A stretch of 64,000 nt of DNA from Pontibacter sp. HSC-36F09 (GTDB lineage: Bacteria > Bacteroidota > Bacteroidia > Cytophagales > Hymenobacteraceae), in the NCBI RefSeq assembly GCF_024171605.1, contig NZ_JALKAA010000002.1:248001-312000 (forward strand). Reading direction: 5' to 3'. The translations under genes were made by a program, and so were the position numbers. How positions within the stretch are numbered: the stretch's first letter is position 1; each line of letters starts with the position of its first letter. Under the pieces are notes generated by a model. The model ran no database searches and was not told the DNA's origin. It worked only from the letters and a program-made list of their open reading frames with translations. Of the stretch, positions 1 through 64,000 are shown in pieces.

Positions 1-243
1 GGGGGAGTGGCCGGCACTGTGGCCGACCCGAAAATGATCTTCAAAAAGGCCATTGAGCAGCTGGCAAGCTCCGTTATTTTAGTGCACAACCACCCCAGCG
101 GCAACACCAAACCCAGCGCCGCCGACATCGCCCTTACCAAAAAAATGAAAGAGGCTGGACAGTTTCTGGACCTGCCGATTCTAGATCACATCATCTTCAC
201 TGATAGCGATTACTATAGCTTCGCTGATGAGGGGATGCTTTGA
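1..243 (+). CDS. radC: RadC/JAB-domain protein, C-terminal part (5' end outside window)
   Basis: The reading frame is open from the first base and stops at 243, so only the C-terminal 80 residues are present. It carries the JAMM/MPN metal-site signature of RadC proteins, HNHPSG followed by an Asp seven residues later (PSAAD), preceded by the GGVAGTVADP segment. RadC family members are annotated as DNA-repair proteins, but their biochemical role is unsettled; the fold is a metal-dependent protease-like domain. The next gene is convergent and separated by a long hairpin at 265-340. The upstream part and true start cannot be seen. Confidence 0.93.
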   Translation, partial: GGVAGTVADPKMIFKKAIEQLASSVILVHNHPSGNTKPSAADIALTKKMKEAGQFLDLPILDHIIFTDSDYYSFADEGML

Positions 244-264
244 GTTTGAGAAAACTATTAAACT

Positions 265-340
265 TGTCATTTCGAACGCAGTGAGAAATATGGATTTGCA
301 GGCCTATACTTTCAGATTTCTCACTGCGTTCGAAATGACA
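265..340. repeat. Perfect 25-bp inverted repeat between convergent genes
   Basis: Bases 265-289 and 316-340 are exact reverse complements (25 of 25), separated by a 26-base loop. The left arm begins TGTCATTTCGAACGCAGTGA. From general knowledge, similar words (GTCATTTCGAACGAAGTGAG type) are scattered between genes in many Bacteroidota genomes as palindromic repeats. Its place between the 3' ends of radC and the YwbE-family gene would suit a bidirectional terminator or a REP-like element. No second copy of this arm was seen in the window. Confidence 0.9.
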
Positions 341-348
341 TTAAAGCT

Positions 349-549
349 CTAATCTTCTTCTAAAACTTCCTTCACACGTCCCACTTCACCTGTCTCCAGC
401 CTTACTTTGATGCCGTGTGGGTGGTTAGGTGATTTAGTTAAGATGGCCTCTACATAACCCTCGGTTAAGTCACCGGTGCGCTGGTCTTCCTTGAGCACGA
501 TGTTCACGTGCGAGCCTATTTTGATGTTGCTGCGTTTGGTGCCGTCCAT
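349..549 (-). CDS. YwbE family protein (DUF2196)
   Basis: This 66-residue protein matches the YwbE family throughout: N-terminal DGTKRSNIKIG, the central VLKEDQRTG segment, then SPNHPHGIKVRLETGEVGRV, which is the family signature. YwbE proteins are small single-domain proteins of unknown function with an SH3/KOW-like look; no signal peptide or membrane segment is present, so it is expected to be cytoplasmic. It ends near the 265-340 hairpin and starts 5 bases from the stop of the next minus-strand gene, so it may be cotranscribed with it. Confidence 0.88.
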   Translation of the reverse strand: MDGTKRSNIKIGSHVNIVLKEDQRTGDLTEGYVEAILTKSPNHPHGIKVRLETGEVGRVKEVLEED

Positions 550-554
550 GGTGC

Positions 555-1073
555 TTACTTCTTGGGTTGGGGCTTGGAGGTGATATGCAAAAACTCCTCT
601 TCGTCGTTTAGGCTCCAGCGTACCGGGGCCGTGATGTCTTGCTTTACAACTTCTACTTTTTCGATCTGATCCAGGTTGGCCAGTATCAGGCTGGTGTCTT
701 TTACAAGCTTGTTATTGATCACCACTTTCAGGTTTTGCTGAGCCGCAGGTATACGGTAATGGGTATAAATATCCTGCATCGTGGAAAATGCTGCCGTGGA
801 CTTGGCCTTGATGAGAATAGCGCCGTCTTTGGCTTTGTCGCCAAATTTGCCCGTAGCATTTTCGTCTTTCAGCACGTCAATACTTTCGATGTTGTCGGGT
901 TTTATCAGCGCCAGGCTAGGCTGCGCGATCTGCTGCCCGTTTATCTGGATGTAAGGCTGCGGTTGTGACACCAACCCTTGCTTTTGCTGCTCCTTCGGGT
1001 GAATCAGTTCCTGTTGCGCAAAGGCCTGCAAACTGCAACCCGCTAGTAGGAGAGAGAAGAGTAGTTTTTTCAT
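555..1073 (-). CDS. Secreted protein with two TonB-plug-like repeats
   Basis: I chose the start at 1073 because it gives a normal signal peptide (MKKLLFSLLLAGCSLQAFAQ); the frame is open 15 codons further upstream, but those codons precede the Lys-Lys n-region. The mature protein has a segment IESIDVLKDENATGKFGDKA followed by DGAILIKAK, which resembles the plug-domain motif of TonB-dependent receptors and the C-terminal region of BlaR1/M56-type proteins in Bacteroidota. A weaker second copy (NLDQIEKVEVVKQD) follows about 65 residues later. It is far too short to be a receptor (172 residues). Function unknown; a periplasmic or envelope-associated interaction module is an inference. Confidence 0.8.
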   Translation of the reverse strand: MKKLLFSLLLAGCSLQAFAQQELIHPKEQQKQGLVSQPQPYIQINGQQIAQPSLALIKPDNIESIDVLKDENATGKFGDKAKDGAILIKAKSTAAFSTMQDIYTHYRIPAAQQNLKVVINNKLVKDTSLILANLDQIEKVEVVKQDITAPVRWSLNDEEEFLHITSKPQPKK

Positions 1074-1119
1074 GGGAATGTTTTTTAGGAGTAACGTCAG
1101 CTTGTGCCGGCTAGTCATT

Positions 1120-1566
1120 TTAATCTAGAGGTATATGTCGGAAATCTGAGAGTTTATAGCGTTCTTTTGCCAGGTTGTCCAGCCACTTGCCTTCTAACTT
1201 GGTAAGAATATGGCTAAACACATGCTTGCCCTCTGCGCCCTCAGCTACTCTACCTATCTTCGCTGCAGAGTCGGCTCTCATTTGTTGCTGGTCAGCCTGC
1301 ACCAAACGCTCGATTAGTTGATAATCTTCTATGGTGAGCACAGGCTCTGTAAAGCCACTCTTGTCAAACCGGATCAAATTGTTCACTTCTTCGGAGTTAT
1401 TGAAACCTGCCTCTAGTAGCTTTTGAAAATAGATCAGCTTAAACTCTTCGATGTAGATCTGTTTATACTGTTGCCTGAGCACTTTTTGCCTGCTAGTGGT
1501 GCATTGGGTGAAAGTGACGAGCAAAAGAAGCAGCGCGATGGAATAAGTGGCTGTAGACTTAAGCAT
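1120..1566 (-). CDS. Hypothetical lipoprotein, helical
   Basis: A 148-residue protein with an N-terminal hydrophobic stretch ending in a Cys (LLLLVTFTQC, Cys about residue 22), consistent with a lipoprotein signal although the lipobox is imperfect. The rest is charged and probably alpha-helical, with many Gln, Glu and Leu residues. I do not recognise a family. It lies just upstream of the plug-like gene on the same strand with about 46 bases between, so the two may form a short operon of envelope proteins. Confidence 0.72.
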   Translation of the reverse strand: MLKSTATYSIALLLLLVTFTQCTTSRQKVLRQQYKQIYIEEFKLIYFQKLLEAGFNNSEEVNNLIRFDKSGFTEPVLTIEDYQLIERLVQADQQQMRADSAAKIGRVAEGAEGKHVFSHILTKLEGKWLDNLAKERYKLSDFRHIPLD

Positions 1567-1647
1567 GATGCTAAATTAAAACAAGAATGTTAATATAGTT
1601 GGATTTGTAAGAACGGCTCACCTTTAGGGAAACAAGAACCGACAAGC

Positions 1648-1821
1648 TCACCGCTTATGCTTCCGGATATTCCACCACGTGTTGATAATGGACAGTCCTA
1701 AACCCGCTCCGATGAAAGCCCAGCCGATATACTTGTTTTCGAAGAAATGCCCGATGCTGATGATAGCACCTGCCACAGCTAATAGTACAGCAAAAAATCC
1801 GACCAGATTGAATGATGTCAT
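1648..1821 (-). CDS. Small two-TM membrane protein (57 aa)
   Basis: A short frame starting ATG at 1821 and stopping at 1648 encodes 57 residues. Two hydrophobic segments (about residues 5-23 and 31-47, GWAFIGAGLGLSIINTWW) are separated by a short charged loop, and the C-terminus is basic (RKHKR), giving a typical two-helix hairpin with both ends in the cytoplasm. It occupies an otherwise empty gap between minus-strand genes. Family not recognised; composition and topology argue for a real gene. Confidence 0.62.
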   Translation of the reverse strand: MTSFNLVGFFAVLLAVAGAIISIGHFFENKYIGWAFIGAGLGLSIINTWWNIRKHKR

Positions 1822-1950
1822 ATGCTTTGTTTAAATCCAGGTATAAGCAAAGTCAAGAGCCTGCTGAAAGTAAGTTACATAGAATCTTTTATATATTCTT
1901 CCCCAACTTCAATATTTCTGCCTGCCTCACGGGTATCTCAACTCCCAAAC

Positions 1951-3627
1951 TCAAAACAGCTCCTTGAGCAATTGAAAAAACTTCGGTCGGGTATAGGAAA
2001 CGGCGCCTATGTCGGGTGCAGCGGTCGACTCAATTTGATTGCCGAAGATGTCTTCTGTGGCTGGAGCAAATGAAGGAGGGAGGGGCACCGCTATACCTTT
2101 GTCGATAAGCGGTGATTTTTTCTGAGGACTATACCTGTCGCGCAGGGCTTGTAAATCGAGCGGATAGCCCAGGGTGCCTGCCGTGCCTGGTGCCTGTAAC
2201 TGTGGGTCTGCCACCATACCTGTCGGACTGCCGTTTATCGCTTCCTGACCAGTGGCTGCCTGAAAATCGGGCAGGGAGGTATAGCGAACATCGCCCCACA
2301 CAAAGGTATAGCGGCCGTCTTCGCTGTAGTAAGCATTGTGATGAAAAGAAACATCCATCGTCGTATCAGTGGCTACCAACATGGGGGCTCCGTTGCGACT
2401 GTAGAAGATGTTGTTGAAAAACCTGACGTTATGGTGACCGCCGCTTTTGAAGAACACGCCTCCGCCGGAAGGGGCAACCGCACTGTCAGCAAAGATGGTG
2501 TTGTTGTACACGAGCAAGTCCAGATTGCCGCCTCTTTCATGGTTCTCCACCCACAGCGTGATGCCCTTGTAATCATTTTTGCGGCCGTCGTTTTCCGAGA
2601 TGTTGTACCGGATGATGTTGTTACGCATCGGGCGGGCCCACTCAAACTGCGCAATCAGAAAACCTGCGCCGTCGTTGTCGTGCGAGTAGTTGTACTGCAT
2701 CACGGAGTTGGACACGCCGCCGTCCAGATCAAAGCCGCCGCCGTCGCAACCGCTGCCCGCGCTCATGTTGTAGGCCTCGTTGTATTGGATGGTGATGTTG
2801 TTGGCGTCCCAGGCCCAGATGCCGATTGGTCCGCCACAGTTCTTGTTCTGCATGCCCGAAGTATGGACCACGCTGTGCTCTATCGTGCTGCCGTCCACAT
2901 CAGACAGCACAATGCCGCTTCCGCTGTGCTTATCGGGGAGTATCAGCCCGTAAATTTTATACACATGGCAGTGCCCGATGTAGATATTTTGGTGCGCGTA
3001 GCCGGTTTTGGTATGGTCGAACTGTCCGTAGGTGTTGATGCCGACCGAGTCGATGTCGTGTACGACGGCCTTTGTGATGCGGGCATCCCGGAAACCGCTG
3101 TTGCCGTTCCAGGCGCCCAGCGTGATGCCGGATTTCCGGAAGCCGCTCACCTCCACCTGGTCTATGACGATGTGCGGCAGTTTCACATCGCCGGGCAGGT
3201 CGTTGTAGAAAAGGATGCCGTGGTTGGTGTTGCGGGTATAGCCACTGCCCCGGAAATTCAGATCCCGGATTTCTATACCTGCCACATTGTACGCATAAAA
3301 GCCGTAACTGTCACCCGCATCAATGGTAGCGCGGCCTTCGCCATAAGAGCTGATGACCAGCGGAGCACCTTCGCCCTGGAGATTTTCCTGATGAAAATAA
3401 AGCCCGCCCGAAAAGGTATAGCCGCCTTCGAGCAGCAGCGAATCGCCGGGGCTATACCTGTGCTTGTTCGCTTTGGCGATGCTGCGCCAGGCGGAAGCAG
3501 TCGTGGTGCCCGTGTTGGCGTCATTGCCTTTGGAACTGATGTAATAGGTGTGCGCCAAGGTATAGGGTGCTGTGCAAAGGTATAGGCCGATAGAAAATAG
3601 TAGGGCCAGGGCCATTTTCATAGTCAA
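1951..3627 (-). CDS. Secreted right-handed beta-helix repeat protein
   Basis: A 558-residue secreted protein. An N-terminal signal peptide (about residues 1-25, ending TLAHT) is followed by YYISSKGNDANTGT...AWRSI, the usual opening of right-handed parallel beta-helix proteins related to pectate lyases and polysaccharide-degrading enzymes. The body contains many short repeats with Asn/Gly turns (for example HNVRFFNNIFYS, IIRYNISENDG). The C-terminus (KFFQLLKELF) shows no recognisable type IX sorting domain. A carbohydrate-binding or lyase role in the periplasm or at the surface is likely, but substrate and catalysis cannot be assigned. A second Met at residue 3 or 5 is an alternative start. 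Confidence 0.86.
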   Translation of the reverse strand: MTMKMALALLFSIGLYLCTAPYTLAHTYYISSKGNDANTGTTTASAWRSIAKANKHRYSPGDSLLLEGGYTFSGGLYFHQENLQGEGAPLVISSYGEGRATIDAGDSYGFYAYNVAGIEIRDLNFRGSGYTRNTNHGILFYNDLPGDVKLPHIVIDQVEVSGFRKSGITLGAWNGNSGFRDARITKAVVHDIDSVGINTYGQFDHTKTGYAHQNIYIGHCHVYKIYGLILPDKHSGSGIVLSDVDGSTIEHSVVHTSGMQNKNCGGPIGIWAWDANNITIQYNEAYNMSAGSGCDGGGFDLDGGVSNSVMQYNYSHDNDGAGFLIAQFEWARPMRNNIIRYNISENDGRKNDYKGITLWVENHERGGNLDLLVYNNTIFADSAVAPSGGGVFFKSGGHHNVRFFNNIFYSRNGAPMLVATDTTMDVSFHHNAYYSEDGRYTFVWGDVRYTSLPDFQAATGQEAINGSPTGMVADPQLQAPGTAGTLGYPLDLQALRDRYSPQKKSPLIDKGIAVPLPPSFAPATEDIFGNQIESTAAPDIGAVSYTRPKFFQLLKELF

Positions 3628-3676
3628 AAATATTCAGGTGCAGGTATAGCCGACTCCAGACTATACCTGTCAGAGT

Positions 3677-5539
3677 CTAAATGTCGGCGCCGCTGATGGG
3701 CATTGCCAGTTCCGATACGTGCAGTGGACGGAGCATGGATGTTTTCTTGTGCTGGTGCTCCTGCATGCGCTGGAGTATATCGTCGAGCAGTTCCACAGCC
3801 CGCAGCACGTATGGCCCCTTGTTAAGCATCACGCAGTCAGCCCGCTGCGACATGGCGGCGTCCGTGATCTCGGCCCTTGACGGACGCCCCTTCTTGGCAA
3901 GTGACTCGAGTACCTGCGTGGCCCACACCACCGGTATGTGCGCCGCCTCCGTTATCCACAGAATCTCCTCCTGCACTTCGGCCAGGCGCTGCCAGCCGCA
4001 CTCCACGGCCAGGTCGCCGCGGGCAATCATGACGCCCACCGGGTGGTTTTTCATGACGGTCAGGAGCAAATGAGGCAGGTGGCGGAAACCTTCCTTCGTC
4101 TCGATTTTGAGGATAATGCCCAGGCGTGGCGGTGCCTTCAGGCGCTTCAGTTCCTTGTGCAGCGCCTCGATCATCTCGGGGTGGTTCACAAACGAGAGAC
4201 TCACGATGTCAGCATGTTTCACCACGAATGCAAGGTGCTGACTGTCTTGCTCCGAGAGCCCGTTCAACTGCAAATCGCTTTCGGGCAGGTTGATGCCCTT
4301 GTCGTGCAACAGGCGGCTTCCGGTCTCTTTCGCTTCGGTAATTTTCACGAGCAAGTTATCTTCGCTCACATTCATGATCACGCCCGCTATTTTGCCATCG
4401 TCAAACAAGATCGGCTGGCCTGTCTTTACGCGACTGAATACCTCAGGCAGGGTACAGGCAATACGCGCTGGTTTTACAATATGCCCCTCGGCATCGTAGA
4501 GAGCAGGCTCACCGGGCGCTTCATCTTTGGTGAGTATCAGCAAATCGTCTTTGCGCAGGTAGATGGGTGCCACGCTGGCAGGCAATTCGCCCACCTTAGC
4601 ACTGCGCTCCAGGGCGCTCTTTTTAGTAATGGTGAGTTCGGTGCCCGTGCCGATATAAGAAGATTTGAACAGGTGCGCGATGACGCCTTTATCTTTGCGA
4701 TGCATCACCGTGAAAGTGCGGCTGCGACCGCGTGTGTCTCTGAACTTAAGCTTATCGCCTTGTTGCAGCTGCGCCACCCAGGCCTCGTCGACGGGCAGGC
4801 TGGCGTCTGTGGGCACCTCATTCTCCACACCGGCAGGGGCGAGCCATACCTTGGCGGGCGACACGAGCTGCCCCAGTTCGTTCTGAATCGGGCGGATGGG
4901 CAGCAGGGCGGGGCCGGGTTTGAGCGGACCCGTGCGCAGTTTGGGTCCCATCAGGTCCATCAGGATCTTGCAGCTATGGCCCGTCTCCTTTTCGGCCTTC
5001 CGGATGGATTGAACCATGGTTTCCCATACCTCCTCGTCATCGTGGGCGCAGTTGATACGGGCGCAGTCCATACCTGCCAGTAGCATGCGCTTAACCAGTT
5101 CGTAGTCCTGGGCCAGTTCGGTGGAAAAAGTGACCATGATACGGGTGCTGCGTTTGGGAGGTCGGGGCCCCAACAGTTCGCTCGTGTGCTTTTCGAGCAG
5201 CTCAACGCTTTCAGCATGTGAAACAGGTATGGGTTTTTCGGTGGGGGCACAGTCGAGCAGGTGGCAGAGCATGTTGTGCACCGCCTGCAAACTAGCCAGT
5301 ACATGTCCTTCGGAGCGACCCAGCGAGGAGAGCCCCAAACGGGCCAGGTTCTCCTGCAGCTGCCGTATGTCATGCTGCCGCAGCGACAGGTAGTGCAACA
5401 GGTTGCGGGCGCTCGTGCGGAAAGATGGGTGCACGCTTTTGATGGCTGTGGCAAACTTCTTTTCCAGTTCAAGGGCATCCTGTTGCAGCACGTCGAGCTG
5501 CGATATCATCTGGCGAAGTTGTTTCTCGTCTGTTTGCAT
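3677..5539 (-). CDS. Pyruvate kinase-like protein with N-terminal extension
   Basis: A 620-residue protein. Roughly the first 130 residues are helical and have no counterpart in ordinary pyruvate kinases. The TIM-barrel part follows: RIMVTFSTE, GMDCARINCAHDDEEVW, KILMDLMGPKLRTG, then KIETKEGF with Lys478 at the position of the catalytic lysine, ARGDLAVECG and WATQVLESLAKKGRPSRAEI. The C-terminal allosteric domain of pyruvate kinase is missing, and the segment following ADCVML reads NKGPY rather than the usual SGETA. It may be an active PEP/pyruvate enzyme with altered regulation or a repurposed paralogue. It is a single gene upstream of the beta-helix gene on the same strand, 49 bases apart. 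Confidence 0.85.
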   Translation of the reverse strand: MQTDEKQLRQMISQLDVLQQDALELEKKFATAIKSVHPSFRTSARNLLHYLSLRQHDIRQLQENLARLGLSSLGRSEGHVLASLQAVHNMLCHLLDCAPTEKPIPVSHAESVELLEKHTSELLGPRPPKRSTRIMVTFSTELAQDYELVKRMLLAGMDCARINCAHDDEEVWETMVQSIRKAEKETGHSCKILMDLMGPKLRTGPLKPGPALLPIRPIQNELGQLVSPAKVWLAPAGVENEVPTDASLPVDEAWVAQLQQGDKLKFRDTRGRSRTFTVMHRKDKGVIAHLFKSSYIGTGTELTITKKSALERSAKVGELPASVAPIYLRKDDLLILTKDEAPGEPALYDAEGHIVKPARIACTLPEVFSRVKTGQPILFDDGKIAGVIMNVSEDNLLVKITEAKETGSRLLHDKGINLPESDLQLNGLSEQDSQHLAFVVKHADIVSLSFVNHPEMIEALHKELKRLKAPPRLGIILKIETKEGFRHLPHLLLTVMKNHPVGVMIARGDLAVECGWQRLAEVQEEILWITEAAHIPVVWATQVLESLAKKGRPSRAEITDAAMSQRADCVMLNKGPYVLRAVELLDDILQRMQEHQHKKTSMLRPLHVSELAMPISGADI

Positions 5540-5702
5540 GATGTTAGAAGGTATAAGTAACAGGACTAAGGGTCTTTAGACAAAAGATAAAAGACAATAA
5601 AGTCAAGCCCTGTCATTCAATATTTTAGCATTTACGGTGTGCGCATTCATTTTTCCTGATACGCAGCATCCTATCAAACTGAAGGGATGGGTGCAGGGTT
5701 GT

Positions 5703-6647
5703 TTAAAAGCTATTCACCATGGCTCGGTGCAACGAATTGGAGCTCCAATAGCCACTCGCAATAATACGGCGGATGCTATGCAACGGGTCCTGCGGGTCAC
5801 GCTTATCGGCCAGTTGGAAAGCCGCTATCAGGCCACGCTGTTTCAATTCAGGTATAGCCTCCGGGTTCCAGAGTCCGAATGGGTAAGCGAAGTACTCGGT
5901 TGGTTTTCCTGTAATCTCGGCCAGCTGTCGCGAAGGTTTTTCTACTTGTGTTACCCAGTCCTGTCCCTGGTATTTCTTCACATTCTGATGATCCCAGGTA
6001 TGCGAGCCAATAGCATGCCCTTTATCTGAAAGCTCCTTTACCTGCGCTTTGGTCATGTAGTTAGGTCTGTCCAGCGATACGGTCATGATGAAGAACACGC
6101 CTTTGAAACCGTACTTTTCCAGCTCCGGTGCCGCCGCGGTATACTGCCCCAGGCTGGTATCGTCGAAGGTGAGCATTACGGGTTTTTTGGGCAGCGGGGC
6201 GCCGGTGGTGAGGTAGGCCAGCAACTGGTCGGGCAGCACGGTTTGGTAACCGCTGTCGGCCAGCATTTTGATGTGGTCTTTGAAGCGGTCTTCAGGTATA
6301 ATGTAATCTTTGGCCTGTTTGGAATCCTTTTCTCGCCAGTCGCGCACCTGGTGGTAGCACAGAATCGGCACCTGCTTGCGGGCGATGATGGTTTCGGCAT
6401 CGGCGATGGAGCTGGCTACCAGGGCCACAGGCTGATCCGGACCGGCAGGTATAGCGGCCAGCAATTGCAGACTGTCAGGTATAGGTATAGCGGTGTCGGA
6501 AAGGGCAGGTGCAACAGGTATAGCGGTTTCGACAGGTGAGAGGGTATCGGCGGTTTTGCCTTCCTGCACACAGGACGAAAAGCCAAAAAGCAACACGAAT
6601 AATAAAGCAAAAAAAGGTAGGCGGAAACGGAAGTAAGGGGATTTCAT
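5703..6647 (-). CDS. Polysaccharide deacetylase (NodB-domain) lipoprotein
   Basis: The start at 6647 gives a compact lipoprotein signal (MKSPYFRFRLPFFALLFVLL, then FGFSSC with Cys at residue 26). An upstream Met at 6668 is possible but adds a polar stretch. After a Pro/Ala-rich linker, the NodB domain shows VPILCYHQV, LTFDDTSLGQYTAA (the catalytic/metal Asp pair) and SHTWDHQNV (the metal HxxxH). Such enzymes de-N-acetylate or de-O-acetylate cell-wall or surface polysaccharides. Linker Ile-Pro dipeptides (AIPVAP, AIPIPD, AIPAGP) are encoded by the repeated CTATACCT word discussed in the findings. It stands alone, divergent from glpD. Confidence 0.88.
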   Translation of the reverse strand: MKSPYFRFRLPFFALLFVLLFGFSSCVQEGKTADTLSPVETAIPVAPALSDTAIPIPDSLQLLAAIPAGPDQPVALVASSIADAETIIARKQVPILCYHQVRDWREKDSKQAKDYIIPEDRFKDHIKMLADSGYQTVLPDQLLAYLTTGAPLPKKPVMLTFDDTSLGQYTAAAPELEKYGFKGVFFIMTVSLDRPNYMTKAQVKELSDKGHAIGSHTWDHQNVKKYQGQDWVTQVEKPSRQLAEITGKPTEYFAYPFGLWNPEAIPELKQRGLIAAFQLADKRDPQDPLHSIRRIIASGYWSSNSLHRAMVNSF

Positions 6648-6780
6648 GGTAGGATTTGTAAATGTCATAATGATAGCGAGTTTTCAGCTATTTTCCGAGT
6701 TTCTGAAGAGAATAACCGCTACCTTAAGCTACCATTTCTGAGAGAATCGTTAACCGCTCAATCTATACCTGAAACCGCCT

Positions 6781-8403
6781 ATGGCAGCTATTCCTTTTAC
6801 CCGCGAGGCCATGTTGCGCCAGCTTTCCGATGTGCCGGTCTGGGATGTGTTGGTGATAGGCGGTGGCGCCACGGGTTTAGGAACAGCGCTCGATGCTGCT
6901 TCGCGCGGGTATAAGACGCTCTTACTCGAGCAGTCCGATTTTGCGAAAGGCACTTCGAGTCGCAGTACCAAGTTGGTGCACGGCGGGGTGCGCTACCTGG
7001 CGCAGGGCAATATCCGACTGGTATTCGAAGCGCTGCGGGAGCGTGGACTTCTCCTGCGCAACGCGCCGCATGTGGTGTCGGTGCAGCCTTTTGTAATCCT
7101 TTGCTACAGTTGGTGGCAGCGCTTTTTCTATGGCACCGGCCTCACGCTCTACGATTTGCTGGCAGGCAGGTATAGCCTGGGCCGCACCGCCTGGTGGAGT
7201 CGCAAAACCGTGCTCGAGCGCATGACGAATATCAAATCCGAAAACCTGAAAGGCGGCATTGTGTACTACGACGGGCAATTCGACGACGCCCGACTGGCTC
7301 TGAACCTCGCCCAAACCTGCGCTGAACAGGGTGCAACGGTGCTGAATTATGTTCGTGTGACAGGCTTGACCAAAGACGCTGAAGGAAAAGTGAATGGTGT
7401 GGAGGCGGTAGACCTGGAAAGTGGCCAGCCTTATACCTTGCGGGCCAGAGCAGTGGTGAACGCGACTGGCGTATATGTAGATGAAATTCTGCAACTCGAC
7501 CAACCTGCCCAAAACCCACTGGTGATGCCGAGTCAGGGCGTGCACGTGGTACTCAATAAGTCTTTTCTGCCAGGCGATGCCGCCCTGATGATTCCTAAAA
7601 CGCCGGATGGTCGCGTGCTTTTTGCTATACCCTGGCAGGAGCATGTGTTGGTCGGCACAACCGATACCCCGCTGCAGCAACTGAGTCTGGAACCTGTGGC
7701 GTTGGATACGGAGATTAACTTTATCCTGCAAACCGCTGGAGCTTATCTGCAGAAGTCCCCGACCCGACAGGATGTGCTGAGCGTGTTTGCCGGCCTTCGT
7801 CCCTTAGCTGCCCCTAGTAGCTTAACCGGTAGTACCAAGGAGATTTCACGGAGTCACAAATTGCTGGTAGCTCCTTCAGGGCTGATCACCATCACAGGCG
7901 GCAAATGGACCACTTACCGCCAGATGGCCGAAGACACTGTGAACGCCGCTATCCGGGTGGCGGGGCTGCCTGCTATACCTTGCCGTACGGAGAGATTGCC
8001 CATACACGGTGCTATACCTTCGTTACCTATACCTGTGCCTAATGATCCTGGAGGATTTGCTATTTACAGCAGCGATGCAACGGCTTTGCAGGCACTGATG
8101 CAGTCCGAACCTGAACTGGCCCACAAGCTGCATCCTGACTTTAGCTATACCTTGGCCGAAGTGGTTTGGGCGGTGCGGTACGAGATGGCCCGTAGCGTGG
8201 AGGATGTGCTGGCCCGGCGATTGCGGGTGCTGTTCCTTGATGCCCGCGCTGCGCAGGAAATGGCGCCTGTGGTAGCCGAAGTCATGGCCCTCGAACTCAA
8301 TCGCGAGGAGGTGTGGCAGCGGGAGCAAACAGCAGCCTTTGAAATGCTCGTTAAACACTATCTGCCACAAGCCACTGAAAAGCCGGCCGTGCGGTCACAT
8401 TGA
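6781..8403 (+). CDS. glpD: Glycerol-3-phosphate dehydrogenase (FAD-dependent)
   Basis: A 540-residue protein of the GlpD/GlpA family, which oxidises sn-glycerol-3-phosphate to dihydroxyacetone phosphate and passes electrons to quinones at the inner membrane. The FAD dinucleotide-binding motif VLVIGGGATGLGTALDAASRG lies near residue 24, followed by the family signature KGTSSRSTKLVHGGVRYLAQG. A second signature, ITITGGKWTTYRQMAEDT, is near residue 370, and the C-terminal alpha-helical domain is complete. No glpK or glpF is adjacent, so it is a stand-alone gene here. A poorly conserved linker near residues 395-425 contains several Ile-Pro pairs encoded by ATACCT. Confidence 0.96.
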   Translation: MAAIPFTREAMLRQLSDVPVWDVLVIGGGATGLGTALDAASRGYKTLLLEQSDFAKGTSSRSTKLVHGGVRYLAQGNIRLVFEALRERGLLLRNAPHVVSVQPFVILCYSWWQRFFYGTGLTLYDLLAGRYSLGRTAWWSRKTVLERMTNIKSENLKGGIVYYDGQFDDARLALNLAQTCAEQGATVLNYVRVTGLTKDAEGKVNGVEAVDLESGQPYTLRARAVVNATGVYVDEILQLDQPAQNPLVMPSQGVHVVLNKSFLPGDAALMIPKTPDGRVLFAIPWQEHVLVGTTDTPLQQLSLEPVALDTEINFILQTAGAYLQKSPTRQDVLSVFAGLRPLAAPSSLTGSTKEISRSHKLLVAPSGLITITGGKWTTYRQMAEDTVNAAIRVAGLPAIPCRTERLPIHGAIPSLPIPVPNDPGGFAIYSSDATALQALMQSEPELAHKLHPDFSYTLAEVVWAVRYEMARSVEDVLARRLRVLFLDARAAQEMAPVVAEVMALELNREEVWQREQTAAFEMLVKHYLPQATEKPAVRSH

Positions 8404-8442
8404 CGAATTTTTTCCGAAATTGCAGCAAAATTACCCAACCCC

Positions 8443-9075
8443 ATGCAACGACCCTTCAAAATCATCATAATGGCCGGCATTGCGCTGGTGCTTTTCTATT
8501 TTGTGCGCGAGTCTTTTCTGAGCGACGACAATTACCTGATTCCACTGAAAAAAGAGCGGGAGGAAAAAGACCTGTCGTTTCGCGGCCGCACGAACAGTCC
8601 TTTTGAGGAAGCCGACCGCAGGATGTTCACCAACCTGATGTATTACGAGCCCAACCTGGACTACCGCGTAAACGTGAAACTGGAAGACATTTCCCCGAAA
8701 GACACGGTGCACATGCCCATGACCAACGGCAGCACCGAGGCTTACATGCGCTATGCCATCGCCAATTTTGAGCTAAACGGAGAGCCGCAGCGCCTGACGC
8801 TCTACAAAAAGGTGAAAGAGGAAGAAGATAAGCTGTTTGTGCCCTTTACCGATAAAACCAACGGTTTCGATACCTATGGCGGTGGTCGCTACATGGATGT
8901 GCCGATCAAAGAAGGCGCCAAAACGGCCACCCTCGACTTCAATCGCGCCTACAGCCCTTTTTGCGCCTACAACCCTGAATACGTATGCCCGGTGCCGCCC
9001 AAAGAAAACCGCCTGACTGTGGCAGTGGAGGCCGGCGAGAAAAACTACGATAAAGTGCATCCGGTGGTGGAGTAG
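8443..9075 (+). CDS. DUF1684 domain protein, membrane anchored
   Basis: A 210-residue protein with one N-terminal membrane anchor (about residues 6-22). The DUF1684 core is recognisable from LFVPFTDKTNGFDTYGGGRYMD, DFNRAYSPFCAYNPEYVCP, then VPPKENRLTVAVEAGEK near the C-terminus. The N-terminal half of the full-length family domain (DGWLTLAGLFWL type) is missing, in contrast to the paralogue at 54605-55534. Function of the family is unknown; a conserved pair of Cys (FCAYNPEYVCP) suggests a disulfide outside the cytoplasm. It begins 39 bases after glpD and may be cotranscribed. Confidence 0.85.
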   Translation: MQRPFKIIIMAGIALVLFYFVRESFLSDDNYLIPLKKEREEKDLSFRGRTNSPFEEADRRMFTNLMYYEPNLDYRVNVKLEDISPKDTVHMPMTNGSTEAYMRYAIANFELNGEPQRLTLYKKVKEEEDKLFVPFTDKTNGFDTYGGGRYMDVPIKEGAKTATLDFNRAYSPFCAYNPEYVCPVPPKENRLTVAVEAGEKNYDKVHPVVE

Positions 9076-9184
9076 GGCTTTTTTGTGTCACCCAACTCGT
9101 ATCAGGTAACACGATCGCTTTCAGGAAGTACTCGACAAAGGATTTTATAGAAGGTGCTATACCTGAACGCTCCATCGCTATATC

Positions 9185-9241
9185 GGATTTGTAATCTGCC
9201 TGCCAGCAGCTACTGCCTCTGCGATTGCGGATTACAAGTCT
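9185..9241. repeat. Imperfect inverted repeat (REP-like) in the glpD-pheT gap
   Basis: In the 338-base gap between the DUF1684 gene and pheT, GGATTTGTAATC (9185-9196) and GATTACAAGTCT (9230-9241) pair over nine uninterrupted bases, with a GC-rich, self-pairing loop (CCAGCAG near 9203, CTGCTGG at 9240). Similar GGATTTGTAATC/GATTACAAATCC palindromes are common between genes in Bacteroidota, from general knowledge. The rest of the gap holds no convincing ORF: one copy of CTATACCTG near 9158 and an AT-rich stretch before pheT. Confidence 0.55.
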
Positions 9242-9352
9242 GCTGGTCATAAACTTTCGGATTGCAAACTGAAAGAGCAGCCTCTGGTGAGGTAGCTTCA
9301 TCTAAAATTCCTTTGTCCTATTGGCTTTTATCAAAGAGCAAAGAAAAATCCT

Positions 9353-9360
9353 TAATTTTG
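9353..9360 (+). promoter_or_regulatory. Candidate -7 box (TAATTTTG) for pheT
   Basis: TAATTTTG fits the Bacteroidota -7 consensus TAnnTTTG and lies 53 bases upstream of the pheT start. No TTG sits at the expected 19-21 base distance upstream, so the -33 element is missing or weak. Confidence 0.4.
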
Positions 9361-9413
9361 GGAATTAGCTTCAACCGAACGGGGCTATACCTTACAGAAC
9401 AACAAAAATAACC

Positions 9414-11831
9414 ATGCTGATTTCATTCGACTGGCTGAAACAACTCATTTCTATAGATAAAACCGCTGAAGAAACAGGCGCCTTGCTGACAGGCTCTGGT
9501 CTGGAAGTGGAAGCGATTCACAATTTCGACCAGGTAAAAGGCGGTCTGGAGGGCATCGTGATAGGCGAAGTGCTGACCTGTGAGCGCCATCCGGATGCTG
9601 ACCGCCTGAGCGTGACCACCGTGGATATAGGCACAGGCGAGCCAAGCCAAATTGTGTGCGGTGCGCCCAACGTAGCTGCCGGACAGAAAGTGGTAGTGGC
9701 GACCGTGAACAGCACGCTATACCCTAGCGGTGGTGAGTCTTTCAAAATCAAGAAATCAAAAATACGCGGAGCTGCTTCCGAAGGTATGATTTGCGCCGAA
9801 GACGAGATTGGCGTCGGCACATCCCATGCCGGCATCATGGTGCTCGACACCGATTTGCCAAACGGTACGCCTGCCGCTGAGTATTTCGGTCTGGGCTCTG
9901 ACAAGGTATTCGAAATCGGATTAACGCCAAACCGCGCTGATGCCGCTTCGCACCTGGGTGTAGCCCGCGACCTGAAAGCCCTCTTGCGTGTGCCTTATAC
10001 CTTGCCTTCTGTAGAAGATTTCAACGTGAGCAATACGACCCGCCCGATTGAGGTGGAGATCGGAAACATAGAGGCCTGCCCAAGGTATGCCGGTGTAACC
10101 GTGAGCGGCGTGAAGGTGGGACCTTCGCCGGAGTGGCTGCAGAAGCGCCTGCGTGCCATCGACCTGGCCCCGATCAACAACATCGTGGACGTGACCAACT
10201 ACGTGCTGCACGAGTTGGGTCAGCCGCTGCACGCGTTTGATGCTGATAAAATAAAAGGCAATAAGATTGTCGTGAAAACTGCCGAAGCCGACAGTAAATT
10301 CGTGACGCTGGACGGTGTGGAGCGCAAACTCAAAGCCAACGACCTGATGATCTGCAACGCCGAAGAACCGATGGCGATTGGCGGTGTTTTCGGTGGCAAA
10401 GAGTCGGGAGTGAGTGAAGAAACAACGAATATTTTCATCGAAAGTGCTTACTTCTCGCCAGACTACGTTCGCCGCACAGGTATGGCGCACAACCTCAAAA
10501 CCGACGCGTCATTCCGTTTCGAGCGCGGCACCGACCCGAATATGGTGATTACCGCTTTGAAGCGTGCTGCTTTGCTTATACAGGAAGTGGCTGGCGGTGA
10601 GATTAGCTCTGAGATTGTAGACGTATACCCGCAGGCGATTCAGAACCTGGAACTGACGCTGGATATTGAGCGTGCTCATATCTTAATCGGTCAGCACATT
10701 GGCGCTGAGCGCATGAAAGAAATCCTGACCGACTTAGGTATAGAAATCACCGGCGAAACAGAAGAGAAGCTGCATGTTTCTGTGCCGCCGTTTAAAGTAG
10801 ACGTAACCCGCGAGGCCGATTTGGTGGAGGAAATCCTGCGCATTTACGGTTTCAATAACATCGAGGTGAGCGAGCACATGGCCACCACCTACATGGCCAG
10901 CTTCCCGAAACCTTACCCGGAGGACATCACGGGCACCATACTGGATTACATCTCGGCTAACGGCTTCCACGAGATCATCACCAACTCCATTACCAACTCC
11001 AACTACTATGCCGCTGGCGGAGACGAGGAGATGGCCGGGCTGGTGAAAGTGCTCAACTACAACAGCGAAGACCTAGACGTGCTGCGCAAGAGCATGGTGT
11101 TTTCGGGTCTGGAAGTGCTGCGCTACAACATCAACCGCCGTCAGCGCGACCTCAAGGTATACGAACTCGGCAAGGTATACGAGCAACTGGAAGACGGCTA
11201 CAAAGAGACCCGCAAACTGGCGCTTTACATGGTAGGCAACACCACCGCCGAAAGCTGGAAGCAGCCCGCCCAGAAAGTAGCTTTCCATGACCTGGCAGGT
11301 ATGGTGCAGAACGTGCTGCAGAAACTCAACGCTGCCGACTACGAAGTGCAGGCCATTGAGCAAAGCCGCTATATGCGCCAGGGCATCACCTACGTGAAAA
11401 ACGGCACCGTGATCGCACAGGTCGGTTTGCTGGACGCAGCCGTGACCAAAGCCATGGACGTGAAAGAACAGGTATGGTACGCCGAACTCAACTGGGACTA
11501 CCTCATCAAGAAATACAAAGACAAACTGGTGGCCGAGGAGTTGCCGAAGTTCCCGGAAGTGCGCCGCGACCTGTCGCTGGTGGTGGACAAGAACCTGACC
11601 TTTGAGCAGCTGAAGCAAATAGCGCTGCGCACCGAGCGCAAGCTCCTGCAAGGCGTGAACGTGTTCGATGTGTACGAAGGCGATAAGATAGCCGCAGGCA
11701 AGAAAGCCTATGCTTTGAGCTTCACGTTGCTGGACCGCCAGCAAACTTTGACCGACAAAGTGATCGATGGCGTGATGAACCGCCTGATGCAGCAATTTGA
11801 GAAACAGCTGGGAGCCATTATCCGCAAATAG
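9414..11831 (+). CDS. pheT: Phenylalanine--tRNA ligase beta subunit
   Basis: The 805-residue length and domain order match PheT: N-terminal EMAP/tRNA-binding domain (about residues 40-155, with IVIGEVLTCERHPDADRLSV), B3/B4 editing region, B5 domain (GFNNIEVSEH area), catalytic-like core and C-terminal FDX-ACB anticodon-binding domain (FPEVRRDLSLVVDKNLTFEQ...). With PheS, encoded elsewhere, it forms the alpha2beta2 synthetase that charges tRNA-Phe and edits mis-attached Tyr. Three bases separate it from the coiled-coil gene, which indicates cotranscription with the zapA cluster. Confidence 0.98.
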   Translation: MLISFDWLKQLISIDKTAEETGALLTGSGLEVEAIHNFDQVKGGLEGIVIGEVLTCERHPDADRLSVTTVDIGTGEPSQIVCGAPNVAAGQKVVVATVNSTLYPSGGESFKIKKSKIRGAASEGMICAEDEIGVGTSHAGIMVLDTDLPNGTPAAEYFGLGSDKVFEIGLTPNRADAASHLGVARDLKALLRVPYTLPSVEDFNVSNTTRPIEVEIGNIEACPRYAGVTVSGVKVGPSPEWLQKRLRAIDLAPINNIVDVTNYVLHELGQPLHAFDADKIKGNKIVVKTAEADSKFVTLDGVERKLKANDLMICNAEEPMAIGGVFGGKESGVSEETTNIFIESAYFSPDYVRRTGMAHNLKTDASFRFERGTDPNMVITALKRAALLIQEVAGGEISSEIVDVYPQAIQNLELTLDIERAHILIGQHIGAERMKEILTDLGIEITGETEEKLHVSVPPFKVDVTREADLVEEILRIYGFNNIEVSEHMATTYMASFPKPYPEDITGTILDYISANGFHEIITNSITNSNYYAAGGDEEMAGLVKVLNYNSEDLDVLRKSMVFSGLEVLRYNINRRQRDLKVYELGKVYEQLEDGYKETRKLALYMVGNTTAESWKQPAQKVAFHDLAGMVQNVLQKLNAADYEVQAIEQSRYMRQGITYVKNGTVIAQVGLLDAAVTKAMDVKEQVWYAELNWDYLIKKYKDKLVAEELPKFPEVRRDLSLVVDKNLTFEQLKQIALRTERKLLQGVNVFDVYEGDKIAAGKKAYALSFTLLDRQQTLTDKVIDGVMNRLMQQFEKQLGAIIRK

Positions 11832-11833
11832 TT

Positions 11834-12130
11834 ATGCCAAAGGAAAAACAACTGCAACAGCTTCAGTCGATTGAGAGCAAGGTGCGCCAGCTCTTAAACC
11901 GCCACACCGACGCGCAACAGAAGCTTGCCGCCGCGCAGGAAGAAATTAAAATGCTGGAGTCGCAGCTGCAGGAGCGGGAACAGCAAATAAAAAATTTTCA
12001 AAATCAAGAGAATATTGTTAAGATTGTAGATGCGATAGCAGGAAACACTGCAAATTCGACAGAGTTAAAGCTGAAGTTAAACGAATATATAAGGGAAATT
12101 GATAAGTGTATCGCCTACTTGCGTGACTAG
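11834..12130 (+). CDS. Coiled-coil protein between pheT and zapA
   Basis: A 98-residue protein, rich in Gln, Glu and Lys with heptad-like Leu/Ile spacing (about residues 5-60, EKQLQQLQSIESKVRQLL...), followed by a short helical C-terminus ending NEYIREIDKCIAYLRD. It has no signal peptide. Its location between pheT and zapA, small size and coiled-coil make a cell-division partner role plausible, analogous to the ZapA-ZapB pairing, but there is no sequence motif that proves this. It overlaps nothing and starts 3 bases after pheT. Confidence 0.82.
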   Translation: MPKEKQLQQLQSIESKVRQLLNRHTDAQQKLAAAQEEIKMLESQLQEREQQIKNFQNQENIVKIVDAIAGNTANSTELKLKLNEYIREIDKCIAYLRD

Positions 12131-12220
12131 CGGGAGGCAGTGAGCTGGAGCCGGACATACGGCAGGCCATTGTCAGGAAACAAAGAAACGAAGTGGCCCT
12201 ATACCTAAAAAACGCAACGG

Positions 12221-12505
12221 ATGGGTGAATTAGCTATTAAGATTCGCATCGCAGAACGCGAGTATCCGATGCGGGTGAAGGAAGAAGAAGAAGAAAGGCT
12301 TCGGGTAGTGGGTAAACTTTTGAACGAGCGCCTGCGCTTTTTCAAAGACCAGTTTGGCATACAGGACAAGCAGGACTTGCTGGCTATGGTGGCTTTTGAA
12401 ACCATGGTGGACAAGCTGAAGCTCGAGGATGACAAAAATGCCCATCTCGACAAAGTAGGTGCGCAACTGAGCGTGCTCGACGAGCTCTTATCAACAAATA
12501 AGTAA
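12221..12505 (+). CDS. zapA: Cell division protein ZapA
   Basis: A 94-residue protein with the ZapA layout: an N-terminal beta-hairpin region (LAIKIRIAEREYPMRV, then a charged EEEEERLR helix start), the long central helix, and the DLLAMVAFETMVDKLKLED segment typical of Bacteroidota ZapA. ZapA binds and bundles FtsZ filaments and stabilises the Z-ring at midcell. It lies 90 bases after the coiled-coil gene; the gap contains one CTATACCT word. A structured non-coding stretch follows before rny. Confidence 0.93.
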   Translation: MGELAIKIRIAEREYPMRVKEEEEERLRVVGKLLNERLRFFKDQFGIQDKQDLLAMVAFETMVDKLKLEDDKNAHLDKVGAQLSVLDELLSTNK

Positions 12506-12507
12506 AC

Positions 12508-12600
12508 CAAACCGAGACTGCCCCCTAAGCAGTCTAATTAACTACAGTGTGGTTTGTAAAGCCACTTCACTGTCTTGCTGCAGGTACTGCTATTGTTTTT
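12508..12600 (+). ncRNA. Structured intergenic RNA, possibly 6S-like
   Basis: The 117-base gap between zapA and rny can form several hairpins: AGACTGC (12515) with GCAGTCT (12529), and ACAGTGTGG (12544-12552) with CCACTTCACTGT (12562-12573). An alternative fold pairs GCAGT (12529) with ACTGC (12586) around an open bubble and the ACAGTG hairpin, which is the general shape of 6S RNA. A T-rich run follows (TATTGTTTTT). The position downstream of zapA is the classic ssrS place in Proteobacteria. Both folds are my own pairing by eye; a leader or attenuator for rny is the main alternative. Confidence 0.35.
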
Positions 12601-12622
12601 ATAAACCATAAAAGCGTATAGT

Positions 12623-14188
12623 ATGTCCGATATTTTAATCATTCTAATCACCGCCATTGTCGCGCTCGGAGTCGGCGTGTACATTGGGCGCGTACTCCTG
12701 CAAAAGGTATACAAACAGCAGGAGGAAGCTGCCCGCCAAAAGGCAAAATCCATTATCCGCGAAGCTGAAATCAACGCCGAAGGCATCAAGAAAGACCGCA
12801 TGCTGGAGGCCAAGGAAAAATTCCTGAAGCTGAAGTCTGAGTTCGAAGAAGAATCGAACAAGAAGAAGAACATCATCATTCAGAACGAGAACAAGGTAAA
12901 GCAGCGCGAGCAGCACGTGGCCAAGCAGATGGAACAGACCAAGCGCCGCGAAACTGAACTCGACAAGGAGAAGGAAGCACTCGACCACCAACTGGAAGTT
13001 CTCAAGAAACGCAAAGAAGAAGTAGAACAGCAGCACAGCGAGGTAGTGGCACGTCTCGAGAAAATAGCTGGTCTGACCGCAGCCGAAGCCCGCGAGCAAA
13101 TGGTAGAAGCCCTGAAAAGCGAAGCCACGTCGCATGCATCTTCTTACGTGAAGGACATTGTGGCCCAGGCCAAACTCACCGCTACCAAAGAAGCCAAGAA
13201 AATTGTGGTGGAGACTATCCAGCGTACTGCCGCGGAGCACGCCATCGAAAACTGCGTGTCTGTTTTCAACATCGAAAGCGACGACATCAAAGGCAAGATC
13301 ATCGGTCGTGAAGGCCGTAACATCCGCGCTCTGGAAGCTGCCACTGGTGTAGAAATCATCGTAGATGACACTCCGGAAGCGATCATTATCTCTGGTTTTG
13401 ATCCGGTTCGTCGCGAAATTGCCCGACTGTCGCTGCACCGTTTAGTAGCTGACGGTCGTATCCACCCGGCCCGCATTGAGGAGGTAGTTTCGAAAACCCG
13501 CAAAAACATTGAAGAAGAGATTGTGGAAATCGGTGAGCGTACTGCCATCGATTTAGGTATACACGGTCTGCACCCTGAACTGATCAAGATGGTGGGCCGC
13601 ATGCGCTTCCGCTCTTCTTACGGACAAAACCTGCTGCAGCACTCACGCGAAGTAGCCAACCTGTGCGCCACCATGGCCGCAGAACTTGGGTTGAACGTGA
13701 AACACGCCAAGCGCGCCGGTCTGTTGCACGACATCGGTAAAGTAACCCCAGACGAGCCGGAATTGCCACACGCGATCATCGGTATGGAGCTGGCCAAGAA
13801 ATACAAGGAGCATCCGGATATCTGCAACGCCATCGGCGCTCACCACGACGAAATCGAGATGACCGCGATGATTTCTCCGTTGATCCAAGCTTGCGACGCC
13901 ATCTCCGGTTCTAGACCGGGTGCCCGCCGCGAGATCATGGAGTCGTATATCAAGCGTCTGAAGGATTTGGAAGCTGCTGCCGTATCATTTGACGGTGTGA
14001 ACCAGTGCTACGCTATCCAGGCTGGCCGCGAACTTCGCATCATGGTAGACGCCGACAACGTGAGTGACGAAAAAGCCGCACAGCTTTCATTTGACATCTC
14101 GCAGAAGATCGAAAAAGAAATGCAGTACCCAGGCCAGATCAAAATCACGGTAATCCGCGAAATGAGAGCCATTAGCTACGCCAAGTAA
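12623..14188 (+). CDS. rny: Ribonuclease Y
   Basis: The 521-residue protein has the full RNase Y architecture: an N-terminal membrane helix (about residues 3-22, [19 protein letters not shown]), a long coiled coil (roughly 30-180), a KH domain with [15 protein letters not shown], and an HD hydrolase domain with LLHDIGKV and GAHHDEIE. RNase Y is a membrane-anchored endonuclease that starts mRNA decay. It is the last gene of the pheT-zapA stretch and is followed directly by a strong terminator at 14209-14244. Confidence 0.97.
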
Positions 14189-14208
14189 GGTATAGCCCAG
14201 GTATAAAC

Positions 14209-14244
14209 AAAAGCCGCCTGTTACTATTGTAGCAGGCGGCTTTT
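14209..14244. terminator. Rho-independent terminator between rny and dps
   Basis: AAAAGCCGCCTG (14209-14220) and CAGGCGGCTTTT (14233-14244) pair perfectly over 12 bases around a 12-base loop. A-rich and T-rich flanks on both sides suit termination of both convergent genes, rny and dps. Confidence 0.92.
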
Positions 14245-14277
14245 GCATTAAACTAAAACCAATCGTCACTTAAATTC

Positions 14278-14751
14278 TTAGCTCAGGAAAGCCTTCAGCA
14301 TCCAAAGCGTTTTTTCATTTTCGTTGATGTCTTCACTCACCAGCGCTACCGTACCTTCGTCGTCACGCTCGGCGGCCAGCGCCAGAATATCACGCTCCAG
14401 ACTTACAATCACAGACAGGTTCTGGTGCGTCGCTTCTACCGTTTCGCGGTCACCGCTCAGGCTTGATGCCTCCTGTATGCTCGACACACGCAGGTAGTCC
14501 GAGAAGGAATGCAGCGGCTTCTGGCCAATGGTCAGGATACGTTCTGCCAGCGCATCGATGCGGGCCAGCGCGCTGTTGTACAACTCCTCATACTTGGCAT
14601 GCAGCTGGAAGAAGTGTATGCCCTTGATGTTCCAATGAAAACCGCGCAGGTTCTGGTAGTAAATGTGATAGTTGGCCAATAACTCGTTCAGCTTGTCAGC
14701 AATTTCTACGGAGTCTTGTTTCTCCAATCCAATATTAGTCAGCTTATTCAT
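14278..14751 (-). CDS. dps: Dps family DNA-protection/ferritin-like protein
   Basis: A 157-residue Dps protein: LLANYHIYYQNLRGFHWNIKG carries the ferroxidase His, and FQLHAKYEELYNSALARIDALAERI supplies the remaining conserved Glu/Asp residues of the inter-subunit iron site. Dps dodecamers oxidise Fe(II) with peroxide, store iron and protect DNA. I chose ATG at 14751 over 14784 because the Bacteroidota promoter at 14782-14813 overlaps the upstream ATG, which therefore cannot be in the message. It is divergent from oxyR, the arrangement expected for a peroxide-induced gene. Confidence 0.95.
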   Translation of the reverse strand: MNKLTNIGLEKQDSVEIADKLNELLANYHIYYQNLRGFHWNIKGIHFFQLHAKYEELYNSALARIDALAERILTIGQKPLHSFSDYLRVSSIQEASSLSGDRETVEATHQNLSVIVSLERDILALAAERDDEGTVALVSEDINENEKTLWMLKAFLS

Positions 14752-14771
14752 AGTCTTGTATGTCTTTATTG

Positions 14772-14785
14772 TTTGTATATACAAA
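14772..14785. promoter_or_regulatory. 14-bp perfect palindrome at the dps start site
   Basis: TTTGTATATACAAA is a perfect palindrome that overlaps the dps -7 box (14782-14789) and the predicted transcription start. It could be an operator for a dimeric repressor; an OxyR site is less likely at this position because activators usually bind upstream of the promoter. It also supplies part of the -7 sequence, so its symmetry could be incidental. Confidence 0.4.
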
Positions 14786-14813
14786 TATACCCAAATTGTG
14801 ATTATAAACCAAA
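14782..14813 (-). promoter_or_regulatory. dps promoter (Bacteroidota type)
   Basis: On the minus strand TTTG (14810-14813) and TATATTTG (14782-14789) are separated by 20 bases, matching the Bacteroidota vegetative consensus TTTG / ~19-21 nt / TAnnTTTG. The predicted start lies near 14775, leaving a leader of about 25 bases before the ATG at 14751. Confidence 0.75.
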
Positions 14814-14899
14814 TCGATTATATTGATGCAGGTATAGAGATAATCTATACTTTAGCGGGTGGAGGCTAAAAAGTCTGTCTGCCTGAGGTGACTGGCCTG

Positions 14900-14931
14900 T
14901 TGATATAAAGCGCCTCTATACTATACGTTTG
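14900..14931 (+). promoter_or_regulatory. oxyR promoter, predicting a leaderless message
   Basis: TTG (14900-14902) and TACGTTTG (14924-14931) have a 21-base spacer and fit the Bacteroidota consensus. The -7 box ends only five bases before the oxyR ATG at 14937, so transcription should begin at or next to the start codon. Confidence 0.65.
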
Positions 14932-14936
14932 ATAGC

Positions 14937-15887
14937 ATGACACTGGTACAATTAGAATATTTATTGGCGGTAGACACGCACCGTCATTTTGCGACGGCGG
15001 CAGATAACTGTTTCGTGACGCAGCCCACTCTGAGTATGCAGCTGCAAAAGCTGGAAGAAGAGTTAGGAGTACAGTTATTTGATCGAAGCAGAGTGCCTGT
15101 GCGGCCCACCGAGATTGGAAAGGAAGTGATTGCCCAGGCCCGTATTGTGGTGGCGGAGTCGAAAAAGATAAGAGAGATTGTGCAGAACCAGAAGCAGGAG
15201 CTGAGCGGCGAACTGCGCGTGGGCGTTATACCTACCTTAGCACCCTACCTGATACCGCTTTTCGTGACGAGCTTTATGGAGAAGTATCCGGATGTGCGAC
15301 TGGTGGTGCAGGAGTTGCTGACCGAGGAAATTGTGCAGAAGCTGAACTATGAGCTGCTTGATGTTGGTTTGTTGGTGACGCCCCTCGAGGACAAGTCTAT
15401 AAAGGAGTTGCCGCTGTTTTACGAAGCTTTTGTGGCCTATATCAACCCGTCTCACCCATTAGCTAATAGCAAGGCTATAAGCCCGGAGCAGCTCGACCTG
15501 GACGAATTGTGGGTGCTCAACGAAGGGCACTGTTTCCGGAGCCAGGTGCTCAACATCTGTAACCGGGGCGGAGGCACAACCCCTTCCGGCCACTTCGACT
15601 ACAAGAGCGGCTCCCTCGAAACCCTCAAACGCATTGTAGAAACCCAACGCGGACTCACGCTGCTACCCGAACTCTCCGTACTCGATATACCTGCCGAAAA
15701 GCAGTTGCTCGTCCATACCTTCCGGGAGCCGCAGCCGCAGCGGGAAGTAAGCCTGGTCGTACACCGCAGCTTCCTGAAAAAACGCCTGATCGAGGCCCTG
15801 CAGAATGAAATTGTAGCCGCTATACCTGCGCACATCCGTAACCGCAAAAATCAGCAAGTGGTGGGAGTGAAGGAGTTGGGGAGTTGA
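14937..15887 (+). CDS. oxyR: OxyR, peroxide-sensing LysR-type regulator
   Basis: A 316-residue LysR-family regulator. Residues 1-60 form the winged helix-turn-helix (MTLVQLEYLLAVDTHRHFAT..., then TQPTLSMQLQKLEEELG). The regulatory domain holds NEGHCFRSQVLNIC, and by counting codons the two cysteines fall at residues 199 and 208, the same numbers as the redox pair of E. coli OxyR. Peroxide forms a disulfide between them and activates transcription. The gene is divergent from dps, the likely target. Its promoter leaves almost no untranslated leader. No clear terminator follows; the next 770 bases are repeat-rich. Confidence 0.95.
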   Translation: MTLVQLEYLLAVDTHRHFATAADNCFVTQPTLSMQLQKLEEELGVQLFDRSRVPVRPTEIGKEVIAQARIVVAESKKIREIVQNQKQELSGELRVGVIPTLAPYLIPLFVTSFMEKYPDVRLVVQELLTEEIVQKLNYELLDVGLLVTPLEDKSIKELPLFYEAFVAYINPSHPLANSKAISPEQLDLDELWVLNEGHCFRSQVLNICNRGGGTTPSGHFDYKSGSLETLKRIVETQRGLTLLPELSVLDIPAEKQLLVHTFREPQPQREVSLVVHRSFLKKRLIEALQNEIVAAIPAHIRNRKNQQVVGVKELGS

Positions 15888-15941
15888 GGAGGTTAGAACT
15901 GCAGGTATGGTCAAGGACTGTCGGAATCTTGCATTGAGTGC

Positions 15942-16500
15942 TTGTCTGAATCAGGATTTAAGAATTAGAAGATTGACAGGATTTCCGTGCACGATTAACA
16001 TCCCTGTGCCCCCTTCTTTGTCGAGAGCCCCTACCCCCAAGGGGGATTTTCTGCCATTCAAGTATTCTGGGTATAGATAGCTATGTAGCTGCTGCAGTTT
16101 AGGTTGTTACTTTACTCAACCCACCCCTGCCCCTCCCGAGAGGGGAATTCCTGCCGCTGCGGTCTCACAAGTATAAAGCCTGTAGCGGCAGCAATCCTTT
16201 TGCTCTACCGGGTCCAACCACCCCTAACCCCTCCTTGTCTAAGGAGGGGAGTCTGAAACTGCCATTTCAAGGTTTACTCTTCGTTTTTTCAGACCCAGAC
16301 TACACAAACCCCTGGCAGGTATAGCAAGACTAACTTGCCCCGGAAGCTATAAAACAGATCACATTAGCCAGGTGCACATTTCGGCGCTCCACTGTTCGAG
16401 CGTTCAGCGAGTTTGGAGCGTCTTGATTTTTTTGCTTACTTTTTTCATCAAGGAAAAAAGTGAGGCCCGCCCGGCTAGGGCAAGCTATGAAACCAATTAG
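15942..16500. repeat. Diverged dispersed repeat, copy A
   Basis: This non-coding stretch within the 770-base oxyR-sucD gap shares a series of words, in the same order but opposite orientation, with 25690-26151. Exact shared blocks include an 18-mer (15942-15959 versus 26134-26151), GATTAACATCC (15993 versus 26065) and a 22-mer (16419-16440 versus 25735-25756). A block resembling ACCCCTCCTTGTCTAAGGAG near 16225 has a near match near 25945. Small palindromes such as the latter recur inside it. It contains no credible gene; a short minus-strand frame at 16330-16548 is composed of the repeat itself. Confidence 0.75.
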
Positions 16501-16592
16501 CCTAGAGTATAGAGAAGCAGTAGCTACGCCAGGTATAGGTATAGCCACGACCGTTGCTTAAGACGCCCCGCGAGGTCTGCTACCGAAAACAA

Positions 16593-16622
16593 AACAGGCT
16601 GCCTCATCAGAAGCAGCCCGTT
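16593..16622 (-). terminator. Terminator downstream of sucD
   Basis: AACAGGCTGC (16593-16602) pairs with GCAGCCCGTT (16613-16622) with one G-T pair, 37 bases beyond the sucD stop on the minus strand. The minus-strand flank is T-rich (TTTTGTTTTCGG). Confidence 0.75.
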
Positions 16623-16658
16623 TCTATGTTTATACCTAATCAGGTATAGCAAATCAAA

Positions 16659-17552
16659 TTAAGCGTTGATCATGCCAGCTTTCTGCAGCACCTCTACCAT
16701 CGTAGCACCAATCTCAGCAGGAGAATCTACCACGTGGATGCCATTCTCGCGCATGATCTTCATTTTGGCAGCAGCAGTATCGTCAGCGCCACCTACAATC
16801 GCACCGGCGTGACCCATACGGCGACCAGCTGGAGCAGTCTGGCCAGCGATGAAACCAACCACTGGCTTCTTGTTGCCAGTCTCGCTGATGTACTGGGCAG
16901 CCATTGCCTCGTAGTTACCACCAATCTCACCGATCATCACAATCGCGTCTGTTTCAGGGTCTTCCATCAGCAGCTGTACCGCATCTTTGGTTGGCGTTCC
17001 GATGATCGGGTCACCACCGATACCGATAGCTGTAGAAATACCCAGGCCAGCCTTCACAATCTGGTCAGCAGCCTCGTACGTCAACGTGCCTGACTTAGAA
17101 ACAATACCGATACGACCTGGCTTGAACACGAAACCTGGCATGATGCCTACTTTTGCTTCACCTGGCGTAATTACACCCGGGCAGTTCGGACCGATGAGAG
17201 TCACATCTTTGCCTTTCAGGTAGTTTTTGGCCATCACCATGTCTTTCACAGGAATGCCCTCTGTAATCGCAACGATTACTTTGATGCCCGCATCAGCAGC
17301 TTCCATGATCGCGTCGGCAGCGAAAGCCGGCGGCACGAAAATGATAGAAACATCGGCTCCCGTTCTCTTCACAGCATCTTCCACTGTGTTGAAAACCGGC
17401 AGGTCCAGGTGGTTGTTGCCGCCTTTGCCTGGTGTAACACCACCCACTACGTTGGTGCCGTACTCGATCATCTGAGAGGCGTGAAAAGAACCTTCGGAGC
17501 CCGTGAAGCCCTGTACGATCACTTTCGAATTTTTATTTACTAAAACACTCAT
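16659..17552 (-). CDS. sucD: Succinate--CoA ligase alpha subunit
   Basis: The 297-residue protein matches SucD end to end: [22 protein letters not shown] (CoA-binding Rossmann part), [22 protein letters not shown], then [13 protein letters not shown], where His248 is the residue phosphorylated during catalysis. With SucC (encoded elsewhere) it interconverts succinyl-CoA and succinate with NTP formation in the TCA cycle. It has its own promoter (17599-17629) and terminator, so it is monocistronic here. sucC is not adjacent, which is common in Bacteroidota. Confidence 0.98.
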
Positions 17553-17598
17553 GTGTATCTTATTAAGTTGATGAATGATGGTCTAAAATAAGGTAGTG

Positions 17599-17629
17599 CA
17601 AAAATAGGCTTTTTTGCGGCGCTTCCAAA
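17599..17629 (-). promoter_or_regulatory. sucD promoter
   Basis: On the minus strand TTTG (17626-17629) and TATTTTTG (17599-17606) have a 19-base spacer, matching the Bacteroidota consensus. The leader would be about 40 bases. Confidence 0.7.
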
Positions 17630-17742
17630 AAATAGTTAACGCTAATATAGGCGCTAAAACAGCCCGGCGGAACGGGAACAGGTATACCTGCTGTTATACG
17701 GAGGGCAGGGGGCTATACCTGTTAAGTATAATTTTTATTACG

Positions 17743-17750
17743 TACCTTTG
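17743..17750 (+). promoter_or_regulatory. Candidate -7 box (TACCTTTG) for the CBS-like gene
   Basis: TACCTTTG fits TAnnTTTG and lies 26 bases upstream of the start at 17777. The -33 element is weak (TTA near 17722). A perfect 12-base palindrome, CAGGTATACCTG, lies at 17679-17690, between the divergent promoters. Confidence 0.5.
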
Positions 17751-17776
17751 CACCCGTATCTCAAAAAAGCACTCAG

Positions 17777-18763
17777 ATGACATACCTGAATCATATAACC
17801 GAGGCGATCGGTAACACCCCCTTAGTAAAGCTTAACAACGTAACCGATGGCGTGAAAGCGACCATACTGGCCAAAGTAGAGTACATGAACCCGGGCAACT
17901 CTGTAAAGGACCGCATGGCAATCAGAATGATTGAAGATGCCGAGAAGGCCGGCATCCTGAAGCCGGGCGGCACGATCATAGAAGGCACATCCGGCAACAC
18001 AGGTATGGGACTGGCACTGGCGGCTATCGCGAAAGGCTATAAGTGCATTTTTACGCTGGCCGATAAGCAGAGCAAGGAGAAAATGGATATTCTGCGTGCC
18101 GTTGGTGCCGAGGTACGTGTGTGCCCGACCAACGTAGCCCCTGACCATCCGGATTCGTACTACTCGGTGGCTAAGCGCCTGAATGAAGAGATCCCGAACT
18201 CATTTTACCCGAATCAGTATGACAACCTATCCAACTGGAGAGCGCACTACGAAAGCACCGGTCCGGAGATATGGGAGCAGTCCGGGGACAAGATTACGCA
18301 CTTCGTCACCGGAGTGGGAACTGGCGGTACGGTAACTGGTATTTCGCGCTACCTGAAGGAGCATAAGCCCGAGCTGATCACAGTAGGTATAGACACATAC
18401 GGTTCTGTTTTCAAGAAATATAAGGAAACCGGTATTTTCGACGAGAACGAAATCTATTCTTACGCCACCGAAGGTATAGGCGAGGACATCCTGCCCAAGA
18501 ATGTGGATTTCGACGTGATCGACACCTTTTTGAAAGTGACCGACAAAGACGGCGCTATCATGACGCGCCGTTTGGCCAAGGAGGAAGGACTGTTTGTAGG
18601 TTGGTCAAGCGGAACGGCCGTATACGGAGCTTTGGAATATGCCCGCGAAAACAACCTGACGGAGAATGATGTTATGGTGGTGTTGCTGCCAGACCACGGT
18701 ACCCGTTACCTGGGCAAGATCTACAACGACGAGTGGATGCGCGCGCAGGGCTACATCGACTAA
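17777..18763 (+). CDS. Cystathionine beta-synthase/cysteine synthase-type PLP enzyme
   Basis: A 328-residue fold-type II PLP enzyme. Lys44 in MNPGNSVKDR is the Schiff-base lysine, EGTSGNTGMGLA binds substrate carboxylate, and GVGTGGTVTG is the phosphate-binding loop. The C-terminal part (EGIGEDILPKNVDFDVID and LLPDHGTRYLGKIYNDEWM) is characteristic of cystathionine beta-synthase rather than CysK, but the regulatory CBS domains are absent. It probably forms cystathionine from serine and homocysteine, or cysteine from O-acetylserine; sequence alone does not separate these. A clear CysK/CysM homologue lies at the window end next to cysE. Confidence 0.9.
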   Translation: MTYLNHITEAIGNTPLVKLNNVTDGVKATILAKVEYMNPGNSVKDRMAIRMIEDAEKAGILKPGGTIIEGTSGNTGMGLALAAIAKGYKCIFTLADKQSKEKMDILRAVGAEVRVCPTNVAPDHPDSYYSVAKRLNEEIPNSFYPNQYDNLSNWRAHYESTGPEIWEQSGDKITHFVTGVGTGGTVTGISRYLKEHKPELITVGIDTYGSVFKKYKETGIFDENEIYSYATEGIGEDILPKNVDFDVIDTFLKVTDKDGAIMTRRLAKEEGLFVGWSSGTAVYGALEYARENNLTENDVMVVLLPDHGTRYLGKIYNDEWMRAQGYID

Positions 18764-18929
18764 ACGACCTAAGGTAACTAAATTCGAGGTATATAATTTG
18801 TTTGAAGTATCCAACTTGTGTACCTTGTGATGCGGCAAATACCAAGGGTTAAACGTAGGACAATTTAATTCAGAAACGTTAGCTTGAAATATACGGCTTG
18901 CGTAGAAACAGGCCGGGGATGGTTTAGCT

Positions 18930-19367
18930 ATGAAAAAGATATCAGGCGTTCTTCTTATTGACGACGACGACACCACAAATTTCCTGAACCAGCGTTTGCT
19001 TGAGCGAATGCAGGTGACAGACAACATACGCACGTTTGTGAACGGCAAACAGGCATTCGACTACTTGTACAATGTGAGTAACAACAACTACGAGCAGACG
19101 GACGGAAATTATTTTCAGCCGGAACTGATTTTCCTGGACATCAGCATGCCGGTGATGGATGGATTCGAAATGCTGGACCTGTATGAACGGCTGAACCCTG
19201 AGTTCCGGAAAAATATAGTACTCGCCGTATTGACCACATCAACGCATCCACAGGATACGGATGCCGCTCAGAAGTATTCGGCAGAGTATCTTACCAAGCC
19301 GCTCACGGCAGAGAAAGTTAAAAACCTGATCAACAAGCATTTTAGCTCTGCCAATCAGGAGGCTTAA
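18930..19367 (+). CDS. Single-domain response regulator (receiver only)
   Basis: A 145-residue CheY-like receiver. The acidic pocket is LLIDDDDTTN (about residues 8-17), the phospho-acceptor Asp is in LIFLDISMPVMDGFEML (about residue 71), the switch Thr is in LTTSTHP and the conserved Lys in YLTKPLT. There is no output domain, so it must act through protein contacts, as is common for stand-alone receivers paired with hybrid histidine kinases in Bacteroidota. No kinase gene is adjacent. It is followed by a terminator at 19386-19436. Confidence 0.93.
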   Translation: MKKISGVLLIDDDDTTNFLNQRLLERMQVTDNIRTFVNGKQAFDYLYNVSNNNYEQTDGNYFQPELIFLDISMPVMDGFEMLDLYERLNPEFRKNIVLAVLTTSTHPQDTDAAQKYSAEYLTKPLTAEKVKNLINKHFSSANQEA

Positions 19368-19385
19368 AAAGACGTAGGTATAAAG

Positions 19386-19436
19386 ACGAGCCGATGCGCT
19401 GACTCAAGCAAGAGTAGCACATCGGCTCGTTTCGTT
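19386..19436 (+). terminator. Terminator after the response regulator
   Basis: ACGAGCCGATG (19386-19396) pairs perfectly with CATCGGCTCGT (19420-19430) around a 23-base loop and is followed by TTCGTTTT. Confidence 0.8.
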
Positions 19437-19563
19437 TTATGCGGGCTGAAAAGCCAGGTATAGGTATACATACGGGTTGCTCACATGGAAGCCATCACGT
19501 AGCCTAGATATACCTGTGAAGTGGAGCAAGTATAGGCTACTAATTATTTAGATTGCGCTATAC

Positions 19564-20409
19564 CTAGAATGAGAAGCCGAAATTGGATTTGATCAGCAGG
19601 TTAATGATTACGCCCGCACCGGCCAGCAACAAACCAACTCCGATCAGTTTTTCGATGTCCTGCATTTTGCCCTGACGTTTTTTGAGCATGTTACCGCCAA
19701 TCGCCCCTAAAGCAAAGGCTGCCATTAGCGGAAGGCTGCGGCTCCAAATCACGTTGCCGAGCAGGTAGTGGCTGATAAAACCGGTAAAGCTGGTAATTAC
19801 CAGGATAAAGAGCGAGGTGGAAGTGGCGATTTGTGGCGGTATGCGGAAAAGCTTGATCATCATAGGAGTCTGCAGAAAACCACCGCCTATACCGAACAGA
19901 CCTGCAATTATACCTGAAGCAAAACCAAAGACCGACACCAAGCCCCCGTTCAGGCGATAAGCAATGTGCTTTGCCCTGTTTTTCCGGATAAATGAGGTCG
20001 GCACCCGACGGATGCGGTACATCATACCCGAATGCCGCTGAATCCTTTCTTTGTCCTGTGGTTTCACCATAAAGAATCCCACCGTCAGCACAAAAAGCGC
20101 GAAGATCACCTGCAACTCTGAGACAGGTAGAAAGGCTACCAGAAAGGCTCCCAACACCGTGCCGGCCACCGCCGGAAATTGAATGAGCGAGCCCACCACG
20201 TAATCGATGCTGCGGTCGCGGAGGTTGAAGACAGAGGCAATGATAGAGGCTGGCACCAACGCCGACATGGTCGCACCGATGGCGATCTCGATGTTGTATC
20301 CAAAGAAGATGATCAGGATCGGCACCATGAACACGCCTCCCCCGAAACCGATGATGGTGCCAAACCCGCTCACGAGTGCACCCACAACAAAAATGATAAA
20401 TTCCTCCAT
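19564..20409 (-). CDS. TauE/SafE-family sulfite exporter-type permease
   Basis: A 281-residue membrane protein of the TauE/SafE (DUF81) family. It shows the two-fold internal repeat: GALVSGFGTIIGFGGGVFMVPIL in the first half and GFASGIIAGLFGIGGGFLQTPMM in the second. About eight membrane helices are evident with a basic cytoplasmic loop in the middle (RIRRVPTSFIRKNRAKH). Family members export or import sulfite, sulfonates or other organic anions; the substrate here cannot be deduced. It lies 50 bases downstream of the adenine deaminase gene on the same strand and might be cotranscribed. Confidence 0.9.
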   Translation of the reverse strand: MEEFIIFVVGALVSGFGTIIGFGGGVFMVPILIIFFGYNIEIAIGATMSALVPASIIASVFNLRDRSIDYVVGSLIQFPAVAGTVLGAFLVAFLPVSELQVIFALFVLTVGFFMVKPQDKERIQRHSGMMYRIRRVPTSFIRKNRAKHIAYRLNGGLVSVFGFASGIIAGLFGIGGGFLQTPMMIKLFRIPPQIATSTSLFILVITSFTGFISHYLLGNVIWSRSLPLMAAFALGAIGGNMLKKRQGKMQDIEKLIGVGLLLAGAGVIINLLIKSNFGFSF

Positions 20410-20459
20410 TTGCTAAGCCCCGCGGGGCCGTGGTATTATACCTTTTTGTGCAAGGTACA

Positions 20460-22091
20460 CTATTCAGCTACAGGTACGAATTTAAAGTCATCACCGTTAA
20501 ACAATCCTTTGTCGCTGAGCTTGAGCGAAGGTATAACGAGCAGTGCCATGAACGAGAGTGTCATGAAAGGGGAGGCCAGTTTGCTACCCATCTCCTTGCT
20601 CATGCCGTCGATGGCCGAGTAAGCCTTGGCCACTTCGTAGCCATCTGCCGCCGACATAATGCCTGCCACCGGCAGCGGCAACAGTTGTTCTTTCGTGCCA
20701 TCCACCGCGGCCACGCCTCCTTTTGCACTGATGATCAGGTTTACGGCACGGGCGATGCTCTCGTCATCTACCCCCACGGCAATGATGTTATGTGAGTCGT
20801 GGCCTACAGAGGAGGCGATGGCGCCGCGCTGTATACCTACGTTCTTGATAAAAGCTACCGCCGGTTCAGCATTCGCATACCTGTTCACCACGGTTATCTT
20901 GAGCACATCCTGCGGCACATCAGACTGTATGAAGCCATTTTCAATTTTCGGTTCCGCCCATACTTGGTGCGTGATCAACTGTCCGTCAAACGCTTCAATT
21001 ACACGGATCTTACTGGCGCTATCGGCTAGCCGGAACTGCTCCGGCGTTTTGGGTTCGGTGTTGAAGTTGTTGATGACCTCGCTTGGGGTGAAGTTGATCT
21101 TAGACTTGCCATTTTCTGCCACCAGTTCCCCGTTGATATAGGTAGCCTCGATGGAAAAGTCTTCGAGGTTGTTCACCACAATAAAGTCAGCCAGGTCGTT
21201 TTCGCGCAGCAGACCAACTTCCAGCTTGTAATGCTCGACTGGGTTCATGCAGGCGGCACGGAGCACATGGAACAGGTCGTGACCCTTGGCAAGCGCCCGT
21301 TTCACGAGCAGATTCAGGTGGCCTTCCACCAGGTTGTCGGGGTGCTTGTCATCGGAGCAGAACATGATGCTGTCGGGATGGCTCGCTAGCAAAGGTATAA
21401 GCGCCTCAAAATTTTTGGCGGCACTTCCTTCCCGGATCAGTATCTTCATACCTACGGCTAGTTTGTCGAGCGCCTCTTCTGCTGTAAAGCACTCGTGATC
21501 GGTGGTGATGCCTGCTGAAGCATAAAGAGCCGCTTGTTCGCCACGTAGACCGGGTGCATGACCGTCCACCGCTTTGCCGTATTTCTTGGCCAGTTCTATC
21601 TTCTCCATCACTACCGGGTCGCGGTGCAGCACGCCGGGCCAGTTCATCATCTCAGCCAGATACTTTATTTCGTCGCGCTGAAATAAGGTTTCGATGTCAG
21701 CAGCCGTTATCTCGGCGCCGGCTGTTTCGAAAGGCATGGCCGGTACGCAGGAGGGAGCCCCGTAATAAAACTTAAAGGGTACTTTTTTCCCGTTCTCAAT
21801 CATGTACTCCACGCCAGCTATACCTAGCACATTGCCAATCTCGTGCGGGTCCGACACCGTGGCCACCGTGCCATGTGGCACAGCCAGCCGGGCGAATTCG
21901 GAAGGTACAAGCATGGAACTTTCCACGTGCACGTGCGCATCCACAAAGCCCGGCAAAATATAACTGGAAGAGGAGGTGGCCTCACGAACTATTTTAGAAA
22001 TGCGGCCGTTTGACACATGGACCGTTCCCTCAAAAATCTCTTGCTGGTGCAGGTTTATGATACGTCCGCTGACGGTATAGGAGCTATGCAT
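20460..22091 (-). CDS. ade: Adenine deaminase
   Basis: The 543-residue protein is a typical bacterial adenine deaminase of the amidohydrolase superfamily, which converts adenine to hypoxanthine for purine salvage. LPGFVDAHVHVESS holds the metal ligands His53 and His55; further signatures are VATVSDPHEIGNVLG, DGHAPGL, MFCSDDKHPDNL and the C-terminal VGHDSHNIIAVG with GGVAAVDG. Length and domain order are normal. The next gene downstream is the TauE/SafE permease, 50 bases away; a GCCCCGCGGGGC palindrome lies in the gap at 20417-20428. Confidence 0.95.
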   Translation of the reverse strand: MHSSYTVSGRIINLHQQEIFEGTVHVSNGRISKIVREATSSSSYILPGFVDAHVHVESSMLVPSEFARLAVPHGTVATVSDPHEIGNVLGIAGVEYMIENGKKVPFKFYYGAPSCVPAMPFETAGAEITAADIETLFQRDEIKYLAEMMNWPGVLHRDPVVMEKIELAKKYGKAVDGHAPGLRGEQAALYASAGITTDHECFTAEEALDKLAVGMKILIREGSAAKNFEALIPLLASHPDSIMFCSDDKHPDNLVEGHLNLLVKRALAKGHDLFHVLRAACMNPVEHYKLEVGLLRENDLADFIVVNNLEDFSIEATYINGELVAENGKSKINFTPSEVINNFNTEPKTPEQFRLADSASKIRVIEAFDGQLITHQVWAEPKIENGFIQSDVPQDVLKITVVNRYANAEPAVAFIKNVGIQRGAIASSVGHDSHNIIAVGVDDESIARAVNLIISAKGGVAAVDGTKEQLLPLPVAGIMSAADGYEVAKAYSAIDGMSKEMGSKLASPFMTLSFMALLVIPSLKLSDKGLFNGDDFKFVPVAE

Positions 22092-22134
22092 GGATAGGAC
22101 TGTCTTGTTGATTTAAAATGCCCGCTGATGGGGA

Positions 22135-22161
22135 TTGAACCCGTAAATTACCTTATATTTG
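22135..22161 (+). promoter_or_regulatory. Promoter for the small lipoprotein-cmk-ispH group
   Basis: TATATTTG (22154-22161) matches the -7 consensus; TTG at 22135-22137 is 16 bases upstream, a shorter spacer than usual. If used, transcription starts near 22168, so the ATG at 22128 would be upstream of the message, and the next gene must start downstream. Confidence 0.5.
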
Positions 22162-22178
22162 CGTTAAATTTAGTCGTT

Positions 22179-22334
22179 TTGAGAAAGATAATTTCATACA
22201 TGCTACTGGCGGGAATTTTGGCAACTGGCCCATTGGCGAGCTGCACAACCAAAACACCGCAACAGAAAAAGACGGCCTCCTACATGAAAAAGAGCAAGAA
22301 AGGCAATGTGCCCTGCCCTTGCGATTCGAACTAA
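22179..22334 (+). CDS. Small lipoprotein with CPC tail
   Basis: I set the start at the TTG codon at 22179, giving a 51-residue protein with a basic n-region and hydrophobic core (RKIISYMLLAGILATGPLASC) and a good lipobox LASC. The mature part is short and Lys-rich, ending KKGNVPCPCDSN with a Cys-Pro-Cys pair. An ATG 51 bases upstream (22128) precedes the promoter and would bury the signal peptide. An internal ATG at 22200 would lose the basic residues. Function unknown; it lies 16 bases before cmk in the same direction. Confidence 0.65.
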   Translation: MRKIISYMLLAGILATGPLASCTTKTPQQKKTASYMKKSKKGNVPCPCDSN

Positions 22335-22350
22335 CTCCTGACAGCTTACC

Positions 22351-23052
22351 ATGAAAAAAATTGTAATCGCCATAGATGGCTACTCCTCGTGCGGTAAAAG
22401 TACAACGGCCAAACTAGTGGCTGCCGAACTAGGCTATGCTTACATCGATACCGGTGCCATGTACCGGGCGGTTACGCTTTATTTTCTGGAACATCACGTC
22501 AGTCTCACCAACCCCAAAGAGGTGAACGACGCCCTGGATAAGATAGATATCACGTTCCACTACAACCCAAAGGCCAAAAGAAACGAAGTATTCCTTAACG
22601 GTCTGAATGTGGAGGATGAGATTCGCAAGATGTACATCTCCAACCAGGTGAGCGAGGTGAGTGTGGTAAAGGAAGTGCGCCGCGCCATGGTAGCCCAGCA
22701 GCAGAAGATGGGCAGAAAACGTGGTGTAGTGATGGACGGGCGCGACATTGGAACAGCTGTGTTTCCTGATGCGGAGGTTAAAATATTTATGACCGCCGAT
22801 GTGGATACCCGTGCCCGCCGACGACAGGATGAGTTGCTGGAGAAGAAGCAACTCATCAATCTTGATGAAATAAAGCAGAACCTGCAAAAGCGCGACCTGA
22901 TCGACTCGACAAGAGCTGAGAGTCCGCTGCGCCGTGCCGACGATGCTTTTTTGCTGGACACGTCGCACATGACCATCGACGAGCAGGTAGAGTTTGTACT
23001 AAACAAGGTGACTTCCCGTATCTTCAACGGTGACTATGCCTTACAGGAATAG
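22351..23052 (+). CDS. cmk: Cytidylate kinase
   Basis: A 233-residue nucleoside monophosphate kinase. The P-loop is GYSSCGKST (residues 10-18), then YIDTGAMYRAVTLYFLEH, the CMP-binding insert with NQVSEVSVVKEVRRAM, and the family signature GVVMDGRDIGTAVFPDAE. It phosphorylates CMP and dCMP. It lies 12 bases before ispH and the two are certainly cotranscribed; cmk-ispH pairing is common in Bacteroidota. Confidence 0.97.
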   Translation: MKKIVIAIDGYSSCGKSTTAKLVAAELGYAYIDTGAMYRAVTLYFLEHHVSLTNPKEVNDALDKIDITFHYNPKAKRNEVFLNGLNVEDEIRKMYISNQVSEVSVVKEVRRAMVAQQQKMGRKRGVVMDGRDIGTAVFPDAEVKIFMTADVDTRARRRQDELLEKKQLINLDEIKQNLQKRDLIDSTRAESPLRRADDAFLLDTSHMTIDEQVEFVLNKVTSRIFNGDYALQE

Positions 23053-23064
23053 AGGAAAGTAGAA

Positions 23065-23949
23065 ATGAACGTAACGATAGACAAAAATTCCGGTTACTGC
23101 TTCGGCGTCGAATTTGCCATACAGATGGCAGAGGATGAGATGGAGAACTGCGAGGAACTCTATTGTCTGGGCGACATTGTGCACAACAGCATGGAAGTGA
23201 AGCGCCTCTACAAAAAGGGACTTCGCATTATCGACCGGGAGCAACTCAAAGAACTGCGCGACACCAAAGTGCTGATCCGGGCGCACGGCGAGCCACCGGA
23301 AACATATAAGACAGCTTTAGAAAACAACATCGAACTGATAGACGCTTCCTGCCCGGTAGTGCTCAAACTCCAGAACCGTGTCAAGCATGCTTTTGACGCT
23401 GACAAAACCAAAGGCGGCCAGATCGTGATTTACGGGCAAGTGGGCCATGCCGAAGTGATCGGACTGGCAGGCCAGACAGGCGACGAAGCGATTATTGTGA
23501 CCACAGAGGAGGATCTGGACAAGATTGACTTTTCCCGCCCGGTTACCCTTTTCAGTCAGACGACCAAAAGCACCAAAGGCTTTTATCACATCAAGTCGCT
23601 TATCGAAGAGCGTATCCAGCAGGCAAAGCAGGACAGCACCGCTTTCAACGCCAACGACAGTATCTGCCGTCAGGTATCGAACCGCGAGCCGCAACTGACC
23701 AGGTTCTCAGTGGAACACGATGTGATCATTTTTGTGAGCGGCAAGAAGAGTTCTAACGGTAAAGCCCTTTACAGCGTGTGCAAGCAGCATAACCCCAACA
23801 GTTACTTTGTGGAGAATGAAGAAGAACTGGAAAGAGAGTGGTTTGCCAATGCTGCGAGTGTAGGTATATGCGGCGCCACTTCCACGCCTATGTGGCTGAT
23901 GCAACAGGTAGCCGACAGTATCAAAAAATTTGACCTCGAAACAGTATAG
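23065..23949 (+). CDS. ispH: 4-hydroxy-3-methylbut-2-enyl diphosphate reductase
   Basis: The 294-residue protein is IspH, the last enzyme of the MEP isoprenoid pathway, producing IPP and DMAPP. The three cysteines that bind the Fe-S cluster are Cys12 (SGYCFGV), Cys96 (DASCPVV) and Cys201 (NDSICRQVSNRE), by codon counting close to the E. coli positions. RAHGEPP and the FVSGKKSSNG segment are the conserved substrate-binding parts. A perfect terminator at 23992-24023 ends the cmk-ispH transcript. Confidence 0.98.
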   Translation: MNVTIDKNSGYCFGVEFAIQMAEDEMENCEELYCLGDIVHNSMEVKRLYKKGLRIIDREQLKELRDTKVLIRAHGEPPETYKTALENNIELIDASCPVVLKLQNRVKHAFDADKTKGGQIVIYGQVGHAEVIGLAGQTGDEAIIVTTEEDLDKIDFSRPVTLFSQTTKSTKGFYHIKSLIEERIQQAKQDSTAFNANDSICRQVSNREPQLTRFSVEHDVIIFVSGKKSSNGKALYSVCKQHNPNSYFVENEEELEREWFANAASVGICGATSTPMWLMQQVADSIKKFDLETV

Positions 23950-23991
23950 CGATAACCCTATACTACAAAATAGTGGCTTTTTAGCTACATT

Positions 23992-24023
23992 TAGGCTTTG
24001 CTTCGGTAAAGCCTATTTTTTTT
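23992..24023 (+). terminator. Terminator after ispH
   Basis: TAGGCTTT (23992-23999) pairs with AAAGCCTA (24008-24015), closing a short TTCG-containing loop, followed by eight T residues. Confidence 0.93.
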
Positions 24024-24038
24024 AACGCACCATCACAC

Positions 24039-24581
24039 ATGAGACGCATTTTACGCTATTTTCTGAACGGACTACTTATTGTAGCGCCCTTCACCATTAC
24101 GGTATGGATCATTGTGGCCATTATCGACTGGTTGAATAGCCTCTTCGACTTAGGTATACCTGGGCTGGGAATTATGCTCATGTTTGTCCTGCTCACTCTG
24201 ATCGGTTTTATCAGCTCATCCTTCTTTGTAAAACCCTTCATCGTCATCACGGGGCGCTGGTTTAACAAAGTGCCGCTGGTGGGCATCGTCTATTCCAGTA
24301 TCAAGGACCTGTTCGATGCCTTTGTAGGAGACAACCAGAAGTTTAACAAGCCGGTGATGGTGAAGATGTCGGAGGACTCAGATAACTTGAAGTTCGGTTT
24401 TGTGACGCAGGATGCTTTCAGTTCTGTAAATGTAGAAGACCGCGTAGCTGTGTACTTCCCGCACTCTTATAACTTTTCGGGCGAGCTGTTTGTGGTGCCC
24501 AAGCGCAACGTGGTATACCTGGACCTACCAAGCAGCGATGTAATGAAGTTTGTTGTTTCGGGAGGTGTGTCGAAGCTCTGA
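24039..24581 (+). CDS. DUF502 family membrane protein
   Basis: A 180-residue inner-membrane protein with two membrane helices (about residues 10-32 and 42-65), followed by the DUF502 signature PLVGIVYSSIKDLFDAFVGD and a C-terminal soluble domain with FGFVTQDAF and VAVYFPHSYNFSGELFVVP. The family is widespread and uncharacterised. It sits right behind the ispH terminator and so has its own promoter, which I could not identify in the 15-base space. Confidence 0.9.
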   Translation: MRRILRYFLNGLLIVAPFTITVWIIVAIIDWLNSLFDLGIPGLGIMLMFVLLTLIGFISSSFFVKPFIVITGRWFNKVPLVGIVYSSIKDLFDAFVGDNQKFNKPVMVKMSEDSDNLKFGFVTQDAFSSVNVEDRVAVYFPHSYNFSGELFVVPKRNVVYLDLPSSDVMKFVVSGGVSKL

Positions 24582-24655
24582 GTAAGCAGGAGCTATACCT
24601 TTCACCTCATTAAAAATGCCCATCAACTGAACCAGCTAAAATTTTAAGGCCCTTT

Positions 24656-24678
24656 CATGCATCTTATTTGTATGCATG
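24656..24678. promoter_or_regulatory. Inverted repeat upstream of the hydrolase gene
   Basis: CATGCAT (24656-24662) and ATGCATG (24672-24678) are exact reverse complements around nine bases, ending 35 bases before the hydrolase ATG. It could be an operator; there is no other support. Confidence 0.3.
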
Positions 24679-24713
24679 CCGAATAAGTAAAGGAGAGAAC
24701 ACATTCCGCCAGA

Positions 24714-25535
24714 ATGCCATACATTATTCATAACGGTACGAAGTTGCATTACAGAGTGCTTGGGCAAGGCACGCAGCCTTTGCTGGCCTTTCATGGCTAT
24801 GGGCAGAGCAGCAGCTACTACCAACCGATGGGCCATGCGCTCGGCAGCGACTATACCATCTACGCCTTCGACCTGTTTTTTCATGGCCAAAGCAGTCTGC
24901 ACAAAGAGAACATGCCGCTCGACAAGGATTTTTTGCAGGAGTTGGTTGGTTTGTTTCTCAAGAAGGAAAAGATCGATCACTTCTCGCTGATGGGCTTTAG
25001 CATGGGGGGGAAATTCGCGCTTACACTGGTGGAACGCTTCCAGGAGCGCATCGACGAACTTTTCCTGATCGCGCCGGACGGCATCAAAACCAGCTTCTGG
25101 TATAATATTGCCACCTACCCGGGTTGGCTGCAGCAGCTTTTCAAGCGCACCGTGCTTAAGCCAGAGCCTTTCTTCCGGCTATTGAATGTGCTCAACAGGT
25201 ATAACATGATCCACAAAAGCCTGGTCCGCTTCGCTCGCTTCCAGATGGACAGTACCGAAAAGCGTTTGCGGGTATACCGCAGCTGGATCGGTTTCCGCGA
25301 ACTCAACTTCGATATCCGCGAGATTGTGCGACTCCTCAACCACAAACAGGTGCCGGTTACAATGTTTCTGGGTGAGTTCGACCAGATCATCTCTCCCAAG
25401 CGGGTAAGTGTGTTTATAAAAGCCCTGCACAAAGGGGAGTTGGTGGTGCTCAAAGCCGGGCATTCACATTTGCTGCAGGAGGTTGCGGAGTTGCTGCATA
25501 AGAAACGAACTCAGTCTATACCTCCGATTGGATAA
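24714..25535 (+). CDS. Alpha/beta-hydrolase fold protein
   Basis: A 273-residue cytoplasmic alpha/beta hydrolase. The nucleophile is Ser96 in GFSMGG, the oxyanion region LAFHGYGQS lies near residue 25, the acid is probably the Asp in GEFDQIISP, and the His is in LKAGHSHLL. A helical lid (about residues 125-200, with FRLLNVLNRYNMIHKSL) covers the site. Substrate unknown; most relatives are carboxylesterases or thioesterases. It is a single gene followed by a 690-base repeat-rich spacer. Confidence 0.88.
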   Translation: MPYIIHNGTKLHYRVLGQGTQPLLAFHGYGQSSSYYQPMGHALGSDYTIYAFDLFFHGQSSLHKENMPLDKDFLQELVGLFLKKEKIDHFSLMGFSMGGKFALTLVERFQERIDELFLIAPDGIKTSFWYNIATYPGWLQQLFKRTVLKPEPFFRLLNVLNRYNMIHKSLVRFARFQMDSTEKRLRVYRSWIGFRELNFDIREIVRLLNHKQVPVTMFLGEFDQIISPKRVSVFIKALHKGELVVLKAGHSHLLQEVAELLHKKRTQSIPPIG

Positions 25536-25689
25536 GTAGCAAAGGCAGTTGTAGGTATAGCTTTATGGCGCGAGCGTCCTCGCTCGTGTCTGCTATCGTG
25601 GGGCCTCTGGCCCAAGCATAGGTATAGCCGCTGCTTCTGTTGCAAGTATGCCTTGGCCAGGCGGGCGGCTGTTTCTCCTGTGCGGCGGG

Positions 25690-26151
25690 CACTCATTTTT
25701 TTCCTTGATGAAAAGAAAGAGGGCCCCTACCCCCAGTAAGCAAAAAAATCAAGACGATTTTAAACTCGCTGACCGCTCTTTATAGAGGGACCCCTTCACC
25801 CCCAACACAAAATCGTCATCGGTGCACCGTGCACTGCAGTTTGTTCCATTGCTAGCGTGCGAGTTTGTCTTGCTATACCTGACAGTGGTCTGTGACAGAA
25901 ACAACGAAGTTTGTAATTTCGAACTGGTAGTAGCCAAAGCTCCCCTCCTTGGACAAGGAGAGGCAGGAGTGGTTTGACCCGGCACTGCAGAAAAGCTGCT
26001 GCAATTACGGAGCCTATACCTGAAAAATGGCAGCTACAGAAAGTCCCCCTTTGAAGGGGGCAGGGGGATGTTAATCATGCCCTTTCCCCTGTTGCTAGGG
26101 GAATATTGGTATGGGGTAATTCGGCATCCACGAAAATCCTGATTCAGACAA
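25690..26151. repeat. Diverged dispersed repeat, copy B (inverted relative to copy A)
   Basis: This is the main content of the 690-base gap between the hydrolase and the rimB-like gene. It is colinear with 15942-16500 in reverse orientation: exact matches of 22 bases (25735-25756), 18 bases (26134-26151) and 11 bases (26065-26075), plus a shared TTTTTTCCTTGATGAAAA block (25697-25714 versus 16442-16459). GC-rich short palindromes (CCCCTTTGAAGGGG type near 26045; CTCCTTGGACAAGGAG near 25945) occur inside. The copies bracket about 9 kb of housekeeping genes. A minus-strand frame at 25511-25696 looks like chance. Confidence 0.75.
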
Positions 26152-26226
26152 ATTAATCCTTTCTGATTCCGAAAATCCTAATCCTAATATATCATACCTA
26201 AAGCAGAATGCTTAAATTGGCCCCTG

Positions 26227-26712
26227 ATGAAAGAGGAGAACCTAAAAAAGCCCAAACCAGAGAAAAAGATCATCGGCAGGCGCGAGATGGTGGCCTTTCC
26301 CGAACTGGATATTGACGAGATAGAGGCCAAGATCGATACCGGCGCCTATACCTCCGCCATCCACTGTTCGGATATTCATGAGGAAACCCTCGCCGACGGA
26401 ACTAAAGTGATCTCGCTGGACTTATTAGACCCATCGCACCCGCAGTACAATCACAAAAAACTGACCTTTGCGGACTACAGCCTTCGCGATATCCGTAACT
26501 CGTTTGGAGATGTGCAGGAGCGCTACGTCATCAAAACCCGTATCAAGGTGTTCGACGAGCTGATTGAGGCGGAGTTCTCGCTCTCGGACCGCAGCGACAT
26601 GAAATACCCGGTGCTTATTGGCCGAAAATTGCTGAAAGGCCGGTTTATTGTCGACGTTTCCCGTAAAAACGTCTCACTCAAATTCAACAAAAAACAAAAG
26701 AAGGATAAATAG
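26227..26712 (+). CDS. RimB-like retropepsin-fold protein (RimK-associated)
   Basis: A 161-residue protein of the family often annotated as ATP-dependent zinc protease/RimK-associated (DUF785). The motif [13 protein letters not shown] carries a DTGA sequence with Asp37, like the catalytic Asp-Thr-Gly of retropepsin-type aspartic proteases; the second half has [17 protein letters not shown], typical of the same fold. In Pseudomonas the relative RimB cooperates with RimK. The stop lies 5 bases before the rimK start. No ATPase motif is present, so the common annotation is misleading. Confidence 0.88.
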
Positions 26713-26717
26713 TATTT

Positions 26718-27620
26718 ATGAAAATAGCGATTCTCTCTCGCAACTCTAAGTTGTACTCTACCCGCCGCCTAGTAGAAGCTGCACAGCAACGCGGCCACGA
26801 AGCCGTAGTGCTCGACCACCTGCGCTGCGACCTTGTGATTGAGCAGGGCGACCCTCACATCCTCTACAAGGGAGAACGCTTAACCGATATCGACGCTATC
26901 ATTCCGCGTATCGGGGCTTCGGTTACCTTTTACGGTACGGCCGTGGTGCGTCAGTTTGAGATGATGAAAGTAAAAAGCGCCGTGGACTCGCAGAGCATCG
27001 TACGCTCCCGCGACAAACTGCGCAGCAGCCAGATCCTCTCCCGGGCAGGACTGGGCATGCCCAAGACCGCCTTTACCAATTACTCAAAAGAAACCTCCAT
27101 GCTGGTGAAAGAAGTAGGAGGTGCACCATTGGTGATCAAACTACTCGAAGGAACACAGGGCCTGGGTGTGGTGCTGGCCGAAACTAAAAAAGCGGCTGAA
27201 TCGGTGATTGAGGCATTTCATAACCTGAAGGCCCGTATCATTGTGCAGGAATTCATTGCCGAAGCGGCAGGTGCTGACATCCGCGCTTTTGTGGTGAACG
27301 GCGAAGTAGTGGGGGCCATGAAGCGCCAGGGCAAGGAGGGTGAGTTTCGCTCCAACCTGCACCGCGGCGGTAATGCCTCCCTCGTCAAACTTACTCGTCA
27401 GGAGAAGGCCGCTGCTTTGCTGGCTGCCAAGTCGCTGGGTCTGGGTATAGCCGGTGTAGACATGCTGCAGTCCAAGCGCGGACCGCTCATTCTGGAGGTG
27501 AACTCATCGCCGGGTTTGCAAGGTATAGAGAAGGCAACCAACAAGGATATTGCCGCTAAAATAATTGAGTACGTGGAGGGTCTGGTGCAGAAGAAGGCCG
27601 CCAAGAGAGTGAAAGAATAG
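26718..27620 (+). CDS. rimK: RimK-type alpha-L-glutamate ligase
   Basis: A 300-residue ATP-grasp ligase with the RimK features: [20 protein letters not shown], the ATP-binding [35 protein letters not shown], and the metal-binding [16 protein letters not shown] near the C-terminus. RimK adds glutamates to the C-terminus of ribosomal protein S6 in E. coli and can make poly-alpha-glutamate. It is flanked within 5 and 1 bases by the rimB-like and aspartoacylase-like genes, so the three proteins should be made together. Confidence 0.95.
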
Positions 27621-27621
27621 C

Positions 27622-28563
27622 ATGCCCGAAACCATTAAGATCAACGGTGTCAGTATCGACCGTGGAGAGAAAGTGCTTACCCGGCTTGTTATCTCGAAAC
27701 TCCCCAGCGGTACACTCATCGACATTCCTGTTTATGTGTTCCGCTCGGTGCACGACGGCCCGGTGCTTTTGCTGATGGCCGGTATGCACGGCGACGAGGT
27801 GAACGGTACAGAGATCATCCGCCGCATGATCACCAAAAAGATGCTGTACCCGCTCAAGGGAACCATCATTGCGGTGCCCATCCTGAACATATACGGATTC
27901 CTGAACTTTTCGCGCGACGTGCCCGATGGTAAGGACGTGAACCGAAGTTTTCCCGGGAACAGAGAAGGCTCACTGGCCAGCCGTGTGGCGCACCGTTTTA
28001 TGAAAGAAGTGATGCCTTTTATTGACTACGGCGTGGATTTCCACACAGGCGGTTCGAGCAGAAGCAACTACCCGCAGATACGCTGCGTGCTGGCTGAACC
28101 GAAGAACCAGGTACTGGCAGATGCCTTTGCCGCGCCTTTCACGCTAAATGCCTCTTACAGGCAGGGCTCGCTCCGGAAAGAGGCCGCCAAATTCGGTAAG
28201 CACATCCTAGTATATGAGACGGGAGAGTCGCTGCGCTTCGATGAGCGCGGCATCAAACTAGGTATAGAGGGCACTTGTCGCCTGATGCACCACCTGGGCA
28301 TGGCGGCCAGTGCGCCCGCCGCAACTGAGCCAACCACTATTTGCATGAAAGATATTTGGGTGCGCGCCAAAAATGCGGGCCTGTTCCGTAGCCTTGTACT
28401 GGAGGGAGGCTACGTAAAGAAAGGACAGGTGGTAGGCACGATCACCGACCCTTACGGCGAAATGGAAGTGCGCCTCAACGCCCCGGCTGCCGGTTATATA
28501 GTCGGCCTCAATAACATGCCCGTTGTGAACCAGGGAGATGCCCTGATGCACATTGCTTTTTAA
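27622..28563 (+). CDS. Succinylglutamate desuccinylase/aspartoacylase-like metallohydrolase
   Basis: A 313-residue M14-like zinc hydrolase. MAGMHGDEVNG supplies zinc ligands His56 and Glu59, and GVDFHTGG the third ligand His141; NRSFPG and ETGESLRFDE are the other conserved parts. The C-terminal beta domain resembles a biotinyl/lipoyl-like fold (VVGTITDPYGEMEVRLNAP). Relatives cleave amide bonds of N-acyl or C-terminal acidic amino acids. The 1-base spacing after rimK suggests it trims or processes a glutamate-containing RimK product; that is inference. A perfect terminator follows at 28578. Confidence 0.9.
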   Translation: MPETIKINGVSIDRGEKVLTRLVISKLPSGTLIDIPVYVFRSVHDGPVLLLMAGMHGDEVNGTEIIRRMITKKMLYPLKGTIIAVPILNIYGFLNFSRDVPDGKDVNRSFPGNREGSLASRVAHRFMKEVMPFIDYGVDFHTGGSSRSNYPQIRCVLAEPKNQVLADAFAAPFTLNASYRQGSLRKEAAKFGKHILVYETGESLRFDERGIKLGIEGTCRLMHHLGMAASAPAATEPTTICMKDIWVRAKNAGLFRSLVLEGGYVKKGQVVGTITDPYGEMEVRLNAPAAGYIVGLNNMPVVNQGDALMHIAF

Positions 28564-28577
28564 GGTATAGCAGAGAC

Positions 28578-28618
28578 AAAAAGAGCCCGCTACCGGAAGG
28601 TAGCGGGCTCTTTTTTTA
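28578..28618. terminator. Strong terminator after the rimK operon
   Basis: Bases 28578-28594 and 28599-28615 pair perfectly over 17 bases (AAAAAGAGCCCGCTACC on the left) around a GGAA tetraloop, with A and T runs that allow termination in both directions between convergent genes. Confidence 0.97.
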
Positions 28619-28634
28619 TAAAGCTTTTCAGCTG

Positions 28635-29135
28635 TTAGAATACGTAGCGCACGTGCAGGGCTGAATCCCAGAAGCCACGGCCATGCGGTATGTTGATGTA
28701 AGGCTTGATGTCGGCACCGATCGTGAAAGGAATGTCGCGGATGTAGTACTCCAGACCAAGCACAGCATCAATACCAAAGCCTACGATATTATCTTCGTAG
28801 TATCTGTCACGTCTGTCTTTGTCATAATAGTAGTAGTAGCGACCCTCGTAGAAGCCAACGTGACCACCCAAACCATAGTACCACTGCAGACCTTTAGCGT
28901 TGAAAGCTGGTGCGTGTTTCTCATAAAGCACGGTAACTACGGCACCTCTGTGACGGAAACCTGTGCTCAGAATGCCTTCGATAGCGGCATCACTTTTAAT
29001 GAAATGCTTTATAGTAAGGCCTGAAGCAACACCGCCTCTGAAGCCTATACCTGTTTTGTACTCCTGTGCATTGGCACCGAAAGCAAGCGTCATTACCAAA
29101 GCTAAGGTAAACCCTACGCGAAGAAATGTTTTCAT
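28635..29135 (-). CDS. Small outer-membrane beta-barrel protein
   Basis: A 166-residue protein with a signal peptide (MKTFLRVGFTLALVMTLAFG then ANAQE) and alternating aromatic/glycine beta-strands, for example GLQWYYGLGGHVGFYEGRYY, ending in YVF, which fits an outer-membrane insertion signal. A Tyr/Asp/Arg-rich loop (YYYYYDKDRRDRYYED) is a likely surface or periplasmic turn. It resembles small eight-stranded porin-like barrels of Bacteroidota; no function can be assigned. Confidence 0.85.
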   Translation of the reverse strand: MKTFLRVGFTLALVMTLAFGANAQEYKTGIGFRGGVASGLTIKHFIKSDAAIEGILSTGFRHRGAVVTVLYEKHAPAFNAKGLQWYYGLGGHVGFYEGRYYYYYDKDRRDRYYEDNIVGFGIDAVLGLEYYIRDIPFTIGADIKPYINIPHGRGFWDSALHVRYVF

Positions 29136-29249
29136 TGTTCTATTAAAAAAGTTATATCTGGCTTGCCAGACAGGTACGTCCAGCTGGCAGGCTGCAAAAA
29201 TAGAACTTCTTCCGATCGAAAAAACTAATATTTACTTTTTTCGAAAATT

Positions 29250-30029
29250 TTAACCCGATTGCTTGTACGATTGCAGATAGGCTGTCTTGGATGTGCGCCG
29301 CCCAATTAGTTTGAAAAACGTGATAAACTTCTCTTTATCAAGCTCCAATGCTCTGGCGAAAGCGTCTTCCTCCTCTGAGTTCTGGTAGTCTTTTATATAA
29401 TGCTCCCGCACCAGCCCAGCCTCTGTCAGTTCATCGGCAGCTTCTATCTCGACCAGTCCGGTTTTCTCCCAAAGCCTTCGCCACCAATCGATGGTGTGGA
29501 TAAAGTACCAATAGTTCTGATAATCCTCTTGTAAGAACTCCGGTACCTGGTCATGATTTTCGATTTCTTTGGTGAAACATACGTCTACAATCGCGATGTG
29601 CCCCTCTGGTTTGATGAAGCGGGCAATGTAGGGCAGGTACTTCTCATCGGTGCCAAAATAGGTATAGGAGTCCACCACGATCACGGCATCAAAATACTCC
29701 TCGGGGAAGGGAAGGGAACGAGCTTCCATCTCAAGCGGAAACACCTTGTCTTCACAGCCCTCACTGAAGATGCGCTCGTAGTTGTCGCTGGCCGACACGG
29801 CTTCGTCTACTGCCCAGACGGTAACCCCGAACTCTTTGGCCAGAAAGATAGAACTGATGGCTTTGCCGCAGCCGAGGTCGAGCACGCGCATGCCGGGTTT
29901 CAGGTCCAGGGACTTGGTGAGGCTCTCGAGGTTAAAAAGTACGTTTTCGCCCATGGAATGCTTGCGCACCCAGGCCGGGTCGTATTGGGAGGCTTTCGGA
30001 AAGGCGCGGCGCAGGCTTTTGTTGGGCAT
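29250..30029 (-). CDS. Class I SAM-dependent methyltransferase
   Basis: A 259-residue cytoplasmic protein with motif I VLDLGCGKAISSIFLA (around residue 50), motif II VTVWAVDEAV, the AdoMet-adjacent MEARSLPFPEEYFDAVIVVDSYTYFG and a C-terminal substrate region. Several relatives act on small molecules; the substrate here is unknown. It precedes the SDR gene's start by only about 50 bases on the same strand (the SDR gene lies upstream), so both may be in one transcript. Confidence 0.9.
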   Translation of the reverse strand: MPNKSLRRAFPKASQYDPAWVRKHSMGENVLFNLESLTKSLDLKPGMRVLDLGCGKAISSIFLAKEFGVTVWAVDEAVSASDNYERIFSEGCEDKVFPLEMEARSLPFPEEYFDAVIVVDSYTYFGTDEKYLPYIARFIKPEGHIAIVDVCFTKEIENHDQVPEFLQEDYQNYWYFIHTIDWWRRLWEKTGLVEIEAADELTEAGLVREHYIKDYQNSEEEDAFARALELDKEKFITFFKLIGRRTSKTAYLQSYKQSG

Positions 30030-30078
30030 AGGTATAAGTATAAGTGCCTTGCAACTTACGCGTCAGGTATAGGGAGGG

Positions 30079-30744
30079 TTAGTGGCCCAGTCGCTCTATT
30101 TCATCGGACAGGTATACCTTGTCGGTTTTCAGGTCCTGCGCAGCGACCCGCAGCATAGCGCTGGCCACAGTCTCTGCCTGAATAGGGCGGTATTTGCGCA
30201 GAGGACCGAACATGATTTTGGAAAGCGGCTTCATGATCCGGGCACCAATTTCCTCGCCGGTGCGATGCTCGTCGCGCTCACCTAACAGAAGCGAAGGCCT
30301 GAAAATCTGCAGCGACTGAAAGCCCAGCGCCCGCACGTCACGCTCCATCTCGCCTTTCACGCGGTTGTAGAACATGCGGGACCTGGCATCTGCACCCATC
30401 GACGAAACCACCAGAAACTGACTGGCATTGCGGCGCAGCGTGATTTCGGCCAGCTGGGTGACATAGGTATGGTCTACTTTATAGAAGGCTTCTTTGGTGC
30501 CGGCTTTTTTGATGGTGGTGCCCAGGCAGCAGAACACGTCGTCGGCGGCCAGTTCGGAGGCACTTTTCTTGAGGTTGTCGAAGTCGACGATTTGCTGGTC
30601 GAGCTTGGGGTGAATGATGGCGAGCTCGCGGCGGCCAACAGAAATCACCTGGCTGTAGCGGTCGCTTTGCAAGAGCATACGCAGCAAGTGACTGCCAACC
30701 AGGCCGCTGGCGCCGGCAATCAGTGCGGTTCGGGTTCGGTGCAT
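30079..30744 (-). CDS. NAD(P)-binding atypical SDR (HTATIP2/TIP30-like)
   Basis: A 221-residue Rossmann protein. The N-terminal ALIAGASGLVGSHLLRMLL is an NADP-binding motif; DVFCCLGTTIKKAGTKEAFYKVDH and FLVVSSMGADARSRMFYNRVKGEME (Tyr and Lys present) are typical of the atypical SDR group related to TIP30 and to NAD(P)H-binding oxidoreductases. It may act as a reductase or redox sensor; no substrate can be named. It lies just upstream of the methyltransferase gene on the same strand. Confidence 0.88.
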   Translation of the reverse strand: MHRTRTALIAGASGLVGSHLLRMLLQSDRYSQVISVGRRELAIIHPKLDQQIVDFDNLKKSASELAADDVFCCLGTTIKKAGTKEAFYKVDHTYVTQLAEITLRRNASQFLVVSSMGADARSRMFYNRVKGEMERDVRALGFQSLQIFRPSLLLGERDEHRTGEEIGARIMKPLSKIMFGPLRKYRPIQAETVASAMLRVAAQDLKTDKVYLSDEIERLGH

Positions 30745-30887
30745 GGAGGTTTGCGTTTCGCTCAGTTACGTGAATCTCCGCCACATAGGTTAATAAATGC
30801 GGTGCTTTCCTGTAAATAATCCTGTTGCGGCTGTTTTTGTTTTGAAATTAGCCTCTATTGCAGCGCTACAGTACAATATGATGCGGC

Positions 30888-31739
30888 TTATTCGTCGCCT
30901 TTTAACCGGATGTGGTCCGTGTCTATTTCAATTTTACCTTCTTTGTATAATCCTCCTATGGCTTTTTTGAACACCTTTTTGCTCATACCCAACATGCGGT
31001 ATACCTCATCCGGACTGCTCTTGTCAGACAAGGGCAAATAACCTTTGGCCGCCTCCAGCACCTCCAGTACTTTATCTGCCGCCTCATTGGATTCGCTCAT
31101 GCCTGTAGTACCCGGCTTGCGGAGTGTCACGTCTATTTTGTTATCCGGACGGATGGTCTTGATATAACCGCGCACCTTGTCACCCATGTGCAGCTCCTTG
31201 AACACCTCATTTTTGTAGAGCATGCCCATGTAGCGGTTGTTGATAATCACTTTGATACCGATCTCGGTAAAGCCCGCTACCAGTAAATCTACCTCTTCGT
31301 TCTCGGTCAGCTCGTTGGCGGCTTCGTCGTTGTGCAGGTACTTGCCCAGTTTGGTTGTACCTACAATGCGGTCGGAGGTTTCGTCGAGGTATACATACAC
31401 ACAATACTTGCGGCCGGGGCGCATTTTGTCCTTTTGGTTGTGCAATGGCACGAGCAGGTCTTTCTCAAGGCCCCAATCCAGAAAAGCACCGAAGTCAGTA
31501 CTGTCTTTGCACATCAGGCAGGCGAACTCGCGCACAGTGGCGTGCGGTGTCAGATTGGTGGCAATCACACGGTCTTCGGAGTCGCGGTACACGAACACGC
31601 GTACCTTGTCGCCTACTTTGGCGCCTTCAGGTATATACTTTCGTGGCAGCAGGATGTCGCCGTCTTCAGAGGTCAGGTACATGCCGAAGTCCACTTCGCG
31701 TGCTATCTCCAGTTCGTTGTAATGGCCGAGGTCTACCAT
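30888..31739 (-). CDS. CvfB-like S1 RNA-binding protein
   Basis: A 283-residue protein of the CvfB/YitL family: repeated S1-type OB domains (EVDFGMYLTSEDGDILLPRK, STDFGAFLDWGLEKDLLVP, then DLLVAGFTEIGIKVIINNRY), followed by a C-terminal winged-helix domain (SSPDEVYRMLGMSKKVFKKA, IGGLYKEGKIEI). In Staphylococcus CvfB affects virulence gene expression; the general function is RNA binding. It is alone on its strand here, downstream of a 367-base motif-rich spacer. Confidence 0.92.
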   Translation of the reverse strand: MVDLGHYNELEIAREVDFGMYLTSEDGDILLPRKYIPEGAKVGDKVRVFVYRDSEDRVIATNLTPHATVREFACLMCKDSTDFGAFLDWGLEKDLLVPLHNQKDKMRPGRKYCVYVYLDETSDRIVGTTKLGKYLHNDEAANELTENEEVDLLVAGFTEIGIKVIINNRYMGMLYKNEVFKELHMGDKVRGYIKTIRPDNKIDVTLRKPGTTGMSESNEAADKVLEVLEAAKGYLPLSDKSSPDEVYRMLGMSKKVFKKAIGGLYKEGKIEIDTDHIRLKGDE

Positions 31740-32106
31740 AATGGGGTATTGTGTTAGGTATAGAATGTTGCAAATATAGCGAAACCATTTCAGGTATAGC
31801 CTGTAGGTTTCAGTCGCTTTTCTTATACCTGATTATACCTGTAAGGATGCAAAACAGCACCAGCTTTTTCGGAGGCTATACCTGCCGAGCAAGGACTTTA
31901 CTGGCAAGAGGCAGTTGGCAGGTATAGCAGCTTAAAACAAAACAGGCAGCCACCATGGGCTGCCTGTTACTGCATGTTAAATAGCACTTAACTTCACCGG
32001 AAAAGATAGCAACACGCTCAACCAAAGTAAATTAGCGAGTAGGCTATACCTGAAAGTCCTTTGTCTTTTGTCCAAGAATTCTTTAGTCCGGATAGCCGCC
32101 TATACC
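31740..32106. other. Spacer packed with AGGTATA/TATACCT words
   Basis: This 367-base non-coding stretch contains eight exact copies of AGGTATA or TATACCT (31756, 31792, 31824, 31834, 31877, 31920, 32045, 32101), in both orientations; the chance expectation is about 0.05. Apart from these and the hairpin at 31941-31968 I see no gene. It also must hold the CvfB-like gene's promoter. Confidence 0.8.
31941..31968 (-). terminator. Terminator for the Dps-like gene
   Basis: AACAGGCAGCC (31941-31951) and GGCTGCCTGTT (31958-31968) pair perfectly over 11 bases. On the minus strand it is followed by TTTGTTTT, and it lies about 140 bases past the stop at 32107. Confidence 0.8.
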
Positions 32107-32721
32107 TTAGGACTTTGCTTTGGCCTTTTTTGTGGCTTTGCCGTTCTGTCCTTTGGCTGGCTGATCATCTTCCTCCATGATGTCGTCCGGACTGGCGATC
32201 AGGCCGATGGACAGGCCGTCTTCGCCCAGGAAGTGCTCGATGTGGTGGCAGCGGTCCTCCGTTTTAAGCAGGATGCCCTCCAGCAAGGCCTTGGTGGCGA
32301 AATCTTCCAGCTCAAAAGCTTTTTTGATCGATTTTCGCAGCTCCAACACGATCGTTTTTTCGTCTTCCATGTCTTTTTTGAGCATCTCGCGGATGCGGAA
32401 AACGCCTTCTTCTTCGTGTGCGATATAAGAAAGCTCCAGCTGTTTGGCCGGGTGGCAGGTAGGGCAGTAGCCCATCACGGTGAGGCGCTCGGCAATGGCA
32501 TCGTACTGTTCGTGTATCTGGGTATAGTGCTCCTCAAAGAATAAGTGCAGATCGCGGAACTGCGGCCCCTCCACCATCCAGTGGTGCTTATGGTACTGGT
32601 TATACAGGGTGATGAACGACGACAGGTGACGATCGAGTTCGTTGGCCATAGCCGTCGCGGTAGTCTTTGACAGCCCAACCGGGTTGCCTTCATATTCTGA
32701 TTTTTCTCTTAGCTTTTCCAT
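32107..32721 (-). CDS. Second Dps/ferritin-like protein with Lys-rich tail
   Basis: A 204-residue ferritin-like protein. HKHHWMVEGPQFRDLHLFFEEHY followed by EQYDAIAERL gives the Dps-type ferroxidase ligands. It differs from the dps at 14278: a CPTCHP pair of cysteines follows MGY, a further Cys and two His occur in TEDRCHHIEHFLGE, and there is a long basic tail (KGQNGKATKKAKAKS) that could bind DNA. It could be a specialised DNA-protection or iron-storage protein. It is upstream of no other gene on its strand except the BamA-like gene, 63 bases away. Confidence 0.88.
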   Translation of the reverse strand: MEKLREKSEYEGNPVGLSKTTATAMANELDRHLSSFITLYNQYHKHHWMVEGPQFRDLHLFFEEHYTQIHEQYDAIAERLTVMGYCPTCHPAKQLELSYIAHEEEGVFRIREMLKKDMEDEKTIVLELRKSIKKAFELEDFATKALLEGILLKTEDRCHHIEHFLGEDGLSIGLIASPDDIMEEDDQPAKGQNGKATKKAKAKS

Positions 32722-32784
32722 GTTCAGGGTTTGTTGAATTACTCTAACAGTGTACCCCGATCAGCTTAAAAGGATACAGGAATT

Positions 32785-34674
32785 TTACCTGAACTCTGGT
32801 ATGCCCGGCTGTTTAAAGCGAAAGTCCTCGAAGTCGTAGTACGAGCGCGACGACTCATAAATGCGGAGGTTGTTGAAGTTCTCGTTCGCCGGAATTTTAG
32901 GATAGTAGCCCACCAGGATCTGGATCGTGCTGAATGACAGGTACTCGTTGCGGAAGCGTATGCCTACCCCAAAGCCCGGATAAGGCTTGCTCTTAAAGGG
33001 CGAGCTTTTGTTGCCGTACGAAAGCCAAGCCACATCCGCAAAGGCCAGGGTAGCCAGTCGGAAACCGAACAGTGAGAAAGGGGTATAGAGGTTGGCTTCG
33101 TAGTTAATGACCACACGGCGGTTACCCCGGAGGAGATCGGACCGGAAGCCGCGCAGGCCTTCCTCGTTGTTGATGGAAAGGAGCTCCTCCGGGTTGCGGT
33201 TGACGCCGATGGTGCCACGACCCAGAATGAAGTGACGCAGTTTCCAGTTGCCGTTCTCGTATAGCCGCGTAAAGTACATTGACTCCATCTCCAGCATGCC
33301 CTGCTCCCAGGTACCGTTCCTTATAAAGGAGCCATACCCGGCACGGCTATAGAGGTAGCCAAAGTCCTTGTTGTAACGGGCAAAGGAAAGGTCGAGCCCA
33401 AAGTAGCGGCGGTTAAAGAGGTCGCCGCGCTCATAGCCGTACGAGATGGACGCCAAGGTGCCGGCGGGCACGTCCTCCGTTCGTCCAAAGCCATACAGGT
33501 AGCGGTCTTTGTAATAGCGGCGCACGCTGTAGCCCACACTGGCTATACCCAGTACATTGTCTTGAAAGTTTTCGGTGGGTCTGGTATAGAAGTTCGTGTT
33601 AATCAGCCGCAACGCCGTAATCAGTCGGCCCCGCGGTTCGAAGCCCAGGTTGTAATTCTTAAACTTAAACGAGCGACCCAGCCATACACCCTGTAACTGA
33701 TAGCCAAGGTCAGCAAAGCGCTGGATGGTGTCCTCCGGCACAGGCGGCAGCAGGAGCCGTTCATCTATTTTGCTGGCCCCGACGGCACCGGCATAACGGG
33801 TGTTGGTGGCGAAGAAGTCACGGCGCAGGAAGGCGCTGCGCTCTTTGTAATAATTCTGATCGAAGTAATTGATGTCGGCCGTAATGTAAGTGCTGCCGAT
33901 GTTTTCCACGGTATAGCCGGCGGTGGTTTCCCAGGAGCGGGGCGCATTCATGTTGAAGCGGTAAGAGCCACGGATCTGATGACCAAGCCCCAAAAAGTTG
34001 AGCTCCCGGAGGGCAATCCTGCCTGCACTAGACGAAGGCGTATAAGAACCCGAACCGCCCAGGCTAAAGATGTCTTTGGTGATCACCAGCACGTCCACGC
34101 TGTCGTCGGTGGTGGTGCGCTCATCCACGATGATGCGGGCGTCGAGCAGGTATTCCGTCTGGCGCAACAAACGTTCCGACTCGACCAGAGCCAGTGGTTC
34201 CAGAGGCACCATCCGCTCGAAAAGCAGTTTGTTGCGCACCAGGTGTCGCCGTGTTTTCATGTGCAGCGAATTGCCGGCCTTTTCCAGAAAGCTGCGCGGC
34301 ACGCGGGTGGTGTCGTGTATAGAATAGCCCAGCGCATCCAGCGTCATGATTTGGATGTTACGCACCACCTTATAATTGTGCCGTTCGTACTCCCGCTGGA
34401 TCAACTCAGCATCCAGTCCCAGTACCTCTTCGTCTTTCCGGTCGAAGACCAGTATCGCTTTGAGCAATTTGCCCATGATGGTTTTGCGCTGCGAGATCTC
34501 CCGCAGGTTGTTCATCACACGCTCGTCAAACTTTTGCTTGATGGTGTCGGTTGGAGCAGCAAGGCTGTCCCTGCGGGGAGGTAGTTCCTGCGCACGCGCA
34601 TTGCCAGCCAGTAGCCACGCCCCAAGCAGGCAAGCTAACAGGCAGCATAAAATGGGCGAACGTGGAAATGCCAT
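32785..34674 (-). CDS. BamA/TamA-family outer-membrane protein
   Basis: A 629-residue secreted protein with signal peptide (about residues 1-28, ending NARAQE). Residues around 165-225 look like one POTRA domain (LLDARIIVDERTTTDDSVDVLVITKD), followed by a 16-strand Omp85-type barrel rich in GYxxR and FxxRY patterns; the C-terminal part has RGFRSDLLRGNRR, corresponding to the conserved loop of BamA-type barrels. Omp85 proteins insert or export other proteins across the outer membrane. It is smaller than BamA (which has five POTRAs), so an accessory role is more likely. Confidence 0.82.
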   Translation of the reverse strand: MAFPRSPILCCLLACLLGAWLLAGNARAQELPPRRDSLAAPTDTIKQKFDERVMNNLREISQRKTIMGKLLKAILVFDRKDEEVLGLDAELIQREYERHNYKVVRNIQIMTLDALGYSIHDTTRVPRSFLEKAGNSLHMKTRRHLVRNKLLFERMVPLEPLALVESERLLRQTEYLLDARIIVDERTTTDDSVDVLVITKDIFSLGGSGSYTPSSSAGRIALRELNFLGLGHQIRGSYRFNMNAPRSWETTAGYTVENIGSTYITADINYFDQNYYKERSAFLRRDFFATNTRYAGAVGASKIDERLLLPPVPEDTIQRFADLGYQLQGVWLGRSFKFKNYNLGFEPRGRLITALRLINTNFYTRPTENFQDNVLGIASVGYSVRRYYKDRYLYGFGRTEDVPAGTLASISYGYERGDLFNRRYFGLDLSFARYNKDFGYLYSRAGYGSFIRNGTWEQGMLEMESMYFTRLYENGNWKLRHFILGRGTIGVNRNPEELLSINNEEGLRGFRSDLLRGNRRVVINYEANLYTPFSLFGFRLATLAFADVAWLSYGNKSSPFKSKPYPGFGVGIRFRNEYLSFSTIQILVGYYPKIPANENFNNLRIYESSRSYYDFEDFRFKQPGIPEFR

Positions 34675-34913
34675 GGAGGTATAGGGGCGGTTACTGTCTA
34701 TTGTACGTGTTTGTACGGTAGAACCTCCTAATATACTCTTTTCAGCTTTATGTGGAAAATTTCAGTTTGAAATCCTGAAAATGGCCTGTGCTAATCATGT
34801 TAGCAATACTTAAATGTGGATAGTATGTTGATAACTATTATTGCTAATTATTTTGGGGTTTGTGCTAATGATTTTGTAATTTTATAACCGTCAAGCAGAT
34901 AGAAGAAGCGAAG

Positions 34914-36179
34914 ATGAACGATAAGGTAATAGGTAAACTAAAAATATTAGCAGATGCTGCCAAATACGATGTTTCCTGTTCGTCGAGCGGAGGAAAGCGA
35001 AAGAACGACAACAAGGGCCTGGGCAATGCAGAAGGTATGGGTATTTGCCACAGCTATACCGAAGACGGTCGTTGCGTTTCGCTTCTGAAAATCCTGCTGA
35101 CCAATTTCTGCATCTACGACTGCGCCTACTGCGTGACGCGCAAGAGCAACGACGTGCAGCGGACTGCCTTTACGGTGCAGGAAGTGGTTGACCTGACCAT
35201 CAACTTTTACCGTCGCAATTACATCGAGGGGTTGTTCCTGAGCTCGGGCATCTTCAAAAATGCCGACTATACCATGGAGCGACTCGTGCGGGTGGCCAAA
35301 AAGCTGCGACAGGAGGAGAAGTTCAACGGCTACATCCACCTCAAAACCATACCGGGTGCGAGCGACGAGCTGATAAAAGAAGCCGGTCTGTATGCCGACC
35401 GCCTGAGCGTGAATATTGAGCTGCCTTCGGAGCAGAGTCTGCAAAGCCTGGCGCCGGAGAAGAACTATAGTGAGATCCTGTTACCGATGGGTTCAATCAA
35501 AGACCAGTTGGTGCAGGCGAAAGAGGAGAGCAAGTTGTTCAAAGCGACGCCAAAGTTCGCGCCAGCCGGGCAAAGCACGCAGCTGATCGTGGGAGCCACC
35601 GCCGAAAGCGACCGCCAGATTTTGCAGCTGTCGGACCAGCTTTACAAAGGGTATAACCTGAAGCGGGTATACTACTCGGGTTATGTGCCGGTGAGTACCG
35701 ACAGCAGGTTGTCGATTATCACGGAGCCGCCGATTATCCGGGAAAATCGCATTTATCAGGCCGACTGGCTGATGCGCTTTTATGGCTTCGATGTGAAGGA
35801 GATAGTTGACGAAGCGAATCCGAACCTAGATCTGGATATCGACCCAAAGCTGGGCTGGGCACTGCGCAACCGCCATTTTTTTCCGGTGGAGATCAATACT
35901 GCCGACTACGAAATGATATTGCGCGTGCCAGGCATCGGGGTGAAATCGGCCAAGAAAATTATATCAGCCCGGCGGTTTGCGCCGCTACACTTCGACCACC
36001 TGCGGCAGATGGGCGTGGTGCTGAAAAGGGCCAAGTATTTTATCACCTGCCAGACCAAAAGCCTGCAGCGGCAGGACTTTGACTCGGAGCAGCTGCGCCG
36101 CCGTATTTTGTTTGGCGAGGGCTCCGTACGAAGCGCACTGCTTACGCAGCAGCTGGACTTGTTTCAGAGGGCAGGCTAG
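34914..36179 (+). CDS. Radical SAM protein, predicted DNA modification/repair
   Basis: A 421-residue radical SAM protein. The cluster motif CIYDCAYC places Cys66, Cys70 and Cys73 in the CxxxCxxC pattern; another Cys group (Cys22, Cys45, Cys54) precedes it. The C-terminus holds a helix-hairpin-helix DNA-binding domain (VEINTADYEMILRVPGIGVK, then SAKKIISARR). I recall this as the family named putative DNA modification/repair radical SAM protein (TIGR03916), whose members usually sit beside a TIGR03915-type partner; that partner is at 36439. A DNA-lesion repair or modification reaction, comparable to spore photoproduct lyase, is predicted but unproven. Confidence 0.9.
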   Translation: MNDKVIGKLKILADAAKYDVSCSSSGGKRKNDNKGLGNAEGMGICHSYTEDGRCVSLLKILLTNFCIYDCAYCVTRKSNDVQRTAFTVQEVVDLTINFYRRNYIEGLFLSSGIFKNADYTMERLVRVAKKLRQEEKFNGYIHLKTIPGASDELIKEAGLYADRLSVNIELPSEQSLQSLAPEKNYSEILLPMGSIKDQLVQAKEESKLFKATPKFAPAGQSTQLIVGATAESDRQILQLSDQLYKGYNLKRVYYSGYVPVSTDSRLSIITEPPIIRENRIYQADWLMRFYGFDVKEIVDEANPNLDLDIDPKLGWALRNRHFFPVEINTADYEMILRVPGIGVKSAKKIISARRFAPLHFDHLRQMGVVLKRAKYFITCQTKSLQRQDFDSEQLRRRILFGEGSVRSALLTQQLDLFQRAG

Positions 36180-36277
36180 TATCAATTAAACGTGACATGG
36201 AAGAGGGGAGAGAAGTGCATCATACAGATTTGTGTAACCAAAAAGATCAGACAACATTTCAAACCATTCATAAGACA

Positions 36278-36421
36278 ATGAGAAATTCTACTAAAGTTGC
36301 CCGTGTTTCCTGCTGCTGCAAACTCAACATGCTGGTGCCGCACCTGCAGAGCCTTTCTTCCAGAATGCAAAATGACAGCAAGCGCGACAAAGCCCGCTTG
36401 AACAGCAACGCGAAGCAGTAG
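36278..36421 (+). CDS. Possible small Cys-rich ORF between the repair genes
   Basis: In the 259-base gap between the radical SAM gene and its partner, a same-strand frame from ATG 36278 to 36421 encodes 47 residues (MRNSTKVARVSCCCKLNMLV...) with three consecutive cysteines. The frame is open further upstream to 36197. The last third uses GC-rich third positions (AAG CGC GAC AAA GCC CGC), as real genes here do. No family is recognised and the ORF could be fortuitous, but it fills the operon gap exactly, ending 17 bases before the next start. Confidence 0.35.
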   Translation: MRNSTKVARVSCCCKLNMLVPHLQSLSSRMQNDSKRDKARLNSNAKQ

Positions 36422-36438
36422 CTGCTATACCTTTGCCG

Positions 36439-37218
36439 ATGTACTTCTATACCTACGACGGCTCCTTTGAGGGGCTGCTCACCGTGGTGTTTGAGGCCTA
36501 TGAGCGAAAAGCCTGGCCCACTGCCATTGAGCCCGAGCAGTTGGCGCAGCCTTCTATGTTCGGCGAAACCGTGCGGGTGATGACAGACGAGGGCAAAGCC
36601 AATCGGGTGTGGCTGGGCTTGAAGAAGCGGCTATCGGTTTCGGCGCTGGAGTCGCTGTACTATACCTACCTGTGGGAGCAGAGTGGCTTTGAGCGGCTGA
36701 TCTTTGACTATGCCCGGCTGGTGTTCGATTCGCCCGAAAGTGTGGAAGGAAACTATACGGCACCCTTTATATTGCAGGTACAGCAGATCCAGAAGCAAGT
36801 GCACCGCGAAAAACACCGCATGGAAGCTTTTGTGCGTTTTCAGAAAACCGCCGATGGTCTGTACTACGCCAGCATCTCACCTGATTTTAATGTGCTGCCC
36901 CTGATCGTGCGTCACTTTGAGAAGCGCTACGCCGATCAGCGATGGGCCATTTACGACACTTCGCGGCGGGATGGGGTCTATTACGATTTAAGAGCTACAA
37001 ATTTTGTGCGGTTAGAGAATCCGGGCGTGACACCCAGGCAGCAGGGTAAACTTAACACCGACCAGTACGATGAAAACGAAACCCGTTACCAGATGCTGTG
37101 GCAGGTATACTTCGACCACGTGAATATACCGGAGCGCAAAAATCCGAAATTGCACCTGCGCCATATACCTAAACGCTACTGGAAATACCTCTCCGAAAAA
37201 CAACCACGACTACAGTGA
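36439..37218 (+). CDS. Partner DNA-metabolism protein (TIGR03915/DUF4130 type)
   Basis: A 259-residue protein beginning MYFYTYDGSFEGLLTVVFEAY, which is the family's usual N-terminus, hence the ATG at 36439 rather than the TTG at 36433. VFDSPESVEGNYTAPFILQV and the YYASISPDFNVLPLI, then HFEKRYADQRWAIYDTSR segments are characteristic of the TIGR03915 family, which is in some bacteria fused to a uracil-DNA glycosylase domain. Here it is stand-alone. It partners the radical SAM protein encoded upstream, with one small ORF between. Confidence 0.9.
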   Translation: MYFYTYDGSFEGLLTVVFEAYERKAWPTAIEPEQLAQPSMFGETVRVMTDEGKANRVWLGLKKRLSVSALESLYYTYLWEQSGFERLIFDYARLVFDSPESVEGNYTAPFILQVQQIQKQVHREKHRMEAFVRFQKTADGLYYASISPDFNVLPLIVRHFEKRYADQRWAIYDTSRRDGVYYDLRATNFVRLENPGVTPRQQGKLNTDQYDENETRYQMLWQVYFDHVNIPERKNPKLHLRHIPKRYWKYLSEKQPRLQ

Positions 37219-37435
37219 AAAAGATAAGTTTGTAAATGCCTGTGTTTCAGAAATATTTCATAACAAAGGCTGCACAACCCTGGCTTTTGAGTGATTTTTT
37301 CGCAACACAGGACAACCCGAATGCCGATTTTGGAGTATACGTGTATATAGATATTTTATGAAAACTGCTCAGTTGGAGCCCACTGCACAAAGTAGCGGGT
37401 GTTGTCCGCTGTCCTTCATTATCTAAAAAAGAACG

Positions 37436-37804
37436 ATGAACACACGCGTACGAAAAAAACTTATTCAAGTAGCCCGCGGTCGCGCTCACCTGATGTCATT
37501 TCAAAATCTGATATTAGAAGCCGAGTTGGGCCTTAACCTCGAAAACACTTACGAGAAATCACAACTTAACGACGTAATCGACGAAATTTCAGAAGCAGAG
37601 CATGAAGCGGGTCGACCTTTGCTAAGCGCATTGGTCCGTATTAAAGGCCGCCAAAATCAGGGCGACAGTTTCTTTAAGCTTTGCGAACGCCTCGGCTATG
37701 GCGACTGGAAAAGTCTGAAGCGCGACCAGGAGTTTCTGGAGAAGCAGCGCGAAACCTGTCGGGAGTTCTGGCAAAACAGTAACAATTTTTCATCCTACCT
37801 ATAG
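37436..37804 (+). CDS. Conserved hypothetical protein
   Basis: A 122-residue soluble protein, beginning MNTRVRKKLIQVARGRAHLM and containing ISEAEHEAGRPLLSALVRIKG and SFFKLCERLGYGDWKSL. The GRPLLSALV pattern is shared by a small family of hypothetical proteins in Bacteroidota that I remember but cannot name. No enzyme motif, membrane segment or signal is present. It is flanked by a 217-base gap upstream and a terminator downstream, so it is transcribed alone. Confidence 0.75.
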   Translation: MNTRVRKKLIQVARGRAHLMSFQNLILEAELGLNLENTYEKSQLNDVIDEISEAEHEAGRPLLSALVRIKGRQNQGDSFFKLCERLGYGDWKSLKRDQEFLEKQRETCREFWQNSNNFSSYL

Positions 37805-37883
37805 TACAAAGCAAAGAGGCAGGCCCGCCCTCACTCCCTGGGTCTGTTTCTTTGCCGATTTCACCCTTACACACTTACTGGTA

Positions 37884-37921
37884 GCAGCCCCACGGAAATT
37901 TTTTTCGTGGGGCTGCGTCTT
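37884..37921 (+). terminator. Terminator after the conserved hypothetical gene
   Basis: GCAGCCCCACG (37884-37894) pairs perfectly with CGTGGGGCTGC (37906-37916), followed by GTCTTTT; the loop is T-rich. Confidence 0.85.
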
Positions 37922-37982
37922 TTCAGGGCTTCTGCCGTCATCCAAGTGTAATTCGAAAACATCACCTTAAAAAGACAAAGCC

Positions 37983-38405
37983 ATGAAAAGATTTCACGTA
38001 AATGTTCGCGTTAAAAGTCTCCACGAATCCCTCGCCTTTTATACAGCTTTATTTGGGGCAAAGCCAACTGTTGTAAAAGAAGATTATGCCAAATGGATGC
38101 TGGAAGACCCGCGCATTAACTTCGCTATATCGCTGCACCCCGAGAATGCAGGTATAGAGCATCTGGGTATCCAGGCCGAAAGTGAAGAGGAACTGGCTGA
38201 GGTATACGGCCGATTGAAGCGCGCCAAAGGAGCCATTCGCGAAGAAGGAAAGTGCACCTGCTGCTACGCCAAGTCCGAAAAATCGTGGATAACCGACCCG
38301 CAGGGGGTGGACTGGGAAGCCTTCTATACCTTCGGCGAAGCCACTGTGTACGGCGAAGGAGCGAATGCCCGCACCACCTCAACCATCGAAACAACTGCCA
38401 TTTAG
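37983..38405 (+). CDS. arsI: ArsI/CadI-family vicinal-oxygen-chelate protein
   Basis: A 140-residue glyoxalase-fold protein. KCTCCYAKSEKSWITDPQG holds vicinal Cys93-Cys94 (plus Cys91), and the metal ligands are probably His5, His60 and a Glu in DWEAFYTFGE; this is the ArsI signature, an Fe(II)-dependent dioxygenase that cleaves the C-As bond of methyl- and aryl-arsenicals. CadI relatives are cadmium-induced. A sigma-factor gene of SigZ type follows. No arsR, arsM or arsenite pump is adjacent, so the assignment rests on the motif. Confidence 0.85.
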   Translation: MKRFHVNVRVKSLHESLAFYTALFGAKPTVVKEDYAKWMLEDPRINFAISLHPENAGIEHLGIQAESEEELAEVYGRLKRAKGAIREEGKCTCCYAKSEKSWITDPQGVDWEAFYTFGEATVYGEGANARTTSTIETTAI

Positions 38406-38425
38406 TACAAGATAAAACTACGAAT

Positions 38426-38466
38426 CCGGACCACGGCAGGTATAGCACATACCTGCCGTGGTCCGG
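38426..38466. terminator. Long hairpin with the GGTATA word
   Basis: Bases 38426-38442 and 38450-38466 are perfectly complementary over 17 bases (left arm CCGGACCACGGCAGGTA) with a seven-base loop TAGCACA. The arms end in the repeated word AGGTATAG/TACCT. Weak T-run after the stem (TTGATTTTTATG), so it is a likely terminator of arsI. Confidence 0.8.
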
Positions 38467-38573
38467 TTGATTTTTATGTACTATCAGAAGAATTTTACGA
38501 TTTGCCTTTTCCATATTTTTCTTCGTAAATTGATGTATATCTCCACCTGCTATCACAATTAAAATCTCGCGTC

Positions 38574-39200
38574 ATGGATAATAAAAGCTGCCATACCTGT
38601 TCAGGTGAACAAGTAGTTACCTCAGTGGACACCTGTGCCGCGGTAGCGCCGGTATACCTGGAGTATGAAGCCAGACTGCGGAGCTTTGTGATGAAGCGGG
38701 TGAAAGACAAAGACGAGGCCAATGATATTCTGCAACAGCTCTACGTGAAGCTTTATAAACATTGTGAACAGCTGCAGGAAGTCCGGAATATGAACGCATG
38801 GCTCTACCAGATCGCCCGCAACGCGGTGTATGATTACTTCCGTGAGCAGGGCCGAAGCATACCTGTAGAAGATGAAGGCAAACTTGAAGAGCAGCTGCAG
38901 CAGGACTCCGAACACCAGGACTCGGAAAGCCTGGTGCTGCCACTCATCAACATGCTGCCCGTGGAGTATGCCGAGCCGCTGCGTTTGAGCGAGATTGAAG
39001 GTATCAGCCAAAAGGAAATCGCGGAGCGTTTAGGTATGTCCTACTCCGGAGCCAAGTCGCGGGTGCAGCGTGGGCGGGAGAAACTGAAAGAATTGTTCCT
39101 GGAGTGTTGCCATCTAGAACTAGACCGGAAAGGAGCTTTGGTAAGTGCGACTGCAAAAGAGAGCTGCAGGCCGCTTCAGGTGCAGTTAAAAGGAGCGTAA
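38574..39200 (+). CDS. SigZ-like RNA polymerase sigma factor
   Basis: A 208-residue ECF-type sigma factor. Region 2 is LRSFVMKRVKDKDEANDILQ and LQEVRNMNAWLYQIARNAVYD, and region 4 is LSEIEGISQKEIAERLGMSYSG then AKSRVQRGREKLKEL. The C-terminus FLECCHLELDRKG with a downstream Cys (SCRPL) is the SigZ-type tail, which may bind metal. No anti-sigma gene is adjacent. It follows the arsI-like gene in the same direction with about 170 bases between, including a hairpin; metal or arsenic response is inference. Confidence 0.9.
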   Translation: MDNKSCHTCSGEQVVTSVDTCAAVAPVYLEYEARLRSFVMKRVKDKDEANDILQQLYVKLYKHCEQLQEVRNMNAWLYQIARNAVYDYFREQGRSIPVEDEGKLEEQLQQDSEHQDSESLVLPLINMLPVEYAEPLRLSEIEGISQKEIAERLGMSYSGAKSRVQRGREKLKELFLECCHLELDRKGALVSATAKESCRPLQVQLKGA

Positions 39201-39202
39201 TT

Positions 39203-41293
39203 TCAAAACCTATACCTTGTCTGCACCCGGATATCTGATCTTCTGGGTCCTTCAATTGTTTCCAGACCTGAACCGATGGTGCGCTGGTTGCGGTAATGCG
39301 TCAGAGCATATTTTACCCACACATCCATGCGGCGCATCGGTCTGAACTGGAGTAAGGCATACATGCGCGTGCCTCTGCCGCTGAAGGCAGGTATAGAGAA
39401 AGCGTAGAGCACGTCCCGCTCAAAAGCATACTGGCGGGTTTCGTAATCGTCGGTGTCGAAGATGGCGTAGCGGGTGCTCAGGCGAATCTTGTTGAAATTG
39501 AAGTTGATATCCTGAGAAATGAAGTAGCCCGTAGTTTGCGGTGACTCCAACTCAAAGCTACTGAACTGCACCCGGGACCGAAGATTAACAACAGGCGTAG
39601 GCGTGAATTCATAATACAAGAGGTAGTTTCTGCGATTGGCTTGTCCCACATAATCTATACTGGTGCTATTGTCGGCTACGTTACGACCTTTGCTTTCGGC
39701 ACGGAACTGGGCGTAGAGCGAACTTTGGCGGTTGGGCCGGAAGAGGAGACGCAGCATGTACTCGTCGCCCTGCGAAGGGGCATCCACGCGGTAGCGCAGC
39801 CACGGAAAACGGAAACGGTCGTAGTATGCCGTGAGCTCCCACTTCGGAAAAGGCTTGATCTTGATGCCGGTATAAAGTCCCTGTTCGTTGATATTGCGTG
39901 TTCCCTCGCCAAATGCATTGCCATAGAAGGTATGGAAGTCACGGGCGTAGTAGCGGTAGAGCATGGCTAGTTCCACTTTGTTGGAGAGGTTGGCCGTCAT
40001 ACCGTTCACAGTGCCCATGCCGCCGCTTCTGGAAATGGCCGTTTCGCCGAACAGGTATACGTTTTGCCAGGTATAAGCGTAGTTAGCACCGATGTTGTAA
40101 TTGCGCGTGGCGCTAAACTCGAAACGCTGATAGGGCAGTCCCGCCTTCTGAATCGGTGAGCTGAAGTGAGTCGCCATGGCCGTTATACCTGCCAGTAAGG
40201 TGCGGTTTCGGCTCTGGTAAGTGGCATTGCCGCCTATAATCTGTTCCCGGGCCTGCTTTTTATTGGCCAGTTCTGTAGGCGTACGATGGAAGCCGGTCGT
40301 TTGTATACCTGTGAAGAAATCATCGAAATTATCGAGCGTGTCGAGTTGCGTTTGCAGGTTGGCATCTACCCGTTTACCCGACACAAATCCCGTTACATCT
40401 ACACGCCCCAAGGTATAAGTGGCCGCTGCGCCCCGGTAAAAGGCATGCTCCAGCACCGAACTGTATGGGCGTATACCTACATTTGGCCGACTCACGGTAG
40501 TAATCGTCTCGCTGCCCTTGCCTACACTATAGCCCGACGAAAGCAACAGACCCTGCCCGAACTGCAGTTGATAATCGCCAAGCGCAATAGTTTTGAATTT
40601 GCCTTTGTTGTAGAGCTGCAAGTGTGCCGAGTAAAAATCGAAACCATAGCGACGGGTGTCGGGATCCCAGATCAGCTGTTCACCAGCGTCTTTCTCAGCA
40701 GTAATGCCCAGACTGTAGTCACGGGTATGGCTCACGCGGTAGCGCATGAGTACTTTATCGGGTGAGCCGAGGTAGCGTGTGGTGGAGCGGCTGGTGGTGT
40801 CGACGGAGGTATAGCCGCGCCTTTCCTGCAGCGTACGCTCGTAGCGGATGATCAAAGCGTTGTTGTCTTCGCCCACAATGCGCTGCAGCAACGGGCGCTG
40901 GTCGGCATTAAGACCTGCATCCTCCACCCGAACAAAATACACGAGCTTGTAAATCGTCATCAGGTTGAAATCAGGTATAGCCTGCAGTTCGTAAATGCTC
41001 AGCAAAGGGCCGTTTTCCCGGATGTGGCGGAAGAAAGAAGCAATCTGCGGACGGGACAGAATGTAGAGCGAAGCTAACTCTTCGGGTGTAGTGCGGTTGA
41101 GGTCGATGGGGCGCTGGAAGTATTGAAAAAGCGTTTCGTAGAAGTCTTCGTAAGGCACGTTCTCGTCTTCCTGTTGCGCAAAAAGCTCCTGCACGAACAA
41201 ATCAAAATCAAAGGTCTGGCGCGGATAGTCCTGTGCTTGCAGCGGCAGCCAGGTGCAAAGTAGCAGGAGGAAAGTCGCTATACCTTGCTTCAT
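39203..41293 (-). CDS. Helix-hairpin-helix outer-membrane beta-barrel protein
   Basis: A 696-residue secreted protein with a signal peptide (residues 1-20, ending LQAQD). Near residues 60-125 it has tandem ComEA-like helix-hairpin-helix motifs (IDLNRTTPEELASLYILS; LSIYELQAIPDFNLMTIYK). The remaining ~550 residues have alternating beta-strand patterns typical of a 16- to 22-strand outer-membrane barrel, ending in VQTRYRF. Combining HhH with a barrel is typical of a Bacteroidota family; DNA binding at the cell envelope, possibly DNA uptake, is inference. It converges with sigZ (3-base gap) and lies 6 bases downstream of the PorV/PorQ-like gene. Confidence 0.83.
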   Translation of the reverse strand: MKQGIATFLLLLCTWLPLQAQDYPRQTFDFDLFVQELFAQQEDENVPYEDFYETLFQYFQRPIDLNRTTPEELASLYILSRPQIASFFRHIRENGPLLSIYELQAIPDFNLMTIYKLVYFVRVEDAGLNADQRPLLQRIVGEDNNALIIRYERTLQERRGYTSVDTTSRSTTRYLGSPDKVLMRYRVSHTRDYSLGITAEKDAGEQLIWDPDTRRYGFDFYSAHLQLYNKGKFKTIALGDYQLQFGQGLLLSSGYSVGKGSETITTVSRPNVGIRPYSSVLEHAFYRGAAATYTLGRVDVTGFVSGKRVDANLQTQLDTLDNFDDFFTGIQTTGFHRTPTELANKKQAREQIIGGNATYQSRNRTLLAGITAMATHFSSPIQKAGLPYQRFEFSATRNYNIGANYAYTWQNVYLFGETAISRSGGMGTVNGMTANLSNKVELAMLYRYYARDFHTFYGNAFGEGTRNINEQGLYTGIKIKPFPKWELTAYYDRFRFPWLRYRVDAPSQGDEYMLRLLFRPNRQSSLYAQFRAESKGRNVADNSTSIDYVGQANRRNYLLYYEFTPTPVVNLRSRVQFSSFELESPQTTGYFISQDINFNFNKIRLSTRYAIFDTDDYETRQYAFERDVLYAFSIPAFSGRGTRMYALLQFRPMRRMDVWVKYALTHYRNQRTIGSGLETIEGPRRSDIRVQTRYRF

Positions 41294-41299
41294 GCAGCG

Positions 41300-42049
41300 T
41301 TACTTTTGAAAGGTATAGGAAAGTGACAGATGGTGGCTCATACCCAGCAAGGTGGTGGAGCCGAAGGCATAATCGGCAAAAAGTTGACGGGCCTTGAAGC
41401 CTACACCGAAAGTAGCACGATTGGTGAGTGTGCTGAAGCCGGAACGCAGGGCCACTTTTTCCTGCAAAAGCTGATACTCTATACCTGCCTTGAAGTTAGC
41501 TGGGAAGTCAATGTGCTTCTCAGTTTCGGCTAGTAGTAGGAGTTTTTGGTAAGGGCGATAGCCAAGGCCGGCTTTCATGATGGTAGGCAACCGCTCGTCG
41601 TCGAATGTAGCCAGTTTGGCCTGGTTGATGTTGTGGGCATGCGCTCCGAAGAAGAAGCCCGGCACAATTTCCGCCTGCCCGCCCACCGACAAAGTCACCG
41701 CCTTGCGACTGCCATACCCTTCGGCCGCGACCTGCCACAAATCAGCCTTCACACCCAGACTAAACTGCCCCAACTTATGACCTATACCTACACCTATATG
41801 TTGCTGACTGAACAGCTCATCCCCGAAGCGACTCATGCTCAATCCGTAGTTACCATACCTGTTAGTAGGGTATACCGCCTGCAGCGCCATGGTCGAGAAG
41901 GCCCTCACGCCAAAACGGTTTTCAGCATAAGCACCCACCTGCATTTTTTCAAGCCCTGCTATACCTGCCACGTTGTTGTGGAGTGCCCAAAGGTCGGGCA
42001 GTGTGACAGAGGCATTGCCCAAGGCAGCAGCGCGTGCACCTACAGGCAC
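41300..42049 (-). CDS. PorV/PorQ-like outer-membrane protein, start lost
   Basis: The coded protein reads VPVGARAAALGNASVTLPDL..., the start of the PorV/PorQ-type barrel family (usually ...GARATALG). A GTG at 42049 is the first canonical start, but the same frame runs upstream through LIFSLLYLLPCLAQAQADVP, a clear signal peptide with no ATG, GTG or TTG. An ATG at 42130-42132 is in a different frame; one extra G in its ATGGG run would restore MGITQLLQNK plus the signal peptide. Thus the gene is probably frameshifted at its start, or uses a non-canonical codon. It is 6 bases upstream of the HhH-barrel gene, so both probably share a transcript. Confidence 0.78.
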   Translation of the reverse strand: MPVGARAAALGNASVTLPDLWALHNNVAGIAGLEKMQVGAYAENRFGVRAFSTMALQAVYPTNRYGNYGLSMSRFGDELFSQQHIGVGIGHKLGQFSLGVKADLWQVAAEGYGSRKAVTLSVGGQAEIVPGFFFGAHAHNINQAKLATFDDERLPTIMKAGLGYRPYQKLLLLAETEKHIDFPANFKAGIEYQLLQEKVALRSGFSTLTNRATFGVGFKARQLFADYAFGSTTLLGMSHHLSLSYTFQK

Positions 42050-42265
42050 ATCGGCCTGCGCCTGTGCAAGGCAAGGCAGTAGGTATAGAAGCGAGAAAAT
42101 AAGCTTGTTTTGTAGAAGTTGCGTTATCCCATTCGGTCGTGTTTTATAGCTAAAGTGCTATGTACGAGGGTATAGGGGGTGGGTTGTCGGAATCAGGATT
42201 TTGCGGATGAAAAAGGATTTTCAGGATTAATATACCTTGTACATTTATGTGATTTCCATCTGTAG

Positions 42266-42285
42266 GGATAGGTCGCGACCTATCC
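42266..42285. repeat. Perfect 20-base palindrome
   Basis: GGATAGGTCGCGACCTATCC is its own reverse complement over all 20 bases. It resembles short dispersed palindromes seen in Bacteroidota spacers; no second copy was seen in this window. It lies about 150 bases upstream of the PorV/PorQ-like gene and could alternatively be an operator. Confidence 0.75.
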
Positions 42286-42548
42286 GAATCGTGCACAGGT
42301 ATATTTTTGAGAATCAGGATTAGGATGAGAGGGGTATTCCCTGGAAGTAAAGTTTATGGGACTTGCTAGTAAGATACTTACAGGATGACAAAAGGTAGCA
42401 TGCAGCGATCCCAGTATACGCAGGGATGTGGACATCCCCATTAGTCTGTTTTTAGATTAGGAGATCCGGAAGAGCCTTAGACTATACTTCCCTCCGTCAT
42501 TATCAATCCTGTTCATCTTTTCAAATCCTCAAAATCCCGACTCAAACA

Positions 42549-42580
42549 AAAAGGCGCTGAGGAATCCCCCAGCGCCTTTT
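42549..42580 (-). terminator. Terminator of the S46 peptidase gene
   Basis: AAAAGGCGCTG (42549-42559) and CAGCGCCTTTT (42570-42580) pair perfectly, 26 bases past the stop at 42607; on the minus strand the stem is followed by TTTG. Confidence 0.88.
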
Positions 42581-42606
42581 CTTTATTTGGTTAAGAAAAC
42601 CTCAGC

Positions 42607-44937
42607 TTAGTTTTTCACTTCAACTTTCGCTCTTCTCTTACCGTCTTTCTTCTGGACTTTCACTGATTTCTTACCAGCAGCCAGCTCAGCTTCTGCTTGT
42701 TCAACGGCAGCGTTCAGCAGTTCAGTTGCGTTGTCTGCAGTTGCGGCGGCAGGCGTTGCACCAGCTTCGGCAGGGCCTGGGCTGTTCGTGTCCACAATCG
42801 TCATCTCGTTGATGAGGTTAGAGGCACCAGCGTATTTATCCACCATGAACAGCACGTAGTTGGCGCTCACGTTGATGCAACGCTTGTAGTCTGGGTCGTA
42901 TACCAGGTCACCTGTCATGGCTTCCCAGTTGCCGTCGAAGGCCAGACCGATCAGCTCACCGTTACCGTTGATCACCGGAGAACCAGAGTTACCGCCTGTG
43001 ATATCGTTGTCGGTGATGAAGTTCACGATCAGCTCACCGTCTTTGTTGGCATAGCGGCCGTAGTCTTTTGCCTGGTACAGTTGCTTCAGTTTGGCCGGCA
43101 CGATAAATTCCTCGTTGCTTGGGTCTTCTTTCTGCATCACGCCTTCCAGTGTCGTAATCACATCGTAGGTCACGCCGTCAACAGGCTTGTAATTCTTCAC
43201 AGAACCGTAGCTCAGGCGGATAGTCGAGTTCGCATCCGGGTAGTATACCTTGTCCGGGTTCATCTCACGCAGGCCAGCTACGTACAGGCGGTTCGCACGG
43301 GCCAGTTTGGCGTTACTCTCGGCCAGTTTAGGAGAGATATTCGTTTGGTAGTGTTCGATGATAGAGTTCACCAAAGCAAAGGCCGGGTCGTTAGTTAGCT
43401 GCTTCTGCGTCGGGTTGTTCAGGAACTGCTCTGTCTTCTGCTTGTTCACCACAAACGAGTTGCTGTAAACGTAGTCAGCCAGTTTGTTGAAGTTGCCTTT
43501 GTGCTTGGCTACCAGTTGCTTGAAAGCCTCCGGCTGCTGGTCTTTGGCAATGTCTTCGTGGTAGGCTTTCATCATGGCAGCGAACACTTTCTTGTCTGCC
43601 GGCATGTAGTAGTCTTTGAAGAAGGCTTCGGCTCTTGGCTTCAGGTCCTCAGCGGCTTTTTTAGCAGCTTCGGCGTTGCCAGATTTCAAAGCGTTGTTCA
43701 GTGCCGACATGCGGTAAGCGAACAGAAGCGCTTCTGTGCCCAGCACGGCCTCGTTCAGGTATACGCTGGCCAGGTTGTACTTCTCAATCTCAGCATAAGC
43801 CTCGTTCATGTCGTTTAACGACGAGCCGTAAAGGGCTTTGCGCTCTGGGGTAGCATCGGCCCAGGCCTGGAATTTCTTCTCGTCAGCCTGCTTGCCTTCT
43901 ACGGTCTTCATGCGCTTGATGCCGGCATTCTGACCGATCGAGTATTTGTAGTAGTTGGCGGTAGAGGCATGCTTGGAGGCATACTGAATGCGCACGGCAT
44001 CGCTCTTGTCCATCTCTTCTTTCCAGATGTCAAGCTTCTGCTCGCGAAGCTTAATGCGGGATTCGTTCAGCTGGTTCACGTCCAGTTTCAGGCCTTCGGA
44101 GGTCATAAAACGCTTAGTGCGGCCCGGGAAACCGAATACCATCGCGAAGTCATCCTGCTCCACACCACCAATGTTGATTGGCAGGTGGTGCTTTGGCTTG
44201 TAAGGCACGTTGTTGGCTGCGTAGTCAGCTGGCTTGCCGTCCGGCGCCATGTATACGCGGAACATCGAGAAGTCGCCGGTGTGACGTGGCCACATCCAGT
44301 TGTCGGTGTCGCCACCGAATTTGCCCACGGCAGAAGGAGGCGTGCCTACAAGACGCACATCTGTGAAGCGCTCGTATACAAACAGGTAATACTCGTTTCC
44401 GTTGAAGAAATCGCGCACATAAGACACGTAGCGGTCATTCTCACCGGCTTCTTTGGCAATGGCCTGCGCACGCTGCGAGGCAAGCTGCAGACGCTCTTTC
44501 TCCGGTGTATTTTTGTCGATGCCTTCCAGCACCTTGGCTGTCACGTCGTCCATGCGCACCAGGATGTCCACGAACAGACCTTCATTTGGAAGTTCCTGCT
44601 TGCGGTCCATGGCCCAGAAGCCGTTGGTCAGGTAATCTTTCTCAGGGGTGGAGTGCGACTGAATCTGGCCGTAACCGCAGTGGTGGTTTGTCAGCAAGAG
44701 ACCTTCGGCCGAGATGAACTCACCCGTACAGAAGCCGCCAAACTGCACGATGGCGTCTTTCAGGCTGGAGTTGTTCACATTGTAGATTTCTTCGGCAGTC
44801 AACTGCAGGCCTTTTTTCTGCATGTCCGCGTGGTTGAGGCGCTTGATCAGCATCGGCAGCCACATGCCTTCGTCGGCTTTTGCGAAGGGAACGCAAAGCG
44901 AGACTAAAAGAAGGAGTGAAAGGATTCTTTTTAACAT
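42607..44937 (-). CDS. S46-family dipeptidyl-peptidase, DPP7-like
   Basis: A 776-residue secreted protease (signal peptide ending about residue 21). The catalytic His is in LLLTNHHCGYG (His85 or His86) and the nucleophile is Ser651 in TGGNSGSPV. Eighteen residues after Ser651, in GLAFDGNWEAM, lies Gly669, which corresponds to the position that is Gly in DPP7 and Arg in DPP11 of Porphyromonas, so a preference for hydrophobic rather than acidic P1 residues is expected. S46 enzymes release dipeptides in the periplasm, feeding peptide catabolism. It has its own terminator. Confidence 0.94.
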   Translation of the reverse strand: MLKRILSLLLLVSLCVPFAKADEGMWLPMLIKRLNHADMQKKGLQLTAEEIYNVNNSSLKDAIVQFGGFCTGEFISAEGLLLTNHHCGYGQIQSHSTPEKDYLTNGFWAMDRKQELPNEGLFVDILVRMDDVTAKVLEGIDKNTPEKERLQLASQRAQAIAKEAGENDRYVSYVRDFFNGNEYYLFVYERFTDVRLVGTPPSAVGKFGGDTDNWMWPRHTGDFSMFRVYMAPDGKPADYAANNVPYKPKHHLPINIGGVEQDDFAMVFGFPGRTKRFMTSEGLKLDVNQLNESRIKLREQKLDIWKEEMDKSDAVRIQYASKHASTANYYKYSIGQNAGIKRMKTVEGKQADEKKFQAWADATPERKALYGSSLNDMNEAYAEIEKYNLASVYLNEAVLGTEALLFAYRMSALNNALKSGNAEAAKKAAEDLKPRAEAFFKDYYMPADKKVFAAMMKAYHEDIAKDQQPEAFKQLVAKHKGNFNKLADYVYSNSFVVNKQKTEQFLNNPTQKQLTNDPAFALVNSIIEHYQTNISPKLAESNAKLARANRLYVAGLREMNPDKVYYPDANSTIRLSYGSVKNYKPVDGVTYDVITTLEGVMQKEDPSNEEFIVPAKLKQLYQAKDYGRYANKDGELIVNFITDNDITGGNSGSPVINGNGELIGLAFDGNWEAMTGDLVYDPDYKRCINVSANYVLFMVDKYAGASNLINEMTIVDTNSPGPAEAGATPAAATADNATELLNAAVEQAEAELAAGKKSVKVQKKDGKRRAKVEVKN

Positions 44938-44967
44938 GAAATTTTGTTTAGATTAGTTAAACTGTGA

Positions 44968-44975
44968 CAAATTTA
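44968..44975 (-). promoter_or_regulatory. Candidate -7 box of the S46 gene
   Basis: On the minus strand TAAATTTG (44968-44975) fits TAnnTTTG and lies 30 bases before the start. No clear TTG is found 19-21 bases further upstream. Confidence 0.45.
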
Positions 44976-45034
44976 CCTAAAAATTGCGTTTCCTAACAGT
45001 TGTTCGGCAAATTAAAACGCTGCAAAATCGTACC

Positions 45035-45256
45035 ATGACCTGGCTTTTCAAAAAACTATTGCTCGCCCTTCTCTGGGTATACCGCAACATGATCTCGCCC
45101 CTGAAGCCCGCCACCTGCCGCTATACCCCTTCCTGCTCGACCTACGCTGTGGGAGCCGTGAACAAATATGGCCCTTTTAAAGGCGGCTGGATGGCGCTGA
45201 AACGAATCGGGCGCTGCCATCCCTGGGGCGGGAGCGGGTATGACCCGGTTCCGTAG
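45035..45256 (+). CDS. yidD: Membrane protein insertion efficiency factor YidD
   Basis: The 73-residue frame starting ATG at 45035 ([20 protein letters not shown]) matches Yid[39 protein letters not shown] and the C-terminal GYDPVP are its signature. YidD helps YidC insert proteins in the inner membrane. An upstream open frame reaches 44984 but adds a sequence outside the family. It converges with the TonB-receptor gene, whose stop is 3 bases away. Confidence 0.95.
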
Positions 45257-45259
45257 CTT

Positions 45260-47290
45260 CTAAAACCCTACGCTCAACTGCACAAACACATTCCTGCCAG
45301 GGCGGGCAATGCGGCCCCAGTCGAGGTGCTCGCGGTAGTGCACATCAAATATGTTTTCTATACCTGCATTCAGCTGCCATACCTTCTTTTCTGTTTCTTT
45401 CTGATAACCAGCGCGCAAATGCCAGAGCATAAACGCCTCAGTTGGTTGCTCCAGGAAGCTTTCGCTGTTGCGGTTCTGGGCAGCGGCCAGTTCGGTTTCG
45501 CCCTGCACCCAAAGGTAATCCCCGAAGTATTTTCTCAGTGAGGTGATGTTGCGCAATGGCGGCATCATCGGAAGTGGATCGCCATCGGTGTTGCTGCCAA
45601 AGCTATACCTGAGCGTGCTTACCAATTGTGTATAACCGGTGATGTTGTACACGGCGCTGGCTTCGGCGCCGGCTAACAAAGCGTAAGGAGTGTTGTAGTA
45701 GATTTTTACGCCACGGGCGCCAATGGTCATGGCGCTGAGGTCCGGGTTGTAGGCACCCACCATGTAGTCCTGCACGCGGGAGGCATAGGCGGTAGCTTGC
45801 AGACGCAGGCGCGGCTCCTGCCAGGAGAGAGTAAACTCGCTCTGCACGCTTTTCTCAGGTTTCAAATTAGGGTTACCCACATAATCAAAGCCGTCGAACT
45901 GGCTGAACAGGTAAAAACCATAGAGCTCACTGGCAGTAGGAGTGCGCCCATTGAAACCGCCGGAGAGGGTGGCTTTCAGCTTTTTGTAAACCATACGACT
46001 GGCCTGTAGCGACAACGAAGGTATAAGGAACTGACGGGCAGTGCTCTCATACCCAAACACAGATAGCTGGTTTCGGCCTTCGCCGGTAGTTACGGCAAAA
46101 TCAGACATATTTAGGCGGCTGTTGAGCTGCAGCTGGGTTTTATCGCCCACCTGGAAACTATATTGTGCTGCTATACCTGACTGCAACTGGCGGTTGTCGG
46201 GCCAGGTGAGCATGTACATCGGCGTCTGGCCTTCCTGGTACATCGTCATGGAGGCAGTCAGGTAAGAGGCAGAGGCATCTGCGCGGACGGTTAATTGCTG
46301 GTGATGGCCGGGAGAAGTGGTGCCTTCCACATACATACCCGACGTGCGGCTCAGGCCGGGCATATCCATGCGGATGGGCAGGTCGGGGCGGGCGCTGTCG
46401 TCCATGTAGTGGGCGATGCGGTTGGCGTAGAGACGGGCTTCTACACGGCTCCAGCGACGGTCGCTGTTCTCGCGCACCAGACTCACCGAACCGATGCGGG
46501 CATTGGCCTGTCCTACGTCCATCGGTAGGGCAGGGTAGCCGATGTTCCATCCGTCGTCGGCGATGAAATCTGCTTTGAGCACTAGGTCGTCCTGTAGCAA
46601 AAACTTACCGCTGAGAGCGTAGTTGGCCTTTTCGTACTGCGAGTAGAGCACTTTTTCGCCACGACCGTTGCGGTAGTTCTGGCTTTTGCGGTAAGTGCCC
46701 GATGCGCGCAGTCCCCAGGTCGGTGCGGCATAGCTCAGCCGCAGACCACCCATCATGGCGTTGGCCGCCGACTGGTAGCCGCTGGTCACCGAACCGGAAA
46801 GTTTTCGCTCATCCGCAAAGTCTGCTTCGGCCAGTTTCATATCGAGGCTACCACCGATGGCCGCGCCCTGCATGGAACTGGCGCCTGCTGTCTGCACCTC
46901 AATGCGCTGCAAACTGAGCGGCTCGATATAGATAGTGGCGGGGTCCATTTTGTCGGTGCAGGCACCTTGTATGCGCATACCATCCAGCGTTACGCTTACC
47001 TGTCCGCCGCTGTAGGCCCGTATGGTGGGTTCCATGCCGTAACTGCCGCGCCGGATGAAAGACAGCTCAGGCATGCGCGACATCAGTTCTTCGGTAGTGG
47101 CTGCCTGGTTGGCGTTATAGAAATTCTGCAAATGCTGTTGATGATCTTGGCGCTTGGTGACCACGGCTACTTCCTGCAACACAATGGTGCGCACCGAGTC
47201 GGCAGGTATAGGCTTTTGTTGGGCAAGTACGGGCGATGCGACCAGCGCAAGGGCACCGAGCAGGAGAGGCGTTTTCATATCCTTCACCAT
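45260..47290 (-). CDS. TonB-dependent receptor, copper-type (OprC/NosA-like)
   Basis: A 676-residue outer-membrane receptor: signal peptide (ending PVLAQQ, about residue 24), plug domain (VSVTLDGMRIQGACTDKMDP, then QRIEVQTAGASS), and a 22-strand barrel. The motif CTDKM gives Cys111 and Met115, and HYM gives His294 and Met296: the CxxxM plus HxM arrangement described for the copper receptor OprC and shared with NosA. The receptor should import copper across the outer membrane, with TonB energy. It is the third gene of an operon after a Met/His-rich lipoprotein and a small Cys-containing protein. Confidence 0.87.
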   Translation of the reverse strand: MVKDMKTPLLLGALALVASPVLAQQKPIPADSVRTIVLQEVAVVTKRQDHQQHLQNFYNANQAATTEELMSRMPELSFIRRGSYGMEPTIRAYSGGQVSVTLDGMRIQGACTDKMDPATIYIEPLSLQRIEVQTAGASSMQGAAIGGSLDMKLAEADFADERKLSGSVTSGYQSAANAMMGGLRLSYAAPTWGLRASGTYRKSQNYRNGRGEKVLYSQYEKANYALSGKFLLQDDLVLKADFIADDGWNIGYPALPMDVGQANARIGSVSLVRENSDRRWSRVEARLYANRIAHYMDDSARPDLPIRMDMPGLSRTSGMYVEGTTSPGHHQQLTVRADASASYLTASMTMYQEGQTPMYMLTWPDNRQLQSGIAAQYSFQVGDKTQLQLNSRLNMSDFAVTTGEGRNQLSVFGYESTARQFLIPSLSLQASRMVYKKLKATLSGGFNGRTPTASELYGFYLFSQFDGFDYVGNPNLKPEKSVQSEFTLSWQEPRLRLQATAYASRVQDYMVGAYNPDLSAMTIGARGVKIYYNTPYALLAGAEASAVYNITGYTQLVSTLRYSFGSNTDGDPLPMMPPLRNITSLRKYFGDYLWVQGETELAAAQNRNSESFLEQPTEAFMLWHLRAGYQKETEKKVWQLNAGIENIFDVHYREHLDWGRIARPGRNVFVQLSVGF

Positions 47291-47305
47291 TAAGAATTGT
47301 AAGAT

Positions 47306-47346
47306 GGGCGCTGGTGCTTAAGTGCTATACCTGAGCACCAGCGCCC
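47306..47346. promoter_or_regulatory. Hairpin inside the copper operon
   Basis: GGGCGCTGGTGC (47306-47317) and GCACCAGCGCCC (47335-47346) pair perfectly over 12 bases; the loop contains CTATACCTG. There is no T-run, so it may be a processing or stability element between the lipoprotein and receptor genes rather than a terminator. Confidence 0.7.
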
Positions 47347-47351
47347 TTTAA

Positions 47352-48158
47352 TTAAAAGTTGACTTCGAAATACAGTTTACCGGCTTCTCCGCTGGCGTCG
47401 CTGAGCGTCAGGTGCAGGTGCCACAGGCCCGTCATGGTAAAATTGACTTTGCCTTTGTAGTGTCCGCCGCTCGTGTGGGTCGGGTTCACGTTGTTTGGGG
47501 AACCATGGTCCATGGTTGGCATTTCGGGCTCAAGCGCTAAAGTGAGGTTGGTTACGGCCGGGAAGTCCATCATTCCGCTCGCTTTATAAACAGCGACTTC
47601 CAGATCATTTACACCTACTTTGGGCTGCTTTGGCTGCAGATAAGCTACAAAGTATTTAGCTCCGTCAGTTTTGGAGACGAACGATTTGAGGCGGCTGGTG
47701 GTAGGCTCTTTGATGGTAACAGGAGTCGTAAAGGTGCCGGTCTGCCCGTTGGCCTGTACCTGCACACCTAGCGTCCAGGAGCCCATCTCACCGGATGGCA
47801 TCGTGAACACCACGGCTCCCGGGAAGTAGCCATCCACAGCCTGCCCGGAGCTTGGGTTTTCGATAGGTGAGGCGTGTTTCTTCATACCCATGTCCATCAT
47901 CGGCTGGAAGCTGACATCTGCCTGCTCAATACGCTTGCCGGAAGCGTCGAAAAGAGCAATGTAAATAGGGTTGTAGCCAGTTGTCAGCTCTTCGTTGCTG
48001 TATACTTCTATTTTGAAGTCGGTTCCGGCGGCCTTGCCTTCGGCTATTTTCTGATAAGCAAAAGTCGGGGTTGGCGTGTCGTCATCTTTGTCGCAGCCGG
48101 TAGTAAAAACAGTGATAAGAGAAAGAGCCCATAGTGTGAGCCAGGTATATTTTTTCAT
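47352..48158 (-). CDS. Met/His-rich FixH/YtkA-like lipoprotein
   Basis: A 268-residue lipoprotein (signal MKKYTWLTLWALSLITVFTTGC, Cys about residue 22). Two beta-sandwich domains similar to FixH/YtkA follow; the first contains QPMMDMGMKKHASP and the second EPEMPTMDHGSPN plus HTSGGHYKG and LWHLHLTL. These Met/His clusters are typical of periplasmic copper-binding proteins. It lies in the middle of the three-gene set and probably accepts copper from, or delivers it to, the receptor encoded next. Confidence 0.82.
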   Translation of the reverse strand: MKKYTWLTLWALSLITVFTTGCDKDDDTPTPTFAYQKIAEGKAAGTDFKIEVYSNEELTTGYNPIYIALFDASGKRIEQADVSFQPMMDMGMKKHASPIENPSSGQAVDGYFPGAVVFTMPSGEMGSWTLGVQVQANGQTGTFTTPVTIKEPTTSRLKSFVSKTDGAKYFVAYLQPKQPKVGVNDLEVAVYKASGMMDFPAVTNLTLALEPEMPTMDHGSPNNVNPTHTSGGHYKGKVNFTMTGLWHLHLTLSDASGEAGKLYFEVNF

Positions 48159-48362
48159 GGTAATAGGTCTTAAAATGCCTGTGTCAGGCTAAAATTCAGG
48201 TATAAGTTTTTGGGGTGCGCGAAGTGAAATGCACGCAAGGGAGCCGTTGGCACTTGTATAGGTGCTTTTGTCGGCAATGAATTTGAAATTGAATGCGCAG
48301 GGTATAGCGGCGCCATACCTTAGCGGTGGCGCAGAACGGTGAACCTGGTTAGGAAGATAGAC

Positions 48363-48734
48363 TTATACCTGTGGTGGGTGAAAACAGGCGGGATGGTAGG
48401 AATTGCGGTAGGAGCTTTCCTGAAAAGTGCCGTACCCGGTCTGGACCGGAGACACAGCGACCATTTTACCAAGCTTAAATAAAGAAGCCGTGAAAGGGCT
48501 GGTTTCCAGTTTGAGTGTCAGGCCAGTGGCGTTGCTCTCCGGCGTGTCGGCTTTCTGGAGTTGTTTTTTGAGGTAGCATTTGCCTTCGCACTCGAGTTGG
48601 GGCTTGTCTTTGTTCTCGCAAAGTACGGCCGCGATGTAGGCTTTGTTGGCAAAATAAGACGAGAAGACGATTCCCTGGTACATTACCTGGAACGTCATCA
48701 GGGTTAACAATATGGCTGCTATATACCTTCTCAT
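48363..48734 (-). CDS. Small secreted or membrane protein with Cys motif
   Basis: A 123-residue protein: N-terminal membrane segment (about residues 5-30, IAAILLTLMTFQVMYQGIVF), then LCENKDKPQLECEGKCYLKK with three cysteines and a conserved C-terminus ending PACFHPPQV. Similar small proteins with ECxGKCYL and a terminal FHPP occur near copper or TonB-receptor genes in Bacteroidota, from general memory. Possibly a copper-binding periplasmic factor; function not established. First gene of the operon. Confidence 0.8.
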   Translation of the reverse strand: MRRYIAAILLTLMTFQVMYQGIVFSSYFANKAYIAAVLCENKDKPQLECEGKCYLKKQLQKADTPESNATGLTLKLETSPFTASLFKLGKMVAVSPVQTGYGTFQESSYRNSYHPACFHPPQV

Positions 48735-48860
48735 CTCAAAGGCAAAGGTATAGCAGGATTGATTCTCAGAAAATGATTTAAGTCACAAGTTTAACCGGCA
48801 AATGTCAGTAAAGAGCCGGACTGTGCGCTGTGCCGGCAGCCAGAAAGGGCAGGCTATACC

Positions 48861-49445
48861 TTATTTTAGCTGCAAATATTTCACCATCTGTTTTACCATG
48901 GTCTCGGCTGTGCTGGCGTAGTCCTCCTCATACTTTTTCAGGAGCTCCTCGCGGCTAGGTTTTTGGTCTTTGGACTGTTTCTCCCACAGGACCGAAAGCG
49001 AAGCGTAAGGCGGGAGCACCATGCCCACCGCGTTGTAAAAGTTGCTGATGTTGGCAATAATATGTTGCGCTCCGTCCGAGTCGCCTGTAATGACAATGCC
49101 ACCCACTTTGCCCTCAAGTTTCGATTTCTTACCTGCCAGAATTTCGTCATGAATTTCATCGAGCCGCTCAATTACCCGCTGTATTTCCGATGACTGGTTG
49201 TTCCACCAGATGGGAGTGGCGAACACGATAATATCGGCGGTAAGCACCTGTTTTAAAATGGCGGGCCAGTCGTCGCCTTCGCCCATATTGCTGTAAGTGC
49301 CTGCCAGAATGTTGTGCTCCACCAGTTTGACGATGCTGCAGTCGATGTCCTGCTTTTTGAAATAGCCTGCCAGAAATTCAGACAGAACCTCTGTGTTGGA
49401 CAGCCCTTCTTTCTTGAGTGTGCCGAGTAGAATGATCGCTTTCAT
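48861..49445 (-). CDS. Flavodoxin-like NAD(P)H-dependent oxidoreductase
   Basis: A 194-residue protein with the FMN-binding pattern AIILLGTLKKEGLSNTEVL at the start, DIIVFATPIWWNNQSSEIQRVIERL (isoalloxazine loop) and VGGIVITGDSDGAQHI. It belongs to the NADPH-dependent FMN reductase/flavodoxin-like superfamily and likely reduces a quinone or small molecule in the cytoplasm. It stands alone, followed by the S41 peptidase gene on the same strand. Confidence 0.9.
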   Translation of the reverse strand: MKAIILLGTLKKEGLSNTEVLSEFLAGYFKKQDIDCSIVKLVEHNILAGTYSNMGEGDDWPAILKQVLTADIIVFATPIWWNNQSSEIQRVIERLDEIHDEILAGKKSKLEGKVGGIVITGDSDGAQHIIANISNFYNAVGMVLPPYASLSVLWEKQSKDQKPSREELLKKYEEDYASTAETMVKQMVKYLQLK

Positions 49446-49505
49446 ACTCTACTTACTCTAATCAGTAGCAGGGAGTTATTGGGGTTGGGGTAGTAGTGTA
49501 GAAAT

Positions 49506-51329
49506 TCATCGGCTTTCCTGTAGAAACTTAACTGCGGCCTCTAATTGCGTATCCTTCCCGAGCTGAATGTCTTTGAGATTAGGCTGAACTGAAATATCAG
49601 GCTGTACACCTACGCCATGGTAGGGGCTGCCGTCCCGATTCTGCACTCTCATACCTGTCCAGACAGCTTGCAACTGCCCTGCCCCAGAAAAGTTGATGTT
49701 GCCATTGGTGCCAGCTGTAACGCAGCCAAACATAGTGCCTATTTTGTAGTGTTCAACCAGTTCTGCACACGTTTCGCCGTAGCTTTGAGTGTTGTGTCCT
49801 ATCAGGAAAGCTTTTTTTACACTAATATAGTTGCCATTCGGTTTTATACTCCACTTGCTGGTTGGCACAAAATGCACATTTTTCTGGTCAGGGAAGGTAT
49901 AGTGTGGAATGGACCAATTGCCAGTATCTACTTCTTTGTCAATCAGATAGGGCAGGACGCCTCTTAAAAAGCTGCTGGAAGGACGACCACGCATATCAAA
50001 CACTATACCTTTGGCCTGTTGCAGTGCAGGCAGGTTTTCTTTGATGTCCTTTGCGCTTACTGCAGATGTGTTGATATAATAAATACCGCCTTCGAGTGTG
50101 CGAATGGCAGCTACTGGCGTAGGAACCTTAAATTGATACCCTTGCCCGTTTAGCACAACATTTTTAGCGTTGCCGCTGCTATCAATTAGTGCCATCGTAA
50201 TGGTGTCGGTAGTGGTACTTAGCCAGCCTAGTGCACTCTGTGCGGCCAGTAAATTGCCATTGTTTGAGTTAGCGTGGGAGAGAAAACTCTTGGTGTAATC
50301 CAGTAGTCCAGCTGCTTCTTGAGCTCCTACTTTCTGTACAATATCACCAGGCAAAAGACTAGTATTTTCGATGTTAACTTTGCTCACCACCAATTTATTT
50401 TCGACCCAGGCAGTCTGCAGGATAGGGGGAGATGGGCGACTATAAATGCCCGTGCTGTTAGTAGAAGCCAGGTAAGCGTGCCCATCGTTGAGCGAGGTGG
50501 TTAAGTTTCTTGCTACACGCATAAAATCAGCCCTGGTCATGGAAGGGGATAGTTGCTGTACAGTCTGTACAAACACGCTGTCCCATGCTGCTGCATTGTC
50601 CAGGTAAGGATGAAAGTGCTGGAACACATTCCAGAAGATGATCACTGTGGCCAGCCTGTCCTCGTGTCGGTCGAGGTTAAGCTGGTATTTCTGGCTGAAG
50701 TGCCTGTGGGCTTGATTGCTTTTATAGTTGCTTTCGGTTAATACTAGCGGGAGGGAACAATATAGTTTATCTGTTAGCGGTACCGAGTAAAGGCTATCTA
50801 CAGAAAGTATTCTGTCTTTTGCCAGCAGATCCAGATAGGTCTTATGGTCAACATCCATTATCCTGCTTTTGTAAAGTTCCGAAATTTTTCTGGTGAGGAT
50901 TGGGAGGTCGCCCTTATCTTGCCCAAGCCCCTGGTGAAGGTTATAATAGTAGTGGTTGCTGCTTTCCTGACCCGCAGTGCTTATACCTATGCCATCATAA
51001 GCGCTATGAATATTTAGAAGCGGGGCAATCGGGCTAAAAACAGCTCGCAAAGCTTCTGCTAAAGCTTCTTCAGATGCCGCATTCAGAACACGTTGACTGC
51101 CATGCGCGGCAATGTAGTTCCAGCTTATCTTGTCCTTTTTCTGCAACGGATAAAAGTATTTGACAAAGCCATACACCCTGGCAAAAGCGAATAAATTTTT
51201 CACCTGATTTTCAGATAGGTGACTGTCGCGTGTTTGGGTCGTATCAGTTGGCTGAGCCAACACAGAAGATGAAGTAACAACGCAAAAAACCAGGGAGAGG
51301 GCTAAAAGAGCAAAGGGCTTTAAGTTCAT
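49506..51329 (-). CDS. Secreted S41-family (C-terminal-processing-like) peptidase
   Basis: A 607-residue protein with a signal peptide (ending VLAQPTD, about residue 25), an N-terminal helical region (FAFARVYGFVKYFYPLQ), a PDZ-like part (LLPGDIVQKVG) and the S41 catalytic region with Ser516 in HNTQSYGETCAEL and an expected Lys further on. This N-terminal layout is shared by a Bacteroidota group of S41 proteins. The gene is visibly AT-richer than its neighbours, has few of the genome's AGGTATA words and may be a recent acquisition. It is monocistronic. Confidence 0.86.
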   Translation of the reverse strand: MNLKPFALLALSLVFCVVTSSSVLAQPTDTTQTRDSHLSENQVKNLFAFARVYGFVKYFYPLQKKDKISWNYIAAHGSQRVLNAASEEALAEALRAVFSPIAPLLNIHSAYDGIGISTAGQESSNHYYYNLHQGLGQDKGDLPILTRKISELYKSRIMDVDHKTYLDLLAKDRILSVDSLYSVPLTDKLYCSLPLVLTESNYKSNQAHRHFSQKYQLNLDRHEDRLATVIIFWNVFQHFHPYLDNAAAWDSVFVQTVQQLSPSMTRADFMRVARNLTTSLNDGHAYLASTNSTGIYSRPSPPILQTAWVENKLVVSKVNIENTSLLPGDIVQKVGAQEAAGLLDYTKSFLSHANSNNGNLLAAQSALGWLSTTTDTITMALIDSSGNAKNVVLNGQGYQFKVPTPVAAIRTLEGGIYYINTSAVSAKDIKENLPALQQAKGIVFDMRGRPSSSFLRGVLPYLIDKEVDTGNWSIPHYTFPDQKNVHFVPTSKWSIKPNGNYISVKKAFLIGHNTQSYGETCAELVEHYKIGTMFGCVTAGTNGNINFSGAGQLQAVWTGMRVQNRDGSPYHGVGVQPDISVQPNLKDIQLGKDTQLEAAVKFLQESR

Positions 51330-51369
51330 TTTTAAGGTATAAGGGGTGTGTCAACGTATAGCAATCAGG

Positions 51370-51801
51370 CTAGAAAATCAGGTCGAAAATTTTCTGTTCT
51401 TTGCTTTCCGTAAAGCCTACTTTCAGGTAAAATTTGTGGGCGTCGGTTCGTATTGTGTTGCAGCGTACCCTGATTTTTTGAACTGCAAAACCGCTAGCCC
51501 ATACCTTTACTCTGGCAATCAGCTGTTGCCCTATACCTTGCCTTCGAAAGCCTTCGTCTATAACCAAACCCCCAATCTCCACAAAGGGCTCCGATTCCAG
51601 CCGGAAGGTATAGAAACCGTGAATCCAGCCGACAATCTGTTGTTCTGCTATTGCTACAAAGCCACAATGATCTTCCCGGGACAGCATCTGTTCCATCCGA
51701 TCCCGCATTTCCTCAACGGTCACGCTGTAGCCGAACTGGTGTGACAGCGCTGCCAGGGCTCGGGCATCCGCCAAAATGATTTCTCTGAACGTGAGTTGCA
51801 T
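51370..51801 (-). CDS. GNAT family N-acetyltransferase
   Basis: Starting at the ATG at 51801, the 143-residue protein begins MQLTFREIILADARALAAL and has the acetyl-CoA loop RRQGIGQQLIARV and the C-terminal NTIRTDAHKFYLKVGF typical of GNAT N-acetyltransferases. The frame is open 24 codons upstream, but the additional part is outside the fold. Substrate not known. Confidence 0.88.
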   Translation of the reverse strand: MQLTFREIILADARALAALSHQFGYSVTVEEMRDRMEQMLSREDHCGFVAIAEQQIVGWIHGFYTFRLESEPFVEIGGLVIDEGFRRQGIGQQLIARVKVWASGFAVQKIRVRCNTIRTDAHKFYLKVGFTESKEQKIFDLIF

Positions 51802-51915
51802 AGGTATAGCGATGGGTTTGAGAAGCTGAAGTGATAGCCCACTAAATGCGTATGCTATACCTTGAGGACCCACTAAGTGCTACTTCAGTTGCATCGGGCA
51901 AATCAACTTAAATTT

Positions 51916-53331
51916 TTACTTAATCACTCCCTTCATCCAGTTACTAATAGTTTCCATCGCCACAGGTGCCATGGTTTCCTCTATAGTCCCGTACTCATGC
52001 ACCTGGCCGGTGTCGGCGGTCTGGAAAATGTGGTTGAGGCCGGGCAGTTCTTTGATAGTATAGCGCTTGTTACCGGCGGCTTTCAGGGCTTTTTCGGTGG
52101 CAGCGAGGTTGGCGGCGGCGGGTACCTGCAGGTCTTTGCTTCCGTTGAGGGCTAGCACGGGCATTTTGAGTTGCTGCAAGGCCGGGGCCGGGTCGTAAGC
52201 CAGGAAATAGCGCATCCAGGGTGTCATGATCTGAGCGACAACGGCGTTTTCTGCCTGGGGTGAGAACATGACCGCTAGCTGTTTGTCTTTATCGGTCAGG
52301 TTGGCTCTGGCTTCTTGCTCCAATGTCCGTATTTTTTGGGAGGCTTCAAATACTTCGGTATCCGAGGCAGCTAATTCGAACTGGGCGCGGCGCAGTTTCA
52401 GGTACTTTTGCAGTTCCTCTGTCTGTAACTGTGACTTCAGGATAGCTTCGTTCTGCGACACCAGCAAATCGACACCCGGTACGGCACTGCCCGCCATGAG
52501 CACCACTAAGGCCACGTCCTTGTTGACGGCGGCCACACTACTCGCTATCAGGGCACCCTCGCTTATACCCAGCAAGCCGATCTTTTTCGGGTTTACCGCC
52601 TGGTGCGTTTTCAGGTAGGTATAGGCCGCCTGAGCATCTGACACAAAATCCTGCGTCGTGGCCATGGTAGCGTTACCACCTGACTTACCGGCACCGCGGT
52701 CGTCGAGGCGAAGGACGGCAAAGCCCTGGCGGGTGAGGTGGTCGGCCAGCACCAGAAAAGGCTTGTGTCCCATCAGGGTCATATCACGGTCCTGTTTGCC
52801 GGAGCCGGTAAAGAGAATAACAGCCGGATGTTTGCCCTTGCCAGCAGGTATGGAGAGTGTTCCTGCCAGTGTTATACCTGCTGCCTTGTTCTCCACGGTT
52901 ACTTCCTGTTCCTGGTATGGGTAGGGTTTTACGGGCATCTGCGGACGCTTCACTTGTGCTGGCTCGCCTTTGGCAAGGGGAAGCGGGAAAGCCATACCTG
53001 CCTGCTTCCAGCTACCGCTTATGGTTTCCGGGCCGGTAATTTTGCCCGCGAAGGCAATGCCACCAGCCGGTGTGCGCAGGTATAGGCTGTCTTGTTTGAG
53101 TTCGGTTTCAGGTATAGCCATGCCTTTTACTCCCTGCAACGGGATGTCCATGGTGGCAGTCAATTGGCCGCTTTCGCTGTTGCTTAGCCTGAAAATTACT
53201 GTTACGCGTGTGCCGGGGGCTTCTAGAGTGCCATGCCAGGGACCCGTGATCTGTGTTGGAGCCGTCCTTTGCGCCACGGTGGCCATTGAGCTGAAAAATA
53301 TAAGGCTAAGTGAAAGCAGCAGGCGTGTCAT
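51916..53331 (-). CDS. Secreted alpha/beta hydrolase with N-terminal domain
   Basis: A 471-residue exported protein. The signal peptide ends about residue 20 (MATVAQ). Residues ~25-125 are a beta-rich domain (ITGPWHGTLEAPGTRVTVIF...), the hydrolase follows with nucleophile Ser257 in LLGISEGALIASS; the acid is likely Asp in LNGSKDLQVP and the His in ELPGLNHIF. Similar proteins are annotated as alpha/beta hydrolases or dienelactone-hydrolase-like; substrate unknown. It is alone on its strand apart from the GNAT gene. Confidence 0.87.
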   Translation of the reverse strand: MTRLLLSLSLIFFSSMATVAQRTAPTQITGPWHGTLEAPGTRVTVIFRLSNSESGQLTATMDIPLQGVKGMAIPETELKQDSLYLRTPAGGIAFAGKITGPETISGSWKQAGMAFPLPLAKGEPAQVKRPQMPVKPYPYQEQEVTVENKAAGITLAGTLSIPAGKGKHPAVILFTGSGKQDRDMTLMGHKPFLVLADHLTRQGFAVLRLDDRGAGKSGGNATMATTQDFVSDAQAAYTYLKTHQAVNPKKIGLLGISEGALIASSVAAVNKDVALVVLMAGSAVPGVDLLVSQNEAILKSQLQTEELQKYLKLRRAQFELAASDTEVFEASQKIRTLEQEARANLTDKDKQLAVMFSPQAENAVVAQIMTPWMRYFLAYDPAPALQQLKMPVLALNGSKDLQVPAAANLAATEKALKAAGNKRYTIKELPGLNHIFQTADTGQVHEYGTIEETMAPVAMETISNWMKGVIK

Positions 53332-53388
53332 GTTGGGAGCTTAGCGCGTTTTGGTGTGGAAGATTATACTTGTATGGATGTTTTGGTT

Positions 53389-54057
53389 TTATGACTGTTG
53401 TCCTAGTTCGCGTCGCTCCCGCCGGTAGGCTATAAAGGAATAGGCCACAGGGATCAGTACTGTTAAGGCTATCACGGTGATATAAAGCATTTGCTGCATA
53501 CCCATTTCAGGCAGAAACGCCAGCAGTATGAGCGAAATGCCGCCGATGATCCACAGGATGCCGCCCAGCCGGTGCGTCTTGCGCCATACCTGCTCGCTCT
53601 CCAGCGTCCAGGGCGTGCGGATGCCGATGAAGTAATTGGGCTTCACCGCCTGAAAGTAGTTGCCCAGGGCGATGAAAAGCCCGCCTATCAACACGAAATG
53701 AATATTCTGACGGAAAGCGCTCGGATTTAAGGCATTGTGGATGAGGAACACAGAGAGGACCGCCATAAAAATGACAAGGATGAAGCGCAATTGGTGGTAC
53801 TTGCTGCCCATCTGGGTCAGTTTCCGTTTCGGGTCGATGTGCGGCAGTGCCAGCATAATGAGGTTGAACAGGGCAGTTGTGCCTAGCACAATAAAGACCA
53901 GGGCTGTTTTGCCGGCCCAGCCGTCGGCCTCGCCTTGCAGGTTGAAGTGTACCGGCACTTGCTCTGGCAGACTGTTCCAAACCACAGCCAGGTATACCAG
54001 CGGGATGAATACGATCGCCCAAAGGATGATTTCTCGGGTCAGGTTGTTGGCTTTCAT
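53389..54057 (-). CDS. SdpI-family membrane protein
   Basis: A 222-residue membrane protein with about six helices. The N-terminus contains the DUF1648 motif LPEQVPVHFNLQGEADGWAG, and the C-terminal half has FIGIRTPWTLESEQVWRKTHR and GGILWIIGG, both typical of SdpI, the immunity protein for the SdpC toxin in Bacillus. It starts 6 bases after the stop of the ArsR-type regulator gene, the same order as sdpR-sdpI. No SdpC-like toxin gene is nearby, so a sensor/immunity function against foreign toxins is the best inference. Confidence 0.92.
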   Translation of the reverse strand: MKANNLTREIILWAIVFIPLVYLAVVWNSLPEQVPVHFNLQGEADGWAGKTALVFIVLGTTALFNLIMLALPHIDPKRKLTQMGSKYHQLRFILVIFMAVLSVFLIHNALNPSAFRQNIHFVLIGGLFIALGNYFQAVKPNYFIGIRTPWTLESEQVWRKTHRLGGILWIIGGISLILLAFLPEMGMQQMLYITVIALTVLIPVAYSFIAYRRERRELGQQS

Positions 54058-54062
54058 AGGGT

Positions 54063-54317
54063 CTAATCTTTAAGCGTGATGATCCATTTCATTAAGTCGT
54101 CGAGCACTGTCGTGTTAAGCGAGTAAATCACGTACTGCCCTTGTTTCTGCGAGGTAACCAACTCTGCCTGGCTCAGGATGTCGAGGTGGTGCGAAATGCT
54201 GGGTTTGGTAATCTGGAAAGCCTCTGCAATATCGCCGGCTGTCAGATCCTTCTCCTTCAGCAGGTTGAGGATCTCCCTCCGCGTCTGATCATTCAGGGCC
54301 TTGAAAACTTTATTCAC
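54063..54317 (-). CDS. ArsR-type autorepressor, SdpR-like
   Basis: An 84-residue winged-helix protein. The GTG start at 54317 gives VNKVFKALNDQTRREILNLL, matching the length and N-terminus of SdpR; the frame extends upstream to 54368 but adds AT-rich, unlikely sequence. The helix-turn-helix is ITKPSISHHLDILSQAELV, followed by the wing QGQYVIYSLNTT. It lacks the metal-binding Cys of metal sensors. Its operator probably is the dyad at 54331-54352 in its own promoter. Coupled to the sdpI-like gene. Confidence 0.92.
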   Translation of the reverse strand: MNKVFKALNDQTRREILNLLKEKDLTAGDIAEAFQITKPSISHHLDILSQAELVTSQKQGQYVIYSLNTTVLDDLMKWIITLKD

Positions 54318-54330
54318 AATGTAAATTAGG

Positions 54331-54352
54331 TATTTAGACAAATATCTAAATA
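54331..54352 (-). promoter_or_regulatory. Likely operator of the SdpR-like repressor
   Basis: TATTTAGA (54331-54338) and TCTAAATA (54345-54352) are perfect inverted 8-mers around a six-base spacer. The site lies 14-35 bases upstream of the regulator's GTG start, as expected for ArsR-type autorepression, overlapping the probable promoter. Confidence 0.75.
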
Positions 54353-54604
54353 ATGACTGAAAGCACAAAATAATTCGTGAATAATTATGCTTAAAAGTTT
54401 CATTGAGTTTGCAGCAAGCTGCTCAATCTTCTTTTTGAGAATGAGACTCCCGGATCGCTACAGCTATACCTTGGTACCAGCTTTTTGTAGCCTTGTCTAT
54501 ACCATGTCTTGCCAGCCCTGCCAGAACTAAGCCTGGTAAAGTATGGGCTTCGTCAGGTTTTTTCTTACATTAGCAGAATTACATATTTTACCTGTTTAAT
54601 TAAC

Positions 54605-55534
54605 GTGCTTCGATTAAAATCCATTACGCTTTCCTTCTCCCTCTTTATCGCCCTGATACTGACAAGTGGATGCACCGAATACGACCAATCTGCTAAAAAC
54701 CAGGCAGAAACAACGCCCGAGTATGTCGCCAGTGTAGACGAGTGGCACCAGACGCGTGAGGCAAAGCTAAAGGAACCCGATGGATGGCTCACCCTGGCAG
54801 GTCTGTTCTGGCTGCAGGAAGGCGAAAACACATTTGGCAGCGGACCCGACAACAGCCTGACCTTTCCGAAGGGAAGGATTCCGGGCCGTGCAGGTGTGAT
54901 CAGTCTGAATGGCGACACGGTAACCACCCGCATCAACCCGGGTGTTGAGGTACTACTGGAAGGTAAACCCGTGCGTGAAGCCCTGCTCTATACCTCCGGT
55001 ATGGATTCCGTTCCCAAACTGTCGCACAGTTCGCTTACCTGGTTCGTAATCAAGCGAGGCAACAGGTATGGCATACGGCTCCGCGACCTGCAAAACGATG
55101 CTCTGGTGCATTTCAAAGGGATAAAGCGCTTCCCTGTAAGGGCCGACTGGCGTCTGAAGGCCAGTTTCGTGGCGCACCCTACACCAAAGCAGATCGCCAT
55201 TACAAATATCGTGGGGCAAACCTCCATGCAGGAATCGCCCGGTACGCTGATCTTCACTCTGAACGGCCAGCAGTACCAGCTGGACGCGCTGCTGGAAGGA
55301 GAGGAGCTTTTCATCATCTTTGCTGACAGAACCAACGGCATCGAAACCTATGGCGCTGGTCGCTACCTCTACGCCAATAAGCCCGGGCCGGACGGCTCCA
55401 CGGTGCTCGACTTCAACAAGGCGTCCAACCCGCCCTGCGACTTTGTATCCTACGCTACCTGCCCGCTGCCTCCCCGCCAGAACTTCCTTCCTGTTATGAT
55501 TGAGGCCGGGGAGAAGTCGTACGGAGAGTACTAA
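54605..55534 (+). CDS. DUF1684 lipoprotein, full-length paralogue
   Basis: I chose the GTG at 54605: it gives LRLKSITLSFSLFIALILTSGC, a good lipoprotein signal. The open frame reaches 54509, but that region has no signal-peptide logic. The mature domain is a full DUF1684: EPDGWLTLAGLFWLQEGEN, FAVRADWR-type sequences, DRTNGIETYGAGRYLY, DFNKASNPPCDFVSYATCP and the end ENFLPVMIEAGEK variants. The family's function is unknown. The second copy at 8443-9075 is shorter and lacks the N-terminal half. The gene stands alone, divergent from the sdpR-like gene. Confidence 0.87.
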   Translation: MLRLKSITLSFSLFIALILTSGCTEYDQSAKNQAETTPEYVASVDEWHQTREAKLKEPDGWLTLAGLFWLQEGENTFGSGPDNSLTFPKGRIPGRAGVISLNGDTVTTRINPGVEVLLEGKPVREALLYTSGMDSVPKLSHSSLTWFVIKRGNRYGIRLRDLQNDALVHFKGIKRFPVRADWRLKASFVAHPTPKQIAITNIVGQTSMQESPGTLIFTLNGQQYQLDALLEGEELFIIFADRTNGIETYGAGRYLYANKPGPDGSTVLDFNKASNPPCDFVSYATCPLPPRQNFLPVMIEAGEKSYGEY

Positions 55535-55951
55535 GCTATACCTTTAAGTCTTCATTAATTAGGTTTCTTCCCGGACTACCCAAGGTATACGGCCGGTTTT
55601 ACTCGGGCAGGCAGACGAGCTACTGCCAAGGCACTTTAACGCTGGTATCGACCTACTGATTGCTGTCAGTGTCTGCAGTGTCAAGTATCAGGTATAATCA
55701 ACGTCGTCTTTACATTTTGTCCAATTCGTGTTGCGCCCCGGTTTCAGCTACTTTGCAGCGATACAGAGCTGAGGCATCCGTCTTCTGTTAATCCCGACGG
55801 GTTAAGCAAGATGCCTGACAGAAATTATAAACAATTTGGTGCAAAAAGGGTAGTATATAGCAGAGCACTCCAGGGTGTTGGAAGAGAACGAACTTATCGG
55901 GACATATAACTGTTAATATATAGTTTTGATAAAATTTTAAAGTAGAGCATA
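55535..55951. other. Spacer between DUF1684 and thioredoxin-like genes
   Basis: About 417 bases with no supported gene: three AGGTATA/TATACCT words, a moderately GC-rich half and an AT-rich right half. TAGTTTTG at 55921-55928 fits the -7 consensus for the following gene, but no TTG is at the right distance. Confidence 0.6.
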
Positions 55952-56611
55952 ATGATGAACAAGACGATGCCAAATACAGTAATTACAGCTGCACATCTGG
56001 CGCAGGCCATGAACTATACCCAGTACCGGGAACTAATTGACACACTGCTGGCCGAGAACAAAACCACGGGCACGGACCATTCTGAAGCCATGGTAGACTA
56101 CACCCGCATGAACGCCCAGCGCATGCGCCGCGTCGAGAAAACCACCTTGCTGGACGATGAACTGGTGGAGCTGATGCTGCGCGTGCAGAACAAGATGATC
56201 TGGGTGATCGTGACCGAGGCCTGGTGCGGTGATGCCGCCCAAACCGTGCCCGCCATCGTGAAGATAGCCGATGCCTCGCCGCTGATTGACGTGAAGCTTT
56301 TGCTGCGCGATGAGCACCTAGAGGTAATCGACGCCTACCTGACCAACGGTGGCCGCTCCATACCGAAGCTTATCGTGCTCGATGCGGAAACCATGGAAGA
56401 ACTTGGCACCTGGGGCCCACGGCCGGCAGCTGCCCAGGAGCTGTTCATGGACATGAAAGCCCGGAACGTACCTTACAATGAATTTGTAGAGAAACTGCAC
56501 GGCTGGTATGGCAAAGACCGCAGCAAAGCACTGCTGCAGGAGTTCAAACAGTTAATTCCGCAATGGGGCCGTTTGCAGCCAATTGAAGAGCAGCCTATGG
56601 AACGACTCTAA
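55952..56611 (+). CDS. Thioredoxin-like family protein
   Basis: A 219-residue soluble protein. MIWVIVTEAWCGDAAQTVPAIV contains a WCGD motif with only one Cys (Cys92) at the position of the thioredoxin CxxC, followed by SIPKLIVLDAETME with the cis-Pro loop. Proteins of this group are annotated as thioredoxin family; with a single Cys a dithiol exchange role is unlikely, so it may be a monothiol or chaperone-like relative. A terminator follows. Confidence 0.86.
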   Translation: MMNKTMPNTVITAAHLAQAMNYTQYRELIDTLLAENKTTGTDHSEAMVDYTRMNAQRMRRVEKTTLLDDELVELMLRVQNKMIWVIVTEAWCGDAAQTVPAIVKIADASPLIDVKLLLRDEHLEVIDAYLTNGGRSIPKLIVLDAETMEELGTWGPRPAAAQELFMDMKARNVPYNEFVEKLHGWYGKDRSKALLQEFKQLIPQWGRLQPIEEQPMERL

Positions 56612-56625
56612 AAGAGCGTTTCATG

Positions 56626-56662
56626 AAAAAGCGGCGACCTTACACAAAGGCCGCCGCTTTTT
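56626..56662. terminator. Terminator between thioredoxin-like and PPIase genes
   Basis: AAAAAGCGGCG (56626-56636) pairs with CGCCGCTTTTT (56652-56662) perfectly over 11 bases; A and T runs on both sides suit the convergent genes. Confidence 0.92.
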
Positions 56663-56683
56663 TTATACCTGTCTGTTGCGGTC

Positions 56684-58657
56684 TTAATTCGTTTTAGCCC
56701 GCAAAATCAGATTGACTTGTTTGATCTTATCGCCTACCTCCAGTTGGTGCACCACGTCCATCCCTTCTACTACCTTTGCAAAAATGGTATAGCGGCCATC
56801 CAGGTGCGGGGTGGGTGAGTGCGTGATGAACCATTGGTTACTCTCGGTGTCTTTTCCGGCAGAGGCCATGCCTACATAGCCTTCGCGGTAATGGAGCGGG
56901 GCGAACTCAGAGCGGATAGAATAATCGGAGCTGCCCCAGCCGTCACCTCGCTTGTCGCCGCCCTGTGCCACAAAATTCGGTACCACACGGTGGAAGTACA
57001 GCCCGTCAAAAAACTGCTTGTTCACCAGCTCCACAAAATTAGCCACCGAGCCTGGGGCATCCTCCACAAAAAGCTCCAGGGTGATCGTGCCTTTCTCGGT
57101 TTCGATCACCACCTGCTGGTCGGGGTGCAGGGTCTGAACCAGTTTCCAGTCGATGGGGTGGGTAAATGGATTTTTTGGGGTTTCAGATTGCTCTTTCCCA
57201 CTCAGGTAATCGATGGTTTTCTGCAATTCAATGTTGGTTTCCATGTCGCGGGGCAGCACCAGTTTCTGCTGCGCCTCGGTCAGGAAGGTGTGGTCGCGGT
57301 ATACCTCCCGGAAGTTGAGTTTGGGGTTGCGGATCACACCCGCTGCCAGACCTGCCAGCGACACATCGCCGGAGGCTATACCTTGTTTAAAGATGTCGGC
57401 AAAGTTCTGCTCCAGTGCTTTCGGGAAGTCTCCCTGCTGGCGCATGGCGGTGAGCGCTTCCATGCCATAGGTGCCGATCACGGGCTGCGACGCGGCAAAG
57501 GTTTCTTTGGCAATGAACTGGTAGTTGTTGTAGTCGGCGGAGAGGGCCTTGAGCAAGTGTGCTTTGTCGTATGGGTTGTCGGTGCTAAGGTATAGCTGCT
57601 GGTATTCCTGGCTCAGTTTGGCCTTTTCGGGGCTGTTGCGCAAGATCACCCAGATCAGTCCGGCCCGCACCCGACCGTCTTCCACTTGGGCAAGAGCTTT
57701 ACGAAGTGTGTTGCTGTCCGCGCCGGCATAGTTGGCCTGCAGAAATTCTGCTGTGGCCACTGCCGTGTTAATATTTTGATCGGTCAGGCCTGCCAGGATG
57801 GCCTTGTCAATTTCCTCAAACTCAAGGCCTGCCATAGAGCGGATCGCGCTGAGCCGCACGCGGTAATCGGGGTCGCTTTGCACGATACCGGAGAGCAACG
57901 AAGCTTTATCACGGGCATTTACTTTCGAAAAAGCCTGTGCCACCGCCATGCGCACATCCGCCGATGGATCTGATGTGACCACTGTGGTGAGTTGCTGGCG
58001 GTAAGGCGACAGATCGAGCTTGGGTGTGCGGGCCAATTGGTGAGCGGCCGCGAGGCGCACTTCATACAATTTGCTGTCAGTCAGCCACTGCACGGCTTGT
58101 TTCACGGCCTGCTCGCTGCTGACCTGGCGCAAACCTGCCCGGTATAATCCCCAGGCCTGTCCTTCAAGCGCCGCTGCGTTAGTCGCCCTGTAGTTTACCA
58201 GGAAATTGAGGCCGCTGTTGTCAGCCAGCTTGCCTAACGCTTCCAGTGCCTCGGCCTGTACTGCTGCGTGCCTCTCTTGCTGCAAGTGCCGGATCATGGA
58301 CTGCTGGGCTTTCTTGTGCCCGATCTGGCCCAAAGCATAAGCCGAGGCTGTCCGGATCGCAGCGCTGGTGTCCGACAGTGAGGTCAGCAGTTGGGGTATG
58401 GCCAGTGTGTCTTGTACCGAGGCAAATGCAAGCGCTGCTTCCCGGCGGTATTGCGGTTTCGGATGATTCAGGAAATTGAGGAGCTCAACCGTTTTGCGCT
58501 CGTCCTGCAAGGTATAGAGCTCGCGCAGGGTGGCGTCCGAAAACTTGTTGATGTGCTGCGATGTAGTATCGTTAGTCGCTGTCAAACTCTGTTGGGGCTG
58601 TTGACGGCAAGCGGCGAAGGCGGCAAGGGCAAATAGGAAGGTATAGCTTTTTTTCAT
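56684..58657 (-). CDS. HEAT-repeat lipoprotein with cyclophilin domain
   Basis: A 657-residue lipoprotein (signal MKKSYTFLFALAAFAAC, Cys at residue 17). The first ~450 residues are HEAT repeats (AALAFASVQDTLAIPQLLTSL, YALGQIGHKKAQQSMIRHL and similar). The C-terminal ~170 residues are a cyclophilin-type peptidyl-prolyl isomerase: GSVANFVELVNKQFFDGLYF, HRVVPNFVAQGGDKRGDGWG and ESNQWFITHSPTPHLDGRYT. It should assist folding of envelope proteins in the periplasm; the HEAT arm could bind clients. It is monocistronic. Confidence 0.93.
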   Translation of the reverse strand: MKKSYTFLFALAAFAACRQQPQQSLTATNDTTSQHINKFSDATLRELYTLQDERKTVELLNFLNHPKPQYRREAALAFASVQDTLAIPQLLTSLSDTSAAIRTASAYALGQIGHKKAQQSMIRHLQQERHAAVQAEALEALGKLADNSGLNFLVNYRATNAAALEGQAWGLYRAGLRQVSSEQAVKQAVQWLTDSKLYEVRLAAAHQLARTPKLDLSPYRQQLTTVVTSDPSADVRMAVAQAFSKVNARDKASLLSGIVQSDPDYRVRLSAIRSMAGLEFEEIDKAILAGLTDQNINTAVATAEFLQANYAGADSNTLRKALAQVEDGRVRAGLIWVILRNSPEKAKLSQEYQQLYLSTDNPYDKAHLLKALSADYNNYQFIAKETFAASQPVIGTYGMEALTAMRQQGDFPKALEQNFADIFKQGIASGDVSLAGLAAGVIRNPKLNFREVYRDHTFLTEAQQKLVLPRDMETNIELQKTIDYLSGKEQSETPKNPFTHPIDWKLVQTLHPDQQVVIETEKGTITLELFVEDAPGSVANFVELVNKQFFDGLYFHRVVPNFVAQGGDKRGDGWGSSDYSIRSEFAPLHYREGYVGMASAGKDTESNQWFITHSPTPHLDGRYTIFAKVVEGMDVVHQLEVGDKIKQVNLILRAKTN

Positions 58658-58785
58658 CGTGTAGGCTTATGCGCTTCAATATACTAAATGCCTGTAATAT
58701 CGCCCCGTTAAAATGTTTTGCCGTCAATTTGTTTGGCAGCTTTATAATTTTTAGTATATTGAATTCTTGAATATATATTTTTACG

Positions 58786-59280
58786 ATGCAGCACACCAGC
58801 ATTAGCATACGTTTGTTCTCCAAACCCTATGGCATCAGGTCGCAGGTGGAGCGTCTGCTATTTGTACTTGCCCTGCTTTCTTTGGGTTTGCATGGTTGGC
58901 TTTTATATCAGCTTATCGCTGTGCGGGACTTTCACTCCGCCATGACCTTCCTATACCTGTTTAGTCTATTGCCTTTCTCGCTTTTCATGGTCTCTGTGTG
59001 GCTCGACCACAATCCGGATTACCAGCGCCACCTGAGTATAACGGATTTGGGTGTGCGGTACCGACTGGGTTTTATGCAGCGGGAGCACGATTTTGAATGG
59101 GAAGAAGTCGAGCGCCTGGTCATCAGCAGCAACGCACTTGGGTTTGAGCTCAAGAACGGAGAACAGCACGCCGTTGCACTGGATACGGTGAACCATGCCA
59201 GAAAACTGCAGCGCATCCGGGACGAACTAGCGCAGATTGCAGCTGCAAAGGGTATAGCGATTGAAATAACACAAAACTAA
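58786..59280 (+). CDS. Two-TM protein with PH-like domain, paralogue 1
   Basis: A 164-residue protein: two membrane segments (about residues 22-42 and 50-72), then a beta-rich soluble part with LSITDLGVRYRLGFMQREHD, FEWEEVERLVISSNALGFEL and a final helix. The arrangement helix pair plus LxITxxxxxYRL...W..I resembles bacterial PH-domain (DUF304-like) proteins. It is related in layout and motif spacing to the next two genes. Function unknown; 4 bases separate it from the next gene. Confidence 0.78.
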   Translation: MQHTSISIRLFSKPYGIRSQVERLLFVLALLSLGLHGWLLYQLIAVRDFHSAMTFLYLFSLLPFSLFMVSVWLDHNPDYQRHLSITDLGVRYRLGFMQREHDFEWEEVERLVISSNALGFELKNGEQHAVALDTVNHARKLQRIRDELAQIAAAKGIAIEITQN

Positions 59281-59284
59281 CCCT

Positions 59285-59779
59285 ATGTATGTAAACCTCT
59301 ACCCACACAAAGAGCTTAAAAAGACAAAGCAGATTCTGCTCTGGACAGGCATCCTGTTATTCTGCGGTGGTCTCTCTGCCCTGGTCGTTGAGTTCATTGC
59401 CCGCGAAGAAATCCGGTGGGTTTGGGCAGGCGGCGCTTTGCTGGTAGGTGCAGCTGGTGCATTGGGTTTTGCCGTAGGAGCTGGCTATATTCAATTGAAG
59501 GATGCTTACTTTTCCATGACGCCGGAGCGCATCGCCTATCGGCTCACTTTGTATGGCCCTGAGCACACAATCTATTGGGACTCCATTGATAGTATACAGG
59601 CAACCGAGCATACCTTGGTTTTTGACCTGAAGGACAGCAGGCAAATGATCATGCGGCTAGGGCATATTCAGAGTCCCGGAATCGCAAACCATGTCAGCGT
59701 CAGTGTGCAGCTAGCCGCTATTCAGCAGCAGGTGGAAGTAAACCAGGTGCCGGTGAGCGCACAGGGTGTCAGACTGTAA
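59285..59779 (+). CDS. Two-TM protein with PH-like domain, paralogue 2
   Basis: A 164-residue protein, clearly homologous to the 60144 gene over its full length: MYVNLYPHKELKKTKQILLW versus MYISLYTARQLRRIKDRLLW, then FSMTPERIAYRLTLYGPEHT and YWDSIDSIQATEHTLVFDLK. Two membrane helices near residues 18-37 and 46-66 anchor a beta-rich domain. Starts 4 bases after paralogue 1, so the two are cotranscribed. Membrane-bound PH-like domains in bacteria are mostly uncharacterised. Confidence 0.8.
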   Translation: MYVNLYPHKELKKTKQILLWTGILLFCGGLSALVVEFIAREEIRWVWAGGALLVGAAGALGFAVGAGYIQLKDAYFSMTPERIAYRLTLYGPEHTIYWDSIDSIQATEHTLVFDLKDSRQMIMRLGHIQSPGIANHVSVSVQLAAIQQQVEVNQVPVSAQGVRL

Positions 59780-60143
59780 ATTTATTTCCTTCACGGCCTG
59801 TCTCAATAGAAGTCTACTTCTTTTATACCTATTGGAGCAGGACTTTCTTCTTTCCCCTGAGTCCCCTCAAAAGTCCGCATCTCTATACCTCTGTCGGCTA
59901 TACCTGACTATTTCCCTGTCCCTTAAACTGATTCCAAGCTTGTCCAAATTCTCGCTTTAATCACCTGAATCAACTTCTGATAAATTGTATTTAATTTATT
60001 TCTATTAAAACAAACCAATTGTGTGGTATGGCCGTACTTTAAATTAATATAATTTGTGATTATTATTATATATTTTTTTAATATTTTTCGTTGCTGCCTG
60101 TTCGGTTCGTCTTGCTGTAGGTCTTCTATTCAATACAGTTTCC
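59780..60143. other. AT-rich spacer between paralogues 2 and 3
   Basis: About 364 bases without a supported gene. The first 150 bases hold three TATACCT words in a TC-rich stretch; from about 59970 it becomes very AT-rich (runs of TATTATTATATA type), consistent with a promoter region for the 60144 gene. An AATTTG block near 60050 resembles part of a -7 box but is not a full match. Confidence 0.6.
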
Positions 60144-60644
60144 ATGTACATCAGTCTTTATACAGCTCGACAATTGCGTAGGATCAAAGACCGGCTGCTT
60201 TGGTTGGGACTGTTTATGGCCAACGGGGGTGGATCAGCGCTACTTTACAATCTTATACTAAGGGAAGATGCCCGCTGGCTATGGGGGATGGCAGCTTTCA
60301 TAATTGTTCTGGTAGGGCTATACCTGCTGGCACTCAGCACAGATAAGATTCCGCTCAAAAATGCCTTTGTGGACATAACACCTGACAAAATCTCTTACAG
60401 ACTAAATTTTTATGGCAAGGCATATACCCTGGACTGGAGCGGCATCGCAGCCATGCATTTTAGCGACCACTGTGTGCTTTTCGATATAAGGGGTGGTCAC
60501 CAGCGATCCCTGCTCCTCTCTGATATCGAGAGTCACAACAAGGCCAGTCAGGTGGCATTGGGCTTACAACTGGCCGCGCTGGAGCATAACATTACCGTCA
60601 ATGGCGTCCGGTTTAATGTACCTGGTCCTGCCACGGGTTTGTAA
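60144..60644 (+). CDS. Two-TM protein with PH-like domain, paralogue 3
   Basis: A 166-residue protein with the same architecture as paralogue 2: two membrane helices (about residues 18-37 and 46-66), then VDITPDKISYRLNFYGKAYT and LDWSGIAAMHFSDHCVLFDI, ending in a helix. It lies 364 bases downstream of paralogue 2 with its own AT-rich upstream region. Tandem copies in one direction point to local duplication. No function known. Confidence 0.8.
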   Translation: MYISLYTARQLRRIKDRLLWLGLFMANGGGSALLYNLILREDARWLWGMAAFIIVLVGLYLLALSTDKIPLKNAFVDITPDKISYRLNFYGKAYTLDWSGIAAMHFSDHCVLFDIRGGHQRSLLLSDIESHNKASQVALGLQLAALEHNITVNGVRFNVPGPATGL

Positions 60645-60906
60645 GTTCCCTATTTCTTCTCTCGTTCACACTGCGACTATCTCAAACCCGGGATAGCGCT
60701 CTCTTTCTCCTTTCTAATTTTCCTGTTTCAGGGATGCCTGGCGGCCATACTGCCCGTTACTGCGCTGCTTTCTTCCTTAGGCCGCTGGGCCAAGTGAGTG
60801 ATTTTAGTAATATGTATTTAAAAAGTATGATTAATTAATTTCTTAATATATATTTTTATCTTAATATTGCAATAGATAATCTTCTCTCACCTTAAACAAC
60901 CAGCTA

Positions 60907-61143
60907 ATGAAATTAAGATTATATGCAGCTCTAATCAGTGCCATGATGCTTTTCTCATTTGCCAGCTTCGCCAAAGCTGACCTAAAGTCTGATAAGTATG
61001 AGAAATCGACCAAAGCAAAGAAACAGGTAGTATCCGGTAACAAAACAGCAGCGAATTTTTCGTTTAAGTCTTCTGCGTACCAAAAAGATGGCCTGGTGAA
61101 AAAGAAGCGTTACAAAAAAGGCAGCTGCCCTGTCTTCGACTAA
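60907..61143 (+). CDS. Small secreted basic protein
   Basis: A 78-residue protein with a signal peptide (MKLRLYAALISAMMLFSFAS then FAKAD, cleavage about residue 24) and a Lys-rich mature part (DKYEKSTKAKKQVV, KKKRYKKGSCPVFD) with one Cys near the end. Upstream is a long AT-rich region. Family unrecognised; a Lys-rich secreted peptide could bind DNA or cell-wall polymer, but nothing in the sequence shows this. Confidence 0.72.
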   Translation: MKLRLYAALISAMMLFSFASFAKADLKSDKYEKSTKAKKQVVSGNKTAANFSFKSSAYQKDGLVKKKRYKKGSCPVFD

Positions 61144-61323
61144 TTTACAAGTCACCTTTCTATAGCAAATCGAAGGTAGCCTGGAGGCTACTAATATTTT
61201 TAAATTGAAATCATACTTGACAACCAATTATAAGCACTTCAGCAACTAAATTACATACAGGCAGGTCTGCTGGGTTATAGTTTTGGAGCAATTGTTTTCG
61301 GAACTTGCGGCTTTAAACCGACT

Positions 61324-62493
61324 ATGGCCGAGCTGAAAACACGTGTGTATGGACTTCAATTTGGATTGCTGTGCCTGAGCTCTTTTCTTTTCTTTGCAAG
61401 CTTCAACATGATCATCCCGGAGCTGCCCAACTACATCACGCAGCTGGGCGGCGCTGAGTACAAGGGACTGATCATTTCTCTTTTCACGCTTACCGCTGGC
61501 CTGTCGCGGCCCTTTAGCGGACAATTGGCCGACAAGATGGGGCGTATACCTGTCATGCTGATCGGGGGAACTGTCTGCATCCTGTGTGGTTTCCTATACC
61601 CTATTACCGGCAGTGTGGCGGCATTTCTGCTGCTGCGTCTGGTGCACGGTTTCTCGACTGGGTTTACGCCAACCGGTACGGCTGCTTATGTAGCCGATAT
61701 TATCCCGATGGAGCGCAGGGGCGAGGCGACCGGACTATTGGGTTTGGCCGGCAGTCTCGGTATGGCAGCAGGGCCGGCCATGGGAGCCTCTATCGCCAAC
61801 AGTTTCTCGCTGGAGGCTATGTTCTATTCTTCTTCCGCCGCTGCTTTTTTATCAGTTGCCGTGGTGGCCCGCATGCACGAAACGCTGGACAACCCAAAGC
61901 GCTTCCGGATGGGACTGCTCAAAATATCCCGCAAAGAGATCTTCGAGCCCCGCGTGCTCAATCCTTCCATTGTCATGATGCTCACGGTGGTTTCCTTCGG
62001 CATCATCCTCACGATCATTCCCGATTTCAGTGAGCACCTAGGCATTCAGAACAAAGGCCTCTTCTTTACCAGCTTCACGCTTTCCTCACTGGCGATCCGT
62101 TTTCTGGCCGGCCGGGCCTCCGATAAGTTTGGCCGCATTCGGGTGCTCAAGGTCAGTTCGGGGATGCTGGTAGTCGCGATGGGATTGATTGGCGGGGCTG
62201 ACACGGCGACAGAACTGTTGCTAGCGGCGGCGGTGTTTGGCGTGGCAGTAGGCATGAACTCCCCCACTGTTTTCGCCTGGACCATCGACCTGAGTCACCC
62301 GGAGCGCCGGGGACGGGCGATGGCCACTATGTACATTGCCATGGAGGCAGGTATAGGTTTCGGCGCCCTGGCCTCCGGCTGGATCTATGCTAACGACCCC
62401 TCCCGGTTCAGCCTGGTATTCTGGACAGGCGGCGTGTTTGCCCTGCTCGGGTTCCTATACCTCAATTTGGTAGTGAAAGACCAGAAAAAGTAA
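61324..62493 (+). CDS. MFS transporter
   Basis: A 389-residue membrane protein with the 12-helix major-facilitator layout. The loop 2-3 motif is GQLADKMGRIPVML, its second-half counterpart is GRASDKFGRIRVLK, and helix 5 has GLLGLAGSLGMAAGPAMG, typical of drug or metabolite efflux transporters. Substrate cannot be read. It is followed by a terminator at 62540-62573. Confidence 0.93.
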   Translation: MAELKTRVYGLQFGLLCLSSFLFFASFNMIIPELPNYITQLGGAEYKGLIISLFTLTAGLSRPFSGQLADKMGRIPVMLIGGTVCILCGFLYPITGSVAAFLLLRLVHGFSTGFTPTGTAAYVADIIPMERRGEATGLLGLAGSLGMAAGPAMGASIANSFSLEAMFYSSSAAAFLSVAVVARMHETLDNPKRFRMGLLKISRKEIFEPRVLNPSIVMMLTVVSFGIILTIIPDFSEHLGIQNKGLFFTSFTLSSLAIRFLAGRASDKFGRIRVLKVSSGMLVVAMGLIGGADTATELLLAAAVFGVAVGMNSPTVFAWTIDLSHPERRGRAMATMYIAMEAGIGFGALASGWIYANDPSRFSLVFWTGGVFALLGFLYLNLVVKDQKK

Positions 62494-62539
62494 ATGGGTT
62501 ATCATTTTGTAGGTATAGCTTACACCTACTGTATAAGGT

Positions 62540-62573
62540 AGAGGCCTCTCACCAAAGGAGGTCTCTTTTTTTT
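62540..62573 (+). terminator. Terminator after the MFS gene
   Basis: AGAGGCCTC (62540-62548) pairs with GAGGTCTCT (62558-62566) with one G-U pair, followed by seven or more T residues. Confidence 0.85.
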
Positions 62574-62701
62574 GTGCCGCCAAATCACTGGCGACAATAT
62601 TTCATGCAAGAGGTAGACAGAGGGTATTGCTTGGCCGTATAGCTATCTGTTGTGTAGACTGCAATAAAACTTTTGCCAGGACGAGTTGTTTCACCATCAT
62701 C

Positions 62702-63544
62702 ATGACCGCAATCAGCCAAGCTTTTATTGATCATCTGACAGCTGTGCACCAGCAGTCCCGCCATGTAGTGCCCCATTCCATGAGCTGTGCCTTTCTGGAA
62801 GGCGTGCTGCAGTTGCTCTTTCCATCGCTTTCAGAACGCTCTTTCAGCTCCCGATCCGAAGTAGAAGCCTATGCGATGTTGTTGCACTCCGATCTGGAGA
62901 AGATACTGTTCAGAATAGAAGAGCGCCTTCCCGGTAAACCCCACGAGATAGCGGACGCCTACTTTGAAGCACTGCCTGGCCTGCAGCAGCAGCTCAACGA
63001 CGACGCTGCTGCCATCGAGGCAGGCGATCCGGCCGCTGTAAACGTAGACGAGGTGATCCGGACTTATACCGGCTTTTTCGCCGTGGCCGTATACAGGCTG
63101 GCGCATCAGTTTTGCCGCATGGGTGTGCCCCTTCTACCGCGCGTGCTCGCTACCTACGCGCATACCAGAACAGGCATAGACATCCATCCTAGAGCCAACA
63201 TAGGCGCCCGCTTCTGCATAGACCACGGCACCGGCATCGTGATCGGGGAGACGGCCGATATCGGAAACAATGTGAAGATATACCAGGGAGTGACGCTGGG
63301 AGCGCTCAGTGTCGAAAAATCTATGGCCAATGTGAAGCGGCACCCGACCATTGAGGACAATGTGATCATCTATGCCGGCGCCACCATATTGGGCGGCAAG
63401 ACGGTGGTGGGACACGACAGCATCATTGGAGGAAATGTATGGCTGACCGAAAGTGTGCCCTCTTTTGCCAGGGTATATCACCGTCCGCAGATAAAAGTGA
63501 GTTATTATGAAGATAGAACTGATGTTCTGAATTTTTCAATCTAA
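62702..63544 (+). CDS. cysE: Serine O-acetyltransferase
   Basis: The ATG at 62702 gives a 280-residue protein whose N-terminal helical part (MTAISQAFIDHLTAVHQQ...) leads into the left-handed beta-helix acetyltransferase domain: GIDIHPRANIGARFCIDHGT, GIVIGETADIGNNVKIYQ, GVTLGALSVEK and TIEDNVIIYAGATILGGKTV. It makes O-acetylserine, the substrate for cysteine synthase, and is followed 12 bases later by the cysK/cysM gene. The open frame upstream to 62627 has no SAT homology. Confidence 0.94.
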   Translation: MTAISQAFIDHLTAVHQQSRHVVPHSMSCAFLEGVLQLLFPSLSERSFSSRSEVEAYAMLLHSDLEKILFRIEERLPGKPHEIADAYFEALPGLQQQLNDDAAAIEAGDPAAVNVDEVIRTYTGFFAVAVYRLAHQFCRMGVPLLPRVLATYAHTRTGIDIHPRANIGARFCIDHGTGIVIGETADIGNNVKIYQGVTLGALSVEKSMANVKRHPTIEDNVIIYAGATILGGKTVVGHDSIIGGNVWLTESVPSFARVYHRPQIKVSYYEDRTDVLNFSI

Positions 63545-63556
63545 AAAGATACGCAT

Positions 63557-64000
63557 ATGAAAGCGCATAGCATACTGGAAACCATAGGCAGAACGCCCCA
63601 TGTAAAGATCAACCGCATGTTTAAAGACAAAGCGGAAGTGTGGATGAAACTGGAGCGCGCAAATCCGGGCGGCAGCATCAAAGACCGCATCGCCCTGGCC
63701 ATGATCGAAGACGCTGAGACAAAGGGCATTCTTAAAAAGGAAAGCGTGATCATTGAGCCAACCTCCGGCAACACCGGCGTGGGACTGGCTATGGTTGCCG
63801 CTGTAAAAGGCTATCACCTCATCCTTGTAATGCCGGAGTCTATGTCCATAGAGCGGCGCAGGCTGATGACGGCCTATGGAGCCAAGCTGGAACTGACACC
63901 ACGCGAAAAGGGCATGAAAGGTGCCATTGAGCGTGCCCGCGAAATGCTCGAAGAACACGACTCCTCCTGGATGCCCATGCAGTTTGACAACGAGGCCAAC
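63557..64000 (+). CDS. Cysteine synthase, N-terminal part (runs off the window)
   Basis: The frame begins at the ATG at 63557, 12 bases after cysE, and remains open to the last base (148 codons). [20 protein letters not shown] is the usual start, [19 protein letters not shown] contains the Schiff-base Lys, and [20 protein letters not shown] is the substrate loop of O-acetylserine sulfhydrylases (CysK/CysM). With cysE it forms the cysteine-biosynthesis operon. Whether it is CysK or CysM cannot be decided from this part. Confidence 0.95.

Follow-up and report, generated by a model that had tools for sequence, protein, structure and literature searches.

The asymmetric heptamer 5'-AGGTATA-3' (reverse complement TATACCT) is a repeated word of this Pontibacter genome, and we interpret it, with a probability of roughly 0.4, as one clade's spelling of a genome-wide putative self-DNA recognition word that resembles an uptake sequence and occurs without a detected type IV pilus. 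The window analysed here, a 64-kb stretch of the genome, contains 173 copies (90 forward and 83 reverse, the strands being alike), or about one per 370 bp, compared with an average of 3.9 and at most 10 copies in 100 dinucleotide-preserving shuffles. The whole genome (4.43 Mb) carries 9,282 copies, a density of one per 477 bp, compared with 278 for a reversed-word control. The consensus, cA-GG-TAT(A/g)(G)c, spans about 9 bp; its core is not palindromic and its flanks are asymmetric. The palindromic GGTATACC was rejected as the unit, its 743 genome-wide copies being far below the count of the asymmetric word.

In a 620-kb sample, with genes called by a simple custom script rather than taken from an annotation, non-coding DNA was richer in the word than coding DNA. 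The sample held 633 forward and 677 reverse copies in 16 bins that all have negative GC skew; there is thus no overall replication-strand bias, and individual 40-kb bins tilt in either direction (65/33, 35/63). Spacing is uneven (10-kb counts have a variance of 47 around a mean of 21) and no spacing rule was found. Neighbouring copies no more than 40 bp apart are direct in 149 cases and inverted in 72, giving no surplus of close inverted pairs, and an Rfam scan of the window returned no match at the gathering score. Occupancy increases with the number of neighbouring copies, with no diminishing returns; a slope of -0.052 (se about 0.016) measured within genes was set aside, as the design of that test pushes the slope negative.

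The word came to attention at positions 6447-8153, which hold 11 copies in and between a polysaccharide deacetylase gene and a GlpD-like gene (Table 1). A sequence-only reading of this region had held that the word spells nearly every Ile-Pro pair of the two linkers, writes Gly-Ile pairs as well and has few copies in conserved genes such as pheT, and had suggested that the word is kept or propagated by an active process and tolerated by proteins only in linkers. For Ile-Pro the claim stands in the deacetylase, where all six pairs are spelled T-ATA-CCT and four lie in the variable linker, and in the GlpD linker, which holds the three so spelled among the six GlpD pairs; it does not extend to the other three (ATT-CCT twice and ATA-CCC once). 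Of 11 AGG-clade genomes aligned at the deacetylase Ile73-Pro copy, 10 have it without change and one reads GCT ATG CCT. Whether relatives conserve Ile-Pro with other codons depends on the site: at deacetylase codon 124, 10 of 11 aligned relatives have Ile-Pro and only two use CCT, whereas at codon 272 all 11 have Ile-Pro and 10 spell it ATA-CCT. Gly-Ile is absent from the deacetylase, the single GlpD pair is GGC-ATT, and pheT has one Gly-Ile copy. The lower density of copies in pheT was borne out. Restriction to linkers was not, since three of the six GlpD words lie outside the Ile-Pro linker, where they are read as Arg-Tyr or Tyr-Thr, and nearly half of the synonymous opportunities in the called genes are filled (see below).

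Table 1. Genes and word copies in and near positions 6447-8153 of the window
Feature	Position	Strand	Remark
Polysaccharide deacetylase	5703..6668	-	PF01522; variable linker; 6 word copies in 0.96 kb
GlpD-like FAD oxidoreductase	6781..8403	+	PF01266, PF16901; 6 word copies
pheT	9414..11831	+	conserved comparison gene, tree marker; 4 word copies in 2.4 kb
Word copy, deacetylase Ile73-Pro	6447..6453	+	coding strand GCT ATA CCT
Word copy, deacetylase linker Ile63-Pro	6477..6483	+	one-base overlap with copy at 6483..6489
Word copy, deacetylase linker Ile61-Pro	6483..6489	+	
Word copy, deacetylase linker Ile50-Pro	6516..6522	+	
Word copy, non-coding	6764..6770	-	directly upstream of glpD
Word copy, GlpD Arg-Tyr	7168..7174	+	outside linker
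Word copy, GlpD Tyr-Thr	7432..7438	-	outside linker
Word copy, GlpD linker Ile399-Pro	7974..7980	-	
Word copy, GlpD linker Ile412-Pro	8013..8019	-	
Word copy, GlpD linker Ile417-Pro	8028..8034	-	
Word copy, GlpD Tyr-Thr	8146..8152	-	

The overall phenomenon is larger than the sequence-only reading stated. The 620-kb sample has 895 copies in coding sequence, of which 255 lie in the X-Gly-Ile phase and 159 in the X-Ile-Pro phase. The word does write Gly-Ile on the genome scale, with GGT-ATA spelling 346 of 936 pairs here compared with 49 of 493 in word-poor genomes, but Gly-Ile pairs are no more frequent than in those genomes (observed/expected 1.18 here and 1.30 there). A modest surplus of Ile-Pro is confined to the AGG group (1.15 and 1.17, against 0.96, 1.03 and 0.99 elsewhere). 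The refuting conditions set by the sequence-only reading, ATA equally common outside the word and Ile-Pro conserved with other codons, gave a mixed result. Of 2,023 ATA codons, 442 are inside words; outside words ATA makes up 14.6% of Ile codons, and since word-poor relatives use more of it (24%), ATA is not brought by the word alone. Where the peptide permits the word, 966 of 1,987 synonymous opportunities (48.6%) are filled, compared with 52 of 801 (6.5%) in word-poor genomes, a contrast that arises partly by construction because the groups were defined by word abundance; the corresponding figures are 259/596 vs 39/715 for the AAC spelling and 742/2,484 vs 46/863 for the AAG spelling. Filling reaches 85% at Lys/Gln/Glu-Val-Tyr, 80% at Tyr-Thr and 78% at Leu/Ile/Val-Tyr-Leu. 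Log-odds averaged 2.75, 2.63 and 2.20 in the three word groups and ranged from 1.8 to 3.4 per phase. The strength of the word is broadly similar across coding phases, with some departure from uniformity (Q = 10.6 with 5 df for AGG and 9.0 with 4 df for AAC). Stretches L129 and L212-L214 of one genome (G048) were excluded from the near-match, codon and dipeptide, and occupancy counts and from the log-odds group densities, and the four two-spelling genomes were assigned to no group of the near-match, codon and dipeptide, occupancy or log-odds comparisons.

Comparison of orthologues supported retention of the word. Between ordered pairs of AGG-clade genomes, 1,894 of 2,875 comparisons preserved it letter for letter, the corresponding fraction for other 7-mers being 0.319 (controls near words were dropped), and where the amino acid was unchanged, codons were kept more often inside than outside the word (ATA 0.89 vs 0.48, CCT 0.83 vs 0.44, TAT 0.88 vs 0.47, GTA 0.99 vs 0.46). 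Synonymous losses numbered 117 where 480.8 were expected, about a quarter, in 847 overlapping comparisons that represent 26 distinct sites, and polarised losses were seen in 16 of 102 cases, compared with an expected 40.2. No polarised gains occurred at 81 near-match sites (1.44 expected at average rates), in a test that is weak and biased; a stricter version had one usable site only. Comparisons with gaps were dropped from the retention, dialect-switch, flank-conservation and gain/loss counts, and when contig C1 was searched for stretches that match the other members of the clade, useful overlap was limited to the pheT region. Given the occupancy of 48.6% vs 6.5% and the low rate of synonymous loss, we conclude that a force acting on the DNA keeps the word in most coding phases, beyond linkers.

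The sequence-only reading had also placed the word in the least conserved parts of the proteins, and words are indeed enriched there: their frequency is 6.2-fold that expected where conservation is below 0.7 and 0.29-fold where it is 0.95 and above. Conservation around 287 words (12 genes, each with at least eight aligned clade members) was 0.828 compared with 0.928 at random flanks, the word flanks being pooled across related genomes and hence not independent. Nine genes each supplied at least four word cases; seven of them showed this lower flank conservation, and the RNase Y-like gene and one other were slightly opposite. The linker bias presumably reflects additional, amino-acid-changing copies, which favor variable segments.

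Across 50 Pontibacter genomes we found three clade-linked spellings, AGGTATA, AAGTATA and AACTATA; four genomes carry two spellings and 10 are word-poor. P. indicus and P. lucknowensis are among the AGG species, and P. fetidus has mixed AAC/AAG spelling. In a pheT tree, the AGG spelling occupies all 12 members of one clade (support 100/100), and the four pure AAC genomes form a clade (100/98) nested in a seven-member clade whose other three members carry both AAC and AAG. The AAG and word-poor labels require five changes each on this single-gene tree, and the five classes jointly require nine, compared with a shuffled mean of 26.4, so the spellings are consistent with phylogeny. Whole-genome AAC/AAG counts were 6,094/9,116 in G013, 8,118/7,552 in G045 and 11,674/5,110 in G015; in the four pure AAC genomes AAC ranged from 12,524 to 13,168 and AAG from 1,956 to 2,318. 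A signal of in-place switching between spellings looked strong when comparisons were counted (231 of 2,161, vs 12 of 879 in word-poor genomes) and was not used, because AAGTATA replaces the word in an AAG genome at no more than 4 of the 44 distinct AGG sites, mostly one pheT site; another single-base neighbor reaches five.

Searches of the same 50 genomes for the type IV pilus ATPase (PF00437) gave short weak matches of about 60 residues, three genomes being just over the cut-off. ComEC was matched in all 50, word-poor genomes included, with an internal stop in G041 (9,303 word copies) and in G021. PF18942 (DUF5689), found in a Riemerella competence protein, was patchy, matching 22 of 50 genomes and unmatched in this one. 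None of the four methyltransferase families searched was strongly matched in all word-bearing genomes: PF01555 matched 31, PF02086 13 and PF00145 23 of the 50, and PF02384 matched all 50, yet weakly in five word-bearing genomes. One of these word-bearing genomes, G010 (9,120 AAG copies), had just two PF02384 matches, both marginal and located on ORFs of 394 and 290 aa (best E 7e-5, barely above the cut-off); the other three families were unmatched there. Among the literature matches listed, no uptake or iterated word was tied to Pontibacter or Cytophagales, and uptake or DNA-binding data for Pontibacter were not found.

The word resembles, by analogy, the DNA labels by which some bacteria recognize their own DNA. 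To our knowledge, uptake words are known only from two pilus-using proteobacterial families. The USS of Pasteurellaceae has an asymmetric core of similar length, accumulates genome-wide and serves pilus-dependent uptake, but its sequence is unrelated to the Pontibacter word. Close inverted pairs acting as terminators are common, although not universal, in DNA uptake sequences. As described in two accounts of the Neisseriaceae (PMC3630211, PMC2397512), dialects of the uptake sequence track phylogeny, one genome has two dialects, copies are conserved at permissive places of the core genome, and spacing in Neisseria matches conversion tracts (PMC2397512). The Pontibacter word is similar in being short and present in thousands of copies, in having phylogeny-following spellings with a fixed core, in genomes with two spellings and in its conservation at permissive sites, whereas Pontibacter lacks an excess of close inverted pairs, a spacing rule and a convincing type IV pilus ATPase, and so has no evident ComP-like pilin route. 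Within the same phylum, the accessible text on Riemerella (PMC8459023, PMC7965970) indicates that Bacteroidota competence is possible without pili and that R. columbina prefers its own DNA; ComEC is likewise present there and pilus homologues are not reported in that text, but neither is an uptake word, and the DUF5689 family of one essential competence protein is patchy in Pontibacter.

We suggest that a sequence-specific DNA-binding component of an uptake and recombination pathway favors word-bearing DNA, in which case each copy would gain a small transmission or selective advantage (log-odds of about 2-3 per site) and the word would accumulate wherever proteins allow. It would mark self DNA, its spelling would change as receptor specificity drifts, and the linker Ile-Pro pairs would be a by-product of the DNA-level force. 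The mode of action would be like that of Neisseriaceae DNA uptake sequences, with a receptor of another kind given that no convincing pilus ATPase was found. In its fullest form, which we put forward tentatively, Pontibacter would have pilus-independent self-DNA recognition by a receptor for a 9-bp word with at least three spellings, an AAG-to-AAC switch seen in intermediates, about half of the permissible codon runs filled, and Ile-Pro added to linkers. Several observations run against an uptake label: occupancy rises with neighboring copies, whereas such a label should give diminishing returns; spacing is uneven, unlike the tract-matched spacing in Neisseria; there is no clear in-place swap of spellings; strength varies somewhat among phases; PF00437 matches are short and weak; word-poor genomes have ComEC just as often, and two genomes have a stop in it; PF18942 is patchy and unmatched here; and none of the 81 near-match sites showed a gain. 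If the uptake reading is true, the genus would provide a natural setting for testing the origin and spread of self-recognition words and a lead to the missing DNA receptor of Bacteroidota, with dialects, word-poor lineages, no detected pilus and a switch seemingly caught in progress within one Bacteroidota genus. Even if the function is not uptake, whatever maintains some 9,000 copies calls for an explanation, and a DNA-level signal shapes codon choice on a large scale and has a slight effect on the composition of proteins.

Chance, codon bias and protein bias do not account for the word: the counts speak against them, and as explanations they are very improbable, having nothing in their favor beyond the 6.5% baseline occupancy of word-poor genomes and failing on the shuffles, the reversed-word control and the greater density in non-coding DNA. 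If mutation or conversion bias alone were at work, the word would be made from near-matches by a repair enzyme, without benefit or transfer; the lack of a spacing rule agrees with this, as does the moderately lower frequency of some near-matches than in word-poor genomes, mostly at the third base (AGCTATAG 1.5 vs 4.0 and AGTTATAG 2.7 vs 7.2 per 100 kb). However, that scarcity involves various positions and bases and leaves no one mismatch type empty, and the weak, biased gain test also leans the other way, leaving mutation bias quite improbable. It is unlikely that the word is instead the binding site of an abundant chromosome-organizing protein, such as a nucleoid or condensation factor, whose dense occupancy is selected: its presence on both strands and in coding and non-coding DNA, its clustering and the missing diminishing returns would all fit, but word-poor lineages and coexisting spellings are not predicted by this model alone.

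Chi sites are also short, asymmetric, over-represented words, and a comparable signal here would stop or redirect an AddAB/RecBCD-type nuclease and be kept for promoting repair. We consider this rather improbable despite the density of the short asymmetric word on the chromosome and its sparseness in one probable island, since the word has no overall strand bias in DNA of uniformly negative GC skew, is denser than Chi is known to be and, at one per 477 bp with near-saturated phases, would seem to exceed the needs of single-break repair. PMC4390886, which names Chi sites as a class of over-represented word, describes HIP1 of cyanobacteria (GCGATCGC) as a highly over-represented short word of unproven function and some cyanobacteria as having other HIP words replacing it. 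By analogy, methylation of the Pontibacter word or its core, with mismatch repair or another function, could create and keep copies, and the strong over-representation, the alternative spellings and the occupancy undiminished near other copies are compatible with this; the word is, however, asymmetric rather than palindromic, and of the four methyltransferase families searched PF01555, PF02086 and PF00145 are patchy and PF02384 is marginal in G010. We consider a HIP-like origin fairly improbable.

An uptake sequence should be rare in recently acquired DNA, and on this point the sampled stretches differ. In P. virosus (G048), a 20-kb stretch (L129) with RND efflux and MmeI-type genes has one copy, the three following stretches have 10, 7 and 17, and two others have 33 and 41 (the latter around pheT); L129 is a probable island. 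The word-poorest stretch sampled in the present genome was also considered as a mobile island, which was rejected on finding that its six scanned ORFs are SecY, an M24 peptidase, ribosomal L2, EF-G, RpoC and RpoB. In this ribosomal/rpo region 15 of 83 opportunities are filled, compared with 35.9 expected.

The window carries 173 copies of the asymmetric seven-base word AGGTATA (TATACCT on the opposite strand), where shuffled sequence averages 3.9. Across the 4.43-Mb genome of strain HSC-36F09 (G000) the word is present 9,282 times, compared with 278 copies of the control, the same word read backwards. Both in the window and in the 12 genomes of the clade sharing this spelling (AGG clade), C is favored before the word and G then C after it. 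In these 12 genomes the first-base and seventh-base variants GGGTATAG and AGGTATGG are enriched as well, and inner-position variants are close to or somewhat under the level of word-poor Pontibacter genomes.

We assign a probability of about 95% to the claim that the word is retained, as the sequence-only reading had anticipated in calling it actively spread or retained. It was kept in 1,894 of 2,875 pairwise comparisons, which share genomes and are not independent, versus a fraction of 0.319 for control 7-mers. Each of the eight codons represented by 30 or more cases was better preserved within the word than elsewhere. Polarized by an outgroup, 16 of 102 words were lost versus 40.2 expected, and synonymous losses numbered 117 versus 480.8 expected (847 overlapping comparisons, 26 distinct sites). 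Gains, which are poorly measurable, numbered 0 versus 1.44 expected; a stricter test had one usable site.

The same reading had proposed that the word dictates ATA codons and Ile-Pro pairs in the linkers of a polysaccharide deacetylase and a GlpD-like protein. All six Ile-Pro pairs of the deacetylase are written T-ATA-CCT, as are the three linker pairs of GlpD, but not the three GlpD pairs elsewhere. Among aligned AGG-clade members the linker GCT ATA CCT is often retained while adjacent codons vary: deacetylase codons 72-74 match it exactly in 10 of 11 genomes and read GCT ATG CCT in the eleventh, and conservation is weaker at the remaining linker sites. A search with GlpD assigns the window to Pontibacter: among the matches listed, from which G000's own records may be excluded, the closest to the GlpD protein is that of P. 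amylolyticus (88% protein identity).

Locations of the genes and stretches discussed in the text
Feature	Location	Strand	Remark
Polysaccharide deacetylase (PF01522)	window 5703..6668	-	
GlpD-like FAD oxidoreductase	window 6781..8403	+	
Deacetylase-GlpD interval	window 6447-8153		11 AGGTATA/TATACCT copies
pheT	window 9414..11831	+	
One-sided 40-kb bins	G000:C1:40001-120000		65/33 and 69/38, forward
One-sided 40-kb bin	G000:C1:320001-360000		35/63, reverse
P. virosus stretch L129	G048:C1:20001-40000		1 word copy in 20 kb
comEC match with internal stop codon	G041:C76:160505-161305		
comEC match with internal stop codon	G021:C1:2771217-2771876		

Placement was counted over 620 kb of contig C1 of G000, using gene calls from a simple hexamer-based script. 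Word density was 38.2 per 10 kb in non-coding and 17.3 in coding DNA, and the 895 coding copies spell X-Gly-Ile (255), Tyr-Thr (177), X-Ile-Pro (159), Tyr-Leu (156), Val-Tyr (106) and Arg-Tyr (42). Relative to transcription 491 copies were antisense and 403 sense; along the contig the two orientations are balanced overall (633 versus 677), with a few one-sided bins (Table). Flanks of the word were less conserved than random flanks in seven of nine genes with enough cases, and the ribosomal and rpo region was the poorest in the word among the G000 stretches sampled. In the nearly word-free P. virosus stretch (four ORFs scanned) lie genes for RND efflux, an MmeI-family enzyme, a P-type ATPase and a CoiA-like nuclease-domain protein; the next three 20-kb stretches hold 10, 7 and 17 copies.

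The sequence-only reading's confinement of the word to linkers needs correction: permissible places are filled widely. Counting as an opportunity any place in called genes where synonymous choice could give the word with the peptide unchanged, AGGTATA fills 966 of 1,987 in G000 (48.6%); the lowest phase is Arg-Tyr, at 25.7%, and the highest Lys/Gln/Glu-Val-Tyr, at 85.2%. Elsewhere it fills 500 of 1,281 in other AGG genomes, 142 of 1,924 in AAG genomes (spelling AAGTATA), 38 of 445 in AAC genomes (AACTATA) and 52 of 801 in the 10 word-poor genomes. Because the genomes were grouped by how abundant the word is, part of this contrast is built in; what informs is how large it is and how it extends across phases. 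Mean log-odds versus word-poor genomes were 2.75 for AGG (G000), 2.63 for AAC and 2.20 for AAG in their own genomes; single phases spanned 1.8-3.4 and were mildly heterogeneous for AGG and AAC. The corresponding non-coding excess was ~8-fold, ~20-fold and ~8-fold.

Fifty Pontibacter genomes, classed from samples of ~20-120 kb (684 kb for G000) and verified by whole-genome counts of the three spellings, comprise 12 AGG (5,748-9,303 AGGTATA copies each), 20 AAG, 4 AAC, 4 with both AAC and AAG, and 10 word-poor, a relative term, as G042, so classed, carries 3,132 AGGTATA versus 545 reversed controls. G042 is also enriched in GTATGGC and TTATACC, possibly a fading or different spelling, and ATATATA-type words, possibly a further word or simple repeats, top the enrichment in samples of another word-poor genome. 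Listed sizes are 5.0-6.5 Mb for the word-poor genomes and 3.8-5.5 Mb for word-bearing ones. In a single-gene pheT tree the AGG genomes form one clade (100/100), and the AAC genomes form another (100/98), nested in a clade whose three remaining members carry AAC and AAG; along this mixed clade AAG declines as AAC increases in whole-genome counts. The fourth two-spelling genome is placed elsewhere, and AAG and word-poor labels each need five changes, two of them forced by well-supported branches. Beyond Pontibacter, AAGTATA, the one spelling searched, reached at most ~2.5x control in 100 genomes of five other genera. In 21-kb samples CCGGCTT was enriched in Adhaeribacter rhizoryzae and CTGGCCA in Rufibacter ruber.

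A process recognizing sequence on self DNA would account for this pattern and fits a force that acts at the DNA level with roughly similar strength at most sites, is blind to replication strand, has a clade-linked spelling and is missing from some lineages. The closest working model is an uptake sequence of the kind that labels self DNA in Neisseriaceae, an analogy that may apply here but to which we give somewhat less than even odds. Copies are unevenly spaced and neighboring copies positively associated, which counts against uptake and would suit a site-autonomous process. Also counting against uptake, a pilus was not detected: the T2SSE/PilB-PilT ATPase gave only short, weak matches, above the cut-off in 3 of 50 genomes. 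ComEC was matched in all 50. The match has an internal stop codon, from sequencing error or recent loss, in G041 (9,303 AGGTATA copies) and in the AAG genome G021. Among methyltransferase families, PF01555 was found in 31 genomes, PF00145 in 23 and PF02086 in 13; PF02384 was found in all 50, yet is weak in five word-bearing ones, and in G010 it is marginal, with the other three families absent. DUF5689 (PF18942), a domain found in a Riemerella competence protein, was matched in 22 of the 50 genomes, and in five (G046, G013, G015, G018 and G029) a DUF5689 protein of ~430 aa lies ~8-10 kb from pheT.
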